A DNA stretch of 50,350 nt. Source: an uncultured Bacteroidales bacterium (GTDB taxonomy: Bacteria > Bacteroidota > Bacteroidia > Bacteroidales > Bacteroidaceae). The position numbers and the translations under genes are program-made. Shown one piece after another: positions 1 through 50,350 of this stretch. Position 1 is the stretch's first letter, and each line of letters opens with the position of its first letter. The stretch covers positions 1 through 50,350 of the forward strand of contig CAMAMB010000011.1 in NCBI GenBank assembly GCA_945836755.1, read 5' to 3'. A model generated the notes under the pieces. That model was not told where the DNA came from. It ran no database searches and worked only from the letters and a program-made list of their open reading frames with translations.

Positions 1-230
1 ATGGCGGAGCAAAGTCTTTGTATCTATCTGACAATCAGTGAAATCTGATGCGCGATAGGTGCGCGCATCGCGCATGTTCTATTTAATGGCGGAGCAAAGT
101 CTTTGTATCTATCTGACAATCAGTGAAATCTGATGCGCGATAGGTGCGCGCATCGCGCATGTTCTATTTAATGGCGGAGCAAAGCCTTTGTATCTATCTG
201 ACAATCAGAGAAATCTGATGCGCGATAGGT
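1..230. repeat. 85-bp tandem direct repeat, 2.7 copies
   Basis: Copies start at 1, 86 and 171. The first two are identical over 85 bp. The third carries two substitutions (around 185 and 209) and ends at 230. Each unit contains ATGCGCGATA (48-57, 133-142, 218-227). After an 8-base gap the first two are followed by CATCGCGCAT (66-75, 151-160), so each junction can form a hairpin of the same family as the elements at 272-528 and 9887-10168. No convincing gene overlaps it. The window starts inside the repeat, so the true copy number is unknown. Confidence 0.9.
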
Positions 231-271
231 GAAATGGTCCGTCTATGTAATATTCGCGCGATGAATAAGGC

Positions 272-528
272 TATTGTACATGCCTTGAAACCAACAACTT
301 CTGATGCGCGATAACGGCGGGCGTTGCCTGTCGGGCGGCCCTCCCCAGGAGCACGATGGCTGTGGTCGCCATCACGGTCACCACCATTCCCTCCTGCCAT
401 GCACGATGCATGCGCGATAGCGGCCAACTATCGTACATTACAACAGATTGTAGATGAAGCTGTTACACGTATCATGCGCGATAACAAGTGGATTTCCCCC
501 ACTTTCTGACGTATATAGAGAGCCGCCT
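272..528. repeat. Hairpin half-site cluster (ATGCGCGATA / TATCGYRCAT) with conserved end
   Basis: Half-sites are TATTGTACAT 272-281, ATGCGCGATA 304-313, ATGCGCGATA 410-419, TATCGTACAT 429-438 and ATGCGCGATA 474-483. The last pair encloses exactly 35 bases, as do two modules near 10 kb. The 410-419 and 429-438 sites are 9 bases apart and form a hairpin. Downstream, 484-515 (GATTTCCCCCACTTTC then ACGTATA) matches the flank after 10134 and, inverted, the flank before 9920. Short ORFs across it look incidental. Confidence 0.75.
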
Positions 529-580
529 CGACCCACCTCGGTGTGCCATTTCATCTCTGCCCGAGTGAGTGGCAAATCTT

Positions 581-735
581 AGATGTACATGTAGAAAAAA
601 CTGGATGTACATGTAGGAAAACCTGGATGTACATGTAGGAAAACCTGGATGTACATGTAGAAATAACTGGATGTACATGTAGAAAATACTGGATGTACAT
701 GTAGGAAATCTTAGATGTACATGTAGAAATTTGGG
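581..735. repeat. 22-bp ATGTACAT array no. 1, seven copies
   Basis: The core ATGTACAT starts at 583, 605, 627, 649, 671, 693 and 715, exactly 22 bp apart. Each copy reads roughly TGGATGTACATGTAG followed by an A-rich spacer, so the unit is a near-palindrome plus an A-tract spaced by two helical turns. Translations across it give only periodic peptides such as MYIQ-FLHVHP and are taken as artefacts. It lies just past the conserved end of the hairpin cluster. Confidence 0.92.
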
Positions 736-1128
736 GAAGCATTACGGGAAATCCTGCCATGTTTCCCCTGAGAAGAGGGTGCATCTTCAGCTCAGTTTAG
801 CGTTCGGCGCGTCCTTTGCAGCTCAGCCCGCATTATCGCCCAACCTCATGCCCCGCCACCGACAATGCCGACGAGGCAGCGGGTCGAGGCTGCTGCCCCG
901 TCAACCGGTGTGGGCAGACTTTCGTAGCGGAGTGTGAGGGGGCACTTACGCGGCCCGCCCCTACAGACAGCCTATTGCGGAGGGCGGTGCGTGGCTGTCG
1001 CCTGAATAGTCTCCACGGACATTCTTGTGAGATGGCGCGCAGCAGTCCTGTCATGTGGTCCGACCCTTAGGGGCGTGTAGCTACTAAGCGTGGGTCAGCG
1101 TGTGCTTATGTTAAAAGGTGCTCAATGC
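736..1128. other. Gene-free stretch, nothing recognised
   Basis: Several short overlapping ORFs exist on both strands, but none resembles a known family, has a TAnnTTTG promoter or shows coding-like composition. I see no tRNA, terminator or repeat here. Confidence 0.5.
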
Positions 1129-1160
1129 TTGCACTACTCCCGCTTAACTCCTACCTTTGC
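1129..1160 (+). promoter_or_regulatory. Bacteroidota promoter for the metK leader
   Basis: TTGC (1129-1132) and TACCTTTGC (1152-1160) are about 20 bases apart, close to the TTTG-N19-21-TAnnTTTG consensus of the Bacteroidota primary sigma factor. Transcription would begin near 1167, leaving about 285 nt before the metK start. Confidence 0.6.
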
Positions 1161-1166
1161 ACCCGC

Positions 1167-1452
1167 AATGACCACCGCGGCATAGGCTGCGGCAATGGCA
1201 GAGGATAGATTTGGCTGCTTGCAACCTCTCAAAAACAATGCTAAAACTTCAGCCCATGCCCAGCCTTCATCCCGTAAGGCAGCGGCGAGGCTGACACGAC
1301 GGATAGCCCGTCGGACTCTTAGCTGTTTACTACCCCTGTCCGGTTTCGCCACACGCGGAAGCGGTTTTTTTGTGCCCTCCGCTGCCCGGCGAGTGCCTCC
1401 CGTAGAGTAAACACCTTATCACCATCCATCCACACGTTAACCATTCATCCAC
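1167..1452 (+). promoter_or_regulatory. metK 5' leader, candidate attenuator or small RNA
   Basis: This interval runs from the predicted start site to the metK ATG. It includes a local hairpin (CCGC...GCGG near 1177-1195) and ends with an intrinsic terminator at 1340-1371, followed by about 80 nt to the ATG. Either the terminator is regulated and metK is read through, which would suit S-adenosylmethionine feedback, or an independent ~200-nt RNA is made and metK has another promoter I cannot see. No known SAM-riboswitch consensus was recognised. Confidence 0.4.
1340..1371 (+). terminator. Intrinsic terminator inside the metK leader
   Basis: CCGGTTTCGC (1340-1349) pairs with GCGGAAGCGG (1355-1364) across a five-base loop. 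The stem has one G-G mismatch and one G-U pair, and seven T residues follow (1365-1371). Its place between promoter and gene is what makes it notable. Confidence 0.65.
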
Positions 1453-2754
1453 ATGTCTTACCTATTTACTTCCGAGTCCGTTTCAGAAGGCCATCCCGAT
1501 AAGGTGGCCGACCAGATTTCAGATGCTGTTCTCGACAACCTGCTTGCCTTCGACCCCCGGTCCAAGGTGGCTTGCGAGACCCTCGTCACCACAGGCCAGG
1601 TCGTGGTGGCCGGCGAGGTCAAGTCAGAGGCATACATCGACCTGCAAGACGTGGTACGCCGCACCATAGCCCGCATAGGTTATACCAAGGCCGCCTACAA
1701 GTTTGAAGCCGAGAGCTGCGGTGTGCTCAGCGCCATCCACGAACAGAGTCCCGACATCAACCGCGGCGTCGACCGTCACGACGAAGCCGACCCCCTTGCT
1801 CAGGGAGCCGGCGACCAAGGCATGATGTTCGGTTATGCCAACAACGAGACCGACAACTACATGCCCCTTCCCCTCAGCCTTGCCCACGACATCGTCTATG
1901 TGCTTGCCGAGATCAGGCGCGAGGGCAAGCAGATGACCTACCTGCGCCCCGACTCCAAGAGCCAGGTGACCGTGGAGTATGACGACCACCACCGCGCCCT
2001 GCGCATAGACACCATCGTGGTCAGCACACAGCACGACGAGTTTATCACCGCCGGGGAGGCCGGCAGCCAGGACGAGGCCGACCGCCTGATGCTGGAGCGC
2101 ATACGCCACGACGTAGAGCACATACTCATTCCGCGCGTCATCGCCGAGCGCGTCAAGACCCCCGAGATCAAGGCCCTGTTCCACGAAGGCGACATCAAGT
2201 ACTTCGTCAACCCCACAGGCAAGTTCGTGGTGGGCGGCCCCCACGGCGACACAGGACTGACCGGCCGCAAGATCATCGTAGACACCTACGGAGGCCGCGG
2301 CGCCCACGGCGGCGGAGCCTTCTCCGGCAAAGACCCCTCGAAGGTGGACCGTAGCGCCGCCTATGCCGCCCGCCACATAGCCAAGAACATGGTGGCCGCC
2401 GGCGTGGCCGACGAGATGCTCGTGCAGCTGAGCTACGCCATAGGCTACCCCGAGCCCATCAGCGTCTGCGTCAACACCTACGGCCGCAGCCACGTAGCCC
2501 TCAGCGACGGCGAGATAGCCCGCAAGGTGCAGGAACTCTTCTGCCTGCGTCCGGCCGCCATCGAGCAGAGCCTCGGCCTGCGTAACCCCATCTACGAAGA
2601 GACCGCGGCATACGGCCATGTGGGCCGACAGCCGGAGCGAGTGACCAAGACCTTCACGGCCCCAGGCTGCCCCGACCGACAGGTAGAAGTGGAGCTCTTC
2701 ACCTGGGAGAAGCTCGACCGTGTGGCCGACATCAAGCAAGCCTTCGGCCTCTAA
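1453..2754 (+). CDS. metK: S-adenosylmethionine synthetase
   Basis: The 433-residue product makes S-adenosylmethionine from methionine and ATP in the cytoplasm. Signature segments are all present: [16 protein letters not shown] near the N-terminus (methionine and ATP binding), [12 protein letters not shown] around residue 120 (the conserved hexapeptide region), and [19 protein letters not shown] near residue 286 (phosphate-binding P-loop-like motif). The length fits Bacteroidota MetK, which is longer than the 384-residue E. coli enzyme. The ATG at 1453 gives [17 protein letters not shown], the usual start. It is preceded by a long leader with an intrinsic terminator and followed after 19 bp by a LOG-family gene, so the two are probably co-transcribed. 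Confidence 0.98.
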
Positions 2755-2773
2755 CCCCTCACACAGCCCACCC

Positions 2774-3349
2774 ATGACAATCACCATCTACGCCGCATCG
2801 AGCGGACAGGCAGCGCCGCAGTATGTGGAAGCCGCCCGCGAGCTGGGCCGCCTCATGGCCCGCGAGGGCCACCGCCTCGTCAACGGGGCCGGCCGCACCG
2901 GGCTCATGGCCGCCTGCGCCGAAGCCTGCCTCGAGGCCGGCGGCGAAGCCATTGGCGTCATCCCCCAATTCATGGTAGACGAACACTGGCAGCACGAAGG
3001 CATGACGCGCCTCATCGTCACCCCCGACATGCACAGCCGCAAGGAACGCATGGCCGCCCTCAGCGATGCCGTGATAGCCCTGCCCGGCGGCGTGGGCACA
3101 CTCGAAGAGCTGCTCGAAATCATCACCTGGAAACAGCTCGGCCTCTACCTCAAGCCCGTGGTCATACTCAACACCGACGGCTACTACTCCGCCCTGCTGG
3201 CCCAGCTCGGCCGCGCCGTCAACGACCGCTTCATGCGCGCAGCCCATGCCTCCATCTGGCAAGTGGCCTCCACGCCGGCCGAGGCGCTTCAGCTCGCCCT
3301 CACCACTCCCCTCTGGGACACCGCCGTGCGCAAGTTCGCCGCCCTCTGA
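2774..3349 (+). CDS. LOG-family (TIGR00730) nucleotide phosphoribohydrolase
   Basis: This 191-residue protein has the Rossmann-like fold signature of the LOG/YgdH family: an N-terminal IYAASSGQ, NGAGRTGLMAACAEACLEAGG in the middle, and PGGVGTLEELLEIITW, the PGGxGTxxE motif that forms the active site. Characterised members hydrolyse cytokinin riboside monophosphates or purine nucleoside monophosphates to base and ribose 5-phosphate. The substrate here is not known. The ATG at 2774 (MTITIYAASS) is preferred over an upstream in-frame ATG at 2720 that lies inside metK. The 19-bp gap suggests one operon with metK, though no direct functional link is evident. Confidence 0.9.
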   Translation: MTITIYAASSGQAAPQYVEAARELGRLMAREGHRLVNGAGRTGLMAACAEACLEAGGEAIGVIPQFMVDEHWQHEGMTRLIVTPDMHSRKERMAALSDAVIALPGGVGTLEELLEIITWKQLGLYLKPVVILNTDGYYSALLAQLGRAVNDRFMRAAHASIWQVASTPAEALQLALTTPLWDTAVRKFAAL

Positions 3350-3425
3350 CGCCGCTACCCGCCACAGGCTTCTCAGCCGTGTGCTCCGCCTCTCCACTCC
3401 CCCCGCATAAGAATTCAGCCCACCC

Positions 3426-4349
3426 ATGAACCCCGTGATGCCCACTGACAGCCTCGCCGCTCCACAGCCGCAGTTAGCCCCCGACAGCCTGCTGCCGCTG
3501 CCCGCCGGCCTGCCCCTGACCGACGTGCCGGCCTGTCTCGTGAGCGACCCCTTCACCCACGGCGTGCTGCATGGCGAGCTCAATCCCCTCTCGGCCCACA
3601 TCGACAGCCTCTGCGGCACCCACACCGAGATACAGCCCCCACCCCTTCGCGGCATGGAGGGACAACCCGTGCCCTACAGCCTGAAGCACGACGACTTCGT
3701 CACCCTCTGCCTCATGCTGGCCTTCTTCCTCGTCGTGCTCGTGGTGTCGCGCTCGCGCCACTTCCTCAAGCTCCGCTTCAAGAACTTCTTCCAGCGGCGC
3801 CTGCGTGACAACCTCTTTGCCGAGCGTGCCGAGACCCGCCTGCGAGGGCGCCTTTTCCTTGTGGTGCAGACAGCCTTCGTCGTGGCCGTCCTCCTCTTCC
3901 GCTACGTCAGTCAGACCCGCCCGCAGCTCTTTGCCGAGGTGTCGCCCTACCTGCTGCTCGGCACGGCCACCCTCGTGCTCACCCTCTACTACCTGCTCAA
4001 GCTGGGGCTCTACCGCTTTGTCAACAGCATCTTCTTCGACGCCACGCGCAGCAACCGCTTCACCGAAGCCTACCTCCTCTGCATCCTGGCCCTGGGAGTA
4101 TTCCTGCTGCCCGTTGCCCTGCTTGTGGTCTATCTGGAACTGAGTTTCGACAGCTTTGTGTGGGTCTCCGTTTGCGCCCTGATAGTTGACAAAATCCTCC
4201 TCTTCTACAAGCAGTGGAGCATTTTCTTTGGAGGCCCGGCAGGCCCGTTGCACCTTTTTTTGTACTTTTGCACCCTTGAATTGGTGCCCCTGGTCCTGCT
4301 CTGTCAGATGCTCGGCCTGGCCGGGGGGTATCTGCTGACCATTCGTTAA
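3426..4349 (+). CDS. DUF4271 integral membrane protein
   Basis: This 307-residue protein has a soluble, proline-rich N-terminal ~95 residues followed by several hydrophobic segments (around residues 97-112, 144-160, 176-192, 216-236, 240-258 and 278-300). This matches the Bacteroidota DUF4271 family, which has no known function. In many Bacteroidales the family lies directly upstream of hemD, as it does here, which strengthens the call. The gap to hemD is 59 bp. The last ~130 bases look locally AT-richer and contain TACTTTTGC, a possible promoter for hemD. Confidence 0.8.
   Translation: MNPVMPTDSLAAPQPQLAPDSLLPLPAGLPLTDVPACLVSDPFTHGVLHGELNPLSAHIDSLCGTHTEIQPPPLRGMEGQPVPYSLKHDDFVTLCLMLAFFLVVLVVSRSRHFLKLRFKNFFQRRLRDNLFAERAETRLRGRLFLVVQTAFVVAVLLFRYVSQTRPQLFAEVSPYLLLGTATLVLTLYYLLKLGLYRFVNSIFFDATRSNRFTEAYLLCILALGVFLLPVALLVVYLELSFDSFVWVSVCALIVDKILLFYKQWSIFFGGPAGPLHLFLYFCTLELVPLVLLCQMLGLAGGYLLTIR
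4263..4271 (+). promoter_or_regulatory. Possible internal promoter for hemD
   Basis: TACTTTTGC fits the TAnnTTTGC -7 element and lies inside the 3' end of the DUF4271 gene, about 138 bases before hemD. No good -33 TTTG is seen at the right spacing, so this is tentative. Confidence 0.3.
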
Positions 4350-4408
4350 CACCTCAACCCTCCATCCTTCAGTTACGGCGCTTCCGTTCAAAGCAAAAAG
4401 AGTAGTTC

Positions 4409-5149
4409 ATGATTAAGAAGATTCTTGTTTCACAACCGAAACCTGCCTCCGAAAAGTCTCCCTACTTCGAGATACAAGCTAAGCACGATGTCGAGTTCGT
4501 ATTCCACCCATTCATCAAGATAGAAGGTCTCAGCTCCCTGGAGTTCCGTCAACAGAAGATTAAGATCCTTGACTACACGGCTATCGTCTTCAACTCACGC
4601 CACGCCGTAGACTTCTTTTTCACCCTATGCAAGGAGCTGCGCGTCAGCTTGCCCGAAGACATGCGCTACTACGCGCTGACCGAGGCCATCTCGCTCTACA
4701 TTCAGAAATACGTGGTCTATCGCAAGCGCAAGGCCTTCTTCGGCAAGACCGGCAAGTGGGAAGATCTCGTAGAGGTCATGGCCAAGCACAAGACCGAGAA
4801 GTATCTCGTGCCGCTCAGCGACGTCCACAGCGACGAGGTTGCCCGCACCCTCGACGCCAAGAAGCTCCATCACCGCGAGTGTGTCATGTATCGCACCGTC
4901 AGCAACGCCTTCCCCGACGACCTGCAGCTCGACTGCGACATGCTTGTGCTCTTCACCCCCGCCGGGGTAGAGTCGCTGCTGAAGAACTTCCCCGACTTCG
5001 AGCAGGGCGACATGAAGCTCGCCTGCTTTGGTCCTTCCACCAAGAAGGCCCTCGAAGAAGCCGGCCTGCGTGTAGACATTGCCGCCCCCACCGCCGAGGC
5101 ACGCTCCATGCCTGCCGCCATCGAGCAGTATATCATGGCCCATTCGTAG
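4409..5149 (+). CDS. hemD: Uroporphyrinogen-III synthase
   Basis: This 246-residue cytoplasmic enzyme of the HemD family cyclises hydroxymethylbilane to uroporphyrinogen III with inversion of ring D, the branch point of tetrapyrrole synthesis. The family is poorly conserved. The call rests on the Bacteroidota-type N-terminus MIKKILVSQPKP, the two-domain layout with YFEIQAKHDVEFVFHPFIKIEGL, the IVFNSRHAVDFFF segment, and the C-terminal VLFTPAGVESLLKNF and CFGPSTKKALEEAGL segments typical of the second half. Context also supports it: DUF4271 before and rnpA after, a common Bacteroidales order. Start chosen at 4409 from the conserved N-terminus. Confidence 0.9.
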   Translation: MIKKILVSQPKPASEKSPYFEIQAKHDVEFVFHPFIKIEGLSSLEFRQQKIKILDYTAIVFNSRHAVDFFFTLCKELRVSLPEDMRYYALTEAISLYIQKYVVYRKRKAFFGKTGKWEDLVEVMAKHKTEKYLVPLSDVHSDEVARTLDAKKLHHRECVMYRTVSNAFPDDLQLDCDMLVLFTPAGVESLLKNFPDFEQGDMKLACFGPSTKKALEEAGLRVDIAAPTAEARSMPAAIEQYIMAHS

Positions 5150-5210
5150 TCCCTCGGCGTCGTCCGGCCCCCGTCTTCTCCTCCCCATCCACAGCGCCCC
5201 GCTACTGCCT

Positions 5211-5627
5211 ATGTACGAGTTTAAGAAAGCCGAACACCTCTGCCTCAAGCGCGACATAGAAGCCCTCTTCGGCGCAGGCAGCAAGAGCCTCTCGTTCTTC
5301 CCCCTCAGGGTGGTGTACCGCCCCATGGCTTATAGCGGAAGCGGGCCGCGGGTCACCGTGCTGCTCAGCGTGGCCAAGCGCCACCTGCGCCATGCCGTCG
5401 ACCGCAACCTCGTCAAGCGCCGGCTGCGCGAGGCCTACCGCCTCCGCAAGCACATCCTCACCCGGAGCCTCCCCGACGGCGTTGCCCTCCATCTCGCCCT
5501 CATCTGGCTCGCCGACGAGCCCTACACCACCGCCACCGTCGACAAGCGCCTCCACACAGCCCTCTGTCGCATAGCCGAGACCCTCCGCAGCAACGACGCT
5601 GCCGACGCTCCGCCCCATACCGTTTAA
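5211..5627 (+). CDS. rnpA: Ribonuclease P protein component
   Basis: This 138-residue basic protein is the RNase P protein subunit, which helps the catalytic RNA remove 5' leaders from pre-tRNAs. The start MYEFKKAEHLCLKRDIEALF and the RNR-type motif RNLVKRRLREAYR (about residues 64-76) are diagnostic. The ATG at 5211 is used because the longer frame reaches back into hemD with no family similarity. It lies 61 bp after hemD. In many Bacteroidales rnpA is followed by yidD, tatD and tyrS. Here a terminator and gyrB follow, and tyrS appears about 6 kb further on. Confidence 0.93.
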   Translation: MYEFKKAEHLCLKRDIEALFGAGSKSLSFFPLRVVYRPMAYSGSGPRVTVLLSVAKRHLRHAVDRNLVKRRLREAYRLRKHILTRSLPDGVALHLALIWLADEPYTTATVDKRLHTALCRIAETLRSNDAADAPPHTV

Positions 5628-5652
5628 CGCGCTAAGCCACAACGTCATACCG

Positions 5653-5686
5653 CCGCCCCGCTCCCAAGCCGGGCGGTTTATTTTTA
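5653..5686 (+). terminator. Intrinsic terminator after rnpA
   Basis: CCGCCC (5653-5658) pairs with GGGCGG (5671-5676) and is followed by TTTATTTTTAT. It closes the metK-to-rnpA run of genes. Confidence 0.75.
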
Positions 5687-5792
5687 TCCTCTGCCGGCCC
5701 CGCCGCCGCCTCCGGCCACAGAGAGAGCGAAATACCGGGCCGCAGGGTGAGAAAAACCTCACACAACTGTCGCTTATCCCAAGCATTTTTGA

Positions 5793-5801
5793 TACCTTTG
5801 C
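5793..5801 (+). promoter_or_regulatory. gyrB promoter -7 element
   Basis: TACCTTTGC matches the Bacteroidota TAnnTTTGC element 77 bases before the gyrB ATG. The -33 region is not a clear TTTG. Confidence 0.5.
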
Positions 5802-5811
5802 ATGGTTTTAG

Positions 5812-7833
<2,022 letters not shown>

Positions 7834-7869
7834 CCGCTCCGCACGCCGCGGCAGGCGCTCCCTCTCACA

Positions 7870-7921
7870 AGGCAGCACAGACAGCCACTCACCCCTCGGC
7901 CGTTGTCTGTGCTGCCTTTTT
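7870..7921 (+). terminator. Intrinsic terminator after gyrB
   Basis: GGCAGCACAGACA (7871-7883) and TGTCTGTGCTGCC (7904-7916) form a perfect 13-bp stem followed by TTTTT. The loop is about 20 bases. Confidence 0.88.
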
Positions 7922-8002
7922 CGTGAGCCCCCGGCCCGTAGCGTCCGCTCCGGTCGCCGTAGGGCCGTAGCAGTCTTTTGCCGGCGTTAGGGTGGCTGCT
8001 GC

Positions 8003-9514
8003 TCAGCAGGTCTTGCGCCGCACCCCGTACTCCGTGCTGAACTGCCGTCTCCGCTTCGGAACGTGGAGGGCTCTCAGCGCACGCCCCATCTGCTGCACGC
8101 TCACCCCTTGCAGAGCGTGCGGAAAGTGCTTGCGCAGGTCTTCATAGATTTTGCCCGTAGCCATCCATACTGTCGGCCCGCCGCCGCACGCTACGTCGTA
8201 ACGCTGCATGAAGGCCTCGGCCAGAGGCGTGGTGTGATAGAAGGTCCGGTTGTGTCGCTCTATCTCCTGCTCCTCTTCCTTGCTGAAGAAGGTGGGCTCT
8301 CCCGCCGCTATCTCCGCCATCACTTGCGCGTAGAGTTGTGCGTGGGGTAGCGGCGAGCGGTCTATTACGTCGGTCACGGCCTGACAGTAGAAGCGCCGCG
8401 AGCCGGTGGGGTCAGTCAGCAGTTCGGAGTAGTTTGAGGTGCCGATGAGCGATGCCACCCTTCGGCAGCGCACTACGCCGTGGGCATAAGGCTGCTTCAC
8501 CTTTACCTCCGTCAGCTGCATTAGGTTCTTCAGAGTGCCCGTCTGCCGTTCCGAGTATCTGTCATACTCGTCCATATTGATTAGTCCACAACTTGCGAGA
8601 CAGCGTTCCGCTCCCGAGTCGGCGGTCAGGTCAAACTTGTCGGTGTAGTAGTCCTGTAGCTCCGCCGGCAGCAGGTTTCGGCAGAAGGTGCTCTTGCCCA
8701 GTCCCTGTCTTTCGCTGATGAGCAGGGGCGCCATCTGGTTGGCGTAAGCCTCCTCGTCTGTGCCCTGTGCGAGCCATCCCTTGACCATTCCCCGCATCCA
8801 TCTTCTGAACACTTTTAGCCACATCTCCTCGCCGCTCACCCTCCGTGCCAGGTCGCCCACGTGGTCGTGGCCGTCCCAGGTCGGCAGATGCTCCAAGTAG
8901 TGGCGCAAAGGGTGATACATCTCCACCTTCTCCGACATGAGGTAGCTGTCCACCCAGCTCTTGTAGCACAGCGGGATGTGCTCTTGCACGTCGATCACCA
9001 TGGCGTTGTGCATTCTCTTGTCCACGGGGGTGAAGGTTTCGGCGTCGTAGCCCTTGGGTCGTCGTTCGAGGTTACATGTCATGGAGTTGTACCGCAGGTC
9101 CCATTTCTCTTCCAGACAGCGCGCTATGCGTCCGGGTATGAGCAGACTATCATTGCGTGCCTTCTCTCTCTCGCCCTCTGCCTTGGGTGTCTCAGCGGGT
9201 GTAGAGGCCGGCCCCGCCGTGGTCGTTCCGGCCGTTGCGTCGTCCGCTTCGAAGGCCGGCTTTGTATCTGTCTCGGTCTCTCTGACAGGGGGATTGTAGG
9301 GGAGAGGTTCGGGCGCAGCCTCCTTGCCGTTGGTTGTGGATTCGTGTGGCTGTGTGGCTGCTTCATGGCCGGCCTCCATGAGGTTGGTCACCAGCCGGAG
9401 TGCATGTACGAGGATTGTCCGGCGTCTTTCATCGCTGAGCGACGTCCAGGTGTCATGCAGCGAGGCAATGAGGGGAGTGAGGGCAGCAATGTGGGTGTGT
9501 GACGCAGTGTGCAT
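8003..9514 (-). CDS. VapE-family P-loop ATPase with DUF3874 C-terminus
   Basis: This 503-residue protein starts with a low-complexity Ala/Thr/Glu-rich region (to ~residue 130). A VapE (virulence-associated E) domain follows, with KWDLRYNSMTCNLE, then Walker A SERQGLGKST (about 266-275), Walker B GLINMDEYD, and the GTSNYSELLTDPTGSRRF segment with a likely arginine finger. The last ~90 residues match the DUF3874 type of helical tail. Such proteins resemble SF3/D5-like replication ATPases and are common in prophages, satellites and integrative elements of Bacteroidota, usually next to a primase. Here no primase, integrase or structural gene accompanies it, so it may be a relic of an island or a domesticated gene. 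It stands alone on the reverse strand beside repeat clusters. Confidence 0.82.
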   Translation of the reverse strand: MHTASHTHIAALTPLIASLHDTWTSLSDERRRTILVHALRLVTNLMEAGHEAATQPHESTTNGKEAAPEPLPYNPPVRETETDTKPAFEADDATAGTTTAGPASTPAETPKAEGEREKARNDSLLIPGRIARCLEEKWDLRYNSMTCNLERRPKGYDAETFTPVDKRMHNAMVIDVQEHIPLCYKSWVDSYLMSEKVEMYHPLRHYLEHLPTWDGHDHVGDLARRVSGEEMWLKVFRRWMRGMVKGWLAQGTDEEAYANQMAPLLISERQGLGKSTFCRNLLPAELQDYYTDKFDLTADSGAERCLASCGLINMDEYDRYSERQTGTLKNLMQLTEVKVKQPYAHGVVRCRRVASLIGTSNYSELLTDPTGSRRFYCQAVTDVIDRSPLPHAQLYAQVMAEIAAGEPTFFSKEEEQEIERHNRTFYHTTPLAEAFMQRYDVACGGGPTVWMATGKIYEDLRKHFPHALQGVSVQQMGRALRALHVPKRRRQFSTEYGVRRKTC

Positions 9515-9542
9515 GGTCTATGGGTTGAATAGGTGAGAGGGT

Positions 9543-9551
9543 GCAAAGGTA
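9543..9551 (-). promoter_or_regulatory. Promoter -7 element of the VapE gene
   Basis: On the reverse strand this reads TACCTTTGC, about 29 bases before the ATG, giving a 5' UTR of roughly 20 nt. The presence of a good element suggests the gene is expressed. Confidence 0.5.
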
Positions 9552-9886
9552 ACATCCCGCCCTGCCGCCTTTCCGCTCTACTTCGCTTTCGTCTTGCTTG
9601 CAGAGCGTCGCCAGTCCTTCTTTTTATGTTCCAACTGTCTGATACCCGGTTGCTTGCTGACGTCTGTGCAGTTGGCGGAAAAATCTTTTGCCGTTTCCTC
9701 TCCCGACGCGGTATATGGGGTAGAAGCGCGAGAGGTTCAGAGAGTGTGGCCAGCCCTTCTGACCTTAGTCTGCCGTCTCCGCGCTGCGCCGCGCTACCCA
9801 CCCTTCCTCCCGCTCGCCGCCTTGGCCGGTGACCCTGCCGCCGGCAGTCGCTGCCTCGTATCTCCCCGTCGTCCCCTCGCGCGCGC
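9552..9886. other. Gene-free stretch upstream of the VapE gene
   Basis: Overlapping short ORFs on both strands have no recognisable similarity. I see no RNA gene or clear terminator. Confidence 0.4.
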
Positions 9887-10168
9887 ATGTACGTTCAAAA
9901 GTGGGCGAAAATAGGTGATTATCGTGCATGCTCTTTGTAAATATCTTGTATCCAGTTGATTATGATGCGCGATAGAGGGCGCTTTATCGTGCATGGCCTC
10001 GTGCTGCAGCTGCCCCAAGGTGTGCAACCCTGCCTTTGTGCGCCGCACCATGTACGCTTTATGTTCGATACCGAACAATTATCGTGCATAGCAAGTGTCA
10101 CATACCCAACGAGTTATAAGCACCATGCGCGATAATCACCCGATTTTCCCAACTTTCAAACGTATAAG
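9887..10168. repeat. Hairpin half-site array with inverted conserved ends
   Basis: Half-sites run TATCGTGCAT 9920-9929, ATGCGCGATA 9965-9974, TATCGTGCAT 9985-9994, a degenerate ATGTTCGATA 10061-10070, TATCGTGCAT 10080-10089 and ATGCGCGATA 10125-10134. The first and last pairs each enclose exactly 35 bases. Adjacent inverted sites are 9-10 bases apart and form hairpins. Outside the array, about 32 bases at 10135-10166 (ATCACCCGATTTTCCC then AACTTTC) match the reverse complement of 9888-9919, so the whole element has imperfect terminal inverted repeats of ~42 bp. No protein is encoded within. Confidence 0.78.
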
Positions 10169-10228
10169 TTGCCCTCTGTGCATTGCCTCGCACCTCTTCG
10201 CAGTTCCCGGTTCAAGTAGCCGCTCCGG

Positions 10229-10335
10229 CCTACATGTACATCCCGATTTACCTACATGTACATCTAGTTTTTCCTGCATGTACATCCCGTCAAACCTGCA
10301 ATACATCCCGTCAAACCTGCAATGCTTCCCGTGAG
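10229..10335. repeat. 22-bp ATGTACAT array no. 2, three full and two decayed copies
   Basis: ATGTACAT begins at 10234, 10256 and 10278, 22 bp apart. Two decayed copies follow near 10300 and 10321, where CCTGCAATACATCCC and CCTGCAATGCTTCCC keep the spacing. Orientation is opposite to array 1, with T-runs after the core on the + strand. It follows directly after the conserved end of the hairpin array, as at 484-735. Confidence 0.85.
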
Positions 10336-10760
10336 CCACCCGCAGCCCATGCCTCACTTTCCGTAAGGGCGCACGGAGGGCTGCACGCCTCCGGCTTTTC
10401 ATCTTTTTGCAGGAAAATGGCTGCACACGGCGGGTGGCGCGAAGAGGGTGGGAGGAAGAGGGTCGTGCCATCTATGTATGGTTTGCTGTATTTCATGTAG
10501 CATTTTGTGCATTCTGCGCACGGAGAGCCTGCACGCTGTGCGATGCTTTGTGCCATCCTTGACGTTTAAAGCGGCCCGCAAAGAAACAATCGAATTATCC
10601 ATCTCTAAATCAGGCGAATATAGCTTTATGTGTAGCACTTGCTATAATGAGAGTGTAAACAAGTTGCGACAAACTTCGTATAATTAGCGACACAATACCG
10701 TTGCTATTATTAATAATCATTAAATACTGCGCGAAACACTATAAGTTTCTTTGTTAAAAT
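10336..10760. other. Gene-free stretch turning AT-rich
   Basis: GC-rich to about 10540 with a small hairpin (GGAGG...CCTCC then TTTT, near 10375-10392), then clearly AT-richer to 10855. ORFs here are short and unrecognised. No RNA gene is seen. Confidence 0.4.
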
Positions 10761-10792
10761 TTTGTGTGCTAAAAAATAACCACAATCTTTGC
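10761..10792 (+). promoter_or_regulatory. Promoter of the beta-barrel protein gene
   Basis: TTTG (10761-10764), a 19-base spacer, then AATCTTTGC (10784-10792), close to the TTTG-N19-TAnnTTTGC consensus. The leader carries GGGCCATGTGGCCC (10814-10827), a short palindrome before the ATG. Confidence 0.55.
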
Positions 10793-10854
10793 ACCGTCAA
10801 AACAATTCAACGGGCCATGTGGCCCATTAGTTTCACACAAATTTTTTTAGCATT

Positions 10855-11445
10855 ATGAAAAAGCTGTTTCTTACTTTAGCAGTAGCTTGCCTCGGTCTCA
10901 CCGCCAGTGCACAAGAGAAAGGTGACATTCGTTTCGGTGTAGTAGCCGGTATGAACGTGTCCAACATCACTGACATGGAGATGGACAGCCGCATCGGCTT
11001 CCACGTAGGCGCAAAGGCTGAGTACAACCTGAGCGAAAACCTCTACGGTAACGCCGGTGTTATCTTCTCTCAGAAGGGTAACAAGTATTCTGAGGGTGAC
11101 GTTGAAATTACGAATAATCCCGGCTACATCGAAGTGCCCATCAACTTCGGTTATCGCTACAAGATCAGCGACGGTGTAAGCGTATTCGGTGAAACCGGTC
11201 CCTACCTCGCTTACGGTATCTGTGGTAAGTCTAAGTTGGAGGTTGATGGCGAAGAGGCCAAGGTTGACTTCTTCGAAGATGGCGTTAACAAGTTCGACTT
11301 CGGTTGGGGTGTTAAGGTCGGCGTAGAAGCTGCCAAGTTCCAGATTTCTGTAGGTTACGAATACGGTATCACCAAGGTGTATGACGTGGATGGTGCCAGC
11401 AACCACAACTCCAACCTCATGGTATCTGTAGGCTACATGTTCTAA
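10855..11445 (+). CDS. Outer-membrane beta-barrel protein (PorT-like)
   Basis: This 196-residue protein begins with a clear Sec signal peptide (MKKLFLTLAVACLGLTASAQ, cleavage after SAQ at about residue 20). Alternating, aromatic-rich beta strands follow, such as DIRFGVVAGMNVSNI, YIEVPINFGYRYKI, FDFGWGVKVGVEAA and FQISVGYEYGI. It ends in VSVGYMF, the C-terminal phenylalanine typical of outer-membrane barrels. This fits the Bacteroidota outer membrane protein beta-barrel / PorT family of 8-stranded barrels. The exact role is unknown. Codon use is less GC-biased than its neighbours (GGT, GAA, AAG), a pattern often seen in highly expressed genes. It has its own promoter and terminator. Confidence 0.88.
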   Translation: MKKLFLTLAVACLGLTASAQEKGDIRFGVVAGMNVSNITDMEMDSRIGFHVGAKAEYNLSENLYGNAGVIFSQKGNKYSEGDVEITNNPGYIEVPINFGYRYKISDGVSVFGETGPYLAYGICGKSKLEVDGEEAKVDFFEDGVNKFDFGWGVKVGVEAAKFQISVGYEYGITKVYDVDGASNHNSNLMVSVGYMF

Positions 11446-11476
11446 ACCGCCTCTATCGTTTTACGAAATACCCATG

Positions 11477-11504
11477 GGCGACTGCTTCGGCAGTCGCCTT
11501 TTTT
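11477..11504 (+). terminator. Intrinsic terminator with TTCG loop
   Basis: GGCGACTGC (11477-11485), loop TTCG, GCAGTCGCC (11490-11498), then six T residues. A textbook terminator. Confidence 0.92.
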
Positions 11505-11558
11505 CGTGCCCGCAGCGGGTTATCAGGGGCAGGGTGGGGCTGTGAGCCTAAAAATATG

Positions 11559-11567
11559 TACATTTGC
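11559..11567 (+). promoter_or_regulatory. tyrS promoter -7 element
   Basis: TACATTTGC fits TAnnTTTGC, 83 bases before the tyrS ATG. No clear -33 element. Confidence 0.5.
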
Positions 11568-11649
11568 AGGCGACAGGGCGGCGGGCCACCGACGCAGCGC
11601 CGCTCTCCCTGCCCGACACATATATACACAACGTACACAAACGACAGTC

Positions 11650-12945
11650 ATGAATTTTGTAGAAGAACTCAAATGGCGCGGCATGCTCCACCAGATGATG
11701 CCCGGCACGGAAGAAATGCTCAACGAGGGCATGGCCACCGCCTACGTGGGCATAGACCCCACCGCTGACTCGCTCCATATAGGCCACCTCTGCGGCGTGA
11801 TGATGTTGCGCCACTTCCAGCAGGCCGGCCATAAGCCCCTCGCCCTCGTGGGCGGAGCCACCGGCATGATAGGCGACCCCTCGGGAAAGAGCGCCGAGCG
11901 CAACCTGCTCAACGAAGAGACCCTGCGCCACAACGTGAGCTGCATCAAGGCACAGCTGGCACGCTTCCTCGACTTCGACTCAGACGCACCCAATGCGGCC
12001 GAGCTCGTCAACAACTACGACTGGATGAAGGACTTCAGCTTCCTCGACTTCGCCCGCGAGATAGGCAAGCACATCACCGTCAACTACATGATGGCCAAGG
12101 ACAGCGTCAAGAAACGCCTCAACGGCGAGGCACGCGACGGCCTCTCGTTCACGGAGTTCACCTACCAGCTGCTCCAGGGCTACGACTTCCTCCACCTCTA
12201 CGAGACGAAGAACTGCCGCCTGCAGATGGGAGGCTCCGACCAGTGGGGCAACATCACCACCGGCACCGAACTCATACGCCGCAAGCTGGGCGCCGAGGCA
12301 CAGGCCTTCGCCCTGACCTGCCCCCTCATCACCAAGGCCGACGGCAAGAAGTTCGGCAAGACCGAGCAGGGCAACGTGTGGCTCGACCGCCGCTATACCA
12401 CCCCCTATAAGTTCTACCAGTTCTGGCTCAACGTGGGCGACGACGAGGCCGAGCGCTACATCAAGATATTCACCTCGCTCAGCCACGACGAGATAGACAG
12501 CCTCATAGCCCAGCACCGCGCCGACCCGGGCCTCCGCCTGCTCCAGAAGCGCCTCGGCCGGGAGGTGACCACCCTCGTACACGGCGCCGCCGACTACGAG
12601 ATGGCCCTCGAGGCTTCGCAGATACTCTTCGGCAAGGCCACCAAGGAGAGCCTGCTCCGACTGGACGAGGCAACGCTGCTCAGCGTGTTTGACGGCGTGC
12701 CCCACTTCGAGGTGAGCCGCGAGCAAGTGGTGGGATGCAAGGCCGTCGACGTCATGGCCGAAGCCACTGGCTGCTTTGCCTCCAAGGGCGAGATGCGCAA
12801 GCTCACCCAGGGCGGCGGCGTCAGCCTCAACAAGGAGAAACTCACCGCCTTCGACCGCGAACTGACGGCCGACGACCTGCTCGACGGCAAGTACCTGCTC
12901 GTGCAGCGCGGCAAGAAGAACTACTTCCTGATCACCGTGAAGTAG
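11650..12945 (+). CDS. tyrS: Tyrosyl-tRNA synthetase
   Basis: This 431-residue class I synthetase charges tRNA-Tyr with tyrosine. It shows the Rossmann catalytic domain with HIGH (residues 43-46, in [10 protein letters not shown]), the TyrS signature [11 protein letters not shown], and KFGKT (234-238) as the KMSKS equivalent. The C-terminal S4 RNA-binding domain includes [11 protein letters not shown] near residue 385. The ATG at 11650 ([19 protein letters not shown]) is the family start. The longer frame back to 11506 crosses the promoter and terminator and is not used. A strong hairpin follows at 13033. Confidence 0.97.
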
Positions 12946-13032
12946 GACCGCGCCAGGGCGGCAGGGAGAAGCCCCCGCGGCGGCAGGGAGACCCCCTGCT
13001 TAACGGCGGCAAGGCAATGCCCCTCGGCAGAG

Positions 13033-13077
13033 AGGGGGAGGGCGTGTCTGTGACTCAGACATACCCTCCCCTTCTTT
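13033..13077 (+). terminator. Probable terminator after tyrS
   Basis: AGGGGGAGGGCGTGTCTG (13033-13050) pairs with CAGACATACCCTCCCCTT (13056-13073) around a five-base loop, a stem of about 18 bp with few mismatches, then CTTT. Confidence 0.6.
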
Positions 13078-13182
13078 ATGCGCCCCTGCCTTTGCCTTTA
13101 CTCCCTTACCCCTTCCCCCCCCTTCCCCTTCTGTCATCTCCCTTGCCCTCTTGCCCCCTTGCCCTTTGCCGCCTCATCCCCT

Positions 13183-13280
13183 CTGCCCATCACTTCACAC
13201 CCCCGGCCATCACTTCATATCCCCTGCCATCACTTCATACCCCCGGCCATCTCCATCCCCCGGCCTTTCTTCATATCCCC
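13183..13280. repeat. 20-bp C-rich tandem repeat, about 4-5 imperfect copies
   Basis: Units resemble CCCCTGCCATCACTTCATAC, with the core CCATCACTTCA recurring at about 20-base intervals from 13188. Surrounding sequence (13070-13330) is strongly pyrimidine-rich on this strand. No gene is evident. Confidence 0.65.
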
Positions 13281-13374
13281 CTTGCCCCTACAGACGGGCC
13301 GGGTGCTTGCCCCCGCCACGGTGGCGCGGCGGTCAGGGCAGCCCGCCCCCCTGCGCACGATTTTTGCCTATTTT

Positions 13375-13407
13375 TTTGGCACGTAAGAAAAGAAGGCCTA
13401 CCTTTGC
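13375..13407 (+). promoter_or_regulatory. Strong promoter of the greA transcript
   Basis: TTTG (13375-13378), a 20-base spacer, then TACCTTTGC (13399-13407), a full match to the Bacteroidota primary promoter consensus. It is about 400 bases before the greA start. Confidence 0.72.
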
Positions 13408-13413
13408 AGCGAT

Positions 13414-13806
13414 TTTGAAGATACCGAGGTAATAACGGAAAGGATTCCAGCGTGCCACGCGCTCAGGAGTTCTTTTAGTTTTTTATGAACTTACACTATC
13501 CGACACCTCAGTCTCTCACGCTGCATCCCCGCCGCTAACCTCGTGGAGCAGCCCATGATGCTACTATATGTGCCGTAGGGCCACGTACCTGCTTGCAGGA
13601 GCAAGCGCCTCACCCCCTTCGGCCACCCAGGAGCGCCAAGCTAACGAACCAATTAACCCAGCTACGCTTGCTTACCCTCCCCACCTCGCAGGACGGCTCA
13701 CCGCCGCCCTGAGTTTGCGCGGTCTGTGCGCAAGACCTGCCCCTCACGCACCACCGCCCGCCCCATGGGAGCGAAGCCGGCTCATAAACGCATTTACTAC
13801 CCAGTT
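13414..13806 (+). promoter_or_regulatory. Long 5' leader of greA or separate small RNA
   Basis: About 390 nt lie between the predicted transcription start and the greA ATG. The 5' part includes AGCGTG...CACGCT and a T-run near 13472-13482 (CTTTTAGTTTTTT) that could end a short RNA of ~70 nt. I could not match it to a known RNA family. No internal ORF is recognised. Confidence 0.35.
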
Positions 13807-14274
13807 ATGGCATACATGACCCAAGAAGGCTACGACAAAATGGTAGCCCAGCTCCGTAAGATGGAGACCATTGACCGCCCCGCCGCATCGGCTGCCATCG
13901 CCGAAGCACGCGACAAAGGCGACCTGTCAGAAAACTCAGAGTACGACGCGGCCAAGGAAGCACAGGCCATGCTCGAGATGAAAATCAACAACCTCAAAGC
14001 CACTATTGCCGAGGCCAAAATCATCGACGCCACCAAGCTCCGCAGCGACGTGGTGCAGATACTCTCTACCGTAGAAATTAAAAACGTGAAGGCCGGCGCG
14101 GTGATGAAGTACACCATCGTCAGCGAGAGCGAGGCCAACCTGCGCGAGGGCAAGATATCCTCTACCACCCCCATCGCTCAGGGCCTGCTCGGCCACAAGG
14201 TGGGCGACGTGGTGGATGTGAAAATCCCCCAGGGCGTTGTTCAGCTCGAGATATTGAGCATCAGTGTAGGGTAA
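13807..14274 (+). CDS. greA: Transcription elongation factor GreA
   Basis: This 155-residue protein rescues backtracked RNA polymerase by stimulating transcript cleavage. The N-terminal coiled coil (residues ~1-75) holds the acidic tip motif DLSENSEYDAAKEAQ. The C-terminal FKBP-like domain includes the TTPIAQGLLGHKVGDVVDVKIPQG segment typical of GreA. The ATG at 13807 (MAYMTQEGYDKM) is chosen. The frame extends back to 13726 without family similarity, and 13816 is an alternative start. The HIT-family gene follows about 590 bp later, a neighbourhood seen in other Bacteroidales. Confidence 0.95.
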   Translation: MAYMTQEGYDKMVAQLRKMETIDRPAASAAIAEARDKGDLSENSEYDAAKEAQAMLEMKINNLKATIAEAKIIDATKLRSDVVQILSTVEIKNVKAGAVMKYTIVSESEANLREGKISSTTPIAQGLLGHKVGDVVDVKIPQGVVQLEILSISVG

Positions 14275-14600
14275 GGCACGCAGGCAGTCAAGGGCAGGCT
14301 GCGGCGCAGGCCGCAGAGGTACACCTGCCTCAGACGTGAGGCGCCTCGCTCCCCTCACCACCCCACACCGCCCCACACACCCGACATTCCCCGCCCAACT
14401 CCCCTTTGCCCACACCTCACCCCGTAGTTACTCCGTCGGCCGGCAGCCCCCTGCCCCTCAGGCCGCACAGCCGGAGAAGCTACGGGGTGACTGCGTAGAA
14501 AGGCCCGCCCACCTCTGAGCGGCGGCGGCACGGCGGCAAGCAGGCGTGGCATCGGAGGGGGCGAGCCAAGACGCTGGCCGGGGCAGCTGAGGCTTGCGCG
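14275..14600. other. Gene-free stretch after greA
   Basis: A hairpin CTGCGGC/GCCGCAG near 14299-14316 may mark the greA transcript end, but it lacks a T-run. The rest is C-rich without a recognised gene. Confidence 0.4.
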
Positions 14601-14601
14601 G

Positions 14602-14735
14602 CAAGCGGCGAGGCTTCAGCTGCAAGCGGCCAAGGCTTCAGCTGCAAGTGGTAAGGCTTCAGCAGCAAGCGGCCAAGGCTTCAGCTGCAAGTGGTAAGGC
14701 TTCAGCTGCAAGCGGCCAAGGCTTCAGCAGTGGCA
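14602..14735. repeat. 21/22-bp minisatellite AGGCTTCAGCTGCAAG
   Basis: About six units of AGGCTTCAGCTGCAAG alternate between CGGCCA and TGGTA endings, giving a ~43-bp dimer period. Some units carry CAGCAGC instead of CAGCTGC. One reading frame is in phase with the downstream HIT gene and gives Ala/Lys/Ser-rich peptide, but a TAnnTTTGC promoter lies between them, so it is probably not translated. Confidence 0.8.
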
Positions 14736-14782
14736 GACCAATATTTTCGCCCCTAAGTGTCTACTACCTCAGACCTTTGGCT

Positions 14783-14791
14783 TACCTTTGC
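14783..14791 (+). promoter_or_regulatory. HIT gene promoter -7 element
   Basis: TACCTTTGC, 73 bases before the HIT-family ATG at 14864. No clear -33 TTTG. Confidence 0.5.
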
Positions 14792-14863
14792 CCCGAGCCC
14801 CGACTGCGCCCCGCCGCCGTATGGAGCAACGCTTTACAGATATTCACCATATCCCCACTAATC

Positions 14864-15265
14864 ATGACCCTCTTCTCAAAGATAATTGCCGGCGACATTC
14901 CCTCCTACAAGTGCGCCGAGAACGCCGAGTTCTATGCCTTCCTCGACATCAACCCCCTGGCCCAGGGGCACACGCTCGTAGTGCCCAAGCGCGAGGTGGA
15001 CTACTTCTTCGACCTCGCTGACGACGAGATAGCCCGCATGACCGTCTTCGCCAAGCAGGTGGCCGCCGCCATCAGGCAAGCCTTCCCCTGCAAGAAGGTC
15101 GGCATGGCCGTCCTGGGCCTCGAAGTCAACCACGCCCACATCCACCTCGTGCCCCTGCAGAGCGAGGGCGACATGGACTTCCGCAAAGACAAGCTCAGCC
15201 TCGACGCCACCACCATGGCCGACACCGCAGCCCGCATACTCACGGCCTTCGAAACTGCACACTGA
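14864..15265 (+). CDS. HIT-family nucleotide-binding protein
   Basis: This 133-residue histidine-triad protein has the signature NHAHIHLVPL with histidines at about residues 90, 92 and 94. The N-terminal half reads FSKIIAGDIPSYKCAEN and FLDINPLAQGHTLVVPKREV, as in HinT/PKCI-like hydrolases that cleave nucleoside phosphoramidates or related adenylates. The natural substrate is not known. The ATG at 14864 (MTLFSKIIAGDIPS) is the family start. The open frame upstream runs through a minisatellite and promoter and is rejected as coding. Confidence 0.93.
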   Translation: MTLFSKIIAGDIPSYKCAENAEFYAFLDINPLAQGHTLVVPKREVDYFFDLADDEIARMTVFAKQVAAAIRQAFPCKKVGMAVLGLEVNHAHIHLVPLQSEGDMDFRKDKLSLDATTMADTAARILTAFETAH

Positions 15266-15305
15266 CACCAACCGCCTACACACCTATTCAATCTCCGTAT
15301 ATACT

Positions 15306-18300
15306 ATGAAACCACTTAGACAATGGCTGCTGTTGGCCCTCGGACTGGTGCCGCTGGCCTTCACAGCCCAACCCGTGGACAGGTCAAAGTATCCCGACTA
15401 CTCAGACAGGGTCAACCCCGACCTCTCCCTGCTCAAACGGTCCAAGCGGGCAGCCAAGGCCACGGCCAACCCAGCCCTCAACACCACAGGACGCCCCGAC
15501 CACTACAACAACGCCAACACACCCTACTTCCCACCCGTCTTCATGCAAGACGGAGGGTCGTGCGGCTCAGCCTCACGCATCTGCTACATGTTCTCTCACG
15601 AGATGAACTCCTTCAGAGGCACCGACGGCAAAGACCCCGCCAACTACTACCCCTCCCACTTCGTCTGGCTCTTGACCAACGGCAACTCCGGCAAGAACGA
15701 GTTTGTGAGCTACATCGGTGTGCCCTCGGCCAAGACCTACGGCGGACAGACCTACTCCCAGCTCTTCGGCAACCAAAACGAGACCGACAGCGACTTCGGC
15801 TGGATGACAGGCTACGACAAGTGGTTTGAGGCCATGCACAACCGCATGTACGACCCCAGCAACTTCCCCCTCAGCGTGGAGACTGAGGAAGGACGCGAGG
15901 CCCTGAAGAACTGGCTGTGGAACCACAACGGCGACACCGACTTCCACAGCGGCGGCATCGTCGGCATAGGCGTGGCCAGCAGCGTCAAGACCGCCACCAT
16001 TGCCAATACGCCCGCCAATGCCGAGACCGGCGCCGTGGGCAAGAAGTACGTCAGAGCCTGGGGTACACAGGTAGACCACGCCCTCACCGTCGTGGGGTAC
16101 GACGACCGCATCGAGTTTGACCTCAACGGCAATGGCATCTACGGCGAAGCCTCTGCCGACGAAAAGGGCGCCTGGATCATTGTCAACTCATGGGGCGCCT
16201 ACTGGGCCAACAACGGCTTCATCTACTGCCCCTATGCCTACGCCGGCCCCGTGTCGAACGCCGACGGCACCTTCCCCGGCAACTTCTGGCAGCCCGAGGT
16301 CTATAAGGTCAGGAAGAACTATCGCCCCCTCCGCACCATCAAGCTCCGCATGGACTACAACCGCCGCTCGGAGCTCTACCTGCGGGCCGGCGTCAGCGAC
16401 GACCTCAACGCCACCTCGCCCAAGACAACCATCTCCTTCGAGCACTTCAAGTATGCCGGTGACGGCCATAACGGTGACTCCAACCCCGCACCCGAGGTGC
16501 CCATGCTCGGACGATGGGCCGATGGCAAGCTACACGACGAGCCCATGGAGTTTGGTTACGACCTCACCGACCTCAGCGCCGGCTTCGACCAGAGCCGCCC
16601 TCTCAAGTACTTCTTCATCGTCGAGACACGCAGCTGGGGACAGGGCGAGGGACATATATATAATGCCTCCATCATCGACTACGCCATCGACCCCGAAGGC
16701 CTCGAGACGCCCTTCGTCATCAACGAGACCGAGGGCTATAAGATAGAGAGCCAGGGCAAGAAGACGATTATCTCCATCGTCGTGCCCGGCCGCGGCATCT
16801 ACCCGCCCCGCAACGCCTCCATCGCTGCCGGCAAGCTCAGCTGGCAAGCTCCCATCCGGTCGGCCTTCAGTCTGGCCAAGTACCGCATCTACCACAGCGG
16901 CGAGGTCGTGGGTGAAACAGCCCCCGGCCTTACCTCCTTCACCCTGCCCGAAGGCTCTTCAGGCCTCTTCGAAGTGGCTGCCGTCTACGATGACGGCTTA
17001 GAGTCGGGCCACATCATGGCCGAAACACCCTACGTGACCACCGCCAACGAGGTAATCGACCTCAGAAACTGCGGCGTGACCATCCCCTCCGTCTTCAGCA
17101 ACCAGTACGACAACGCCTCTATCAGCTTCTGGATCAAGCCCCACTCTCTCTCCAACTGGAACCAGGGCATGGGCCCGGGCTGGAACTCATTCTACCTCCA
17201 CGGCAATGCCGACGGCAGCCTCACCGCAGGCTGGAGCACCGGCGAACGTTGCTCCGCACCCGGCGTGCTCAAGGTGGGACAGTGGACCCACGTAGCCATC
17301 GCAGTAGAGAGAGGCACCCTCAAGATGTGGATTGACGGCGAACTCAAAGCCTCCTGCACCTCCAACTCTAAGAAAGGCATCGGAGGCTTCGGCGACTTCG
17401 TCCTCTCAGGGTCCTCCGGCTCGGCCATGGATGCTGAAATCGACGAGCTCATCCTCTGGAAGAAGACCCTCATCTACACAGACCTCATCACCCGCGACTA
17501 CTCCTACGCCGACGCTGGCATCAACTCCGACATACTCGCCTACTTCAAGGGCGATGTCATACAGACCTCCGAAGGCCTCAAGCTGCGCGACCACGGTCTC
17601 AACAAGCTGCACGCCGCCTTCTCCAACGACAGCCACTCCACCTTCACCCCCGACGACCTCACCATCAAGCAGAGCGCTGCCCTGAGCGTGTCCCTCACCG
17701 CACCCACTGCTCCCGTCTACGTGGGCATACCCTTCACTCCCACCGTCAAGGTGGGCAAGGGCATCGAGTCCATCGTCTGGAATGTGCCCGACGCAGGCCT
17801 CACCGACTGCCACACCGTGATCCCCGAACTCACCTTTACACACGCCGGCGAGCAGGAAGTGAACGTCGAAGTGACCAACAAGAACGCACAGAGCAAGTCG
17901 GCCAGCATGACCGTCACCGTGCTCGCCGCACCCAAGCCCAATGCCGATTTCACGGCCACCAAGACCCTCGCCGCTGCCGGCGAGCGCATCTGCTTCACGC
18001 CTTCAGAGCCACTCGTGGGCTACAGCTACGCTTGGAGCATGCCCGGAGCCGACGTACCCTCCGTCAAGACGCCCATGGCTGCAGCCTGCTACCAGCAGAA
18101 GGGTACCCACACCGTCACCCTCACCGTCACCTCGCCCAGCGGCGAGAAGGCCTCCTCCTCTGTCGATATCACCATCACCGAAGTGCCCCCCGTGGCCGCC
18201 TTCCGCGTGGGTGAGTCCGTCGTGCTAAAGGGCGAGACCGTCAACATCTACGACGAGAGCCGCTACGCCCCCACCTCGTGGGAGTGGAGCGTCAACAGCG

Positions 18301-19802
18301 GTAAGTTCGGCTTCGTCAGCCAGCTCCCCAGCCTCAGCTTCCAGCCCACAGAGCCCGGCGTCTACAACGTACAGCTCACCACACGCAACGCCACTGGCAG
18401 CAGCGTGGCCACACAAGACCGTGGCATCATCGTCTGCAACGCCGACAGCAAGAATGGCCTGAACTTCATGTACAACCGTGAAGACGTCACCGCCACCACC
18501 ATACCCTTCACCGCCGGCCAGACGGCCTTCACCATCGACTGGTGGATGAGGCCGCGCACCCTCACCGACATCAGCAACGGCATAGGCGACAACACCGGCA
18601 CCCTCCGCATCTCCAACTATGCCGACGGCAAGATGGCAGTCTCCATAGGCGACAACAGCGCCACCAGCAACGAGGGCTTCGTCATTGCCAACGAGTGGCA
18701 CCACTACGCCGTCGTCTTCTCCAACGGTGTCGTCAGGTTCTACCGCGACGGCGAGAGCATGCTCAATGCCTCCATCAACGCCTACTCCGTGCCCCAGCTC
18801 TCCAAGTTCAGCATCGGCACCTCCGAGGCCCGCTTCGCAGGCATGGTCGACGAGTTCAGAGTATGGAACAAGGCCCTCTCCCTCACCCAGCTGCAGGACA
18901 TCTGCAACGCGCCCCTCACCGCCGCACAGATAGCCACAGCCGAGAGCGCCGGCCTACAGCTCTACTACCAGTTCAACCAGAGCAGCGGTAACGTGGAAGA
19001 TGCCTCCTCCAAGGGCAATACAGGCGTGCGCAACGGCTTCGGCCCCGACGGCGACGCATGGTCATCGTCAGGTGGAGTCTTCTGCCTCAACTTCGGCGAG
19101 AGCACCATCGTAGACAAGACGGCCCAGTATCTCAGCAACTACAAAGCCCCCTTCTACGACACGGGCAAGAGCGTGGCCGCCTCCGGCAACTTACGCTTCA
19201 TGGGCCTCGCCACATGGACCAAGGACCGCGCCTCTAACCTCAACCAGTACACCGGTGCCCACGTAGACTACGGCAAGGGACAGAGCCTCTGCGCCACCAC
19301 AGGATGGGACGGCTTCGACCAGACGCTCACCGACCACGCCGTCTACCAGACCATCACCCTGCCCGCCGGCTCCTACCAGTTTACGACCAAGTATAGCGGC
19401 TGGGAAGGACAGTGCGGCAACAGCTACCTCGTAGTGGCCGAAGGCGAAGGCCTGCCCCTGACCGACGACCTCGCCTCGCAGGCCATCTCTTACATACCCA
19501 TGAGAGAGAAGACGGGTACTGCCACCACCAACACCCTGCTCTTCACCCTTGCCGCACCCACCAAGGTGAGCCTCGGTATGGTGATCAACATGTCCGGAGC
19601 ACGCTGCATGAGCATCGAGTCGTTCACGCTCGAGCAGCTGCCTCTCACCGAAATCACCACCATGCCCGAGGGCATCGACACCGCACCCACCACCTCCGGC
19701 GTGCGTCGGGCCAAGATGTTCGACCTAAAGGGCCGGCCTCTGAAAGCTCCCCGTGCACGTGAGCCTTACATCAAGGATGGCCGTGTCGTCATAAGCAAGT
19801 AG
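15306..19802 (+). CDS. Secreted papain-like (C1) cysteine protease with LamG and PKD domains
   Basis: This 1498-residue protein has an N-terminal signal peptide (to about residue 21, ending LAFTAQ) and a C1-type peptidase domain. The catalytic residues appear as Gln81 and Cys86 (QDGGSCGSAS), His258 (DHALTVVGYDD) and Asn294 (VNSWGAYW). A LamG-like lectin domain (about 580-740), two or three PKD/Ig-like domains (about 790-1045), a second LamG (about 1050-1210) and a beta-rich module (to ~1430) follow. The tail, with FDLKGRPLKAPR and ending GRVVISK, resembles Bacteroidales surface-sorting tails, so it is probably exported and cell-surface anchored, perhaps by a type IX system. It may degrade host or dietary protein while binding glycan. 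It starts 40 bp after the HIT gene. Confidence 0.85.
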   Translation: MKPLRQWLLLALGLVPLAFTAQPVDRSKYPDYSDRVNPDLSLLKRSKRAAKATANPALNTTGRPDHYNNANTPYFPPVFMQDGGSCGSASRICYMFSHEMNSFRGTDGKDPANYYPSHFVWLLTNGNSGKNEFVSYIGVPSAKTYGGQTYSQLFGNQNETDSDFGWMTGYDKWFEAMHNRMYDPSNFPLSVETEEGREALKNWLWNHNGDTDFHSGGIVGIGVASSVKTATIANTPANAETGAVGKKYVRAWGTQVDHALTVVGYDDRIEFDLNGNGIYGEASADEKGAWIIVNSWGAYWANNGFIYCPYAYAGPVSNADGTFPGNFWQPEVYKVRKNYRPLRTIKLRMDYNRRSELYLRAGVSDDLNATSPKTTISFEHFKYAGDGHNGDSNPAPEVPMLGRWADGKLHDEPMEFGYDLTDLSAGFDQSRPLKYFFIVETRSWGQGEGHIYNASIIDYAIDPEGLETPFVINETEGYKIESQGKKTIISIVVPGRGIYPPRNASIAAGKLSWQAPIRSAFSLAKYRIYHSGEVVGETAPGLTSFTLPEGSSGLFEVAAVYDDGLESGHIMAETPYVTTANEVIDLRNCGVTIPSVFSNQYDNASISFWIKPHSLSNWNQGMGPGWNSFYLHGNADGSLTAGWSTGERCSAPGVLKVGQWTHVAIAVERGTLKMWIDGELKASCTSNSKKGIGGFGDFVLSGSSGSAMDAEIDELILWKKTLIYTDLITRDYSYADAGINSDILAYFKGDVIQTSEGLKLRDHGLNKLHAAFSNDSHSTFTPDDLTIKQSAALSVSLTAPTAPVYVGIPFTPTVKVGKGIESIVWNVPDAGLTDCHTVIPELTFTHAGEQEVNVEVTNKNAQSKSASMTVTVLAAPKPNADFTATKTLAAAGERICFTPSEPLVGYSYAWSMPGADVPSVKTPMAAACYQQKGTHTVTLTVTSPSGEKASSSVDITITEVPPVAAFRVGESVVLKGETVNIYDESRYAPTSWEWSVNSGKFGFVSQLPSLSFQPTEPGVYNVQLTTRNATGSSVATQDRGIIVCNADSKNGLNFMYNREDVTATTIPFTAGQTAFTIDWWMRPRTLTDISNGIGDNTGTLRISNYADGKMAVSIGDNSATSNEGFVIANEWHHYAVVFSNGVVRFYRDGESMLNASINAYSVPQLSKFSIGTSEARFAGMVDEFRVWNKALSLTQLQDICNAPLTAAQIATAESAGLQLYYQFNQSSGNVEDASSKGNTGVRNGFGPDGDAWSSSGGVFCLNFGESTIVDKTAQYLSNYKAPFYDTGKSVAASGNLRFMGLATWTKDRASNLNQYTGAHVDYGKGQSLCATTGWDGFDQTLTDHAVYQTITLPAGSYQFTTKYSGWEGQCGNSYLVVAEGEGLPLTDDLASQAISYIPMREKTGTATTNTLLFTLAAPTKVSLGMVINMSGARCMSIESFTLEQLPLTEITTMPEGIDTAPTTSGVRRAKMFDLKGRPLKAPRAREPYIKDGRVVISK

Positions 19803-19826
19803 CCGCTCTCTCAGCCCTTTCATAGT

Positions 19827-19862
19827 GAGGCTGTGTCGTACACCTATCTACGACACAGCCTC
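19827..19862. terminator. Perfect hairpin GAGGCTGTGTCGTA, shared with 25111
   Basis: GAGGCTGTGTCGTA (19827-19840) pairs perfectly with TACGACACAGCCTC (19849-19862) over an 8-base loop. The same stem, with one changed base, occurs at 25111-25149. It lies just after the protease stop and probably ends that transcript, although a T-run is missing. Confidence 0.6.
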
Positions 19863-19921
19863 GCTTGCGTTCATACGCCCGCCGGCCGGCCTCGTTCCTT
19901 GCGGAAGACAGCCGGGTTTTT

Positions 19922-20030
19922 CTACATGTACATCTAAGATTTCCTACATGTACATGCCGTTAAAACTACATGTACATGCCGTTCAGACTACATGTACATG
20001 CCGTTCAGACTACATGTACATGCAGGTGAA
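19922..20030. repeat. 22-bp ATGTACAT array no. 3, five copies
   Basis: ATGTACAT starts at 19926, 19948, 19970, 19992 and 20014, exactly 22 bp apart. Spacers vary (AAGATTTCCT, GCCGTTAAAACT, GCCGTTCAGACT), so the core and its period are conserved better than the linker. It sits between the protease and the methyltransferase genes. Confidence 0.9.
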
Positions 20031-20207
20031 ACGTCCATGCCTCCATCCGTCACTCCCCGGCCAAAGCTCCATGTTATATATACGCGCGCGCGAGGGTCGG
20101 CATACCGGGAGGGCAACTACACACCGAGACGTCACAAAATAGAGGCTCACGCTGCCCGACGCCGCCCACACCCCCTCTGCCAACATATTTATTGCTATCT
20201 TCGCACT

Positions 20208-21371
20208 ATGAAACGTCATCGCCCCACGCCGACAGCCCTCACCACCCACCGCTTCGACGACGAGGCCATGCAACGCATGGCTGCCAAAGCGCCGTCGTGG
20301 GCCCGGCAGCCCGACCTGCACTATCCCTCCCGGCTGGCCCTCGAGCAATGCTCGGGCGAGGCTGCCGCACGCTACAAGGCCCGGCTCGCAGCCCACCTCA
20401 TACCGCCCACCCACCGCCGCAGCATGGCCGACCTCACAGGCGGGCTCGGCGTAGACTTCAGCAGGATGGCGCCCCTCTTCGCCACTGCCCACTACGTGGA
20501 ACGCAATCCCGACCTCTGCCAGGCCGCCGCCCACAACTTCCCCCTGCTGGGCCTGCAGAGCGCCACCATCACCTGCGGCGAGGCAGCCGAGGTCATGGAG
20601 AGCCTGCCGCCACAGACCCTCATCTACTTAGACCCCGCCCGCCGCGACGCCCTCGGACGCAAGACAGTGCACATCGAAGACTGCACGCCCAATGTGGCAG
20701 ACCTCCTGCCACGGCTCAGAGAGAAGGCCGAGTGGGTCATGGTCAAACTCTCCCCCATGCTCGACATCAGCCTCGCCCTCAGAAGCCTCGCCGGAGCCGT
20801 GCAGCGGGTCGACATAGTGGGGGCAGGCGGCGAGTGTAAGGAACTGCTGCTTACCATCGGCCCTCAGACCGCCGAGGCCGTGGCCGCAGACAACCCCCTC
20901 ATCGTGGTGGGCGAAGGCGAAGAGGGACCCGCTTTCAGCTTTCGCCCCTCTGAAGAGAGGGAGGCCCAAGCCCCACTCAGCGACAGCCTCCCCCCGGGCC
21001 ACTACCTCTACGAGCCCTCACCCGCCATGCTCAAGAGTGGCTGCTTCAAGCTCATGGCCCAACGCTTCGGCCTACACAAACTGGCCGACGCCACCCACCT
21101 CTACACCTCGCCGCAGCGCCTCGACCACTTCCCCGGGCGCTGCATGGAAATCACGGCGGTCAGCGGCTTCGACAAAGCGGCCCTCAGCCGCCTCAGAACC
21201 ACCACCGAACGAGCCAACCTGACCCTGCGAAACTTTCCCGGCACCACCGACAGCCTGCGCAAGAAGCTGCGCCTCAAAGACGGCGGCACGCTCTACCTCT
21301 TTGCCACCACCATGGCCGACGGAAGCCACCGTCTCATACACACACGTCACCCCGAGCGGCCGGCCACCTGA
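20208..21371 (+). CDS. THUMP-like domain class I methyltransferase
   Basis: This 387-residue protein has a class I SAM-dependent methyltransferase core: motif I ADLTGGLGVDFSRMA (about residues 80-94), HYVERNPDLC as the acidic ribose-binding strand, and IYLDPARRD in the position of the catalytic DPPR-like motif. Helical N-terminal and C-terminal ferredoxin-like parts match the Bacteroidota THUMP-like / PG_1098 family. The target, probably RNA, is unknown. The ATG at 20208 is chosen. The frame runs upstream to 19992 through the repeat array but has no similarity there. TATCTTCGC at 20196, only 3 bases before the ATG, may be a weak promoter or chance. Confidence 0.83.
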   Translation: MKRHRPTPTALTTHRFDDEAMQRMAAKAPSWARQPDLHYPSRLALEQCSGEAAARYKARLAAHLIPPTHRRSMADLTGGLGVDFSRMAPLFATAHYVERNPDLCQAAAHNFPLLGLQSATITCGEAAEVMESLPPQTLIYLDPARRDALGRKTVHIEDCTPNVADLLPRLREKAEWVMVKLSPMLDISLALRSLAGAVQRVDIVGAGGECKELLLTIGPQTAEAVAADNPLIVVGEGEEGPAFSFRPSEEREAQAPLSDSLPPGHYLYEPSPAMLKSGCFKLMAQRFGLHKLADATHLYTSPQRLDHFPGRCMEITAVSGFDKAALSRLRTTTERANLTLRNFPGTTDSLRKKLRLKDGGTLYLFATTMADGSHRLIHTRHPERPAT

Positions 21372-21447
21372 CCTAACGGTCCGCCCCCGCCGCCACCACT
21401 CTCCAATCCACCACCACCCGTCAACTCCCTACCTAACCCCTCTCACC

Positions 21448-23292
21448 ATGAAGCACATACTCTGTCTCCTCCTCGTCAGCCTCGTCAGCCTCGCCGGCCA
21501 TGGTCAGCCGGCCGTCAACCTCGTGCCCCTGCCCCGGAGCGTCAGCATGAAGCAGGGCCTCTTCATCCTGCCCGAACGCCCCGTCATAGCCTGCGACGCA
21601 GCACTCAGGCCACAGGCCGACTGGCTGGCCTGCCGCCTCATGGCAGCCCCTCGCCGCAACCCCGTGGTCAAGCCCGGCGCCACAAAAGGCCACTTCACGC
21701 TGATCATAGACAGCCTCAGCGTGACTGAGGCCGAAGGCTACCGGCTCGACGTGAGCCCCAAGGGAGTACGCCTCTCAGGCCACGATGCGGCAGGCATCTT
21801 CTACGGCCTGCAGACCTTCATCCAGCTGCTGCCACCCGAAATCTACCAAGAACGCGCCACCTCCGACGTGGCCTGGCAGACACCCTGCCTGACCGTAAGC
21901 GACGCACCCGCCCACCCGTACCGAGGCTACATGCTCGACGTGGCCCGTTACTTCTTCAGCAAAGACTACATCAAGCGGACCATCGACCACATGGCCGCCT
22001 ACAAGCTCAACAAGCTGCAGCTACACCTCATCGACGACTCAGGCTGGCGCATGGAAGTGGCCGCCTACCCACGACTGACCGAAGTGGGCGCCTGGGCCGG
22101 CGAAGGCATCACCCGCCTGGGAGGATACTACACCGAAGCCGACCTGCGCGAGATAGTGAGCTACGCAGCGGTACGCGGCGTGGAAGTGATACCCGAAATA
22201 GAATTTCCGGCCCACATACTCAGCGCCGTAGTGGCCTACCCCTACCTGGCATGCCGCGGCGAACAGCACGCCGTGCAGACAGAGCAGTCCATCAGCCCCG
22301 AAATACTCTGTGTGGGCAACGACTCGGCCCTCGTCTTCCTCAAAGACGTGCTCGACGCCACCCTCCGCATCTTCCCCTCCCGCTACATCAACATCGGCGG
22401 CGACGAAGCCATCTACCGGCGCTGGGAAGAATGCCCCCGCTGCCGCCAGCGCATGAGCCGCGAAGGCATAGACAAAGCCCCGGAGCTGCAAGGATGGCTC
22501 ACCAACCGCGTCAACAACTACCTGCGCAGCAAAGGGCGCACTGTCATAGGCTGGGAAGAAGTCATGCTGCGCGGCAAGGTGGACCAGCCCCTCGTGAGCA
22601 TGGTGTGGCACCAGCCCGCAGACTCGGCCGTGGCTAAGAAGAACGGCATGAAAGCAGTGCTCGCACCCTGTTACTACACCTACCTCGACTTCCCCGAGAC
22701 CGGCCGCAACGACGAAGTAAAGGCAGCCACATGGTGCCCGCCCATCTCGCTGAGCCGCTGCTACTCCATGCCCATCGAAGACACCGGCGACACCTCCACC
22801 GTCATCGGCGTGCAAGCCTGCATGTGGAGCGACCAGTTCATACACGGCACCCTGCTCCAGGAACTGCGTCAGCTCGACGAGAACCGCTCCGAACGATACA
22901 TCGAACACTTCATCTTCCCACGTCTGCTCGCCGTCAGCGAACTGGGATGGACACCCAAGGCACAGCGCAACTACACCGGCTTCACCGCCCGACTGGCCCA
23001 CCACTACCGCCGCCTCTTGGCCATGGACCGCGGCTTCAGAGTGCCACTGCCCGAAGCCACCGAGGTGAGACAAAACCCCGACCACTCCTTCAGCTTCCGC
23101 CTACACTGCCCCGTGGAAGGCGCCCAAATCTGCTACACCACCAACGCCACCGAGCCACACCACCACTCGGCCACCCTGCAGAGCGGCGAATGGGTCAGCG
23201 TCGGCAAGCCCGAAATGCTGAAAGCCATCGTCGTCGTGACCGACACCAAGTGGTCGCTCCCCGTCAGCGGCACAGACCTGCTACCCAAATAG
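21448..23292 (+). CDS. Beta-N-acetylhexosaminidase, GH20
   Basis: This 614-residue exported enzyme removes terminal N-acetylglucosamine or N-acetylgalactosamine from glycans. A signal peptide (MKHILCLLLVSLVSLAGHGQ) is followed by the GH20b alpha/beta domain (about 24-150) and the GH20 barrel starting at HPYRGYMLDVARYFFS. YINIGGDEA places the catalytic Asp-Glu pair at residues 319-320. GWEEV and WSDQF further on are typical barrel motifs. The C-terminal ~80 residues form a small beta domain of the chitobiase type. The ATG at 21448 is chosen for the signal peptide. It lies 76 bp after the methyltransferase. It likely acts in the periplasm or on the surface in mucin or host-glycan breakdown. Confidence 0.95.
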   Translation: MKHILCLLLVSLVSLAGHGQPAVNLVPLPRSVSMKQGLFILPERPVIACDAALRPQADWLACRLMAAPRRNPVVKPGATKGHFTLIIDSLSVTEAEGYRLDVSPKGVRLSGHDAAGIFYGLQTFIQLLPPEIYQERATSDVAWQTPCLTVSDAPAHPYRGYMLDVARYFFSKDYIKRTIDHMAAYKLNKLQLHLIDDSGWRMEVAAYPRLTEVGAWAGEGITRLGGYYTEADLREIVSYAAVRGVEVIPEIEFPAHILSAVVAYPYLACRGEQHAVQTEQSISPEILCVGNDSALVFLKDVLDATLRIFPSRYINIGGDEAIYRRWEECPRCRQRMSREGIDKAPELQGWLTNRVNNYLRSKGRTVIGWEEVMLRGKVDQPLVSMVWHQPADSAVAKKNGMKAVLAPCYYTYLDFPETGRNDEVKAATWCPPISLSRCYSMPIEDTGDTSTVIGVQACMWSDQFIHGTLLQELRQLDENRSERYIEHFIFPRLLAVSELGWTPKAQRNYTGFTARLAHHYRRLLAMDRGFRVPLPEATEVRQNPDHSFSFRLHCPVEGAQICYTTNATEPHHHSATLQSGEWVSVGKPEMLKAIVVVTDTKWSLPVSGTDLLPK

Positions 23293-23332
23293 CGCAAAAA
23301 TTATCGAAAGCCGAAACGCTTGACACACTGCC

Positions 23333-23371
23333 GCTCCCGGCCTGAACCAAAAGGCCGGGAGCAATTTTTTT
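23333..23371 (+). terminator. Intrinsic terminator after the GH20 gene
   Basis: GCTCCCGGCC (23333-23342) and GGCCGGGAGC (23353-23362) form a perfect 10-bp stem followed by AATTTTTTT. Confidence 0.9.
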
Positions 23372-23381
23372 AGACATCGGT

Positions 23382-23408
23382 GTAACTTTTTCGCCCCTCA
23401 ATCGTCTA
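23382..23408 (+). promoter_or_regulatory. ECF-type promoter GTAAC-N16-CGTCTA
   Basis: GTAAC (23382-23386) and CGTCTA (23403-23408) are separated by 16 bases, the classic ECF sigma promoter layout, 18 bases before the sigma factor ATG. No TAnnTTTGC element is present. This points to autoregulation by the encoded sigma factor. Confidence 0.65.
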
Positions 23409-23426
23409 CCTCATAGCAAGCCCCTC

Positions 23427-23939
23427 ATGAGACCGATAGATTTCCGACAAGACCTCCTCCCCCTGAAAGACCTCATCTACAGGTTAGGACTTCGCCTCAT
23501 GCAGCACAGAGAAGAGGCGGAAGACCTCACGCAAGACTGCCTGCTGAAAGCGTGGAGTAAGAGAGAAGAGCTGGCCGACGTCGATAATCTCAAAGCATAC
23601 TGCCTGACCATGTGTCGCAACCTGGCACTCGACCGACTCAGCGCACACGAACGCAGCAACATCTCATTAGAACAAAGCCTCACCGACACCTGCACCGACG
23701 AACCCGAACCCGACGAACAGCTCGAACGACAACAACGCCTCGACTACGTCAGACACCTCATCGACAACCTGCCGGAGAAACAACGCACCGCCATACAGCT
23801 GCGCGACATCGAAGGACTTACATATCAGGAAGCGGCCCACATCATGCAGCTCTCAGAAGACAACTTCAAGGTCACCCTCCACAGAGCACGCAAAACACTC
23901 AAAGCCGCCTTCGAAAAATCAGACCGCCATGGACTATAA
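23427..23939 (+). CDS. ECF-family RNA polymerase sigma factor
   Basis: This 170-residue sigma-70 family protein has region 2 (about residues 12-80: LGLRLMQHREEAEDLTQDCLLKAWSK and AYCLTMCRNLALDRL) and region 4 (about 107-160: LIDNLPEKQRTAIQLRDIEGLTYQEAAHIMQLSEDNFKVTLHRARKTL), with no region 3, as in ECF sigma factors. It would direct polymerase to GTAAC/CGTC promoters such as the one before it. It overlaps the next gene by 11 bp, a common arrangement for sigma and anti-sigma partners. The stimulus is unknown. The anti-sigma and DUF4252 partners suggest an envelope signal. Confidence 0.93.
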   Translation: MRPIDFRQDLLPLKDLIYRLGLRLMQHREEAEDLTQDCLLKAWSKREELADVDNLKAYCLTMCRNLALDRLSAHERSNISLEQSLTDTCTDEPEPDEQLERQQRLDYVRHLIDNLPEKQRTAIQLRDIEGLTYQEAAHIMQLSEDNFKVTLHRARKTLKAAFEKSDRHGL

Positions 23940-24486
23940 ATATATAGAACAACTGCTCGAGCGATACTGGGAGGGAGAAACCTCCACCGAGGAAGAGGGC
24001 ATACTCAAAGCCTTCTACCGGCAGCAAAACCTGCCCCCACACCTCGCACGCTACCAGAGCCTCTTCGCCTATGCCGACCGCGAAAAAGAACAAACACTCG
24101 ACAGCAGCTTCGACGCCCGACTGCTACAAGCCGCCGGCATAGACAACGAGCCCGGCAGCAAGGCCACAAAACACGTAACCCCCGGCAAATTCACCATAGC
24201 CCACCGACTCAGACCGCTCTACCGCGCAGCAGCAGCCGTGGCCATCGTCACCCTCCTCGGCACCGCCGCACAACACTCCTTCCGCAGCGCCGATGACAAA
24301 AACCCCGCAGCCAGCTGGGACTACAACCAGCAAGCCTACACCGACTCGTACGACGATCCGCAGAAAGCCTACGAGATGGCCTCCAAAGCCCTGCTCCTCT
24401 TCAAGGAAGGACCATCCACTGCCGCCGCCGACACACTGAGAGCCGCCGCCGACAAAGACAGCCACACAGAGACAGCCCACGAGTAA
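23929..24486 (+). CDS. Putative anti-sigma factor, single-pass membrane protein
   Basis: This 185-residue protein begins MDYKYIEQLLERYWEGETSTEEEGILKAFY, a start typical of Bacteroidales proteins encoded next to ECF sigma genes. A single hydrophobic segment (about residues 102-117, AAAAVAIVTLLGTAAQ) would place the N-terminal ~95 residues in the cytoplasm and the rest in the periplasm. The 11-bp overlap with the sigma gene implies translational coupling. There is no zinc-binding HxxxCxxC motif, so it is not a canonical ZAS anti-sigma. The function is inferred from context. Confidence 0.7.
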   Translation: MDYKYIEQLLERYWEGETSTEEEGILKAFYRQQNLPPHLARYQSLFAYADREKEQTLDSSFDARLLQAAGIDNEPGSKATKHVTPGKFTIAHRLRPLYRAAAAVAIVTLLGTAAQHSFRSADDKNPAASWDYNQQAYTDSYDDPQKAYEMASKALLLFKEGPSTAAADTLRAAADKDSHTETAHE

Positions 24487-24513
24487 ACCCTCCAACGACA
24501 GCCATCCACCATC

Positions 24514-24993
24514 ATGACTTCCACCATTCACAGGCTGCTCTACACGCTCAGCCTCATGATGCTCACACTCAGCGCCCCCGCTCAGAAGCAGCAAGACTTC
24601 GCCGGACGCTACATGCAACTCTATGCAGAGGGATCATCACTCACCTGCCAAACCGTCAGCCCCACCATGATGCAAAAAATGCTACAGCTGACACCGGCAC
24701 ACACCGACGACGCCACCCACGAGGCCCTCAAGCGACTGAAGTCGATACGCCTCGTCACACAAAGCCACCCCGACGACGCCAAACAGGCATACGACAACGC
24801 CCTCACACTCGCCCATAACAACCCCGCACGATACCGCCTGCAAAAAGAACAAGACAACAAAAAAATCTTTGCACGCACTAAAGGGAAACACATCATAGAG
24901 GTAGTGCTCATCAGCCTCAACGACCACCGGTTCAACCTCGTCGACCTCACCGGCATCATGCCCAAAGACTTCGTCGACAGCCTCATCAAATAA
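24514..24993 (+). CDS. DUF4252-like exported protein
   Basis: This 159-residue protein has a signal peptide (MTSTIHRLLYTLSLMMLTLSAPAQ) and a mature part that matches the small Bacteroidales DUF4252-like proteins often found third in ECF sigma operons: FAGRYMQLYAEGSSLTCQTVSPTMMQKML, and a C-terminal LISLNDHRFNLVDLTGIMPKDFVDSLIK. The function is unknown. It starts 27 bp after the anti-sigma gene and is probably under the same ECF promoter. It is presumably periplasmic or a lipid-free envelope protein, since no lipobox cysteine is seen. Confidence 0.72.
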   Translation: MTSTIHRLLYTLSLMMLTLSAPAQKQQDFAGRYMQLYAEGSSLTCQTVSPTMMQKMLQLTPAHTDDATHEALKRLKSIRLVTQSHPDDAKQAYDNALTLAHNNPARYRLQKEQDNKKIFARTKGKHIIEVVLISLNDHRFNLVDLTGIMPKDFVDSLIK

Positions 24994-25033
24994 CCTCCAT
25001 ACCCCGCAAGTAAAACAATCACCATAGCCGCCC

Positions 25034-25062
25034 CGTCTTGAAAGGCAAGACGTAAAATTCTT
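25034..25062 (+). terminator. Weak terminator after the ECF operon
   Basis: CGTCTT (25034-25039) pairs with AAGACG (25047-25052), followed by TAAAATTCTTTT. Confidence 0.45.
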
Positions 25063-25106
25063 TTCGTAAAACAATCAACTTCAAAGGTTTCAGCCTTCTC
25101 TCAATG

Positions 25107-25153
25107 AAACGAGGCTGTGTCGTAACGCTCAACCCTACGACGCAGCCTCGTTT
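25107..25153. terminator. Hairpin related to 19827-19862
   Basis: AAACGAGGCTGTGTCGTA (25107-25124) pairs with TACGACGCAGCCTCGTTT (25136-25153), an 18-bp stem with one G-U or C-A position. The inner 14 bp repeat the stem found after the C1 protease gene, so this is a dispersed intergenic hairpin, possibly a bidirectional terminator. Confidence 0.6.
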
Positions 25154-25154
25154 C

Positions 25155-25466
25155 GTGTGGGACGGAGAGGCGAAGCCGCAGGCAGATATAGGGAAGGCTC
25201 ATGCCGCTAAAGGGTGGGCTCATGCCGCCAAGGGCCGGGCCGTAGCCGCCAAAGGACGGGCCGATGCCGCCAAGGGGAGGGGTATTGCCGCGGAAGGACG
25301 GGCCGCCGCAGCCAAGGGGAGGACCGCCGAAGCCAAGGGCCGGGCTGTAGCCGCCAAGGGTAAGGAAATTGCCGCGCAGGGAAGGGCCGGCCATCGCCCC
25401 TATGCCTCGCGCCCCGACAGCCGGCGACGCACTAATCACATGGCAGGGGACAAAAAAGCGGGCTAA
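25155..25466 (+). CDS. Possible small basic protein of AAKGRAx heptads
   Basis: An open frame (from ATG 25104, or from GTG 25155 just past the hairpin) holds nine consecutive 21-bp units (about 25204-25392) that translate as AAKGRAx with no indel. Lys, Gly and Arg are kept with different codons (AAG/AAA; GGA/GGC/GGG/GGT; CGG/AGG), which suggests protein-level selection. The product would be a Lys/Ala/Arg-rich chain like histone H1-like bacterial tails. Against it: no recognised start region, the ATG lies before a strong hairpin, and the reverse strand is also open. It could equally be a minisatellite. No family assignment. Confidence 0.3.
   Translation: MWDGEAKPQADIGKAHAAKGWAHAAKGRAVAAKGRADAAKGRGIAAEGRAAAAKGRTAEAKGRAVAAKGKEIAAQGRAGHRPYASRPDSRRRTNHMAGDKKAG
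25200..25395. repeat. 21-bp minisatellite GCCGCCAAGGGCCGGGCC, nine units
   Basis: Units begin near 25204 and every 21 bases after, each starting GC(C/G/A)GC(C)AAGG-like. Substitutions occur but no length change. It overlaps the possible heptad-repeat protein. Confidence 0.85.
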
Positions 25467-25493
25467 CCGTCAGTGAGATACGATATTTTTGGC

Positions 25494-25502
25494 TACTTTT
25501 GC
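25494..25502 (+). promoter_or_regulatory. pnp promoter -7 element
   Basis: TACTTTTGC fits TAnnTTTGC and lies 61 bases before the pnp ATG. Confidence 0.5.
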
Positions 25503-25563
25503 GCTGCTCTAAAGGGTAAAAGAAATAAACATCGTACTATTTAACTATCCAACGTACAAACCG

Positions 25564-27780
25564 ATGAACGTAATCACCAAGACTGTCTCCCTGCCTGACG
25601 GACGTACCATCAGCATCGAGACCGGAAAACTGGCCAAGCAAGCCGACGGAGCCGTCATGCTCCGCATGAACAACACCATGCTGCTGGCCACCGTCTGCGC
25701 CGCCAAGACTGCACAGCCCGGCACAGACTTCATGCCGCTTCAGTGCGACTACAAAGAGAAATATAGCGCCGCAGGCCGCTTTCCCGGCGGTTTCACCAAG
25801 CGAGAAGGCCGCGCCGGCGACTATGAGATACTGACCTCACGCCTCGTCGACCGCGCCCTGCGACCCCTCTTCCCCGCAGACTATCACTGCGAGGTCTATG
25901 TCAACATCACCCTCTTCAGCGCCGACGGCGTCGACATGCCCGACGCCCTCGCTGGATTTGCCGCCTCGGCCGCCCTCGCTGCCAGCGACATCCCCTTCGA
26001 AGGACCTATCTCCGAAGTGCGTGTGGCACGCGTCAACGGCGAATACATTGTCAACCCCACCTTCGAACAGCTCGCCCAGGCCGACATGGACATCATGGTC
26101 GGAGCCACGGAGGAGAACATCATGATGGTCGAAGGCGAGATGGACGAAGTGCCCGAGAGCGCCCTGCTCGAAGCCCTCAAGGTGGCCCACGAAGCCATCA
26201 AGCCCATGTGTCAGCTCCAGAAGGAGCTCTCGAAAGAGCTGGGCACCGACGTCAAGCGCGAATACGACGACGAAGTCAACGACGAAGAGCTCCGTCAAGC
26301 CGTCAAAGACCAGTGCTACGCCCCGGCCTACGCCATCGCACAAGCCGGCGACCACGACAAACACCAGCGCTCTGAAGCCTTCGAGAAGATACGCGAAGAC
26401 TTCAAAGAGGCTTACGCTGCCGCACATCCCGACCTCACCCCCGAAGAACTCGAAGAGAAGAACACCCTCGTCGACCGCTACTACCACGACGTAGAACGCG
26501 ACGCCATGCGCCGCTGCATACTCGACGAAGGCAAGCGCCTCGACGGCCGTGGCACCACCGACATACGCCCCATCTGGTGCGAAGTATCCCCCCTGCCCAT
26601 GCCCCACGGGTCGGCCATCTTCACCCGTGGCGAGACACAAGCCCTCGCCACCGCCACCCTCGGCACCAAGCTCGACGAAAAAATGGTCGACGACGTGCTC
26701 GACAAGAGCTACATGCGCTTCCTGCTCCACTACAACTTCCCCCCCTTCTCCACCGGCGAAGCCAAAGCCCAGCGCGGCGTAGGACGTAGAGAGATAGGCC
26801 ACGGACACCTCGCATGGAGAGCCCTCAAGGGACAGATACCCGCAGACTACCCCTACACCATCCGAGTGGTCAGCGACATACTTGAAAGCAACGGCTCCTC
26901 GTCCATGGCCACCGTCTGCGCAGGCACTCTCGCCCTCATGGATGCAGGTGTGCCCATCAAGGCACCCGTCAGCGGCATCGCCATGGGCCTCATCAAAAAT
27001 CCCGGAGAAGAGAAATACGCCGTCCTCAGCGACATACTCGGCGACGAAGACCACCTCGGCGACATGGACTTCAAGACCACAGGCACTGCCAAGGGTCTCA
27101 CCGCCACACAGATGGACATCAAGTGTGACGGCCTCTCCTACGAAATACTCGAGAAGGCCCTCGCCCAAGCCAAGCAGGCCCGCGAACACATACTCGGCAA
27201 ACTCGTAGAAACCCTCCCCGAACCCCGTCCCGAACTCAAGCCACACGTGCCCCGCATCGAAGCCTTCGAGATACCCAAGGAATTCATCGGCGCCGTCATC
27301 GGCCCCGGCGGAAAGATTATTCAGGGTATGCAGGAAGAGACCGGCACCACCATCACCATCGACGAGGTGGACGGCGTAGGCAAGATACAGGTCAGCGCTC
27401 CCGACAAGGAAAGCATCGACAAGGCTGTGGCCAAGATACGAGCCATCGTAGCCATACCCGAAGTGGGCGAAGTGTACGACGCCAAGGTGGTCAGCATCAT
27501 GCCCTACGGCTGCTTCGTAGAATTCATGCCCGGCAAGGAGGGACTGCTCCACATCAGCGAGATAGCATGGAAGCGCCTCGAGACAGTAGAAGAGGCAGGC
27601 ATCTCAGAAGGCGACACCATACAGGTGAAGCTGCTTGAAGTGGACGAAAAGACCGGCAAGTTCCGTCTCTCACACCGCGTGCTCGAAGAGAAGCCCGAGG
27701 GATGGGAAGACCGCCCCGCTCGCCGTCCACGCCGCGAAGGTGGCGAAGGACGTCCACCCCGCCGCCCCCGTAACGACTAA
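25564..27780 (+). CDS. pnp: Polyribonucleotide nucleotidyltransferase (PNPase)
   Basis: This 738-residue phosphorolytic 3'-5' exoribonuclease acts in mRNA turnover. Domains in order are a first RNase PH core (about 1-145), an all-alpha linker domain (about 240-310), a second RNase PH core (about 315-545) with [10 protein letters not shown] and [16 protein letters not shown], a KH domain (about 565-625: [25 protein letters not shown]) and an S1 domain (about 635-705: [33 protein letters not shown]). An Arg/Gly/Pro-rich tail of ~25 residues ends it. Length and domains are normal for Bacteroidota. The start [26 protein letters not shown] is conserved. A single gene with its own promoter and a terminator-like hairpin. 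Confidence 0.97.
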
Positions 27781-27803
27781 GACATCAACCATCCGACTAT
27801 CAC

Positions 27804-27839
27804 GTGTGCCGCAACCTCAGCCCTGAAGTTGCGGCACAC
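27804..27839. terminator. Hairpin after pnp
   Basis: GTGTGCCGCAAC (27804-27815) and GTTGCGGCACAC (27828-27839) form a perfect 12-bp stem with a 12-base loop, then TTCAT. It is probably the pnp terminator. Confidence 0.7.
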
Positions 27840-27994
27840 TTCATAAGCCGACCCTCAGGCCGCCGCCGCGGTGTACACCGGCAGCACGCCCGCCCCTTTA
27901 AGGCTCGAGGCAGAAGAACCATCGCAAGGCACCACACACGCTCGTCGCCCTACGGAGGGGCGCAGCTGAAGACCCGCGCCTTCCATGAAATCTT

Positions 27995-28188
27995 ACATGT
28001 ACATGCAGTTTTAACGGGATGTACATGTAGAAAAAACTAGATGTACATGTAGAAAAAACTAGATGTACATGTAGAAAAAACTAGATGTACATGTAGAAAA
28101 AACTAGATGTACATGTAGTTCGAACGGGATGTACATGTAGGAAAAACTGGATGTACATGTAGATAATCTTAGATGTACATGTAAGAAA
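27995..28188. repeat. 22-bp ATGTACAT array no. 4, nine copies
   Basis: ATGTACAT starts at 27997, 28019, 28041, 28063, 28085, 28107, 28129, 28151 and 28173, all exactly 22 bp apart, the largest array in the window. Four consecutive units (28041-28128) are nearly identical, with CTAGATGTACATGTAG and then AAAAAA, which suggests recent duplication. It lies between the converging pnp and nadB genes. Confidence 0.95.
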
Positions 28189-28226
28189 AACCGGGAGCAT
28201 GGCAGGACTTTCTCCCATGCTCCCGG
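28186..28226 (-). terminator. Intrinsic terminator of nadB
   Basis: CCGGGAGCATGG (28191-28202) pairs with CCATGCTCCCGG (28215-28226). On the reverse strand the stem is followed by TTTTTCTTAC, so it terminates nadB. It abuts the repeat array. Confidence 0.85.
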
Positions 28227-28276
28227 TGATACTGTCCGGCGAGGCCCTTAGGCGGGTGCGGCGGTGCGTTGGGGCT

Positions 28277-29869
28277 TTACATCATTTGGTCGTAGGCGTG
28301 CTTGGGGTAGTCTACGGTGTAGTGCAGTCCGCGGCTCTCTTTGCGCTCCATGGCCTGTCGGGTGATGAGGTAGCCCACGTTGATCATGTTGCGCAGCTCG
28401 CAGATGTCGCGTGTGGCCTTGACGCGCTTGAAGAGCTCCTCCGTCTCCTCGTAGAGCAGGTCGAGGCGGGTCCATGCTCTCTTGAGGCGCAGGTTGGAGC
28501 GCACGATGCCGACGTATTTTGACATGATTTGCTCCACTTCCTTGGCGTCTTGGGCTATGAGCACCTTCTCTTCGTTAGAGAGGGTGCCTTCGTCGTTCCA
28601 CTCGGGCACGTCGGTGTTGAAGCTGTAGTCGTCGATGTGGCTGAGGGAGTGGGCCGCAGCGGCGTCGGCGTAGACCACGGCCTCGATGAGGGAGTTGGAG
28701 GCCAAGCGGTTGCCTCCGTGCAGACCGGTGCAGGCACACTCGCCAATGGCGTAGAGGCGGCGTATGCTGGAGCAGGCGTTGAGGTCGACCTTGATGCCTC
28801 CGCAGAGATAGTGTGCGCAGGGCACTACGGGTATGTACTCCTTGGTGATGTCGATGCCGAGGCTGAGGCACTTCTGGTAGATGTTGGGGAAGTGGTGCTT
28901 CGTCTCCTCGGGGTCTTTGTGGGTGACGTCGAGGCATACGTGGTCGAGGCCGTGTATCTTCATCTCCTTGTCGATGGCGCGTGCCACGATGTCGCGGGGT
29001 GCGAGTGAGAGGCGCTTGTCATACTTCTGCATGAATTCTTCGCCGTTGGGAAGGCGGAGCACGCCGCCGTAGCCGCGCATGGCCTCGGTGATGAGGTAGG
29101 CGGGGTGGGTCTCTCCGGGATGGAAGAGGGCGGTGGGGTGGAACTGGATGAACTCCATGTCCTTCACCGTGGCCTTGGCTCGGTAGGCCATGGCTATGCC
29201 GTCGCCTGTGGCTATCTCAGGGTTGGTGGTGGTGGCGTAGACGGCTCCGCAGCCTCCGGTGCAGAGCACAGTGACGCGGGAGAGGAAGGTGTCGATCTTG
29301 TGGGTGTCGGGGTCGAGTATATAGGCACCGTAGCACTCTATGTCGGGGGTGCGCCTGGTCACCTCGATGCCTAAGTGGTGCTGCGTGATGATCTCCACGG
29401 CGAAGTGGTTTTCGAGCACGACGATGCGTGGGTGATTGCGCACAGCCTCAATGAGGCCGCGTTGTATCTCGTAGCCGGTGTCGTCGGCGTGGTGGAGAAT
29501 GCGGAACTCCGAGTGGCCGCCTTCGCGGTGGAGGTCGAAGGTGCCGTCGTCCTTCTTGTCGAAGTGGACGCCCCATTCCACCAAGCGGCTGATGCCCTCG
29601 GGGGCGTGGCGCACCACCTGCTCGACGGCGCGGCGGTCGGAGATGTAGTCGCCGGCGATGAGGGTGTCGCGGATGTGCTTGTTAAAGTCGTCCACGTCAA
29701 GGTCGGTGACGGAGGCTATGCCGCCCTGGGCCTTGGCTGTGTTAGCCTCTTCAATTTGGGTCTTGCACACAAGTGCCACCTTGCCCTTGCCCGAAGCGGC
29801 GGCCTGCAGCGCATAGCTCATGCCGGCCACGCCCGAACCGATGACAAGGAAATCAAATTTACGTATCAC
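28277..29869 (-). CDS. nadB: L-aspartate oxidase
   Basis: This ~530-residue FAD enzyme oxidises L-aspartate to iminoaspartate, the first step of de novo NAD synthesis, for NadA. Visible features are the N-terminal FAD-binding FDFLVIGSGVAGMSYALQAA, EEANTAKAQGGIAS, the fumarate reductase-like MEFIQFHPTALFHPG, GGIKVDLNACSSIRRLYAIGECACTGLHGGNRLASNSLIEA, and the helical C-terminal domain. The start is uncertain. GTG at 29869 gives the conserved MIRKFDFLVIGSG, ATG at 29890 adds MLKTLCI, and ATG at 29980 would precede the predicted promoter and is rejected. No nadA or nadC is nearby. It is alone on the reverse strand. Confidence 0.95.
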   Translation of the reverse strand: MIRKFDFLVIGSGVAGMSYALQAAASGKGKVALVCKTQIEEANTAKAQGGIASVTDLDVDDFNKHIRDTLIAGDYISDRRAVEQVVRHAPEGISRLVEWGVHFDKKDDGTFDLHREGGHSEFRILHHADDTGYEIQRGLIEAVRNHPRIVVLENHFAVEIITQHHLGIEVTRRTPDIECYGAYILDPDTHKIDTFLSRVTVLCTGGCGAVYATTTNPEIATGDGIAMAYRAKATVKDMEFIQFHPTALFHPGETHPAYLITEAMRGYGGVLRLPNGEEFMQKYDKRLSLAPRDIVARAIDKEMKIHGLDHVCLDVTHKDPEETKHHFPNIYQKCLSLGIDITKEYIPVVPCAHYLCGGIKVDLNACSSIRRLYAIGECACTGLHGGNRLASNSLIEAVVYADAAAAHSLSHIDDYSFNTDVPEWNDEGTLSNEEKVLIAQDAKEVEQIMSKYVGIVRSNLRLKRAWTRLDLLYEETEELFKRVKATRDICELRNMINVGYLITRQAMERKESRGLHYTVDYPKHAYDQMM

Positions 29870-29956
29870 GATGCAGAGAGTTTTGAGCATACAGATGCCC
29901 GCGACGCCGGCCTTCTGAGCCGTCGCTCCATGGGACATCCATGCCATAGTCGGCGA

Positions 29957-29964
29957 CAAAAATA
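29957..29964 (-). promoter_or_regulatory. Possible nadB promoter -7 element
   Basis: On the reverse strand this reads TATTTTTG, fitting TAnnTTTG, about 67 bases before ATG 29890. It supports starts downstream of 29950. Confidence 0.4.
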
Positions 29965-30006
29965 CAATTTTGCTACGCAAAAAGTAAGCAAGTCGGTGAG
30001 AAATAG

Positions 30007-30015
30007 TACATTTGC
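30007..30015 (+). promoter_or_regulatory. M16 peptidase promoter -7 element
   Basis: TACATTTGC fits TAnnTTTGC, 112 bases before the ATG at 30127 and divergent from the nadB promoter. Confidence 0.5.
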
Positions 30016-30126
30016 CCGCTATAATTCATTCAAGATGCGGTGGAGCAGCCCCTCCGAGGGCTGCGCGCCGAAGAGAGAGACACCGGCGTAGCACGACTCT
30101 TACCTAACAGTTTTATTTTTACTAAC

Positions 30127-32970
30127 ATGAACAAAATCAGAGTATTATTTGCCCTTGTGGCAGTGTGTCTCGCACTGCCCGTGATGGCACAGGGACTCCC
30201 CGAGTTGAAGATGGACGCTGCCGTTCGTTACGGCAAGCTGCCCAACGGCCTGACGTACTATATACGCCATAATGCCCTGCCCGAGAACCGTGCCAACTTC
30301 TACATCGCCCAAAAGGTGGGCAGCGTGCAGGAAGAGGAGAGCCAGCGCGGCCTTGCCCACTTCCTGGAGCACATGTGCTTTAACGGCACGACCAACTTCC
30401 CCGACGACCGCCTCATCAAGTACTGCGAGAGCATCGGCGTGAAGTTTGGCTACAACCTCAATGCCTACACCTCCACCGACGAAACGGTCTACAACATCGA
30501 CGACGTGCCCGTGACCGAGAGCAACGTAGACAGCTGCCTGCTCATACTGCACGACTGGGCCGACGGCCTTACCCTCGCCGAGAAGGAGATAGACAAGGAA
30601 CGCGGCGTCATACACGAAGAGTGGCGCATGAGGTCGAGCGCCTCACAGCGCATCTTCCAGCGCAACCTGCCCACCATCTTCCCCGGCTCCCGCTATGGCG
30701 AGCGCTTCCCCATAGGCTTGATGAGCGTCATAGATAACTTCAAGCCGCAAGAACTCCGCGACTACTACGAAAAGTGGTACCGCCCCGACCTCCAGGGCAT
30801 CATCGTGGTGGGAGACATCGACGTGGACAAGATCGAGCAAAAGATTAAGGACATCTTCGGCCCCATCCGGATGCCCAAGAATGCGGCGCCCTATGTGACT
30901 TACCCCGTGCCCGACAACAACGAACCCATCTACGTGGTGGACAAAGACAAGGAACAGAGCACGAACAACATCATGGTCTTCTTCAAGCACGATGCCCTCG
31001 TGCCCGCCCAGCTCAAAGGTACCATGCTCTACCTCGTTTCCCAGTTCTGCGTGGGCATGACCGAGAACATGATCAATGCCCGCCTCCAGGAGCTCGCCCA
31101 AAAGCCCGACTGCCCCTATGTCATGGCCATGGGAGGCAACGGCAACTACATCATGACCAAGGAGAAGGACGCCTATCAGTTCTACATCATACCCAAGCCC
31201 GGTCAGGATGCCGCCGCCCTGCAGGCCGTCATTCAGGAAGTGGAGCGCGCCGTTCGCTTCGGCTTTACCGCCACCGAGCTGGTGCGTGCCCGCGAAGAGT
31301 ATATGAGCAGCGAGGAGAAGACATACCTCAACCGCGAGAAGCAGGAGAACAGCTTCTTCGTGCCTAAGTACGTGCGCCACTTCCTCGAAGACGACCCCGT
31401 GCCCAGCATCGAGGACCGCTACGACAACTTGAAGATGTTCGTCAACCAGCTGACCGTCGAGCAAATCAATCCCCTGTTCAAGGAACTGACGGCCCGCGTC
31501 GACACCAACTTCGTCGTGCTGGCCATGTGTCTCGACAAAGAGGGCGTTCCTGTGCCCACGGTTGACGAGATGAAGGCCGCCGTAGCTGCCGCCAAGACCG
31601 CCCAGCTCGAAGCCTACGTAGACAATGTGAAGAGCGAGCCCCTCGTGCCCCACCTTCCCGCCCCCAAGGCCCTGCCCAACGCCACCGACGCCGACTTCGG
31701 CTACAAGGTATGGCAGCTCGACAACGGTGCCAAGGTGTACTTCAAGCAAACCGACTTCAACGACTCTGAAGTCATCTTCAAGGCAGAGAGCTACGGCGGC
31801 AAGGCCAAGACAAGCGACGCCGACGTAGCCAACGCCAAGGTATTCGACACGGTCATCAACAGCCTCGGCACCGGCAACTTCACCCAGACCGAGCTACAGA
31901 AGAAGCTCGCCGGCAAGCAGGTCTCCGTCAGCGTGGCCCTGCACGACGCCACCGAGGAAATGAGCGGCGAGTCCACCCCAAAAGATTTGCGTACGCTCTT
32001 CGAACTCATCCACCTGCGCTTCCAGCCGGCCATCGACGACCACGATGCCTACACCAATGTCATGAACCTGCTCAAGACGAGCCTCGAGAATGCAGAGAAG
32101 CAGCCCATGCAGGCATTCAACGACTCCGTCATGGCTACCATCTACAAGCACAACCCCCGCAAGGAAATCATCCACTACAAAGACCTTGACAAGATAAGCT
32201 ACGAGGGCATCAAGCGCATCTACGCCGAGCGCTTTGCCTCGGCCGGCGACTTCGACTTCTACTTCACCGGCGCCTTCAACCCCGACTCGCTGGCCGCCTT
32301 CGTGGCCCAGTACATCGCCACCCTGCCCGGCGTCAAGAACCGCGAGCAGACCGCAGGCCTCCTCGTGCCCGAACCCGTCAAGGGAGTGGTAAACAACCAC
32401 TTCACCCGTGCCATGGAGACACCGCAGGCCATCATCGTGCAAATCTGGCACGGCGACATGCCCTGGACACTCGAGAACGCCCAGGTGGTCAGCGCCCTCG
32501 GCGAAGTGCTCACCCAGCGCTACCTCAAGAGCATACGCGAGGACGCCGGCATTGCATACAGCGTAGGAGCACAGGCAAGCCTCGAGCGTGACCTCAAAGA
32601 CCAGTTCCAGCTCATGATACAGTGTCCCGTCAAGCCCGCAAGCCGCGACGAGGCCCTTCGCCTCATGAAGCAGGGCATTGAGGATATTGCTGCCAACGGC
32701 GTCACCGCCGAGGAGCTCGACAAGGTAGTCAAGTACGCCGAGAAGAATTACGCCGACAACCAGAAGAAGAACGAGTACTGGGACAGCCTCATTGCCGACA
32801 AAACTACCTGGAACGTCGACCGCTTCACCGGACGCTTGGACGTCATCAAGAACCTCTCCTCCAAGCAGATCCAGCACTTCGCCCGCAAGTTCCTCCTGGG
32901 CCAAGGCAACTGTGTGACCGTCTCCATGCTTCCTGAGAACTTCTCAGAAAAAGGCATGTCGGGCAACTGA
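30127..32970 (+). CDS. Exported M16 (insulinase/pitrilysin) zinc metallopeptidase
   Basis: This 947-residue protein has a signal peptide (MNKIRVLFALVAVCLALPVMAQ) and two M16 halves. The first half holds the inverted zinc motif HFLEH (His78, Glu81, His82) and the downstream acidic EIDKERGVIHEEW region with the third ligand. The second half lacks the motif, as expected for the inactive partner domain. PGSRYGERFPIG, YEKWYRPDL and YSVGAQASLERDL are typical of bacterial M16. The size and two-repeat layout match Bacteroidota family members such as the PqqL-like periplasmic proteases. The ATG at 30127 is chosen because it begins the signal peptide. A GC-rich terminator follows. It likely degrades peptides in the periplasm. 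Confidence 0.93.
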   Translation: MNKIRVLFALVAVCLALPVMAQGLPELKMDAAVRYGKLPNGLTYYIRHNALPENRANFYIAQKVGSVQEEESQRGLAHFLEHMCFNGTTNFPDDRLIKYCESIGVKFGYNLNAYTSTDETVYNIDDVPVTESNVDSCLLILHDWADGLTLAEKEIDKERGVIHEEWRMRSSASQRIFQRNLPTIFPGSRYGERFPIGLMSVIDNFKPQELRDYYEKWYRPDLQGIIVVGDIDVDKIEQKIKDIFGPIRMPKNAAPYVTYPVPDNNEPIYVVDKDKEQSTNNIMVFFKHDALVPAQLKGTMLYLVSQFCVGMTENMINARLQELAQKPDCPYVMAMGGNGNYIMTKEKDAYQFYIIPKPGQDAAALQAVIQEVERAVRFGFTATELVRAREEYMSSEEKTYLNREKQENSFFVPKYVRHFLEDDPVPSIEDRYDNLKMFVNQLTVEQINPLFKELTARVDTNFVVLAMCLDKEGVPVPTVDEMKAAVAAAKTAQLEAYVDNVKSEPLVPHLPAPKALPNATDADFGYKVWQLDNGAKVYFKQTDFNDSEVIFKAESYGGKAKTSDADVANAKVFDTVINSLGTGNFTQTELQKKLAGKQVSVSVALHDATEEMSGESTPKDLRTLFELIHLRFQPAIDDHDAYTNVMNLLKTSLENAEKQPMQAFNDSVMATIYKHNPRKEIIHYKDLDKISYEGIKRIYAERFASAGDFDFYFTGAFNPDSLAAFVAQYIATLPGVKNREQTAGLLVPEPVKGVVNNHFTRAMETPQAIIVQIWHGDMPWTLENAQVVSALGEVLTQRYLKSIREDAGIAYSVGAQASLERDLKDQFQLMIQCPVKPASRDEALRLMKQGIEDIAANGVTAEELDKVVKYAEKNYADNQKKNEYWDSLIADKTTWNVDRFTGRLDVIKNLSSKQIQHFARKFLLGQGNCVTVSMLPENFSEKGMSGN

Positions 32971-33030
32971 GCCCTGCCGCCCCTTTCGCCCAAGCCTTAG
33001 GGCGGTGGCCTCCGCCGCCCATCCACTCAT

Positions 33031-33082
33031 AAAACTCCCGAGCCGGCTGCTGCTCTCAGGCAGTCCGCGGCTCGGGAGTTTT
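33031..33082. terminator. Bidirectional terminator between converging genes
   Basis: AAAACTCCCGAGCCG (33031-33045) and CGGCTCGGGAGTTTT (33068-33082) form a perfect 15-bp stem with A-run and T-run at the two ends, so it can stop transcription from both the M16 gene and the reverse-strand gene at 33107. Confidence 0.9.
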
Positions 33083-33106
33083 CGTGTATATACTCGGCTC
33101 CGGGGC

Positions 33107-35863
33107 TTACCGATAGCTGATGATAAGCCCTTTCGGGGTGAGCCCCCTTATACTGATGTCCAGACGCTGATAGGGGCGCGAGTTAGTGAAGAAGAGGAGC
33201 GAGGCGTTGCCCTCCTTGTCGGTGGTCACCTGCGGCGCCCAGCAGAGGGTGCGGCGTCGGTCCGAGGCCGTCGGAGTGTCAAAGGCGCGGTAGTTAGGCG
33301 AGTAGAACTTCACTGCCGGGGTGAATCCCTCAATGGTACGGCGGTCGACGCCGCGGCTGTCGCGTAGGCGGAAGCCTTCGGGGTCTTCGTAGAGGTAGAC
33401 TCTGTATCGGGTCCGGCTGCGGTCTACTTGTCGGCCGCTCACCGCGTCGTGGCTGAGGCCCTCTTCTACGATGGCGCAAGCCTTAAACTCGTCGGCGTCC
33501 ATGTTGGAGTATAGCTCGGGGAAGCGGCTTACCAAGTCGTCGTAGGGGGTATTATTGATGTAGACCTTCATGCGGCGGCCTTTCAGTTGCAGGCTTTCCA
33601 CAAATCCCTCGTCGAAGAAATCGTCGGTCGGGGCGGCGGTATTCTCGTCAGTCGGGGCACCCGGCGTGGTGGTGAGGTCGGGCGTCCCGGCGGCGGGATC
33701 GTCTGCGGCGGAGTGGCGGTCGGTGGCGGCGGTCTGTTCGAGGCGGGCCAAGAAGCTGAATACCTCGCCGGGCTCCTCTCCCCGGTCTCTCATGCGGTCA
33801 GCCTCCTGGTGGATGTTATAGTAACGTGTGGCGCGGCGCATTCCCTTTGTTTCGCCGCCGTCGTAGGTGTATCTGTTGCCGGTGAAGCCGCGGTAGCTTC
33901 GTTTGGCCTTCACCTCGGCCGTGGCCAGGCTGGTCAGGTTGATGTTAGGCAGGGTGTCGGTCCACTCGAAGGTGGGTGTGCGGGCTTCTTCCTCCGCCAG
34001 CGCCGCGCTGTCGGGGGCTTCTGTCAGGTGCAGGTCCAGTTCCCGGCCTCTGAAGGCGGCGGGCCCGGGGGCAAACCATCGGTCCAGCAACAGTCGGCTC
34101 CAGCGTTTCTTGCCTTCTTCGTTGCGTGTGGTGAACTGGGCGATGTACTCGCCTTCAAAGTTGACGTGGCTCTCTAAGGCGAACCAGCCTTCGGCGTCGG
34201 TGCGTGCCGTGCCTTCCAGCGTGTGGCCTGCCGTTGAGTAGGCCTTGAAGCCTATGTGGTAGTGGGGCAGAGGTTCCATCTTGTCATTGTCGCGCACCAA
34301 GCGGCCTTTCAGCAGCAGTCTCTCCTCGATGGGCTGTGTGAGGCGGAAGGTGTCGACGCCGCACATCACGTCGAACGTGTTGCTCCTCCATCCCTGCACC
34401 AAGAGCAGGAGGTCGAGCATGCGGCGGTGCTGGGCGTCGTTGCTCTCGAAGTAGAGGTCAGGGCGGTGGATGTAGCCGCGGAGCTCAGAGGCCAGCAGCA
34501 AGTCGGCTGCCAGGCCGCCGTCGTGCGTCTCGGTGATGTTGCCCTCGGCGTCGCGCACAGCCACACTGCATGTAGTGCTCACGGGGCGTCCTTCGCTGTC
34601 GCTGAGATGCAGTTTCACCACGGCGGGCTCGAACAGTCCGTAAGCTTCCTCGTTCTGCACCACGCTGACCTCCACCTGCCGCTGTGCGAGGGAGTGGAGG
34701 TCTCCCCAGACAAAGCGCGTGGCCAGCCCGTGACCCTCGGCTGTGAAGAGTTCCATGCGGTTGACGCCTTCGCGAAAGGTCTTGGCTTCGAGGAAGAAGA
34801 CCACCGGCTCTGCCCCCACGGTCACCGTGTCGAAGTAGGTCACTTGTTCGCGGTTGAACATGGCCAGCCCTACCACCTGCGGCCGCTTTCCGGCTTCACG
34901 GCTTGCGGCGAGGCAGACCTCCACCCCGTCGGGCTCGGGGGTGAGCCTCAGGCAGTAGTCGGCCGAGGGCGTGGGCAGGTTGTAGCGGTGTGACTGGCCG
35001 TTGGGGCCGTCCCTTCTGACCACGGCATACGCCGCCTCGGCCGGCAGCAGGGCCGCGCCGCGTCCAAGGTGCAGGGGCATGCTCTCGCAGAGCAGGCGTC
35101 CCGCCTTGTTGTAGAAGCTCACGATGTCGTCGAGGGCGTGTCCCTGTCCGTCGGTCAGCTCGTAGGCCACCACCTGGTCCACGTCTTTGGCCCTCTCGCC
35201 GCCTTCGGGGTAGAAGGTCAGCCGCACGTCGCTCTTGCTGCCCAGCTCATAGGGTCGCGGGCAGGCCAAGGTGGGCCGCCTGGTGGGCGTGGGCCGGGGC
35301 AGTGAGAGCGCGGTGATGTCGCTCCCGATAGGTCCGTTGTGGAGGGGGTTGCTGTGGCCGAACACAGGCACCACCCGCGAGAAGCATGCCTCCGCTCCCC
35401 AGTTGGTCATGGCCCTGGTGTAGGCCCTCACCTCGTAGTACCCGCTGCGCAGGGGCAGGTTCAGGTCGAAGCACCCCTCTGCCTGTCCCAGACTGTCTAT
35501 GGCGAGGGTGCGGCGTTGGGCCAGCTGCCCCTCGGCGGTGAGCAGGTCCACGTAGAGCACCTTGCTCAGCCGTGTGGGCAGGAGCGACGACGCCCTCACC
35601 ACATAGGCTTTAAACCACAGTGTGTCGCCTTCTAAGTAAGACGTGTTGTCCATGTGCAGGTAGACATGCTCGCGCGAGTAGTTGTGGTCGAAGCGCGAGG
35701 CCGCCTTGAAGTGGGCAAACAGCTGCTCGACGGCGTGGGCGGGGGTGAGAGCCGTCGTCGTAGGTTGTGCCGGGGCTGTGCCCCACCATGCGGTGAGTGT
35801 CAGCAGGCAGAGGGTCAACCTACGCAGGAGGGTAGGGGAGTAGAGGGAGAGGCGCATAATCAT
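33107..35863 (-). CDS. MG2-domain / plug-like surface protein
   Basis: This 918-residue exported protein has a signal peptide (LLRRLTLCLLTLTAWWGTAPAQ). An MG2-like (macroglobulin) domain follows with EHVYLHMDNTSYLEGDTLWFKAYVV and SLGQAEGCFDLNLPLRSGYYEVRAYT, then further Ig-like and carboxypeptidase-regulatory-like parts (about 340-620). The C-terminal region has plug-like features (MKVYINNTPYDDLVSRFPELYSNMDADEFKACAIVEEG). The last ~60 residues end in LDISIRGLTPKGLIISYR. Such proteins are common, uncharacterised envelope proteins in Bacteroidales. The start may be Met at 35863 or 35857. Upstream lies an 84-bp repeated block whose nearest copy carries a TATCTTTGC promoter element. No partner gene is adjacent. 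Confidence 0.78.
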   Translation of the reverse strand: MIMRLSLYSPTLLRRLTLCLLTLTAWWGTAPAQPTTTALTPAHAVEQLFAHFKAASRFDHNYSREHVYLHMDNTSYLEGDTLWFKAYVVRASSLLPTRLSKVLYVDLLTAEGQLAQRRTLAIDSLGQAEGCFDLNLPLRSGYYEVRAYTRAMTNWGAEACFSRVVPVFGHSNPLHNGPIGSDITALSLPRPTPTRRPTLACPRPYELGSKSDVRLTFYPEGGERAKDVDQVVAYELTDGQGHALDDIVSFYNKAGRLLCESMPLHLGRGAALLPAEAAYAVVRRDGPNGQSHRYNLPTPSADYCLRLTPEPDGVEVCLAASREAGKRPQVVGLAMFNREQVTYFDTVTVGAEPVVFFLEAKTFREGVNRMELFTAEGHGLATRFVWGDLHSLAQRQVEVSVVQNEEAYGLFEPAVVKLHLSDSEGRPVSTTCSVAVRDAEGNITETHDGGLAADLLLASELRGYIHRPDLYFESNDAQHRRMLDLLLLVQGWRSNTFDVMCGVDTFRLTQPIEERLLLKGRLVRDNDKMEPLPHYHIGFKAYSTAGHTLEGTARTDAEGWFALESHVNFEGEYIAQFTTRNEEGKKRWSRLLLDRWFAPGPAAFRGRELDLHLTEAPDSAALAEEEARTPTFEWTDTLPNINLTSLATAEVKAKRSYRGFTGNRYTYDGGETKGMRRATRYYNIHQEADRMRDRGEEPGEVFSFLARLEQTAATDRHSAADDPAAGTPDLTTTPGAPTDENTAAPTDDFFDEGFVESLQLKGRRMKVYINNTPYDDLVSRFPELYSNMDADEFKACAIVEEGLSHDAVSGRQVDRSRTRYRVYLYEDPEGFRLRDSRGVDRRTIEGFTPAVKFYSPNYRAFDTPTASDRRRTLCWAPQVTTDKEGNASLLFFTNSRPYQRLDISIRGLTPKGLIISYR

Positions 35864-35928
35864 ATTCTATATATTATATAGGAGTGGTGGCGGACGATGT
35901 AAGCCATATCGTGTCGCCAGCCTCATGG

Positions 35929-35937
35929 GCAAAGATA
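35929..35937 (-). promoter_or_regulatory. Promoter -7 element of the MG2-like gene
   Basis: The reverse strand reads TATCTTTGC, with TTGC just upstream. Transcription would start about 60 bases before the ATG. Two further copies of this region lie in the 84-bp repeat. Confidence 0.5.
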
Positions 35938-36145
35938 GTGCAAGGCGAAGGCATCGAGGCGGAAAAGCCGAAGTTTTTTCCGGCCTCGGTGCTGAGCCGC
36001 CGCCTATTTACTTGAAAGATAGTGCAAGGCGAGTGTGCTGTGGCGGCAAAGCCGAAGTTCTTTCCGGCCTCGGTGCTGAGCCGCCGCCTATCTACTCTAA
36101 AGATAGTGCAAGGCGAGTGTGCTGTGGCGGAAAAGCTGCAGAGGT
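35931..36145. repeat. 84-bp tandem repeat spanning the promoter region, 2.5 copies
   Basis: AAAGATAGTGCAAGGCG begins units at 35931, 36015 and 36099, 84 bases apart. The first two are nearly full copies, with GCCGAAGTT(C/T)TTTCCGGCCTC and GAGCCGCCGCCTAT. The third stops near 36140. On the reverse strand each carries CTTGCACTATCTTT. Only the copy nearest the gene keeps G at the next position (TATCTTTG); the others read TATCTTTC and TATCTTTA. Confidence 0.88.
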
Positions 36146-36194
36146 TGTGCCTCCCCTTCCTCCGCCCTACCCGCATCGTACCCCGCCATACGGA

Positions 36195-36325
36195 CCATGT
36201 ACATCCGGCCTTTCCTACATGTACATCTAGTTTTTCCTACATGTACATCTAGTTTTTCCTACATGTACATCTAGTTTTTTCTACATGTACATCTAGTTTT
36301 TCCTGCATGTACATGTAGTTTCTCT
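36195..36325. repeat. 22-bp ATGTACAT array no. 5, six copies
   Basis: ATGTACAT starts at 36197, 36219, 36241, 36263, 36285 and 36307, exactly 22 bp apart, in the orientation with T-runs after the core. It lies in the divergent region between the MG2-like gene and the secreted-protein operon. The rest of this gap (36326-36540) holds nothing I recognise. Confidence 0.93.
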
Positions 36326-36540
36326 TGCGCCCCTTCGCGTGGTGAGCGAAAGCGCCTTGCTCTTCTTCCACGTACGGCCCGGCCCCTCCCTTCCCTTTGC
36401 CGCGTCTTCGGCGGGGTAGAGGCGAGGCGGGTGGCCGTTTGTGCCAATTGGTGCCATGTTCTGTCAAATCTTTGTGTCTACAGGGTAATGTTTCTAAAAT
36501 AATTCTGCGTACGACTGACAGAGTATTAAATCTTTCCTAC

Positions 36541-36549
36541 TATCTTTGC
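36541..36549 (+). promoter_or_regulatory. Promoter -7 element of the secreted-protein operon
   Basis: TATCTTTGC fits TAnnTTTGC, 35 bases before the ATG at 36584. The surroundings are AT-rich. Confidence 0.55.
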
Positions 36550-36583
36550 ACGCAACAAGTACTATCCAAAAATTTTTATACAC

Positions 36584-39500
36584 ATGAAGATACTCACCAC
36601 CTTGACCCTTTGGCTCTGCCTCCTGGTGGCAGGTAGCCCGACCGCCATGGCGCAGTCTGCTCTGATCAAGTACAGGCCGACGAAGCCGGCCACCACGTTG
36701 GAGAATGGCAAGAAGTACCTCATTTACAACTCCTTCCGTTTCAATTTTGGGAACAATCGTACGGGCTTTCTCTATGACACTGGCTATAGACTTGGTCATA
36801 CGGGCGAGACACACCCTCTGCCCAATGCCTTCCTGGCAGACGACGAGAGTTACCTCTGGACCGTGGAGACCACTTCCGACCCCAATGTCTTTTACATCCA
36901 AAGCAGTGCGGGCACGTATGTAGATATACATGGCTACACAGGCAACGCCGAGCTGACAGAATCCTGTGCCCTCTATGTGCAGGACTGGGCCACCTCGCAG
37001 TGTCAGGATGATGGTGAGTATGACAATGGTTATAGCATCGGCTTCGATGGCACCCACACCATGTTGAACACCCTCACCGAAGGAAGCGGGGTGTGGACCA
37101 TCTCCAGTACCCTTGAGGGTGGCATCTGCTGGAATGGAGAGGAGACGCGATGGACTACGTGGCACAACCCCCATCCCTACTGCTTCTACGAGTACGAAGA
37201 AGTAGACTTGGAAGCCCACTACCCCAAGCCCGGCAAGGTATACTATATATATTGTGACAACGCCACCCGCCAGTACTTCTACAACGCCGGCGGCACGTTG
37301 AGTGTGAGCGACGGCATAGGCGAGGACGACGCTCCCTACCGCTTTGAGTGTGCCGTAGAGGACGGCAAGTATATCTTCCGCAACCTCTCCAACGACAAGT
37401 ATTTCGGCTTCAAGGCCTTCAGCGACAGCCCCTACGCCTACACCCTCTCCGACGGCTATCCCTCCACCGTGGCCACCCATCTCTATGCCGACGCCAACGG
37501 CCGCTACCTGGTCATGCACGAGGATGGCCGCTTCGACCAGGCTTCTGTGCCCGAATACACCAAGGACGACAGCAACCCCTACTCGGCCAACTTCATCTTT
37601 GAGAATGTCGAGGTCAAGACACTCCGGTTCGACTGTAACACCCCCGCGGGGGCAAGCATCACCTGGAACGGCATCACCAAGAGCCTGCCGTGCACCTTTA
37701 CCGTAGACCCCACCACCGAAATCACCGACACCAGAGTAGTGCTCACCTACGGCGAGCCCGCCGAAGGTGAGCTCCCGATGAAGCTGACTGCCGTCTGCGA
37801 CCTCGCCGGCAGCGAGACCGCCCTGCCCGTCAGCTACGACGGCACTGCCAATGGCTACTACCGCCTCACCTTCGTGCCCGACATCTTCTCGTCTACCTAC
37901 GGCCTGAAGTGGCTGCACGTCATCAACGTGCGCCGGCCGGACAACGGCTTCACCCTCTCCGCCTATAGCGATGGAAGAATCACCACCGAAGTCATTGAGG
38001 CCGACAGCCTCTCCCACCTCTGGTGCTTCGTGGGCGACTACAAGAGCTTCAAGATATACAACTACACCGACGAGAACTCCGTCATCACCCACGAAGGCAC
38101 GCCCTCGACCGGCGGCAACGTCAGCCTCGCCCCCGTGAACAGCGTAGGCAGCAACCAATCGTGGACCCTGGCCGACTACACCGACGCCACGGCGTATCCC
38201 GGCTACTGCATCGAAGCAGTGGGAACGCCCGGCCTGGGACTCAATCCCTATGGCGGCGTGCCCCACCCCCTCAAATTCTATAGCAGCAGCGACGCCGGCT
38301 CACACTGGACCTTCGCCGTGGTACGACAAACGCCCGACAGCGCCTTCGAGGTGACCCCTATCGTGGGCAACTACACCTGTGACTTCTACCTCGCCTTCGG
38401 CGAACCCGTCGGCGACGACGCCGTAGCCGTGCCCGGCACTCCCGTAGCCATCAAGCAGGGCGCGGCAGCCGGCACCATCGACTTCGAGCTCAATGACTTC
38501 AGCCTGCAGGGCGAAGTGCTCGGCGACGTGAAGCTCTCCGCCATCACCATCAACAAGGACGCCGAGGGCAAATACACCTTCGCCGAACACGAACGCCAGC
38601 CCGTGGCCCTCAGCCTCGGCGGCGAACCCATCAACGCTATGGTCAAGCTCGACTGCCAGACTTCGTACATCAAGGACGGTAAGGCCTACATCGACGTCGA
38701 CATACTCTGGATCACGGACCCCGACAACTCCTTACCCATCTATGTACGCCTCATCAGCACCGACTTCGTCGGCACAGCCACACCGCCCGTCGAGGTGACC
38801 CCCGACGACCCTGAAGGCTGGAACGACCTGAGCCGACCCCACAAGCTGACCGTGCAAGGCACCTACGAAAGCACCGCAGGGCTTGACGGCATGATAGAAT
38901 ACGCCGTGGAAGACAGCGACGACTGGCAGCCCCTCACCGACATGATGCCGGCAGGCACTGCCTTCACCGACAGCCTTACCGCCACCTTCGACGCCGCACG
39001 TGCCATCCACGTCATCAGGCTGCGCAGCAAGGACGCCGCGGGCAACACCACGCAGCTGCCCTCCATCGAATACCCCGACGTGTACTACCACGAGTACAGC
39101 GGCGCCACCCCGCAGACCTACACCGGCGACTCCCTCTTCGTCGACGTGGCCTGCACCGATCAGCCCGACCTGAAGTTCAGCGTGGGCAGGTATCAGAACA
39201 ATGTGAACGCCGGCACCGCCACCTTCAGTGTAGAAGGCGTGTTCCCCTATACCATCGGCCGCAAGAACATCAACTTCCGGATTAACCCCGCCCCGCTCAC
39301 GGGAGCGATAGAGATAGACCCGGCGGTGGGCGACACCCTCACCTTCTTAGGCGAGTACCAGCGGTTGACCCCCGCGTGGAGCTTCACCAATGCCGCCTAC
39401 GCCGCCCTGCGCCCGGGCGTAGACTACGAAGCCGTCTACACCGACAACTGCTATCCCGGAACGGCCACCCTCACCGTGACAGGCAAGGGCAACTACACCG

Positions 39501-41284
39501 CGTCGCTCACCACGACCTTCACCATAGACAAGGCAAGCCTCACCGACGAGCGCGTCACTGTCGTCGTGCCTCCTGCCGACGTTAACTATGACGGCAATCC
39601 CCACCCCGCCCAGGTATATCTCAGCCACGGCGCCGGGCAGGCAACCGTCAGCTATGTGAAAGAAGGCAGCGAGACGGCACAGACCGACGCCCCCACCGAC
39701 GAAGGACAATACGACGTCTATGTCGAAGTGGGCGAAGGCGACTGGTACTACGGCCGCGGCAGACAGCATGTAGGCACATTCACCATCTACAAACTCGACG
39801 ACGCCGAGTGGCAAGCCCTGGCCGGCCTCTACTCACAGCTCGTGCAGATGGGCGCCTCGCTCAACTGGAACATGGCCGAGGGCGTCAAGAACGCAGCCAC
39901 CTTCGAGGGCCTGACCATGAAGAAAGGCCATGTGACCGGGATCGCCATCAGCGGAAAAGACATGACCGGCACCCTGCCCACGGCCGCGGCCCTCTTCCCC
40001 TACCTCGAAGAGCTCGACCTCAGCCACAACAGCCTCGCCGGCGATGTGCCCTACACCATCGCAGCCATCAAGACGCAGAACGCCGCCGCCTTCAGCGCCC
40101 TGAAGAGACTCAACCTCAGCCACAACCAGTACCAGGGCAACGTGGGCCTCATAGGCAACTTCCTAAGAGGACTGACAGCCCTGGACGTCTCCTACAACAA
40201 GTTTGAAGACCTCTATCCGGCCCTGCCCGCCACACTGACCGACGTAGACCTCTCGCACCAGACGATGGACAAGGTGGTGGCGCTCAACATCACCGACCTG
40301 AAGATAGACGAAGTGGCCGCCAACATGCCCACCCTGCTGCTCTACGACAAGGACAGCCACAGCTACACGCAGTCTATCAACATTATATGTACCAAGGCCG
40401 ACCTGGCAAACTTCGACAAGTATACCACCGACGAGTGGGCCATCCAGATACACGTGGCCGACAACCGTCTGACCATACCCTACGTGTCGAGACAGAACGC
40501 CTACCGCGGCGAGAGCGGCGACACGCTGAACGTGCTCCACATGATAGACGACTATACCACCCACGGCAGCACCTTCAGGATTGCCCTCTCCTTCAACCGG
40601 GGCGATGCCAACTTCGTCAACGGCATAGACGCCACCGACCTGCAGACCACCATACTCTACGCCTTCGGCGGATATAATGAATACCCCTTCAACTTCACCG
40701 CCGCCGATACCTACCGGGACGAAAGGATTAACGTGCAGGACGTCATCTGTACCGTAGACATCCTGCTCGGCGACAGCGAGGAGCAGGGCACCGAGACCCT
40801 CAGCGCGCCACGTAGCCTCGCCGACGCAGCGGCTGCCGACGCCGAAGAGGCCGACGCCTGCCTCTACCTCAGAGGAGGCAAGCTCTACCTGCACTCACGT
40901 GTGCCGGTGGCTTCCCTCACGGTCAAGGCTACGGGCAACGTGAAGTGGGACCTTCGCCACACCGGACTCCAGCAGGCAGTGGCAGGGGGTAACGTCGTGG
41001 CCTACTCGCTCGACGGCACGACCCTGCCTATCCACGAGGATGTGCTGCTCGGCGAGTACACGGAAGCCACCGTGTATGCCGTCTCGCTCTCAGACGCCGA
41101 CGCACGACCCATCACGGTGCGTGTCAGCACGGACGGCAGCACAACCCACATAGACGAGACTGGTCTCACCACCGATGACGATGCCCGCATATACGATGTG
41201 ACCGGACGACGGAGACAAGGCATAGAGCCGGGCCTCAACCTCATTCAGCAAAGCGGCACCACAAGAAAGTTCTACAAGAAATAA
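36584..41284 (+). CDS. Large secreted protein with MBG, LRR and dockerin-like parts
   Basis: This 1566-residue protein has a signal peptide (MKILTTLTLWLCLLVAGSPTAMAQ). The N-terminal ~600 residues are beta-rich repeats that recall ricin-type or lectin-like modules (YLIYNSFRFNFGNNRTGFLYD). Ig-like parts follow, then MBG-like repeats (about 890-1070, ending YTASLTTTFTIDKASL). A leucine-rich repeat block (about 1135-1235) carries LEELDLSHNSLAGDVP and LKRLNLSHNQYQGN. A dockerin-like pair of calcium-loop segments follows at about 1336-1395 (GDANFVNGIDATDLQTTILYAF and ADTYRDERINVQDVICTVDILL). The C-terminal tail, with DVTGRRRQGIEPGLNLI, looks like a sorting tail. It probably faces outside the cell. 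The next gene starts 9 bp on, so they share a transcript. Confidence 0.8.
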   Translation: MKILTTLTLWLCLLVAGSPTAMAQSALIKYRPTKPATTLENGKKYLIYNSFRFNFGNNRTGFLYDTGYRLGHTGETHPLPNAFLADDESYLWTVETTSDPNVFYIQSSAGTYVDIHGYTGNAELTESCALYVQDWATSQCQDDGEYDNGYSIGFDGTHTMLNTLTEGSGVWTISSTLEGGICWNGEETRWTTWHNPHPYCFYEYEEVDLEAHYPKPGKVYYIYCDNATRQYFYNAGGTLSVSDGIGEDDAPYRFECAVEDGKYIFRNLSNDKYFGFKAFSDSPYAYTLSDGYPSTVATHLYADANGRYLVMHEDGRFDQASVPEYTKDDSNPYSANFIFENVEVKTLRFDCNTPAGASITWNGITKSLPCTFTVDPTTEITDTRVVLTYGEPAEGELPMKLTAVCDLAGSETALPVSYDGTANGYYRLTFVPDIFSSTYGLKWLHVINVRRPDNGFTLSAYSDGRITTEVIEADSLSHLWCFVGDYKSFKIYNYTDENSVITHEGTPSTGGNVSLAPVNSVGSNQSWTLADYTDATAYPGYCIEAVGTPGLGLNPYGGVPHPLKFYSSSDAGSHWTFAVVRQTPDSAFEVTPIVGNYTCDFYLAFGEPVGDDAVAVPGTPVAIKQGAAAGTIDFELNDFSLQGEVLGDVKLSAITINKDAEGKYTFAEHERQPVALSLGGEPINAMVKLDCQTSYIKDGKAYIDVDILWITDPDNSLPIYVRLISTDFVGTATPPVEVTPDDPEGWNDLSRPHKLTVQGTYESTAGLDGMIEYAVEDSDDWQPLTDMMPAGTAFTDSLTATFDAARAIHVIRLRSKDAAGNTTQLPSIEYPDVYYHEYSGATPQTYTGDSLFVDVACTDQPDLKFSVGRYQNNVNAGTATFSVEGVFPYTIGRKNINFRINPAPLTGAIEIDPAVGDTLTFLGEYQRLTPAWSFTNAAYAALRPGVDYEAVYTDNCYPGTATLTVTGKGNYTASLTTTFTIDKASLTDERVTVVVPPADVNYDGNPHPAQVYLSHGAGQATVSYVKEGSETAQTDAPTDEGQYDVYVEVGEGDWYYGRGRQHVGTFTIYKLDDAEWQALAGLYSQLVQMGASLNWNMAEGVKNAATFEGLTMKKGHVTGIAISGKDMTGTLPTAAALFPYLEELDLSHNSLAGDVPYTIAAIKTQNAAAFSALKRLNLSHNQYQGNVGLIGNFLRGLTALDVSYNKFEDLYPALPATLTDVDLSHQTMDKVVALNITDLKIDEVAANMPTLLLYDKDSHSYTQSINIICTKADLANFDKYTTDEWAIQIHVADNRLTIPYVSRQNAYRGESGDTLNVLHMIDDYTTHGSTFRIALSFNRGDANFVNGIDATDLQTTILYAFGGYNEYPFNFTAADTYRDERINVQDVICTVDILLGDSEEQGTETLSAPRSLADAAAADAEEADACLYLRGGKLYLHSRVPVASLTVKATGNVKWDLRHTGLQQAVAGGNVVAYSLDGTTLPIHEDVLLGEYTEATVYAVSLSDADARPITVRVSTDGSTTHIDETGLTTDDDARIYDVTGRRRQGIEPGLNLIQQSGTTRKFYKK

Positions 41285-41293
41285 ACTGATACC

Positions 41294-44200
41294 ATGATAC
41301 TAAGATATTTATTTTCGACCCTCTGTGTCTGGCTCATAGGCATCAGCGTAGCCCTGGGCCAGGAGAATACCCTCGCTATCCCCGACGTGACGGTGGCGAA
41401 AGGCAAATCCATCAGCCTGCCGGTGAACCTCAACAACACGGCAGACGTAGTGGCAGTACAGTTTACCCTCACCGTGCCCGAGGGCATCACCATCGACCCC
41501 GCGTCGGCCGTGCTCAGCGAGCGCTCCGACGGCCACACCGTCACCCTGCGCAGCATAGGGGCCAACCGCTACATGGCCATGGTGTATTCGTCTACGAATG
41601 CCGCCATCAAGGCCAGGACCGGCAAGCTGCTGTCCGTCTCTCTGACTGCGACCACCGCAGTGGACGAAGGCGCTGAATACCCGCTGACACTCTCAGATGT
41701 AGTTATAGGTGCACGCGACGGCTCAAACCTCGCCACCGGCTTCAGCGCCGGCAAGGTCGCCATAGCCAAATCGCCCGACCTCGAAGTGGGGCGCCTGACA
41801 GCAGACCGGGCCCTCGTGCAGCCCGGAGATAAGGTGCAGGTGGGGTGGACCGTCACCAACATAGGCGGCCTGCCTACCACCGGCGGATGGGCGGCCCGTC
41901 TCTTCCTCAAGAACGAGGCCGGCGACACCAAGCTGCTCGGAACGTTCTATCAGGAGGCAGCGCTCCAGGTGGGCGATGCAGTGGCAGAGAACGAAGAAGT
42001 AACCATCCCGACCATCGTAGGCATGGACGGCGACTGCCGTATCATGGTAAAGATTACTCCCAGCAGCGACTCGGGAGAGCCCTCCTGGCTGTTAGACAAC
42101 AACACGGCCGAGACCGACGCCACGATAGCTGTGCAGAAGGCGCTCCTGCTCACAGCCGACCGTCAGACCATGGACGAAGCCGACGCCAACGGGCTGCGCT
42201 TGCAGATAAGCAGGAGCGGCAGCATCGCCCGCGACGAAAGCTTCACCCTCACCCACAACGCCGACAGCCGCATCACCCTGCCCTCCACTGTGACCATCAG
42301 AGAGGGACAGTCAAGCAGCTACTTCTATGCCCGGCCCACGGCCAACCACGTCATAGATAGCGACACGATATTTACCCTGACCCTCGCCGGCAACGGCTAC
42401 CCCGAAGTGTCGACCGACATAGTGATAGAAGACGACACATACCCCTCCCTGGCCCTGTCGGCCGCTTCGGAAGACGTCACCGAGGGCGGCTCTCTCCGCC
42501 TCACCGTCTCCCTGCCCCAGGCCGTGCAGCGCGACGTGCAGGTGGCGCTGTCGTGCGACTATCCCACACGCTTCACCATCCCGACAGACATCGTCATACC
42601 CGCCGGTCAAACCGGCGTAGAGGTGACGGTCAACGCCGTGGAAGATGAGGTGCCCCACGCAGAAGAGGTGGTCACCTTCACCGCAAAAGCCGACAGGTTC
42701 AACGCCGACACGCTCCTTACGGTGTTGGTCGACAACGACATTCCCACCCTCCGTATGGAGATTACCCCTGCTGCCGTCTCCGAGGCCGCAGGTCCTGTGG
42801 CCTTGGTAGCCAAGCTGTGGCGCACCAGCAACAAGGACAAGAAGGTCACCGTCAAGTTCTCCGACGACTCGGAGGGCGGCATCTACTACGGCCGGCAGAC
42901 CATCGTCATGGATAAAGGCGTGGAAGAGGTCACCGTTAACCTCGGCCCGATAGACAATGCCTTCGTCGACGGCGACCGCACGGTTCACATCACCGCCGCC
43001 GTATGGATAGCCTCCTGCAGTTGCAGCATCAGCAGCAGCGCTGCCGGCGGGTCGGTGACGCAGCCCGTCATCATCACCGACAACGACGGTCCGACCCTCA
43101 CCATGACCTCCTCCGCGTCGATAGTCAATGAGGGCAGCGAGATAACCTTCACCCTCAAGCGCAACACCGACACGGCCTCTCCGCTGACCGTCACCCTGAG
43201 CGGCAGCGACGACACAGCCATCGACTATCCCCGCGAGGTGACCATCCCGGCCGGCAGCGAAAGCACGACCTTCGTGGTGCGCTCCATGGCCAACGAGACC
43301 ACCGGCGACGGCCGGACCATCACGCTCCGGGCCGAGGCCGGGGGATATAGCGCCGCACATACGTGGTTCATGGTCAGCGACCAGACCCTGCCCGACGCAC
43401 AGATTGTGACCTTCAGCGCCGGAGCCGACAGCTACGTCCACGGCGACAACATGACTTTCAGCGCCACCGTGGCCAATAAAGGCAACTACGACCTGCCCGC
43501 CAATACTCCGGTCAGCCTCTACAGGGCGGGGACGGACGATGCCATCACCACTGCCTACCTCACAGCCCCCGTGGCAGTGGGTGCGACAGCAGTGGTCAGC
43601 CTCACCTCCAAGGCCGCAGCGCCCGTAGGCAGCCAGACCTTCTATGTCAAGGTCAACGCCCGCAAGGACGTCGAGGAGTTAGACTATAACAACAACGCTT
43701 CAGCTTCTGCCACCCTCACCGTGCTGTCGCCCTTCGCCACTACCACGTCGGTGTCAAAGTCCATCGTCGCTCCGAAGGAAACGGTCGAGATAAGCGGCAC
43801 GGTCAGCGGTAGCAATACGGCCAATGCCTCCCTTGACGTCTATGTCATCAATAGAGGCTATCGCCACGTCATTCAGACTCAGACCGACGAGGACGGACGC
43901 TTCACCGTTGCCTATACGCCCTACGACAACCAGTATGGCCACTTTGTCGTGGGCGCCTGCTTCCCCGGCGATATGACCGAGGTCGAGCAGTGTGCCTTCG
44001 ACATCTACGGTCTCGACGTCAAGAACTCAGCCCTGACCTGCGACGTGCTCAAGGGCGAGAGCTACACCGGCAGCTTCACTCTGACCAACAACGGCACCCT
44101 GCCGCTGACCAACGTGCGTCCTGCTCTGCTCACCGACCAAACCAACGCGCAGATTACCTTCGCCGAGACCTCGGTCAACCTGGCTGGCGGCCAGAGCCTC

Positions 44201-47200
44201 ACGCTGGGCTATACCGTCACCGGCCTTGTCACCTCGCCCGTGCTTGACTGGCAGGTGGTAAGAGCATCCTTCACCTCTGACGAGGGCGCTGTCGCCTCCT
44301 CCGACATCAGGTTCTACATCCGCGAGCCCATGGCAGAGCTTACATCGAGCGTGGGCAACATCAACACCACCGTCACCATAGGCGAACAGCGCGATTATCT
44401 ACTCACGCTGACCAACACCGGCAAGCACGAGACGGGCCCCATCACCTTCTCCATGCCTCCATGGCTCCAGATCAGCGGGCCGCAGACCCTCAACTCGCTG
44501 TCGACGGGCGAGAGCACCGAGGTGACGATCGCTATCAAGACCGACGTACCCGTCACGGGCAATATCGGCATCAACTGCGAGTTCGGCAACGGCATCTCCA
44601 TCCCCTTCCGGATAGAGCCTGTATCGTCGCAGACGGGCATACTCTCTATCGACGTGTGCGACGAGTTTACCTACTACACCGACGAAGCACCCCACGTGGC
44701 CGGCGCCAAGGTTGAGGTGAAGCACCCCACGACGGGACGCCTCATCGTCTCGGGCACGACCGGCGAGCAGGGCATCTTCTCCGTCGAGCTCCCCGCCGGC
44801 TACTATGCCGTGTCGGTCACCGCCGAGAAGCACGACAGCTACAATAATAATATATATGTCGACCCCGAGCGCACCCGCAACGTCGTGGTCAACCTCGGCT
44901 ACTCGGCCGTCAGCTACACGTGGAATGTAGAAGAGACGGAGGTCGAAGACCAATATACCATTGTCACCAAGGTGACTTATGAGACCAACGTACCGGTGCC
45001 CTGCGTCGTGTTAGACTTACCCGACAAGATCGACGGCGACAACATGAGAGCCGGAGAGAGCACGCTAATCTACATCACCGCCACCAACAAGGGCCTCATC
45101 ACCGCCCTCAACACGCGCATCGTTCTCCCCGAGGACACCGACGAGTGGCGCTTCGAGGCCCTGACCAGCCTTGATCCCTTCGACCTTCCCGCTCAGCAGA
45201 GCGTCGTCATCCCCGTCCGCATCACCCGTCTGATCGACGGCACCGAGGCCCGAGGCAATCAGAAGACCGTGATAGAAGACATGTCGCAGAATTTCAACAA
45301 CTGCATGGCCCATCTCGAGGCCCTCTACGATGCGTTGTGTGGCACGGAGCTGAAGACCAACAAGTCGGCCTACCGCATGGCCTTGAAGTTCTGTGCCGTC
45401 ACGGCCACCCTTACTACCATCTATGACTACATCAGCCAGTTTGTGCCTGCCGGGCCCGGTTTGCCGATTGGCGGCGGAGGCTCTACAGTTACCGGCGGAG
45501 GTTATTCTCCCGTAGTGAGCGAGAAGTCCTTCGACCTCTGTGACCCCTGCGATGCCGAGAAGGCTGAGGAAATGCTGGAGGTGCTTATTGGGTTTTCTTG
45601 GTTCGACCCGATTAACGATGGCCTCAATGTTGCGATTGAAATGGCTGATAAGAAGGAGAGCGAGCAGAAGGTTATTATCAAGCGGGAGGCCCTTTCTGCC
45701 CTCGTCGATATGCTCGAAGAGGTTGGCAAGGCTATATTGGACAGCAAATTTAAAGGTGCCTCTGAGATCTACGACCTTAGCACCCAAATCTTGGACATAA
45801 AGTCGTTGGCCGAAATCTCTGCCAGCCAGTGCCCCAAAGAGCCTTCTGATAATCCCACCCTTGCCATGCCACGCTCCACGCCTACAAGGAGCTGGCAGCA
45901 GGAGTACAACGAGGCCGCTCTCATTGCCGCCGACTATTTAGGCAGCTTCCACGCCATGCTCCAAGAGCTCTTCGGCGATGCTACATGGTTCTCCACCGAC
46001 ACTGACGACAAGTGGGCCTTCGCCCTCGCCGTGGCCGATAACAAGGACCTCACTTTAGACGAAGTCTTGGCCATGCGCCCTGCTTCTGTGACCGACGAGC
46101 AGGCCCTCAAGCTCTTCAAGCGTCTCAATGGGCTCGACGACGCCAACGCCATCAGCAACGCCGCGCTCCGGGCCATCACCGACAAGTGTGTGAGCTACGA
46201 CGAAGAGGCCGTCTCCATGGGCTATGCCTCTGCCTTTGACCGCTTCCGGCAGGCCCACGAGCTTGGCATGCAGAAGTTCTCTGAGATGAAGGGCAACGTC
46301 TGTGCGTCCATCAAGCTGCAGTTCTCTCAGCAGATGGTCATGACGCGTCAGGCCTTCCGCGGCACACTGACCGTCTTCAACGGCAATGAGACCACGGCCA
46401 TGTCTGATGTAAAGCTCGCTCTCACCGTCAAGGATGAGGCCGGCCATACCGCCACCTCACATGAGTTCCAGATTAACCCCGAGACCCTCACAGGCTTTGC
46501 AGGTAAGCTCGACCTTGCCGACGGGTGGACCTTGGATGCCAATGCCACCGGCGTGGCCACCATCCTGTTTATCCCCACGAAGTATGCCGCACCCACCGAA
46601 GCCAAGGTGTACTCCTTCGGAGGCTCGCTCTCTTACGTCGACCCCTTCACCGGGCTTCAGGTCACCCGTGACCTCGCCCCCGTGGCCCTTTCCGTGAAGC
46701 CCTCGCCTAATCTCGAGCTCACCTACTTTATGCAGCGCGACGTCATAGGCGACGACCCCCTCACCCCGGAAGTAGAGCCCTGCGAAGAGGCCGAGTTCTC
46801 GCTCCTCATCAACAACACCGGCTATGGCGACGCCACCAACGTCAGAATGTTCACAGAGCAGCCCAAGATCGTGGACAACGAGAAGGGTCTGCTGATTGAC
46901 TTCGAGTTGATGAGCAGCCAGCTCAACGGTGGCCCGAAGGACCTCGCCCTCGGCGGCACCGTGGGCACCGACTTCGGCCTCATACCGGCCAAGACCACCG
47001 CCTATGCTCAGTGGTGGCTGAAGAGCTCACTCCTGGGCCACTTCACCGATTACGACATCGAGGCCACCCATGTCACCAGCTACGGCAACCCCGACCTCTC
47101 CCTCCTCGATAAGGTGACCATCCACGAGCTGATACGCAGCCTCAGCGTCGAGGCCGATGGCGCTACCCTCGTAGGTTTCATGACCAACGACACCCCCGAC

Positions 47201-49393
47201 GCCAACGACACCCCCGATATGCTCTATCTCTCCGACGGTCAGGTCAAGCCCGTCGCCCTGTCGTCTGCCGTCGAGCTGCAGAAGCTGTCTGACACGCAGT
47301 ATCTTCTCACGGCCGAAGCCGCACAGTCAGGATGGCACTACGGCAGCACCGCCGATCCCACCTACGGCACAGCCTCCCTCGTCAGCGTGGTGCGCCGCAG
47401 CGACGGCAAGACCATGCCCCTGCGCAACTTCTGGCTCACCGACCGCACCCTCCGCGACGGTGAAGAACCCCTCTACGAAAACCGCATCCACTTCGCCGAC
47501 GACATCGTCACCGCTTCAGGCGAGACTTACCTGCTCACCTTCGAGCCCATGCCTGCGCTCCAGCTCAGCGTGGCCTCTATCGAGGGAGTACCTCAGGAGG
47601 GAAGCCTCACCGCCGCCCCTGTCGACATCGTCAAGGTCATGTTCAACAAGTACATCGACTCCTCCACCTTTACCGTCGACGACATCTCGCTCGCCGTCCA
47701 GGGCGTCAAGCAGGACCTCAGCGCCGTGACCATCACCACTGACAACAACAAGACCTTCACCCTCGACTTCTCAGCCCTCAACGCCACCATCGAGAGCGGC
47801 TACTTCGTGCTCACCGTACAGACCGCCAACGTCATGGACACCCAGGGCTTCTGCGGCAAGTTAGCCAAGCAGGCAACCTGGAACATGTTCCGCAACGGAC
47901 AGGTGGCTCTCCGAGTGGCCGTCGAGCCCGAGGAAGCCGGCTCGGTGCAGCTCCTCTCTCAGCCCGAAACCGCCACGCCGTCGGCAGCCGCAGCTGCCTC
48001 TACATACTACGCCGACTACGGGGCAGGACAGCAGTGGGCCGCTACATCCCACACCGGCTACACCTTTAGCCACTGGACCGTCAATGGAGAGACCGTCACC
48101 TCAGAGCCTACGCTCGAGACCGTCGCCCTGGCCAACCTCGACATCGTGGCTCACTTCACGCTCAAGAAGTATGCCGTCGAAGTGCAGGATGGTGGCGAGG
48201 CCGGCAGCGTAGCCGGCGCCTCGTCCGGTCTCTACTCTTACGGCGAAGAGCTCCGCATGGAGGCACAGCCCGCCGCCGACTTCGAGTTTGCCGGATGGAC
48301 CGTCAACGGCCAGCCCTACTCCGCCGACCCGACACTCACCATCGTGGTCGACGACGCCAAGACCGTCAGCGCCCTCTTCAAGCGCGTAGTCTTCCAGCAG
48401 TCGCTCACCCTGGCTCGGGGATGGAACTGGATCTCCAGCTACATGGCTGAACCCGTGCCCGTCGACCGCATTCTGGGCAACGTCACCCAAGTGCTGGGCC
48501 AGTTTGACGAGCTCATCAAAGACCCCGTCTATGGCATGACCGGCGACATAGACGCCGTGCTTCCCGGCAGGGCATACAAGGTCAACGCCACCTATGCAGG
48601 CATCAAGTCGTTTAGCGGACGTCTCCACGACACGTCGGCCCGCCCCATCCACCTGCTCACCGGCTGGAACTGGATCGCTTATCCCCACATCGAGGAGCAG
48701 GCCCTGAGCGACGTCATAGCCAATCCCTCTGAGGGCGACTGCCTCACCTCGCAGCTGGGCTTTGCCGAGTACGCCGACGGCACATGGGAAGGCACACTCA
48801 CCACCCTCAGCCCGGGCATCGGCTACATCTACAAGTCCGTCGCCGACAAGGCCCTCGACTTCAGCTTCGCCCCCAACCGGGCCATGAAGCCCGCCGCCCG
48901 CCTGCACAACGCAGAAGCCCTCAGCGGCAAGTACGAGGTCGACCCGCATAAGTATCCCTCCACCATGAACATCATCGCCACCCTCGCCACCGAGGGGTAC
49001 AACGTCGACGCAGCCGACTGCTGCATCTACGCCTTTGCCGGCAGCGAGTGTCGGGGCGAGAGCCGCTTCGTTGGAGACAGCCACTACCTCACCGTCTATG
49101 GCGACGAACCGGTCACCATCACCTTCGTGGTTGAAAACCTCCTCAACGGAGACCTCTACATGGGCCGCGAGAGCCTCACCTTCACCCCTGAAGTCATAGG
49201 CAGCCGCCATGCCCCCTATCTGATCACCTTCGCCACCACTACCGGTATCGACCGCACCGATGCAGCGTCGCGCAAGCTCGAGATCTACACCGTCGACGGC
49301 CTCCTCGTCAACCCCGAGGCCACTCCCGACACACTCCGTAAGCTCAGCCGAGGCGTCTACATCGTCAATGGGCAGAAGCTCATGGTGAAGTAA
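41294..49393 (+). CDS. Giant secreted adhesin-like protein with N-terminal cohesin-like domain
   Basis: 2699 residues. A signal peptide (to about residue 22, ending SVALGQ) is followed by a cohesin-like beta domain (about 23-155: IPDVTVAKGKSISLPVNLNN and VQFTLTVPEGITI). Next come a CARDB-like domain (about 162-280), four Calx-beta-like repeats (about 284-690, e.g. ITDNDGPTLTMTSSASIVNEG), a second CARDB-like domain (about 700-812) and Ig/CARDB-like modules to ~1320. A helical, cysteine-containing segment (about 1320-1700) precedes Ig-like modules, two bacterial-repeat (InlB B-like) units (about 2209-2365: HTGYTFSHWTVNGE, FEFAGWTVNG), two GWNWI units (about 2370-2540) and a C-terminal ECRGESRF domain with tail RGVYIVNGQKLMVK. 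It is likely surface anchored. Function unknown. Confidence 0.82.
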   Translation: MILRYLFSTLCVWLIGISVALGQENTLAIPDVTVAKGKSISLPVNLNNTADVVAVQFTLTVPEGITIDPASAVLSERSDGHTVTLRSIGANRYMAMVYSSTNAAIKARTGKLLSVSLTATTAVDEGAEYPLTLSDVVIGARDGSNLATGFSAGKVAIAKSPDLEVGRLTADRALVQPGDKVQVGWTVTNIGGLPTTGGWAARLFLKNEAGDTKLLGTFYQEAALQVGDAVAENEEVTIPTIVGMDGDCRIMVKITPSSDSGEPSWLLDNNTAETDATIAVQKALLLTADRQTMDEADANGLRLQISRSGSIARDESFTLTHNADSRITLPSTVTIREGQSSSYFYARPTANHVIDSDTIFTLTLAGNGYPEVSTDIVIEDDTYPSLALSAASEDVTEGGSLRLTVSLPQAVQRDVQVALSCDYPTRFTIPTDIVIPAGQTGVEVTVNAVEDEVPHAEEVVTFTAKADRFNADTLLTVLVDNDIPTLRMEITPAAVSEAAGPVALVAKLWRTSNKDKKVTVKFSDDSEGGIYYGRQTIVMDKGVEEVTVNLGPIDNAFVDGDRTVHITAAVWIASCSCSISSSAAGGSVTQPVIITDNDGPTLTMTSSASIVNEGSEITFTLKRNTDTASPLTVTLSGSDDTAIDYPREVTIPAGSESTTFVVRSMANETTGDGRTITLRAEAGGYSAAHTWFMVSDQTLPDAQIVTFSAGADSYVHGDNMTFSATVANKGNYDLPANTPVSLYRAGTDDAITTAYLTAPVAVGATAVVSLTSKAAAPVGSQTFYVKVNARKDVEELDYNNNASASATLTVLSPFATTTSVSKSIVAPKETVEISGTVSGSNTANASLDVYVINRGYRHVIQTQTDEDGRFTVAYTPYDNQYGHFVVGACFPGDMTEVEQCAFDIYGLDVKNSALTCDVLKGESYTGSFTLTNNGTLPLTNVRPALLTDQTNAQITFAETSVNLAGGQSLTLGYTVTGLVTSPVLDWQVVRASFTSDEGAVASSDIRFYIREPMAELTSSVGNINTTVTIGEQRDYLLTLTNTGKHETGPITFSMPPWLQISGPQTLNSLSTGESTEVTIAIKTDVPVTGNIGINCEFGNGISIPFRIEPVSSQTGILSIDVCDEFTYYTDEAPHVAGAKVEVKHPTTGRLIVSGTTGEQGIFSVELPAGYYAVSVTAEKHDSYNNNIYVDPERTRNVVVNLGYSAVSYTWNVEETEVEDQYTIVTKVTYETNVPVPCVVLDLPDKIDGDNMRAGESTLIYITATNKGLITALNTRIVLPEDTDEWRFEALTSLDPFDLPAQQSVVIPVRITRLIDGTEARGNQKTVIEDMSQNFNNCMAHLEALYDALCGTELKTNKSAYRMALKFCAVTATLTTIYDYISQFVPAGPGLPIGGGGSTVTGGGYSPVVSEKSFDLCDPCDAEKAEEMLEVLIGFSWFDPINDGLNVAIEMADKKESEQKVIIKREALSALVDMLEEVGKAILDSKFKGASEIYDLSTQILDIKSLAEISASQCPKEPSDNPTLAMPRSTPTRSWQQEYNEAALIAADYLGSFHAMLQELFGDATWFSTDTDDKWAFALAVADNKDLTLDEVLAMRPASVTDEQALKLFKRLNGLDDANAISNAALRAITDKCVSYDEEAVSMGYASAFDRFRQAHELGMQKFSEMKGNVCASIKLQFSQQMVMTRQAFRGTLTVFNGNETTAMSDVKLALTVKDEAGHTATSHEFQINPETLTGFAGKLDLADGWTLDANATGVATILFIPTKYAAPTEAKVYSFGGSLSYVDPFTGLQVTRDLAPVALSVKPSPNLELTYFMQRDVIGDDPLTPEVEPCEEAEFSLLINNTGYGDATNVRMFTEQPKIVDNEKGLLIDFELMSSQLNGGPKDLALGGTVGTDFGLIPAKTTAYAQWWLKSSLLGHFTDYDIEATHVTSYGNPDLSLLDKVTIHELIRSLSVEADGATLVGFMTNDTPDANDTPDMLYLSDGQVKPVALSSAVELQKLSDTQYLLTAEAAQSGWHYGSTADPTYGTASLVSVVRRSDGKTMPLRNFWLTDRTLRDGEEPLYENRIHFADDIVTASGETYLLTFEPMPALQLSVASIEGVPQEGSLTAAPVDIVKVMFNKYIDSSTFTVDDISLAVQGVKQDLSAVTITTDNNKTFTLDFSALNATIESGYFVLTVQTANVMDTQGFCGKLAKQATWNMFRNGQVALRVAVEPEEAGSVQLLSQPETATPSAAAAASTYYADYGAGQQWAATSHTGYTFSHWTVNGETVTSEPTLETVALANLDIVAHFTLKKYAVEVQDGGEAGSVAGASSGLYSYGEELRMEAQPAADFEFAGWTVNGQPYSADPTLTIVVDDAKTVSALFKRVVFQQSLTLARGWNWISSYMAEPVPVDRILGNVTQVLGQFDELIKDPVYGMTGDIDAVLPGRAYKVNATYAGIKSFSGRLHDTSARPIHLLTGWNWIAYPHIEEQALSDVIANPSEGDCLTSQLGFAEYADGTWEGTLTTLSPGIGYIYKSVADKALDFSFAPNRAMKPAARLHNAEALSGKYEVDPHKYPSTMNIIATLATEGYNVDAADCCIYAFAGSECRGESRFVGDSHYLTVYGDEPVTITFVVENLLNGDLYMGRESLTFTPEVIGSRHAPYLITFATTTGIDRTDAASRKLEIYTVDGLLVNPEATPDTLRKLSRGVYIVNGQKLMVK

Positions 49394-49400
49394 CACATTT

Positions 49401-49432
49401 GGCCAAGGGCACTGACGCCCTTGGCCATTTCC
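49401..49432 (+). terminator. Hairpin between the giant gene and its small paralogue
   Basis: GGCCAAGGGC (49401-49410) and GCCCTTGGCC (49417-49426) form a perfect 10-bp stem with loop ACTGAC, then ATTTCCTT. It may partly terminate the operon, so the following gene would be made at a lower level. Confidence 0.65.
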
Positions 49433-49442
49433 TTACTCCTGC

Positions 49443-50186
49443 ATGAAAGCCTGTTACCTCATTCCTGTCCTCCTCGCCTGCCTCTCCCTCCTACGTGGGC
49501 ACGCCGCCACTACCGACTGGGAGCACAACCCCTACGCCTACCCCTACGACATGTCGCTCTACGTGGCTCTCTCGACCATTGACGGCTGTCCTGTCGAGCG
49601 CCCCGACAGCTTCCGCCTTGGCGCCTTCTGCGGCGACGAGTGCCGCGGCATAGCCGAGTTCAAGACCGTGGCCGGCCACAGCTATTTCTACCTGAGGGCG
49701 CGCAGCCATAAGGCCGCCGGCGACACCCTCACCTTCAGGGTCTGCCATCTCGCCACCGGCCGCACGGCCCTCGCCACGGAGACCGTCCGCTTCGCGTCTA
49801 CCCACACCGTCGGCCTGCCCAGCGAGCCCCTCGCCCTCCACGCCGTCTGCTCTTACCGCCTCGTCTACATGATTGGCGACGCCGTCTTCGCCGAGATGCA
49901 GGTGGCTTACGGAGAGACCATCCTGCCGCCCGCCGTCGACCCCGCCGACCATGCCACGTTTGAAAGCTGGATTGACGTGCCCGCCACCATGCCCGCCCAC
50001 GACGTCACCATCCGCGCCCGTCTCCGGCCCACGGGGCTCACCACGCCCACGGCCGCGACCGACGCCGTGACCGTCTACGGTCTCGACGGCAGCCTCCTCA
50101 TCCGTCGTGCCGACCCCGGCAGCCTCCCCGCCATGCTGCCCCGAGGCGTCTACCTCGTCAATGGTCGGAAGGTGATGCACAAATAG
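49443..50186 (+). CDS. Small secreted protein, paralogue of the giant's C-terminal end
   Basis: This 247-residue protein has a signal peptide (MKACYLIPVLLACLSLLRGHA). Its domain with RLGAFCGDECRGIAEFKTVAGHSYFYLRAR and GDTLTFRVCHLATG aligns by eye with YAFAGSECRGESRFVGDSHYLTVYGDEPVTITFVVENL near the end of the 2699-residue protein. A short Ig/bacterial-repeat-like part follows (YGETILPPAVDPADHATFESWIDVPATM), then the tail VTVYGLDGSLLIRR and PRGVYLVNGRKVMHK, which matches the giant's sorting tail. It begins 49 bp after the giant, behind a hairpin. I do not recognise a catalytic function. It is probably exported by the same route and shown on the surface. Confidence 0.75.
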   Translation: MKACYLIPVLLACLSLLRGHAATTDWEHNPYAYPYDMSLYVALSTIDGCPVERPDSFRLGAFCGDECRGIAEFKTVAGHSYFYLRARSHKAAGDTLTFRVCHLATGRTALATETVRFASTHTVGLPSEPLALHAVCSYRLVYMIGDAVFAEMQVAYGETILPPAVDPADHATFESWIDVPATMPAHDVTIRARLRPTGLTTPTAATDAVTVYGLDGSLLIRRADPGSLPAMLPRGVYLVNGRKVMHK

Positions 50187-50257
50187 CCCGCAGCCGGGGA
50201 CTGACCCGCCGTCCCTCGCTGCTCCCCGACCTACGGACCATGGTCCGCCAACAGGCC

Positions 50258-50350
50258 GGATGTACATGCCGAAAGAGGCACATGTACATCCGGCCTTTCC
50301 TACATGTACATCTAGTTTTTCCTGCATGTACATCTAGTTTTTCCTGCATG
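50258..50350. repeat. 22-bp ATGTACAT array no. 6, four full copies plus a cut-off fifth
   Basis: ATGTACAT starts at 50260, 50282, 50304 and 50326, with the next at 50348 truncated by the window end. The period is again exactly 22. The segment CATCCGGCCTTTCCTACATG is shared with the start of array 5. The array may continue beyond the window. Confidence 0.9.

Follow-up and report, generated by a model that had tools for sequence, protein, structure and literature searches.

The tandem arrays of ATGTACAT that recur at a fixed step of 22 bp between the genes of an uncultured Bacteroidales bacterium are probably arrays of cognate sites for the HU-HIG proteins (PF18291). The window, meaning the whole stretch of DNA that was analysed, is the complete contig C11 (50,350 bp), whose right end breaks within an array. 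It belongs to an assembly of 2.25 Mb that is 85% complete, and the proteins encoded in the window match families typical of Bacteroidales.

Results

Arrays in the Window and Its Genome

ATGTACAT occurs 36 times in the window, against 0.26 occurrences expected from shuffles. Thirty-four of these copies are contained in six arrays of 3 to 9 exact copies each (Table 1); the single copies outside the arrays are located at 5968 and 11556. The second array in Table 1 extends into diverged units, ATGTATTG and then AAGCATTG, at 21 bp. The fourth is flanked by the convergent pnp and FAD-binding (FAD_binding_2, Succ_DH_flav_C) genes.

Table 1. Location of the ATGTACAT arrays in the window
Feature	Position	Strand	Exact cores	Step	Remarks
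ATGTACAT array	580..730	+	7 (583-722)	22 bp	
ATGTACAT array	10229..10332	-	3 (10234-10285)		
ATGTACAT array	19922..20023	-	5 (19926-20021)	22 bp	diverged linkers
ATGTACAT array	27993..28190	+	9 (27997-28180)	22 bp	
ATGTACAT array	36193..36321	-	6 (36197-36314)	22 bp	divergent genes either side
ATGTACAT array	50256..50350	-	at least 4 (50260-50333)		contig end cuts array

The window was combined with stretches of contigs C2, C3, C5, C6, C7, and C9 into a sample of 344,658 bases. Exact cores in this sample were 22 bp apart 78 times, 44 bp apart twice, and 66 bp apart once; no other spacing was found up to 120 bp. Genome-wide, there are 458 ATGTACAT steps of 22 bp. The sample contains 20 arrays, about one per 17 kb, and ATGTACAT is the largest family of such arrays seen in this genome. 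Regular spacing of the arrays along the chromosome was not seen (one in 97.6 kb of C2, six in the 50 kb of C11), and contigs C3, C5, and C11 each terminate inside an array. The first-pass annotation had described six intergenic ATGTACAT arrays with a fixed 22-bp period, which these counts confirm; the arrays are distributed genome-wide, at fixed spacing and between genes, rather than being confined to the window, following other periods, or falling within genes.

The window also harbors tandem repeats of 85 bp (1-231, 2.7 copies) and 84 bp (35931-36136, 2.5 copies), each about four lattice units long. A VapE-like/DUF3874 gene (8003-9514) is located about 720 bp from an ATGTACAT array.

Conservation of Core and Linker

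Substitutions were counted in interior lattice units only, and a match to the core was not demanded of a unit. Changes affected 4 of 520 core sites (0.8%) and 244 of 910 sites at the remaining 14 positions (26.8%), and 42 distinct linkers were present among the 78 steps of 22 bp. The core and the spacing are constrained, whereas the linker is free. This contrast is unlike the expectation for a neutral tandem repeat. The repeat had been described as a 16-bp near-palindrome followed by about six A residues. In this genome, however, conservation covers the 12-mer ATGTACATGTAG and not the symmetric 16-mer; the A-tract is not a fixed part of the unit, since the spacer (positions 17-22) of 104 oriented units contains a run of A in 49, a run of T in 21, and neither in 34.

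These data bear on the possibility that the arrays are neutral slippage repeats with a favoured step of 21-22 bp, spread by gene conversion. Perfect two-copy duplications of 21 bp do occur, a C9 array contains a higher-order repeat of at least 66 bp, and neighbouring linkers are slightly more alike than others (0.238 for neighbours, 0.271 within an array, 0.375 between arrays). However, slippage does not lead one to expect the invariance of the core or the association with HU-HIG genes described below, and arrays of one or three helical turns are few (in this genome, one of 11 bp and none of 31-33 bp). Neutral slippage was already disfavoured, and we consider it very unlikely. Constrained cores and spacing, together with the connection to a family of DNA-binding proteins, support the initial preference for a phased protein-binding site over slippage, with the arrays as putative sites.

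Two further candidates were set aside. A self-palindromic linker was unsupported in four of five groups, the 'misc' group being in excess, in a weak test whose shuffle mixes orientations. By eye, 21/22-bp arrays other than ATGTACAT seemed to offer a convincing case for RNA hairpins with compensatory changes, but the shuffle test did not bear this out, with six cells found compared to 7.2 in shuffles. Inverted repeats show only slight enrichment in the other 21/22-bp arrays, reaching p<0.05 in 10 of the 49 congener arrays and in 0 of the 22 arrays from this genome, and the period is therefore more general than the palindrome.

Genomic Placement and Mobility

According to a simple, purpose-written gene caller, 14 of the 20 arrays sampled in this genome are located between called genes, in seven tandem, five convergent, and two divergent gaps. 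Five have no called gene on one side (contig end), and one overlaps a low-scoring ORF by 12 bases. Among 60 arrays in loci of other genomes, 28 are in tandem, eight in convergent, and eight in divergent gaps; 14 lack a gene on one side, and two overlap a called gene. Divergent gaps thus hold 2 of 14 and 8 of 44 arrays with genes on both sides, respectively, and the suggestion that the arrays are transcript-end elements (terminators or other 3'-end elements) was dropped on this ground. A comparison of 30 loci for each of the gaps beside pnp, metK, and the FAD-binding gene revealed turnover of the arrays, which are apparently common only to close species. A SAM-II riboswitch (1195-1254) is present upstream of metK (1453-2754) in the window.

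A mobile repeat had also been proposed. The arrays would then be non-autonomous MITE- or REP-like minisatellites whose core is kept for recognition by an enzyme, and their adjacency to HU-HIG genes would be incidental or a result of shared mobility. The arrays are species-specific, intergenic, and multi-copy, as are the BrickBuilt elements of Porphyromonas gingivalis that they resemble. By eye, STF2_138-like metagenome-assembled genomes (MAGs) carry, at several places, elements whose similar linkers follow one another in a common order, and a GGAAGCAT-like word is frequent at the right edges of the arrays in the window's genome. However, inspection by eye of 80 bp on either side of the 20 arrays revealed short edge words only, with no longer common leader, tail, or inverted ends. 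The Y1/RAYT transposase (PF01797) had no match in the 85% complete genome, compared to matches in 5 of 14 control genomes. Its presence does not track the arrays in congeners either: 21 of 41 genomes exceeded the cut-off, including G004, which has no 21/22-bp rhythm, and excluding G002, which has it. RAYT or IS200-type mobility was therefore rejected as the candidate mechanism. Mobility also does not predict arrays before HU-HIG genes, and we regard this explanation as unlikely.

Species-Specific Sequence and Shared Period

Three ATGTACAT cores at 22-bp steps were found in none of 36 congeners and in none of 24 genomes from other families of the order. ATGTACAT was rejected as a common Bacteroidota word, as even one pair is present in only 2 of 395 genomes in a phylum sample and 4 of 393 in an order sample, the window's own included. 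A scan of genome contigs for the ATGTACAT pattern returned at least 59 loci, among those 56 from Bacteroidota by title, two from Anaerolineales, and one from Periweissella. Across whole genomes, 15 of the scan-matched genomes have 2 to 88 ATGTACAT steps. In Hs463_bin99 and the STF2_138-like MAGs, the lattice continues beyond the cores with other words. In several STF2_138-like loci (L154, L150, L199, and others), the ATGTACAT arrays are flanked by 21-bp units consisting of variable 7-8-mers and TATTAAATTTCTA, inverted on the opposite side.

The period is more widely shared than the sequence. Of all non-coding tandem arrays, whatever their sequence, 47 of 51 in the window's genome had a period of 21/22 bp or multiples thereof, as compared to a period of 21 or 22 bp in 49 of 163 in congeners (G004 and G062 supply 84 of the remaining 114) and 0 of 14 in other families. 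The non-coding repeats of G004 and G062 (L049-L068, L079-L083) are mainly of 8, 9, 16, and other lengths. The top lag of the intergenic autocorrelation was 21 or 22 in 8 of 11 individually listed congeners, weakly so in G019; the exceptions were G063 (42, then 21) and G062 and G004 (8 or 9 first). The pooled other families gave no 21/22 peak. The window's genome still peaks at lag 21 after ATGTACAT is masked, and its other array families include TTTCGGCCGAAACCACATCTGT and ATGCCACCTTGCATTCGCACCA. A AGGCTTCAGCTGCAAGCGGCCA array in the window (14590-14728), with a 43-bp double unit (21+22), is another family of the same rhythm. The sequence of the arrays is species-specific, and the period is genus-wide.

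HU-HIG Genes beside ATGTACAT Arrays

HU-HIG genes (PF18291, E<=1e-12) were sought in 80 genomes. Of the 16 genomes with ATGTACAT arrays, 15 contained such genes, versus 2 of 24 controls from other families (p=5e-8); they were also present in 2 of 4 genomes with a single ATGTACAT pair and in 29 of 36 congeners, although the threshold and incomplete assemblies blur these counts.

In a Pfam scan of 20 array-side proteins from 12 loci (isolates or low-copy genomes), one was an HU-HIG protein. This protein, from Labilibaculum manganireducens (L171), is encoded 88 bp from an ATGTACAT array, a layout repeated in a second Labilibaculum and in a Marinifilaceae MAG. A profile built from eight HU-HIG proteins was then searched against the 59 listed loci; six were positive, and the match was always the gene adjoining the array. 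Taking the first array per locus and matches of at least 45 bits, HU-HIG genes made up 6 of 102 array neighbours versus 0 of 287 other genes of the same loci (p=0.0003). The six represent fewer independent lineages, because L160 and L205 are close relatives, and L171 was among the profile seeds and is not independent, although Pfam had found it first. A plain-HU-like match in L173 (39.6 bits, about 2 kb from the array) was excluded from the count.

In five of the six loci (L171, L160, L205, L196, and L151), the array is located at about -150 to -40 from the HU-HIG start codon, as it also is in L294, which had been picked for its adjacency. The sixth locus, L203, instead has its array after the stop codon of the HU-HIG gene, and the same holds for L293. 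We noticed post hoc that the sole ATGTACAT pair of G817 is about 70 bp past the stop of its sole HU-HIG gene (E<=1e-12). The HU-HIG proteins beside ATGTACAT arrays in other lineages are short forms (125-158 aa; L205 is cut) and are 20-38% identical to that of L171, a point that counts against the HU-HIG assignment.

The association has exceptions. G076 has ATGTACAT arrays and no HU-HIG gene at E<=1e-12; G595 and G825 have one ATGTACAT pair each and no HU-HIG gene; and the pair in G434 is away from its three HU-HIG genes. Among the matches listed for G067, G068, G069, and G074, no HU-HIG gene is beside an ATGTACAT array. The congeners G032 and G034 (the latter 75% complete) have 21/22-bp arrays yet no HU-HIG gene at E<=1e-12; G032 has one weak match with an in-frame stop. 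G004, the congener without the rhythm, also has none at this threshold, nor do G006, G012, G014, and G021, which are outside the rhythm sample.

A MAG titled Anaerolineales UBA5796 (L203, L197) contains ATGTACAT arrays and seven HU-HIG genes, one of them beside an array, which may reflect either transfer of gene and array as a pair or a binning error. Such a pair, as if transferred together, would fit an account in which protein and array serve replicon conflict or the marking of self-DNA and not ordinary regulation. The number of HU-HIG genes per genome, which ranges from 0 to 29 at E<=1e-12, and the different cores of close species point in the same direction; overall, we judge this account improbable. 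No ATGTACAT triples were found in viral contigs, and a phage origin was set aside, a result that says little alone.

HU-HIG Genes of the Window's Genome

Five HU-HIG paralogues were identified in the window's genome, on contigs C13, C59, C4, C23, and C34. ATGTACAT is absent from the pieces around all five genes in this 85% complete assembly, and an HU-HIG protein reading ATGTACAT was not found among the five paralogues seen. Two of the genes have other arrays upstream. The TTTCGGCC-family array before the C13 gene recurs as multi-unit clusters at three other sampled places (best identity 21/22), and the ATGCCACC-family array before the C59 gene at five (19-20 of 22), whereas the units never gave more than one cluster once shuffled. 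Single places matching at least 16 of 22 positions numbered 30 for C59, which equals the highest shuffle (30; mean 10.4). In a 12-mer test, C13 was in the top 5% and C59 in the top 8% of genes, being equalled by 11 and 18 of the 218 controls, respectively; these ranks are not higher because other genes also have arrays.

The C4 gene is preceded by a 22-bp-like stretch with a single weak cluster elsewhere, inside the shuffled range. No array was found within 300 bp of the C23 gene. The frame of the C34 gene (L288 1174-1587) is interrupted close to its beginning by one in-frame stop; this gene has no array within 300 bp, but one of 21 bp is located about 600 bp upstream. The word GAAGCATTG in L288 is also found at the edges of ATGTACAT arrays.

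Arrays Upstream of HU-HIG Genes in Congeners

We used TRF to search the 400 bp upstream of 12 HU-HIG genes from eight congeners (batch 1). Four had a 20-23-bp array, and a fifth (L300) was recognized by eye and by its lag of 22. Among control genes, arrays were found upstream of 12 of the 158 drawn from these eight congeners (p=0.017) and of 38 of 785 in all congener samples (p=0.002); when the entire batch (4 of 12) was compared to genes with long non-coding upstream regions (24 of 179), p was 0.08. All five positives have reading frames of at least 203 aa (long forms), whereas none of the seven genes with frames of 189 aa or less (short forms) was positive. One short form scored as negative (L301, G019) has a 32-bp tandem array upstream, a period of about three helical turns.

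A second batch consisted of 11 HU-HIG genes with frames of at least 200 aa, taken from the matches listed, and the prediction that long forms carry arrays was recorded before the result. TRF detected a 20-23-bp array in eight of these, all but L309, L311, and L314, with a period of 23 bp in one case. This proportion differs from the 38 of 785 genes (p=1e-8) and, among genes preceded by 250 bp or more of non-coding sequence, from 24 of 179 (p=3e-5). In both batches together, 12 of 16 long forms had an array. Across 19 cases listed by hand, the centre of the array falls at about -80 to -195 relative to the start codon.

The units of these upstream arrays were searched against 2.49 Mb of sampled DNA, to which each batch 1 genome contributed less than 5%. 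Four of the five batch 1 families recur in the same genome, with one cluster in G020, two and three in G019, and one in G009; the family from G008 had none. One weak cluster was found in another genome (G026, 16 of 22). For batch 2, two of eight families recur in the same genome (one cluster in G036, and one in G020 with two in G008), and the other six had no second copy in samples of 13 to 54 kb. The flanks of the G008 and G020 arrays are closely similar; by eye, however, the centre of the array differs across the units together, being of the type TATCA-TTATGG-TGATA in one and TATCA-TGCGCA-TGATA in the other.

Structure of HU-HIG Proteins

A model of the L171 protein, calculated from six sequences (mean pLDDT 85, pTM 0.63), matches HU and IHF structures. 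The matches include HU crystals titled with 19-20 bp DNA, a length near the lattice step. The long HU-HIG forms consist of an HU/IHF-type domain and a C-terminal part that weakly resembles a winged helix: in four long forms, this part had weak matches to winged-helix regulators, with best E values of 1.4e-4 against solved structures and 4e-6 against Pfam (one member).

Discussion

If the arrays are the sites of HU-HIG proteins, each protein would own an array of private sequence, placed in front of its gene and repeated across the genome. One dimer may occupy each 21-22 bp, or two helical turns, with dimers packed side by side; the core would supply the sequence specificity, and the packing would be cooperative. 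Binding before its own gene could set the level of the HU-HIG protein, and binding at the dispersed intergenic arrays could create local nucleoprotein stretches that regulate genes or organise the chromosome. Nucleoid organisation, a role proposed for the arrays at the outset, is possible. Species would swap protein-array pairs, so that the core differs while the period stays.

A broader proposal, which we put forward tentatively, is that HU-HIG proteins may be fast-diversifying, sequence-specific, array-binding chromatin proteins. Each paralogue would have a 21-22-bp lattice to itself, started in front of its gene and spread through intergenic DNA; close species would run different sets, and a cell could have several parallel, addressable chromatin systems.

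The assignment of the arrays to HU-HIG proteins would provide a family whose targets we found described nowhere with a concrete candidate target, the array before the gene. It would also explain why most sampled species of the genus have a 21-bp intergenic rhythm whose sequence changes by species. If binding is confirmed, HU-type proteins would have to be credited with sequence recognition in cooperative lattices, and a comparison of protein-array pairs over dozens of species could show how specificity co-evolves.

Comparison with Known Systems

A search of the open-access literature yielded no paper linking HU-HIG proteins with such repeats; for the repeats, BrickBuilt alone looked relevant. 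A 2017 paper reportedly deals with HU clades.

The array-side proteins match the HU-HIG branch (PF18291; NCBIfam TIGR01201, HU_rel) of the HU/IHF superfamily, and the L171 protein was modelled with the HU/IHF fold. HU binds DNA with little sequence choice, and IHF binds at single sites. In contrast, the arrays described here are tandem, private in sequence, spaced at 21-22 bp, and paired with genes.

BrickBuilt, a minisatellite-MITE of P. gingivalis, consists of 23-nt units repeated in tandem between genes, in which some sites are conserved and others vary (PMC4596501). Most elements possess a leader or tail bearing short inverted ends, indels amount to at most 6% per element, one strain has 19 copies, and BrickBuilt_14 adjoins a gene listed as a PF00216 DNA-binding protein (PMC4596501). 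Compared with BrickBuilt, the ATGTACAT unit has 22 bp and not 23 nt, its spacing is fixed, and a link to a protein is seen.

REP/BIME sequences with their RAYT are likewise species-specific short palindromes in intergenic clusters; here, however, the unit has 22 bp, and the genome yielded no RAYT match. Plasmid iterons and operator arrays with a step of about 22 bp are direct repeats two helical turns apart that are bound by the product of a neighbouring gene, whereas the ATGTACAT arrays are scattered over the chromosome at the sampled density given above. The parts are of known kinds; what appears to be new is that an HU-type family is paired with private, dispersed lattices.
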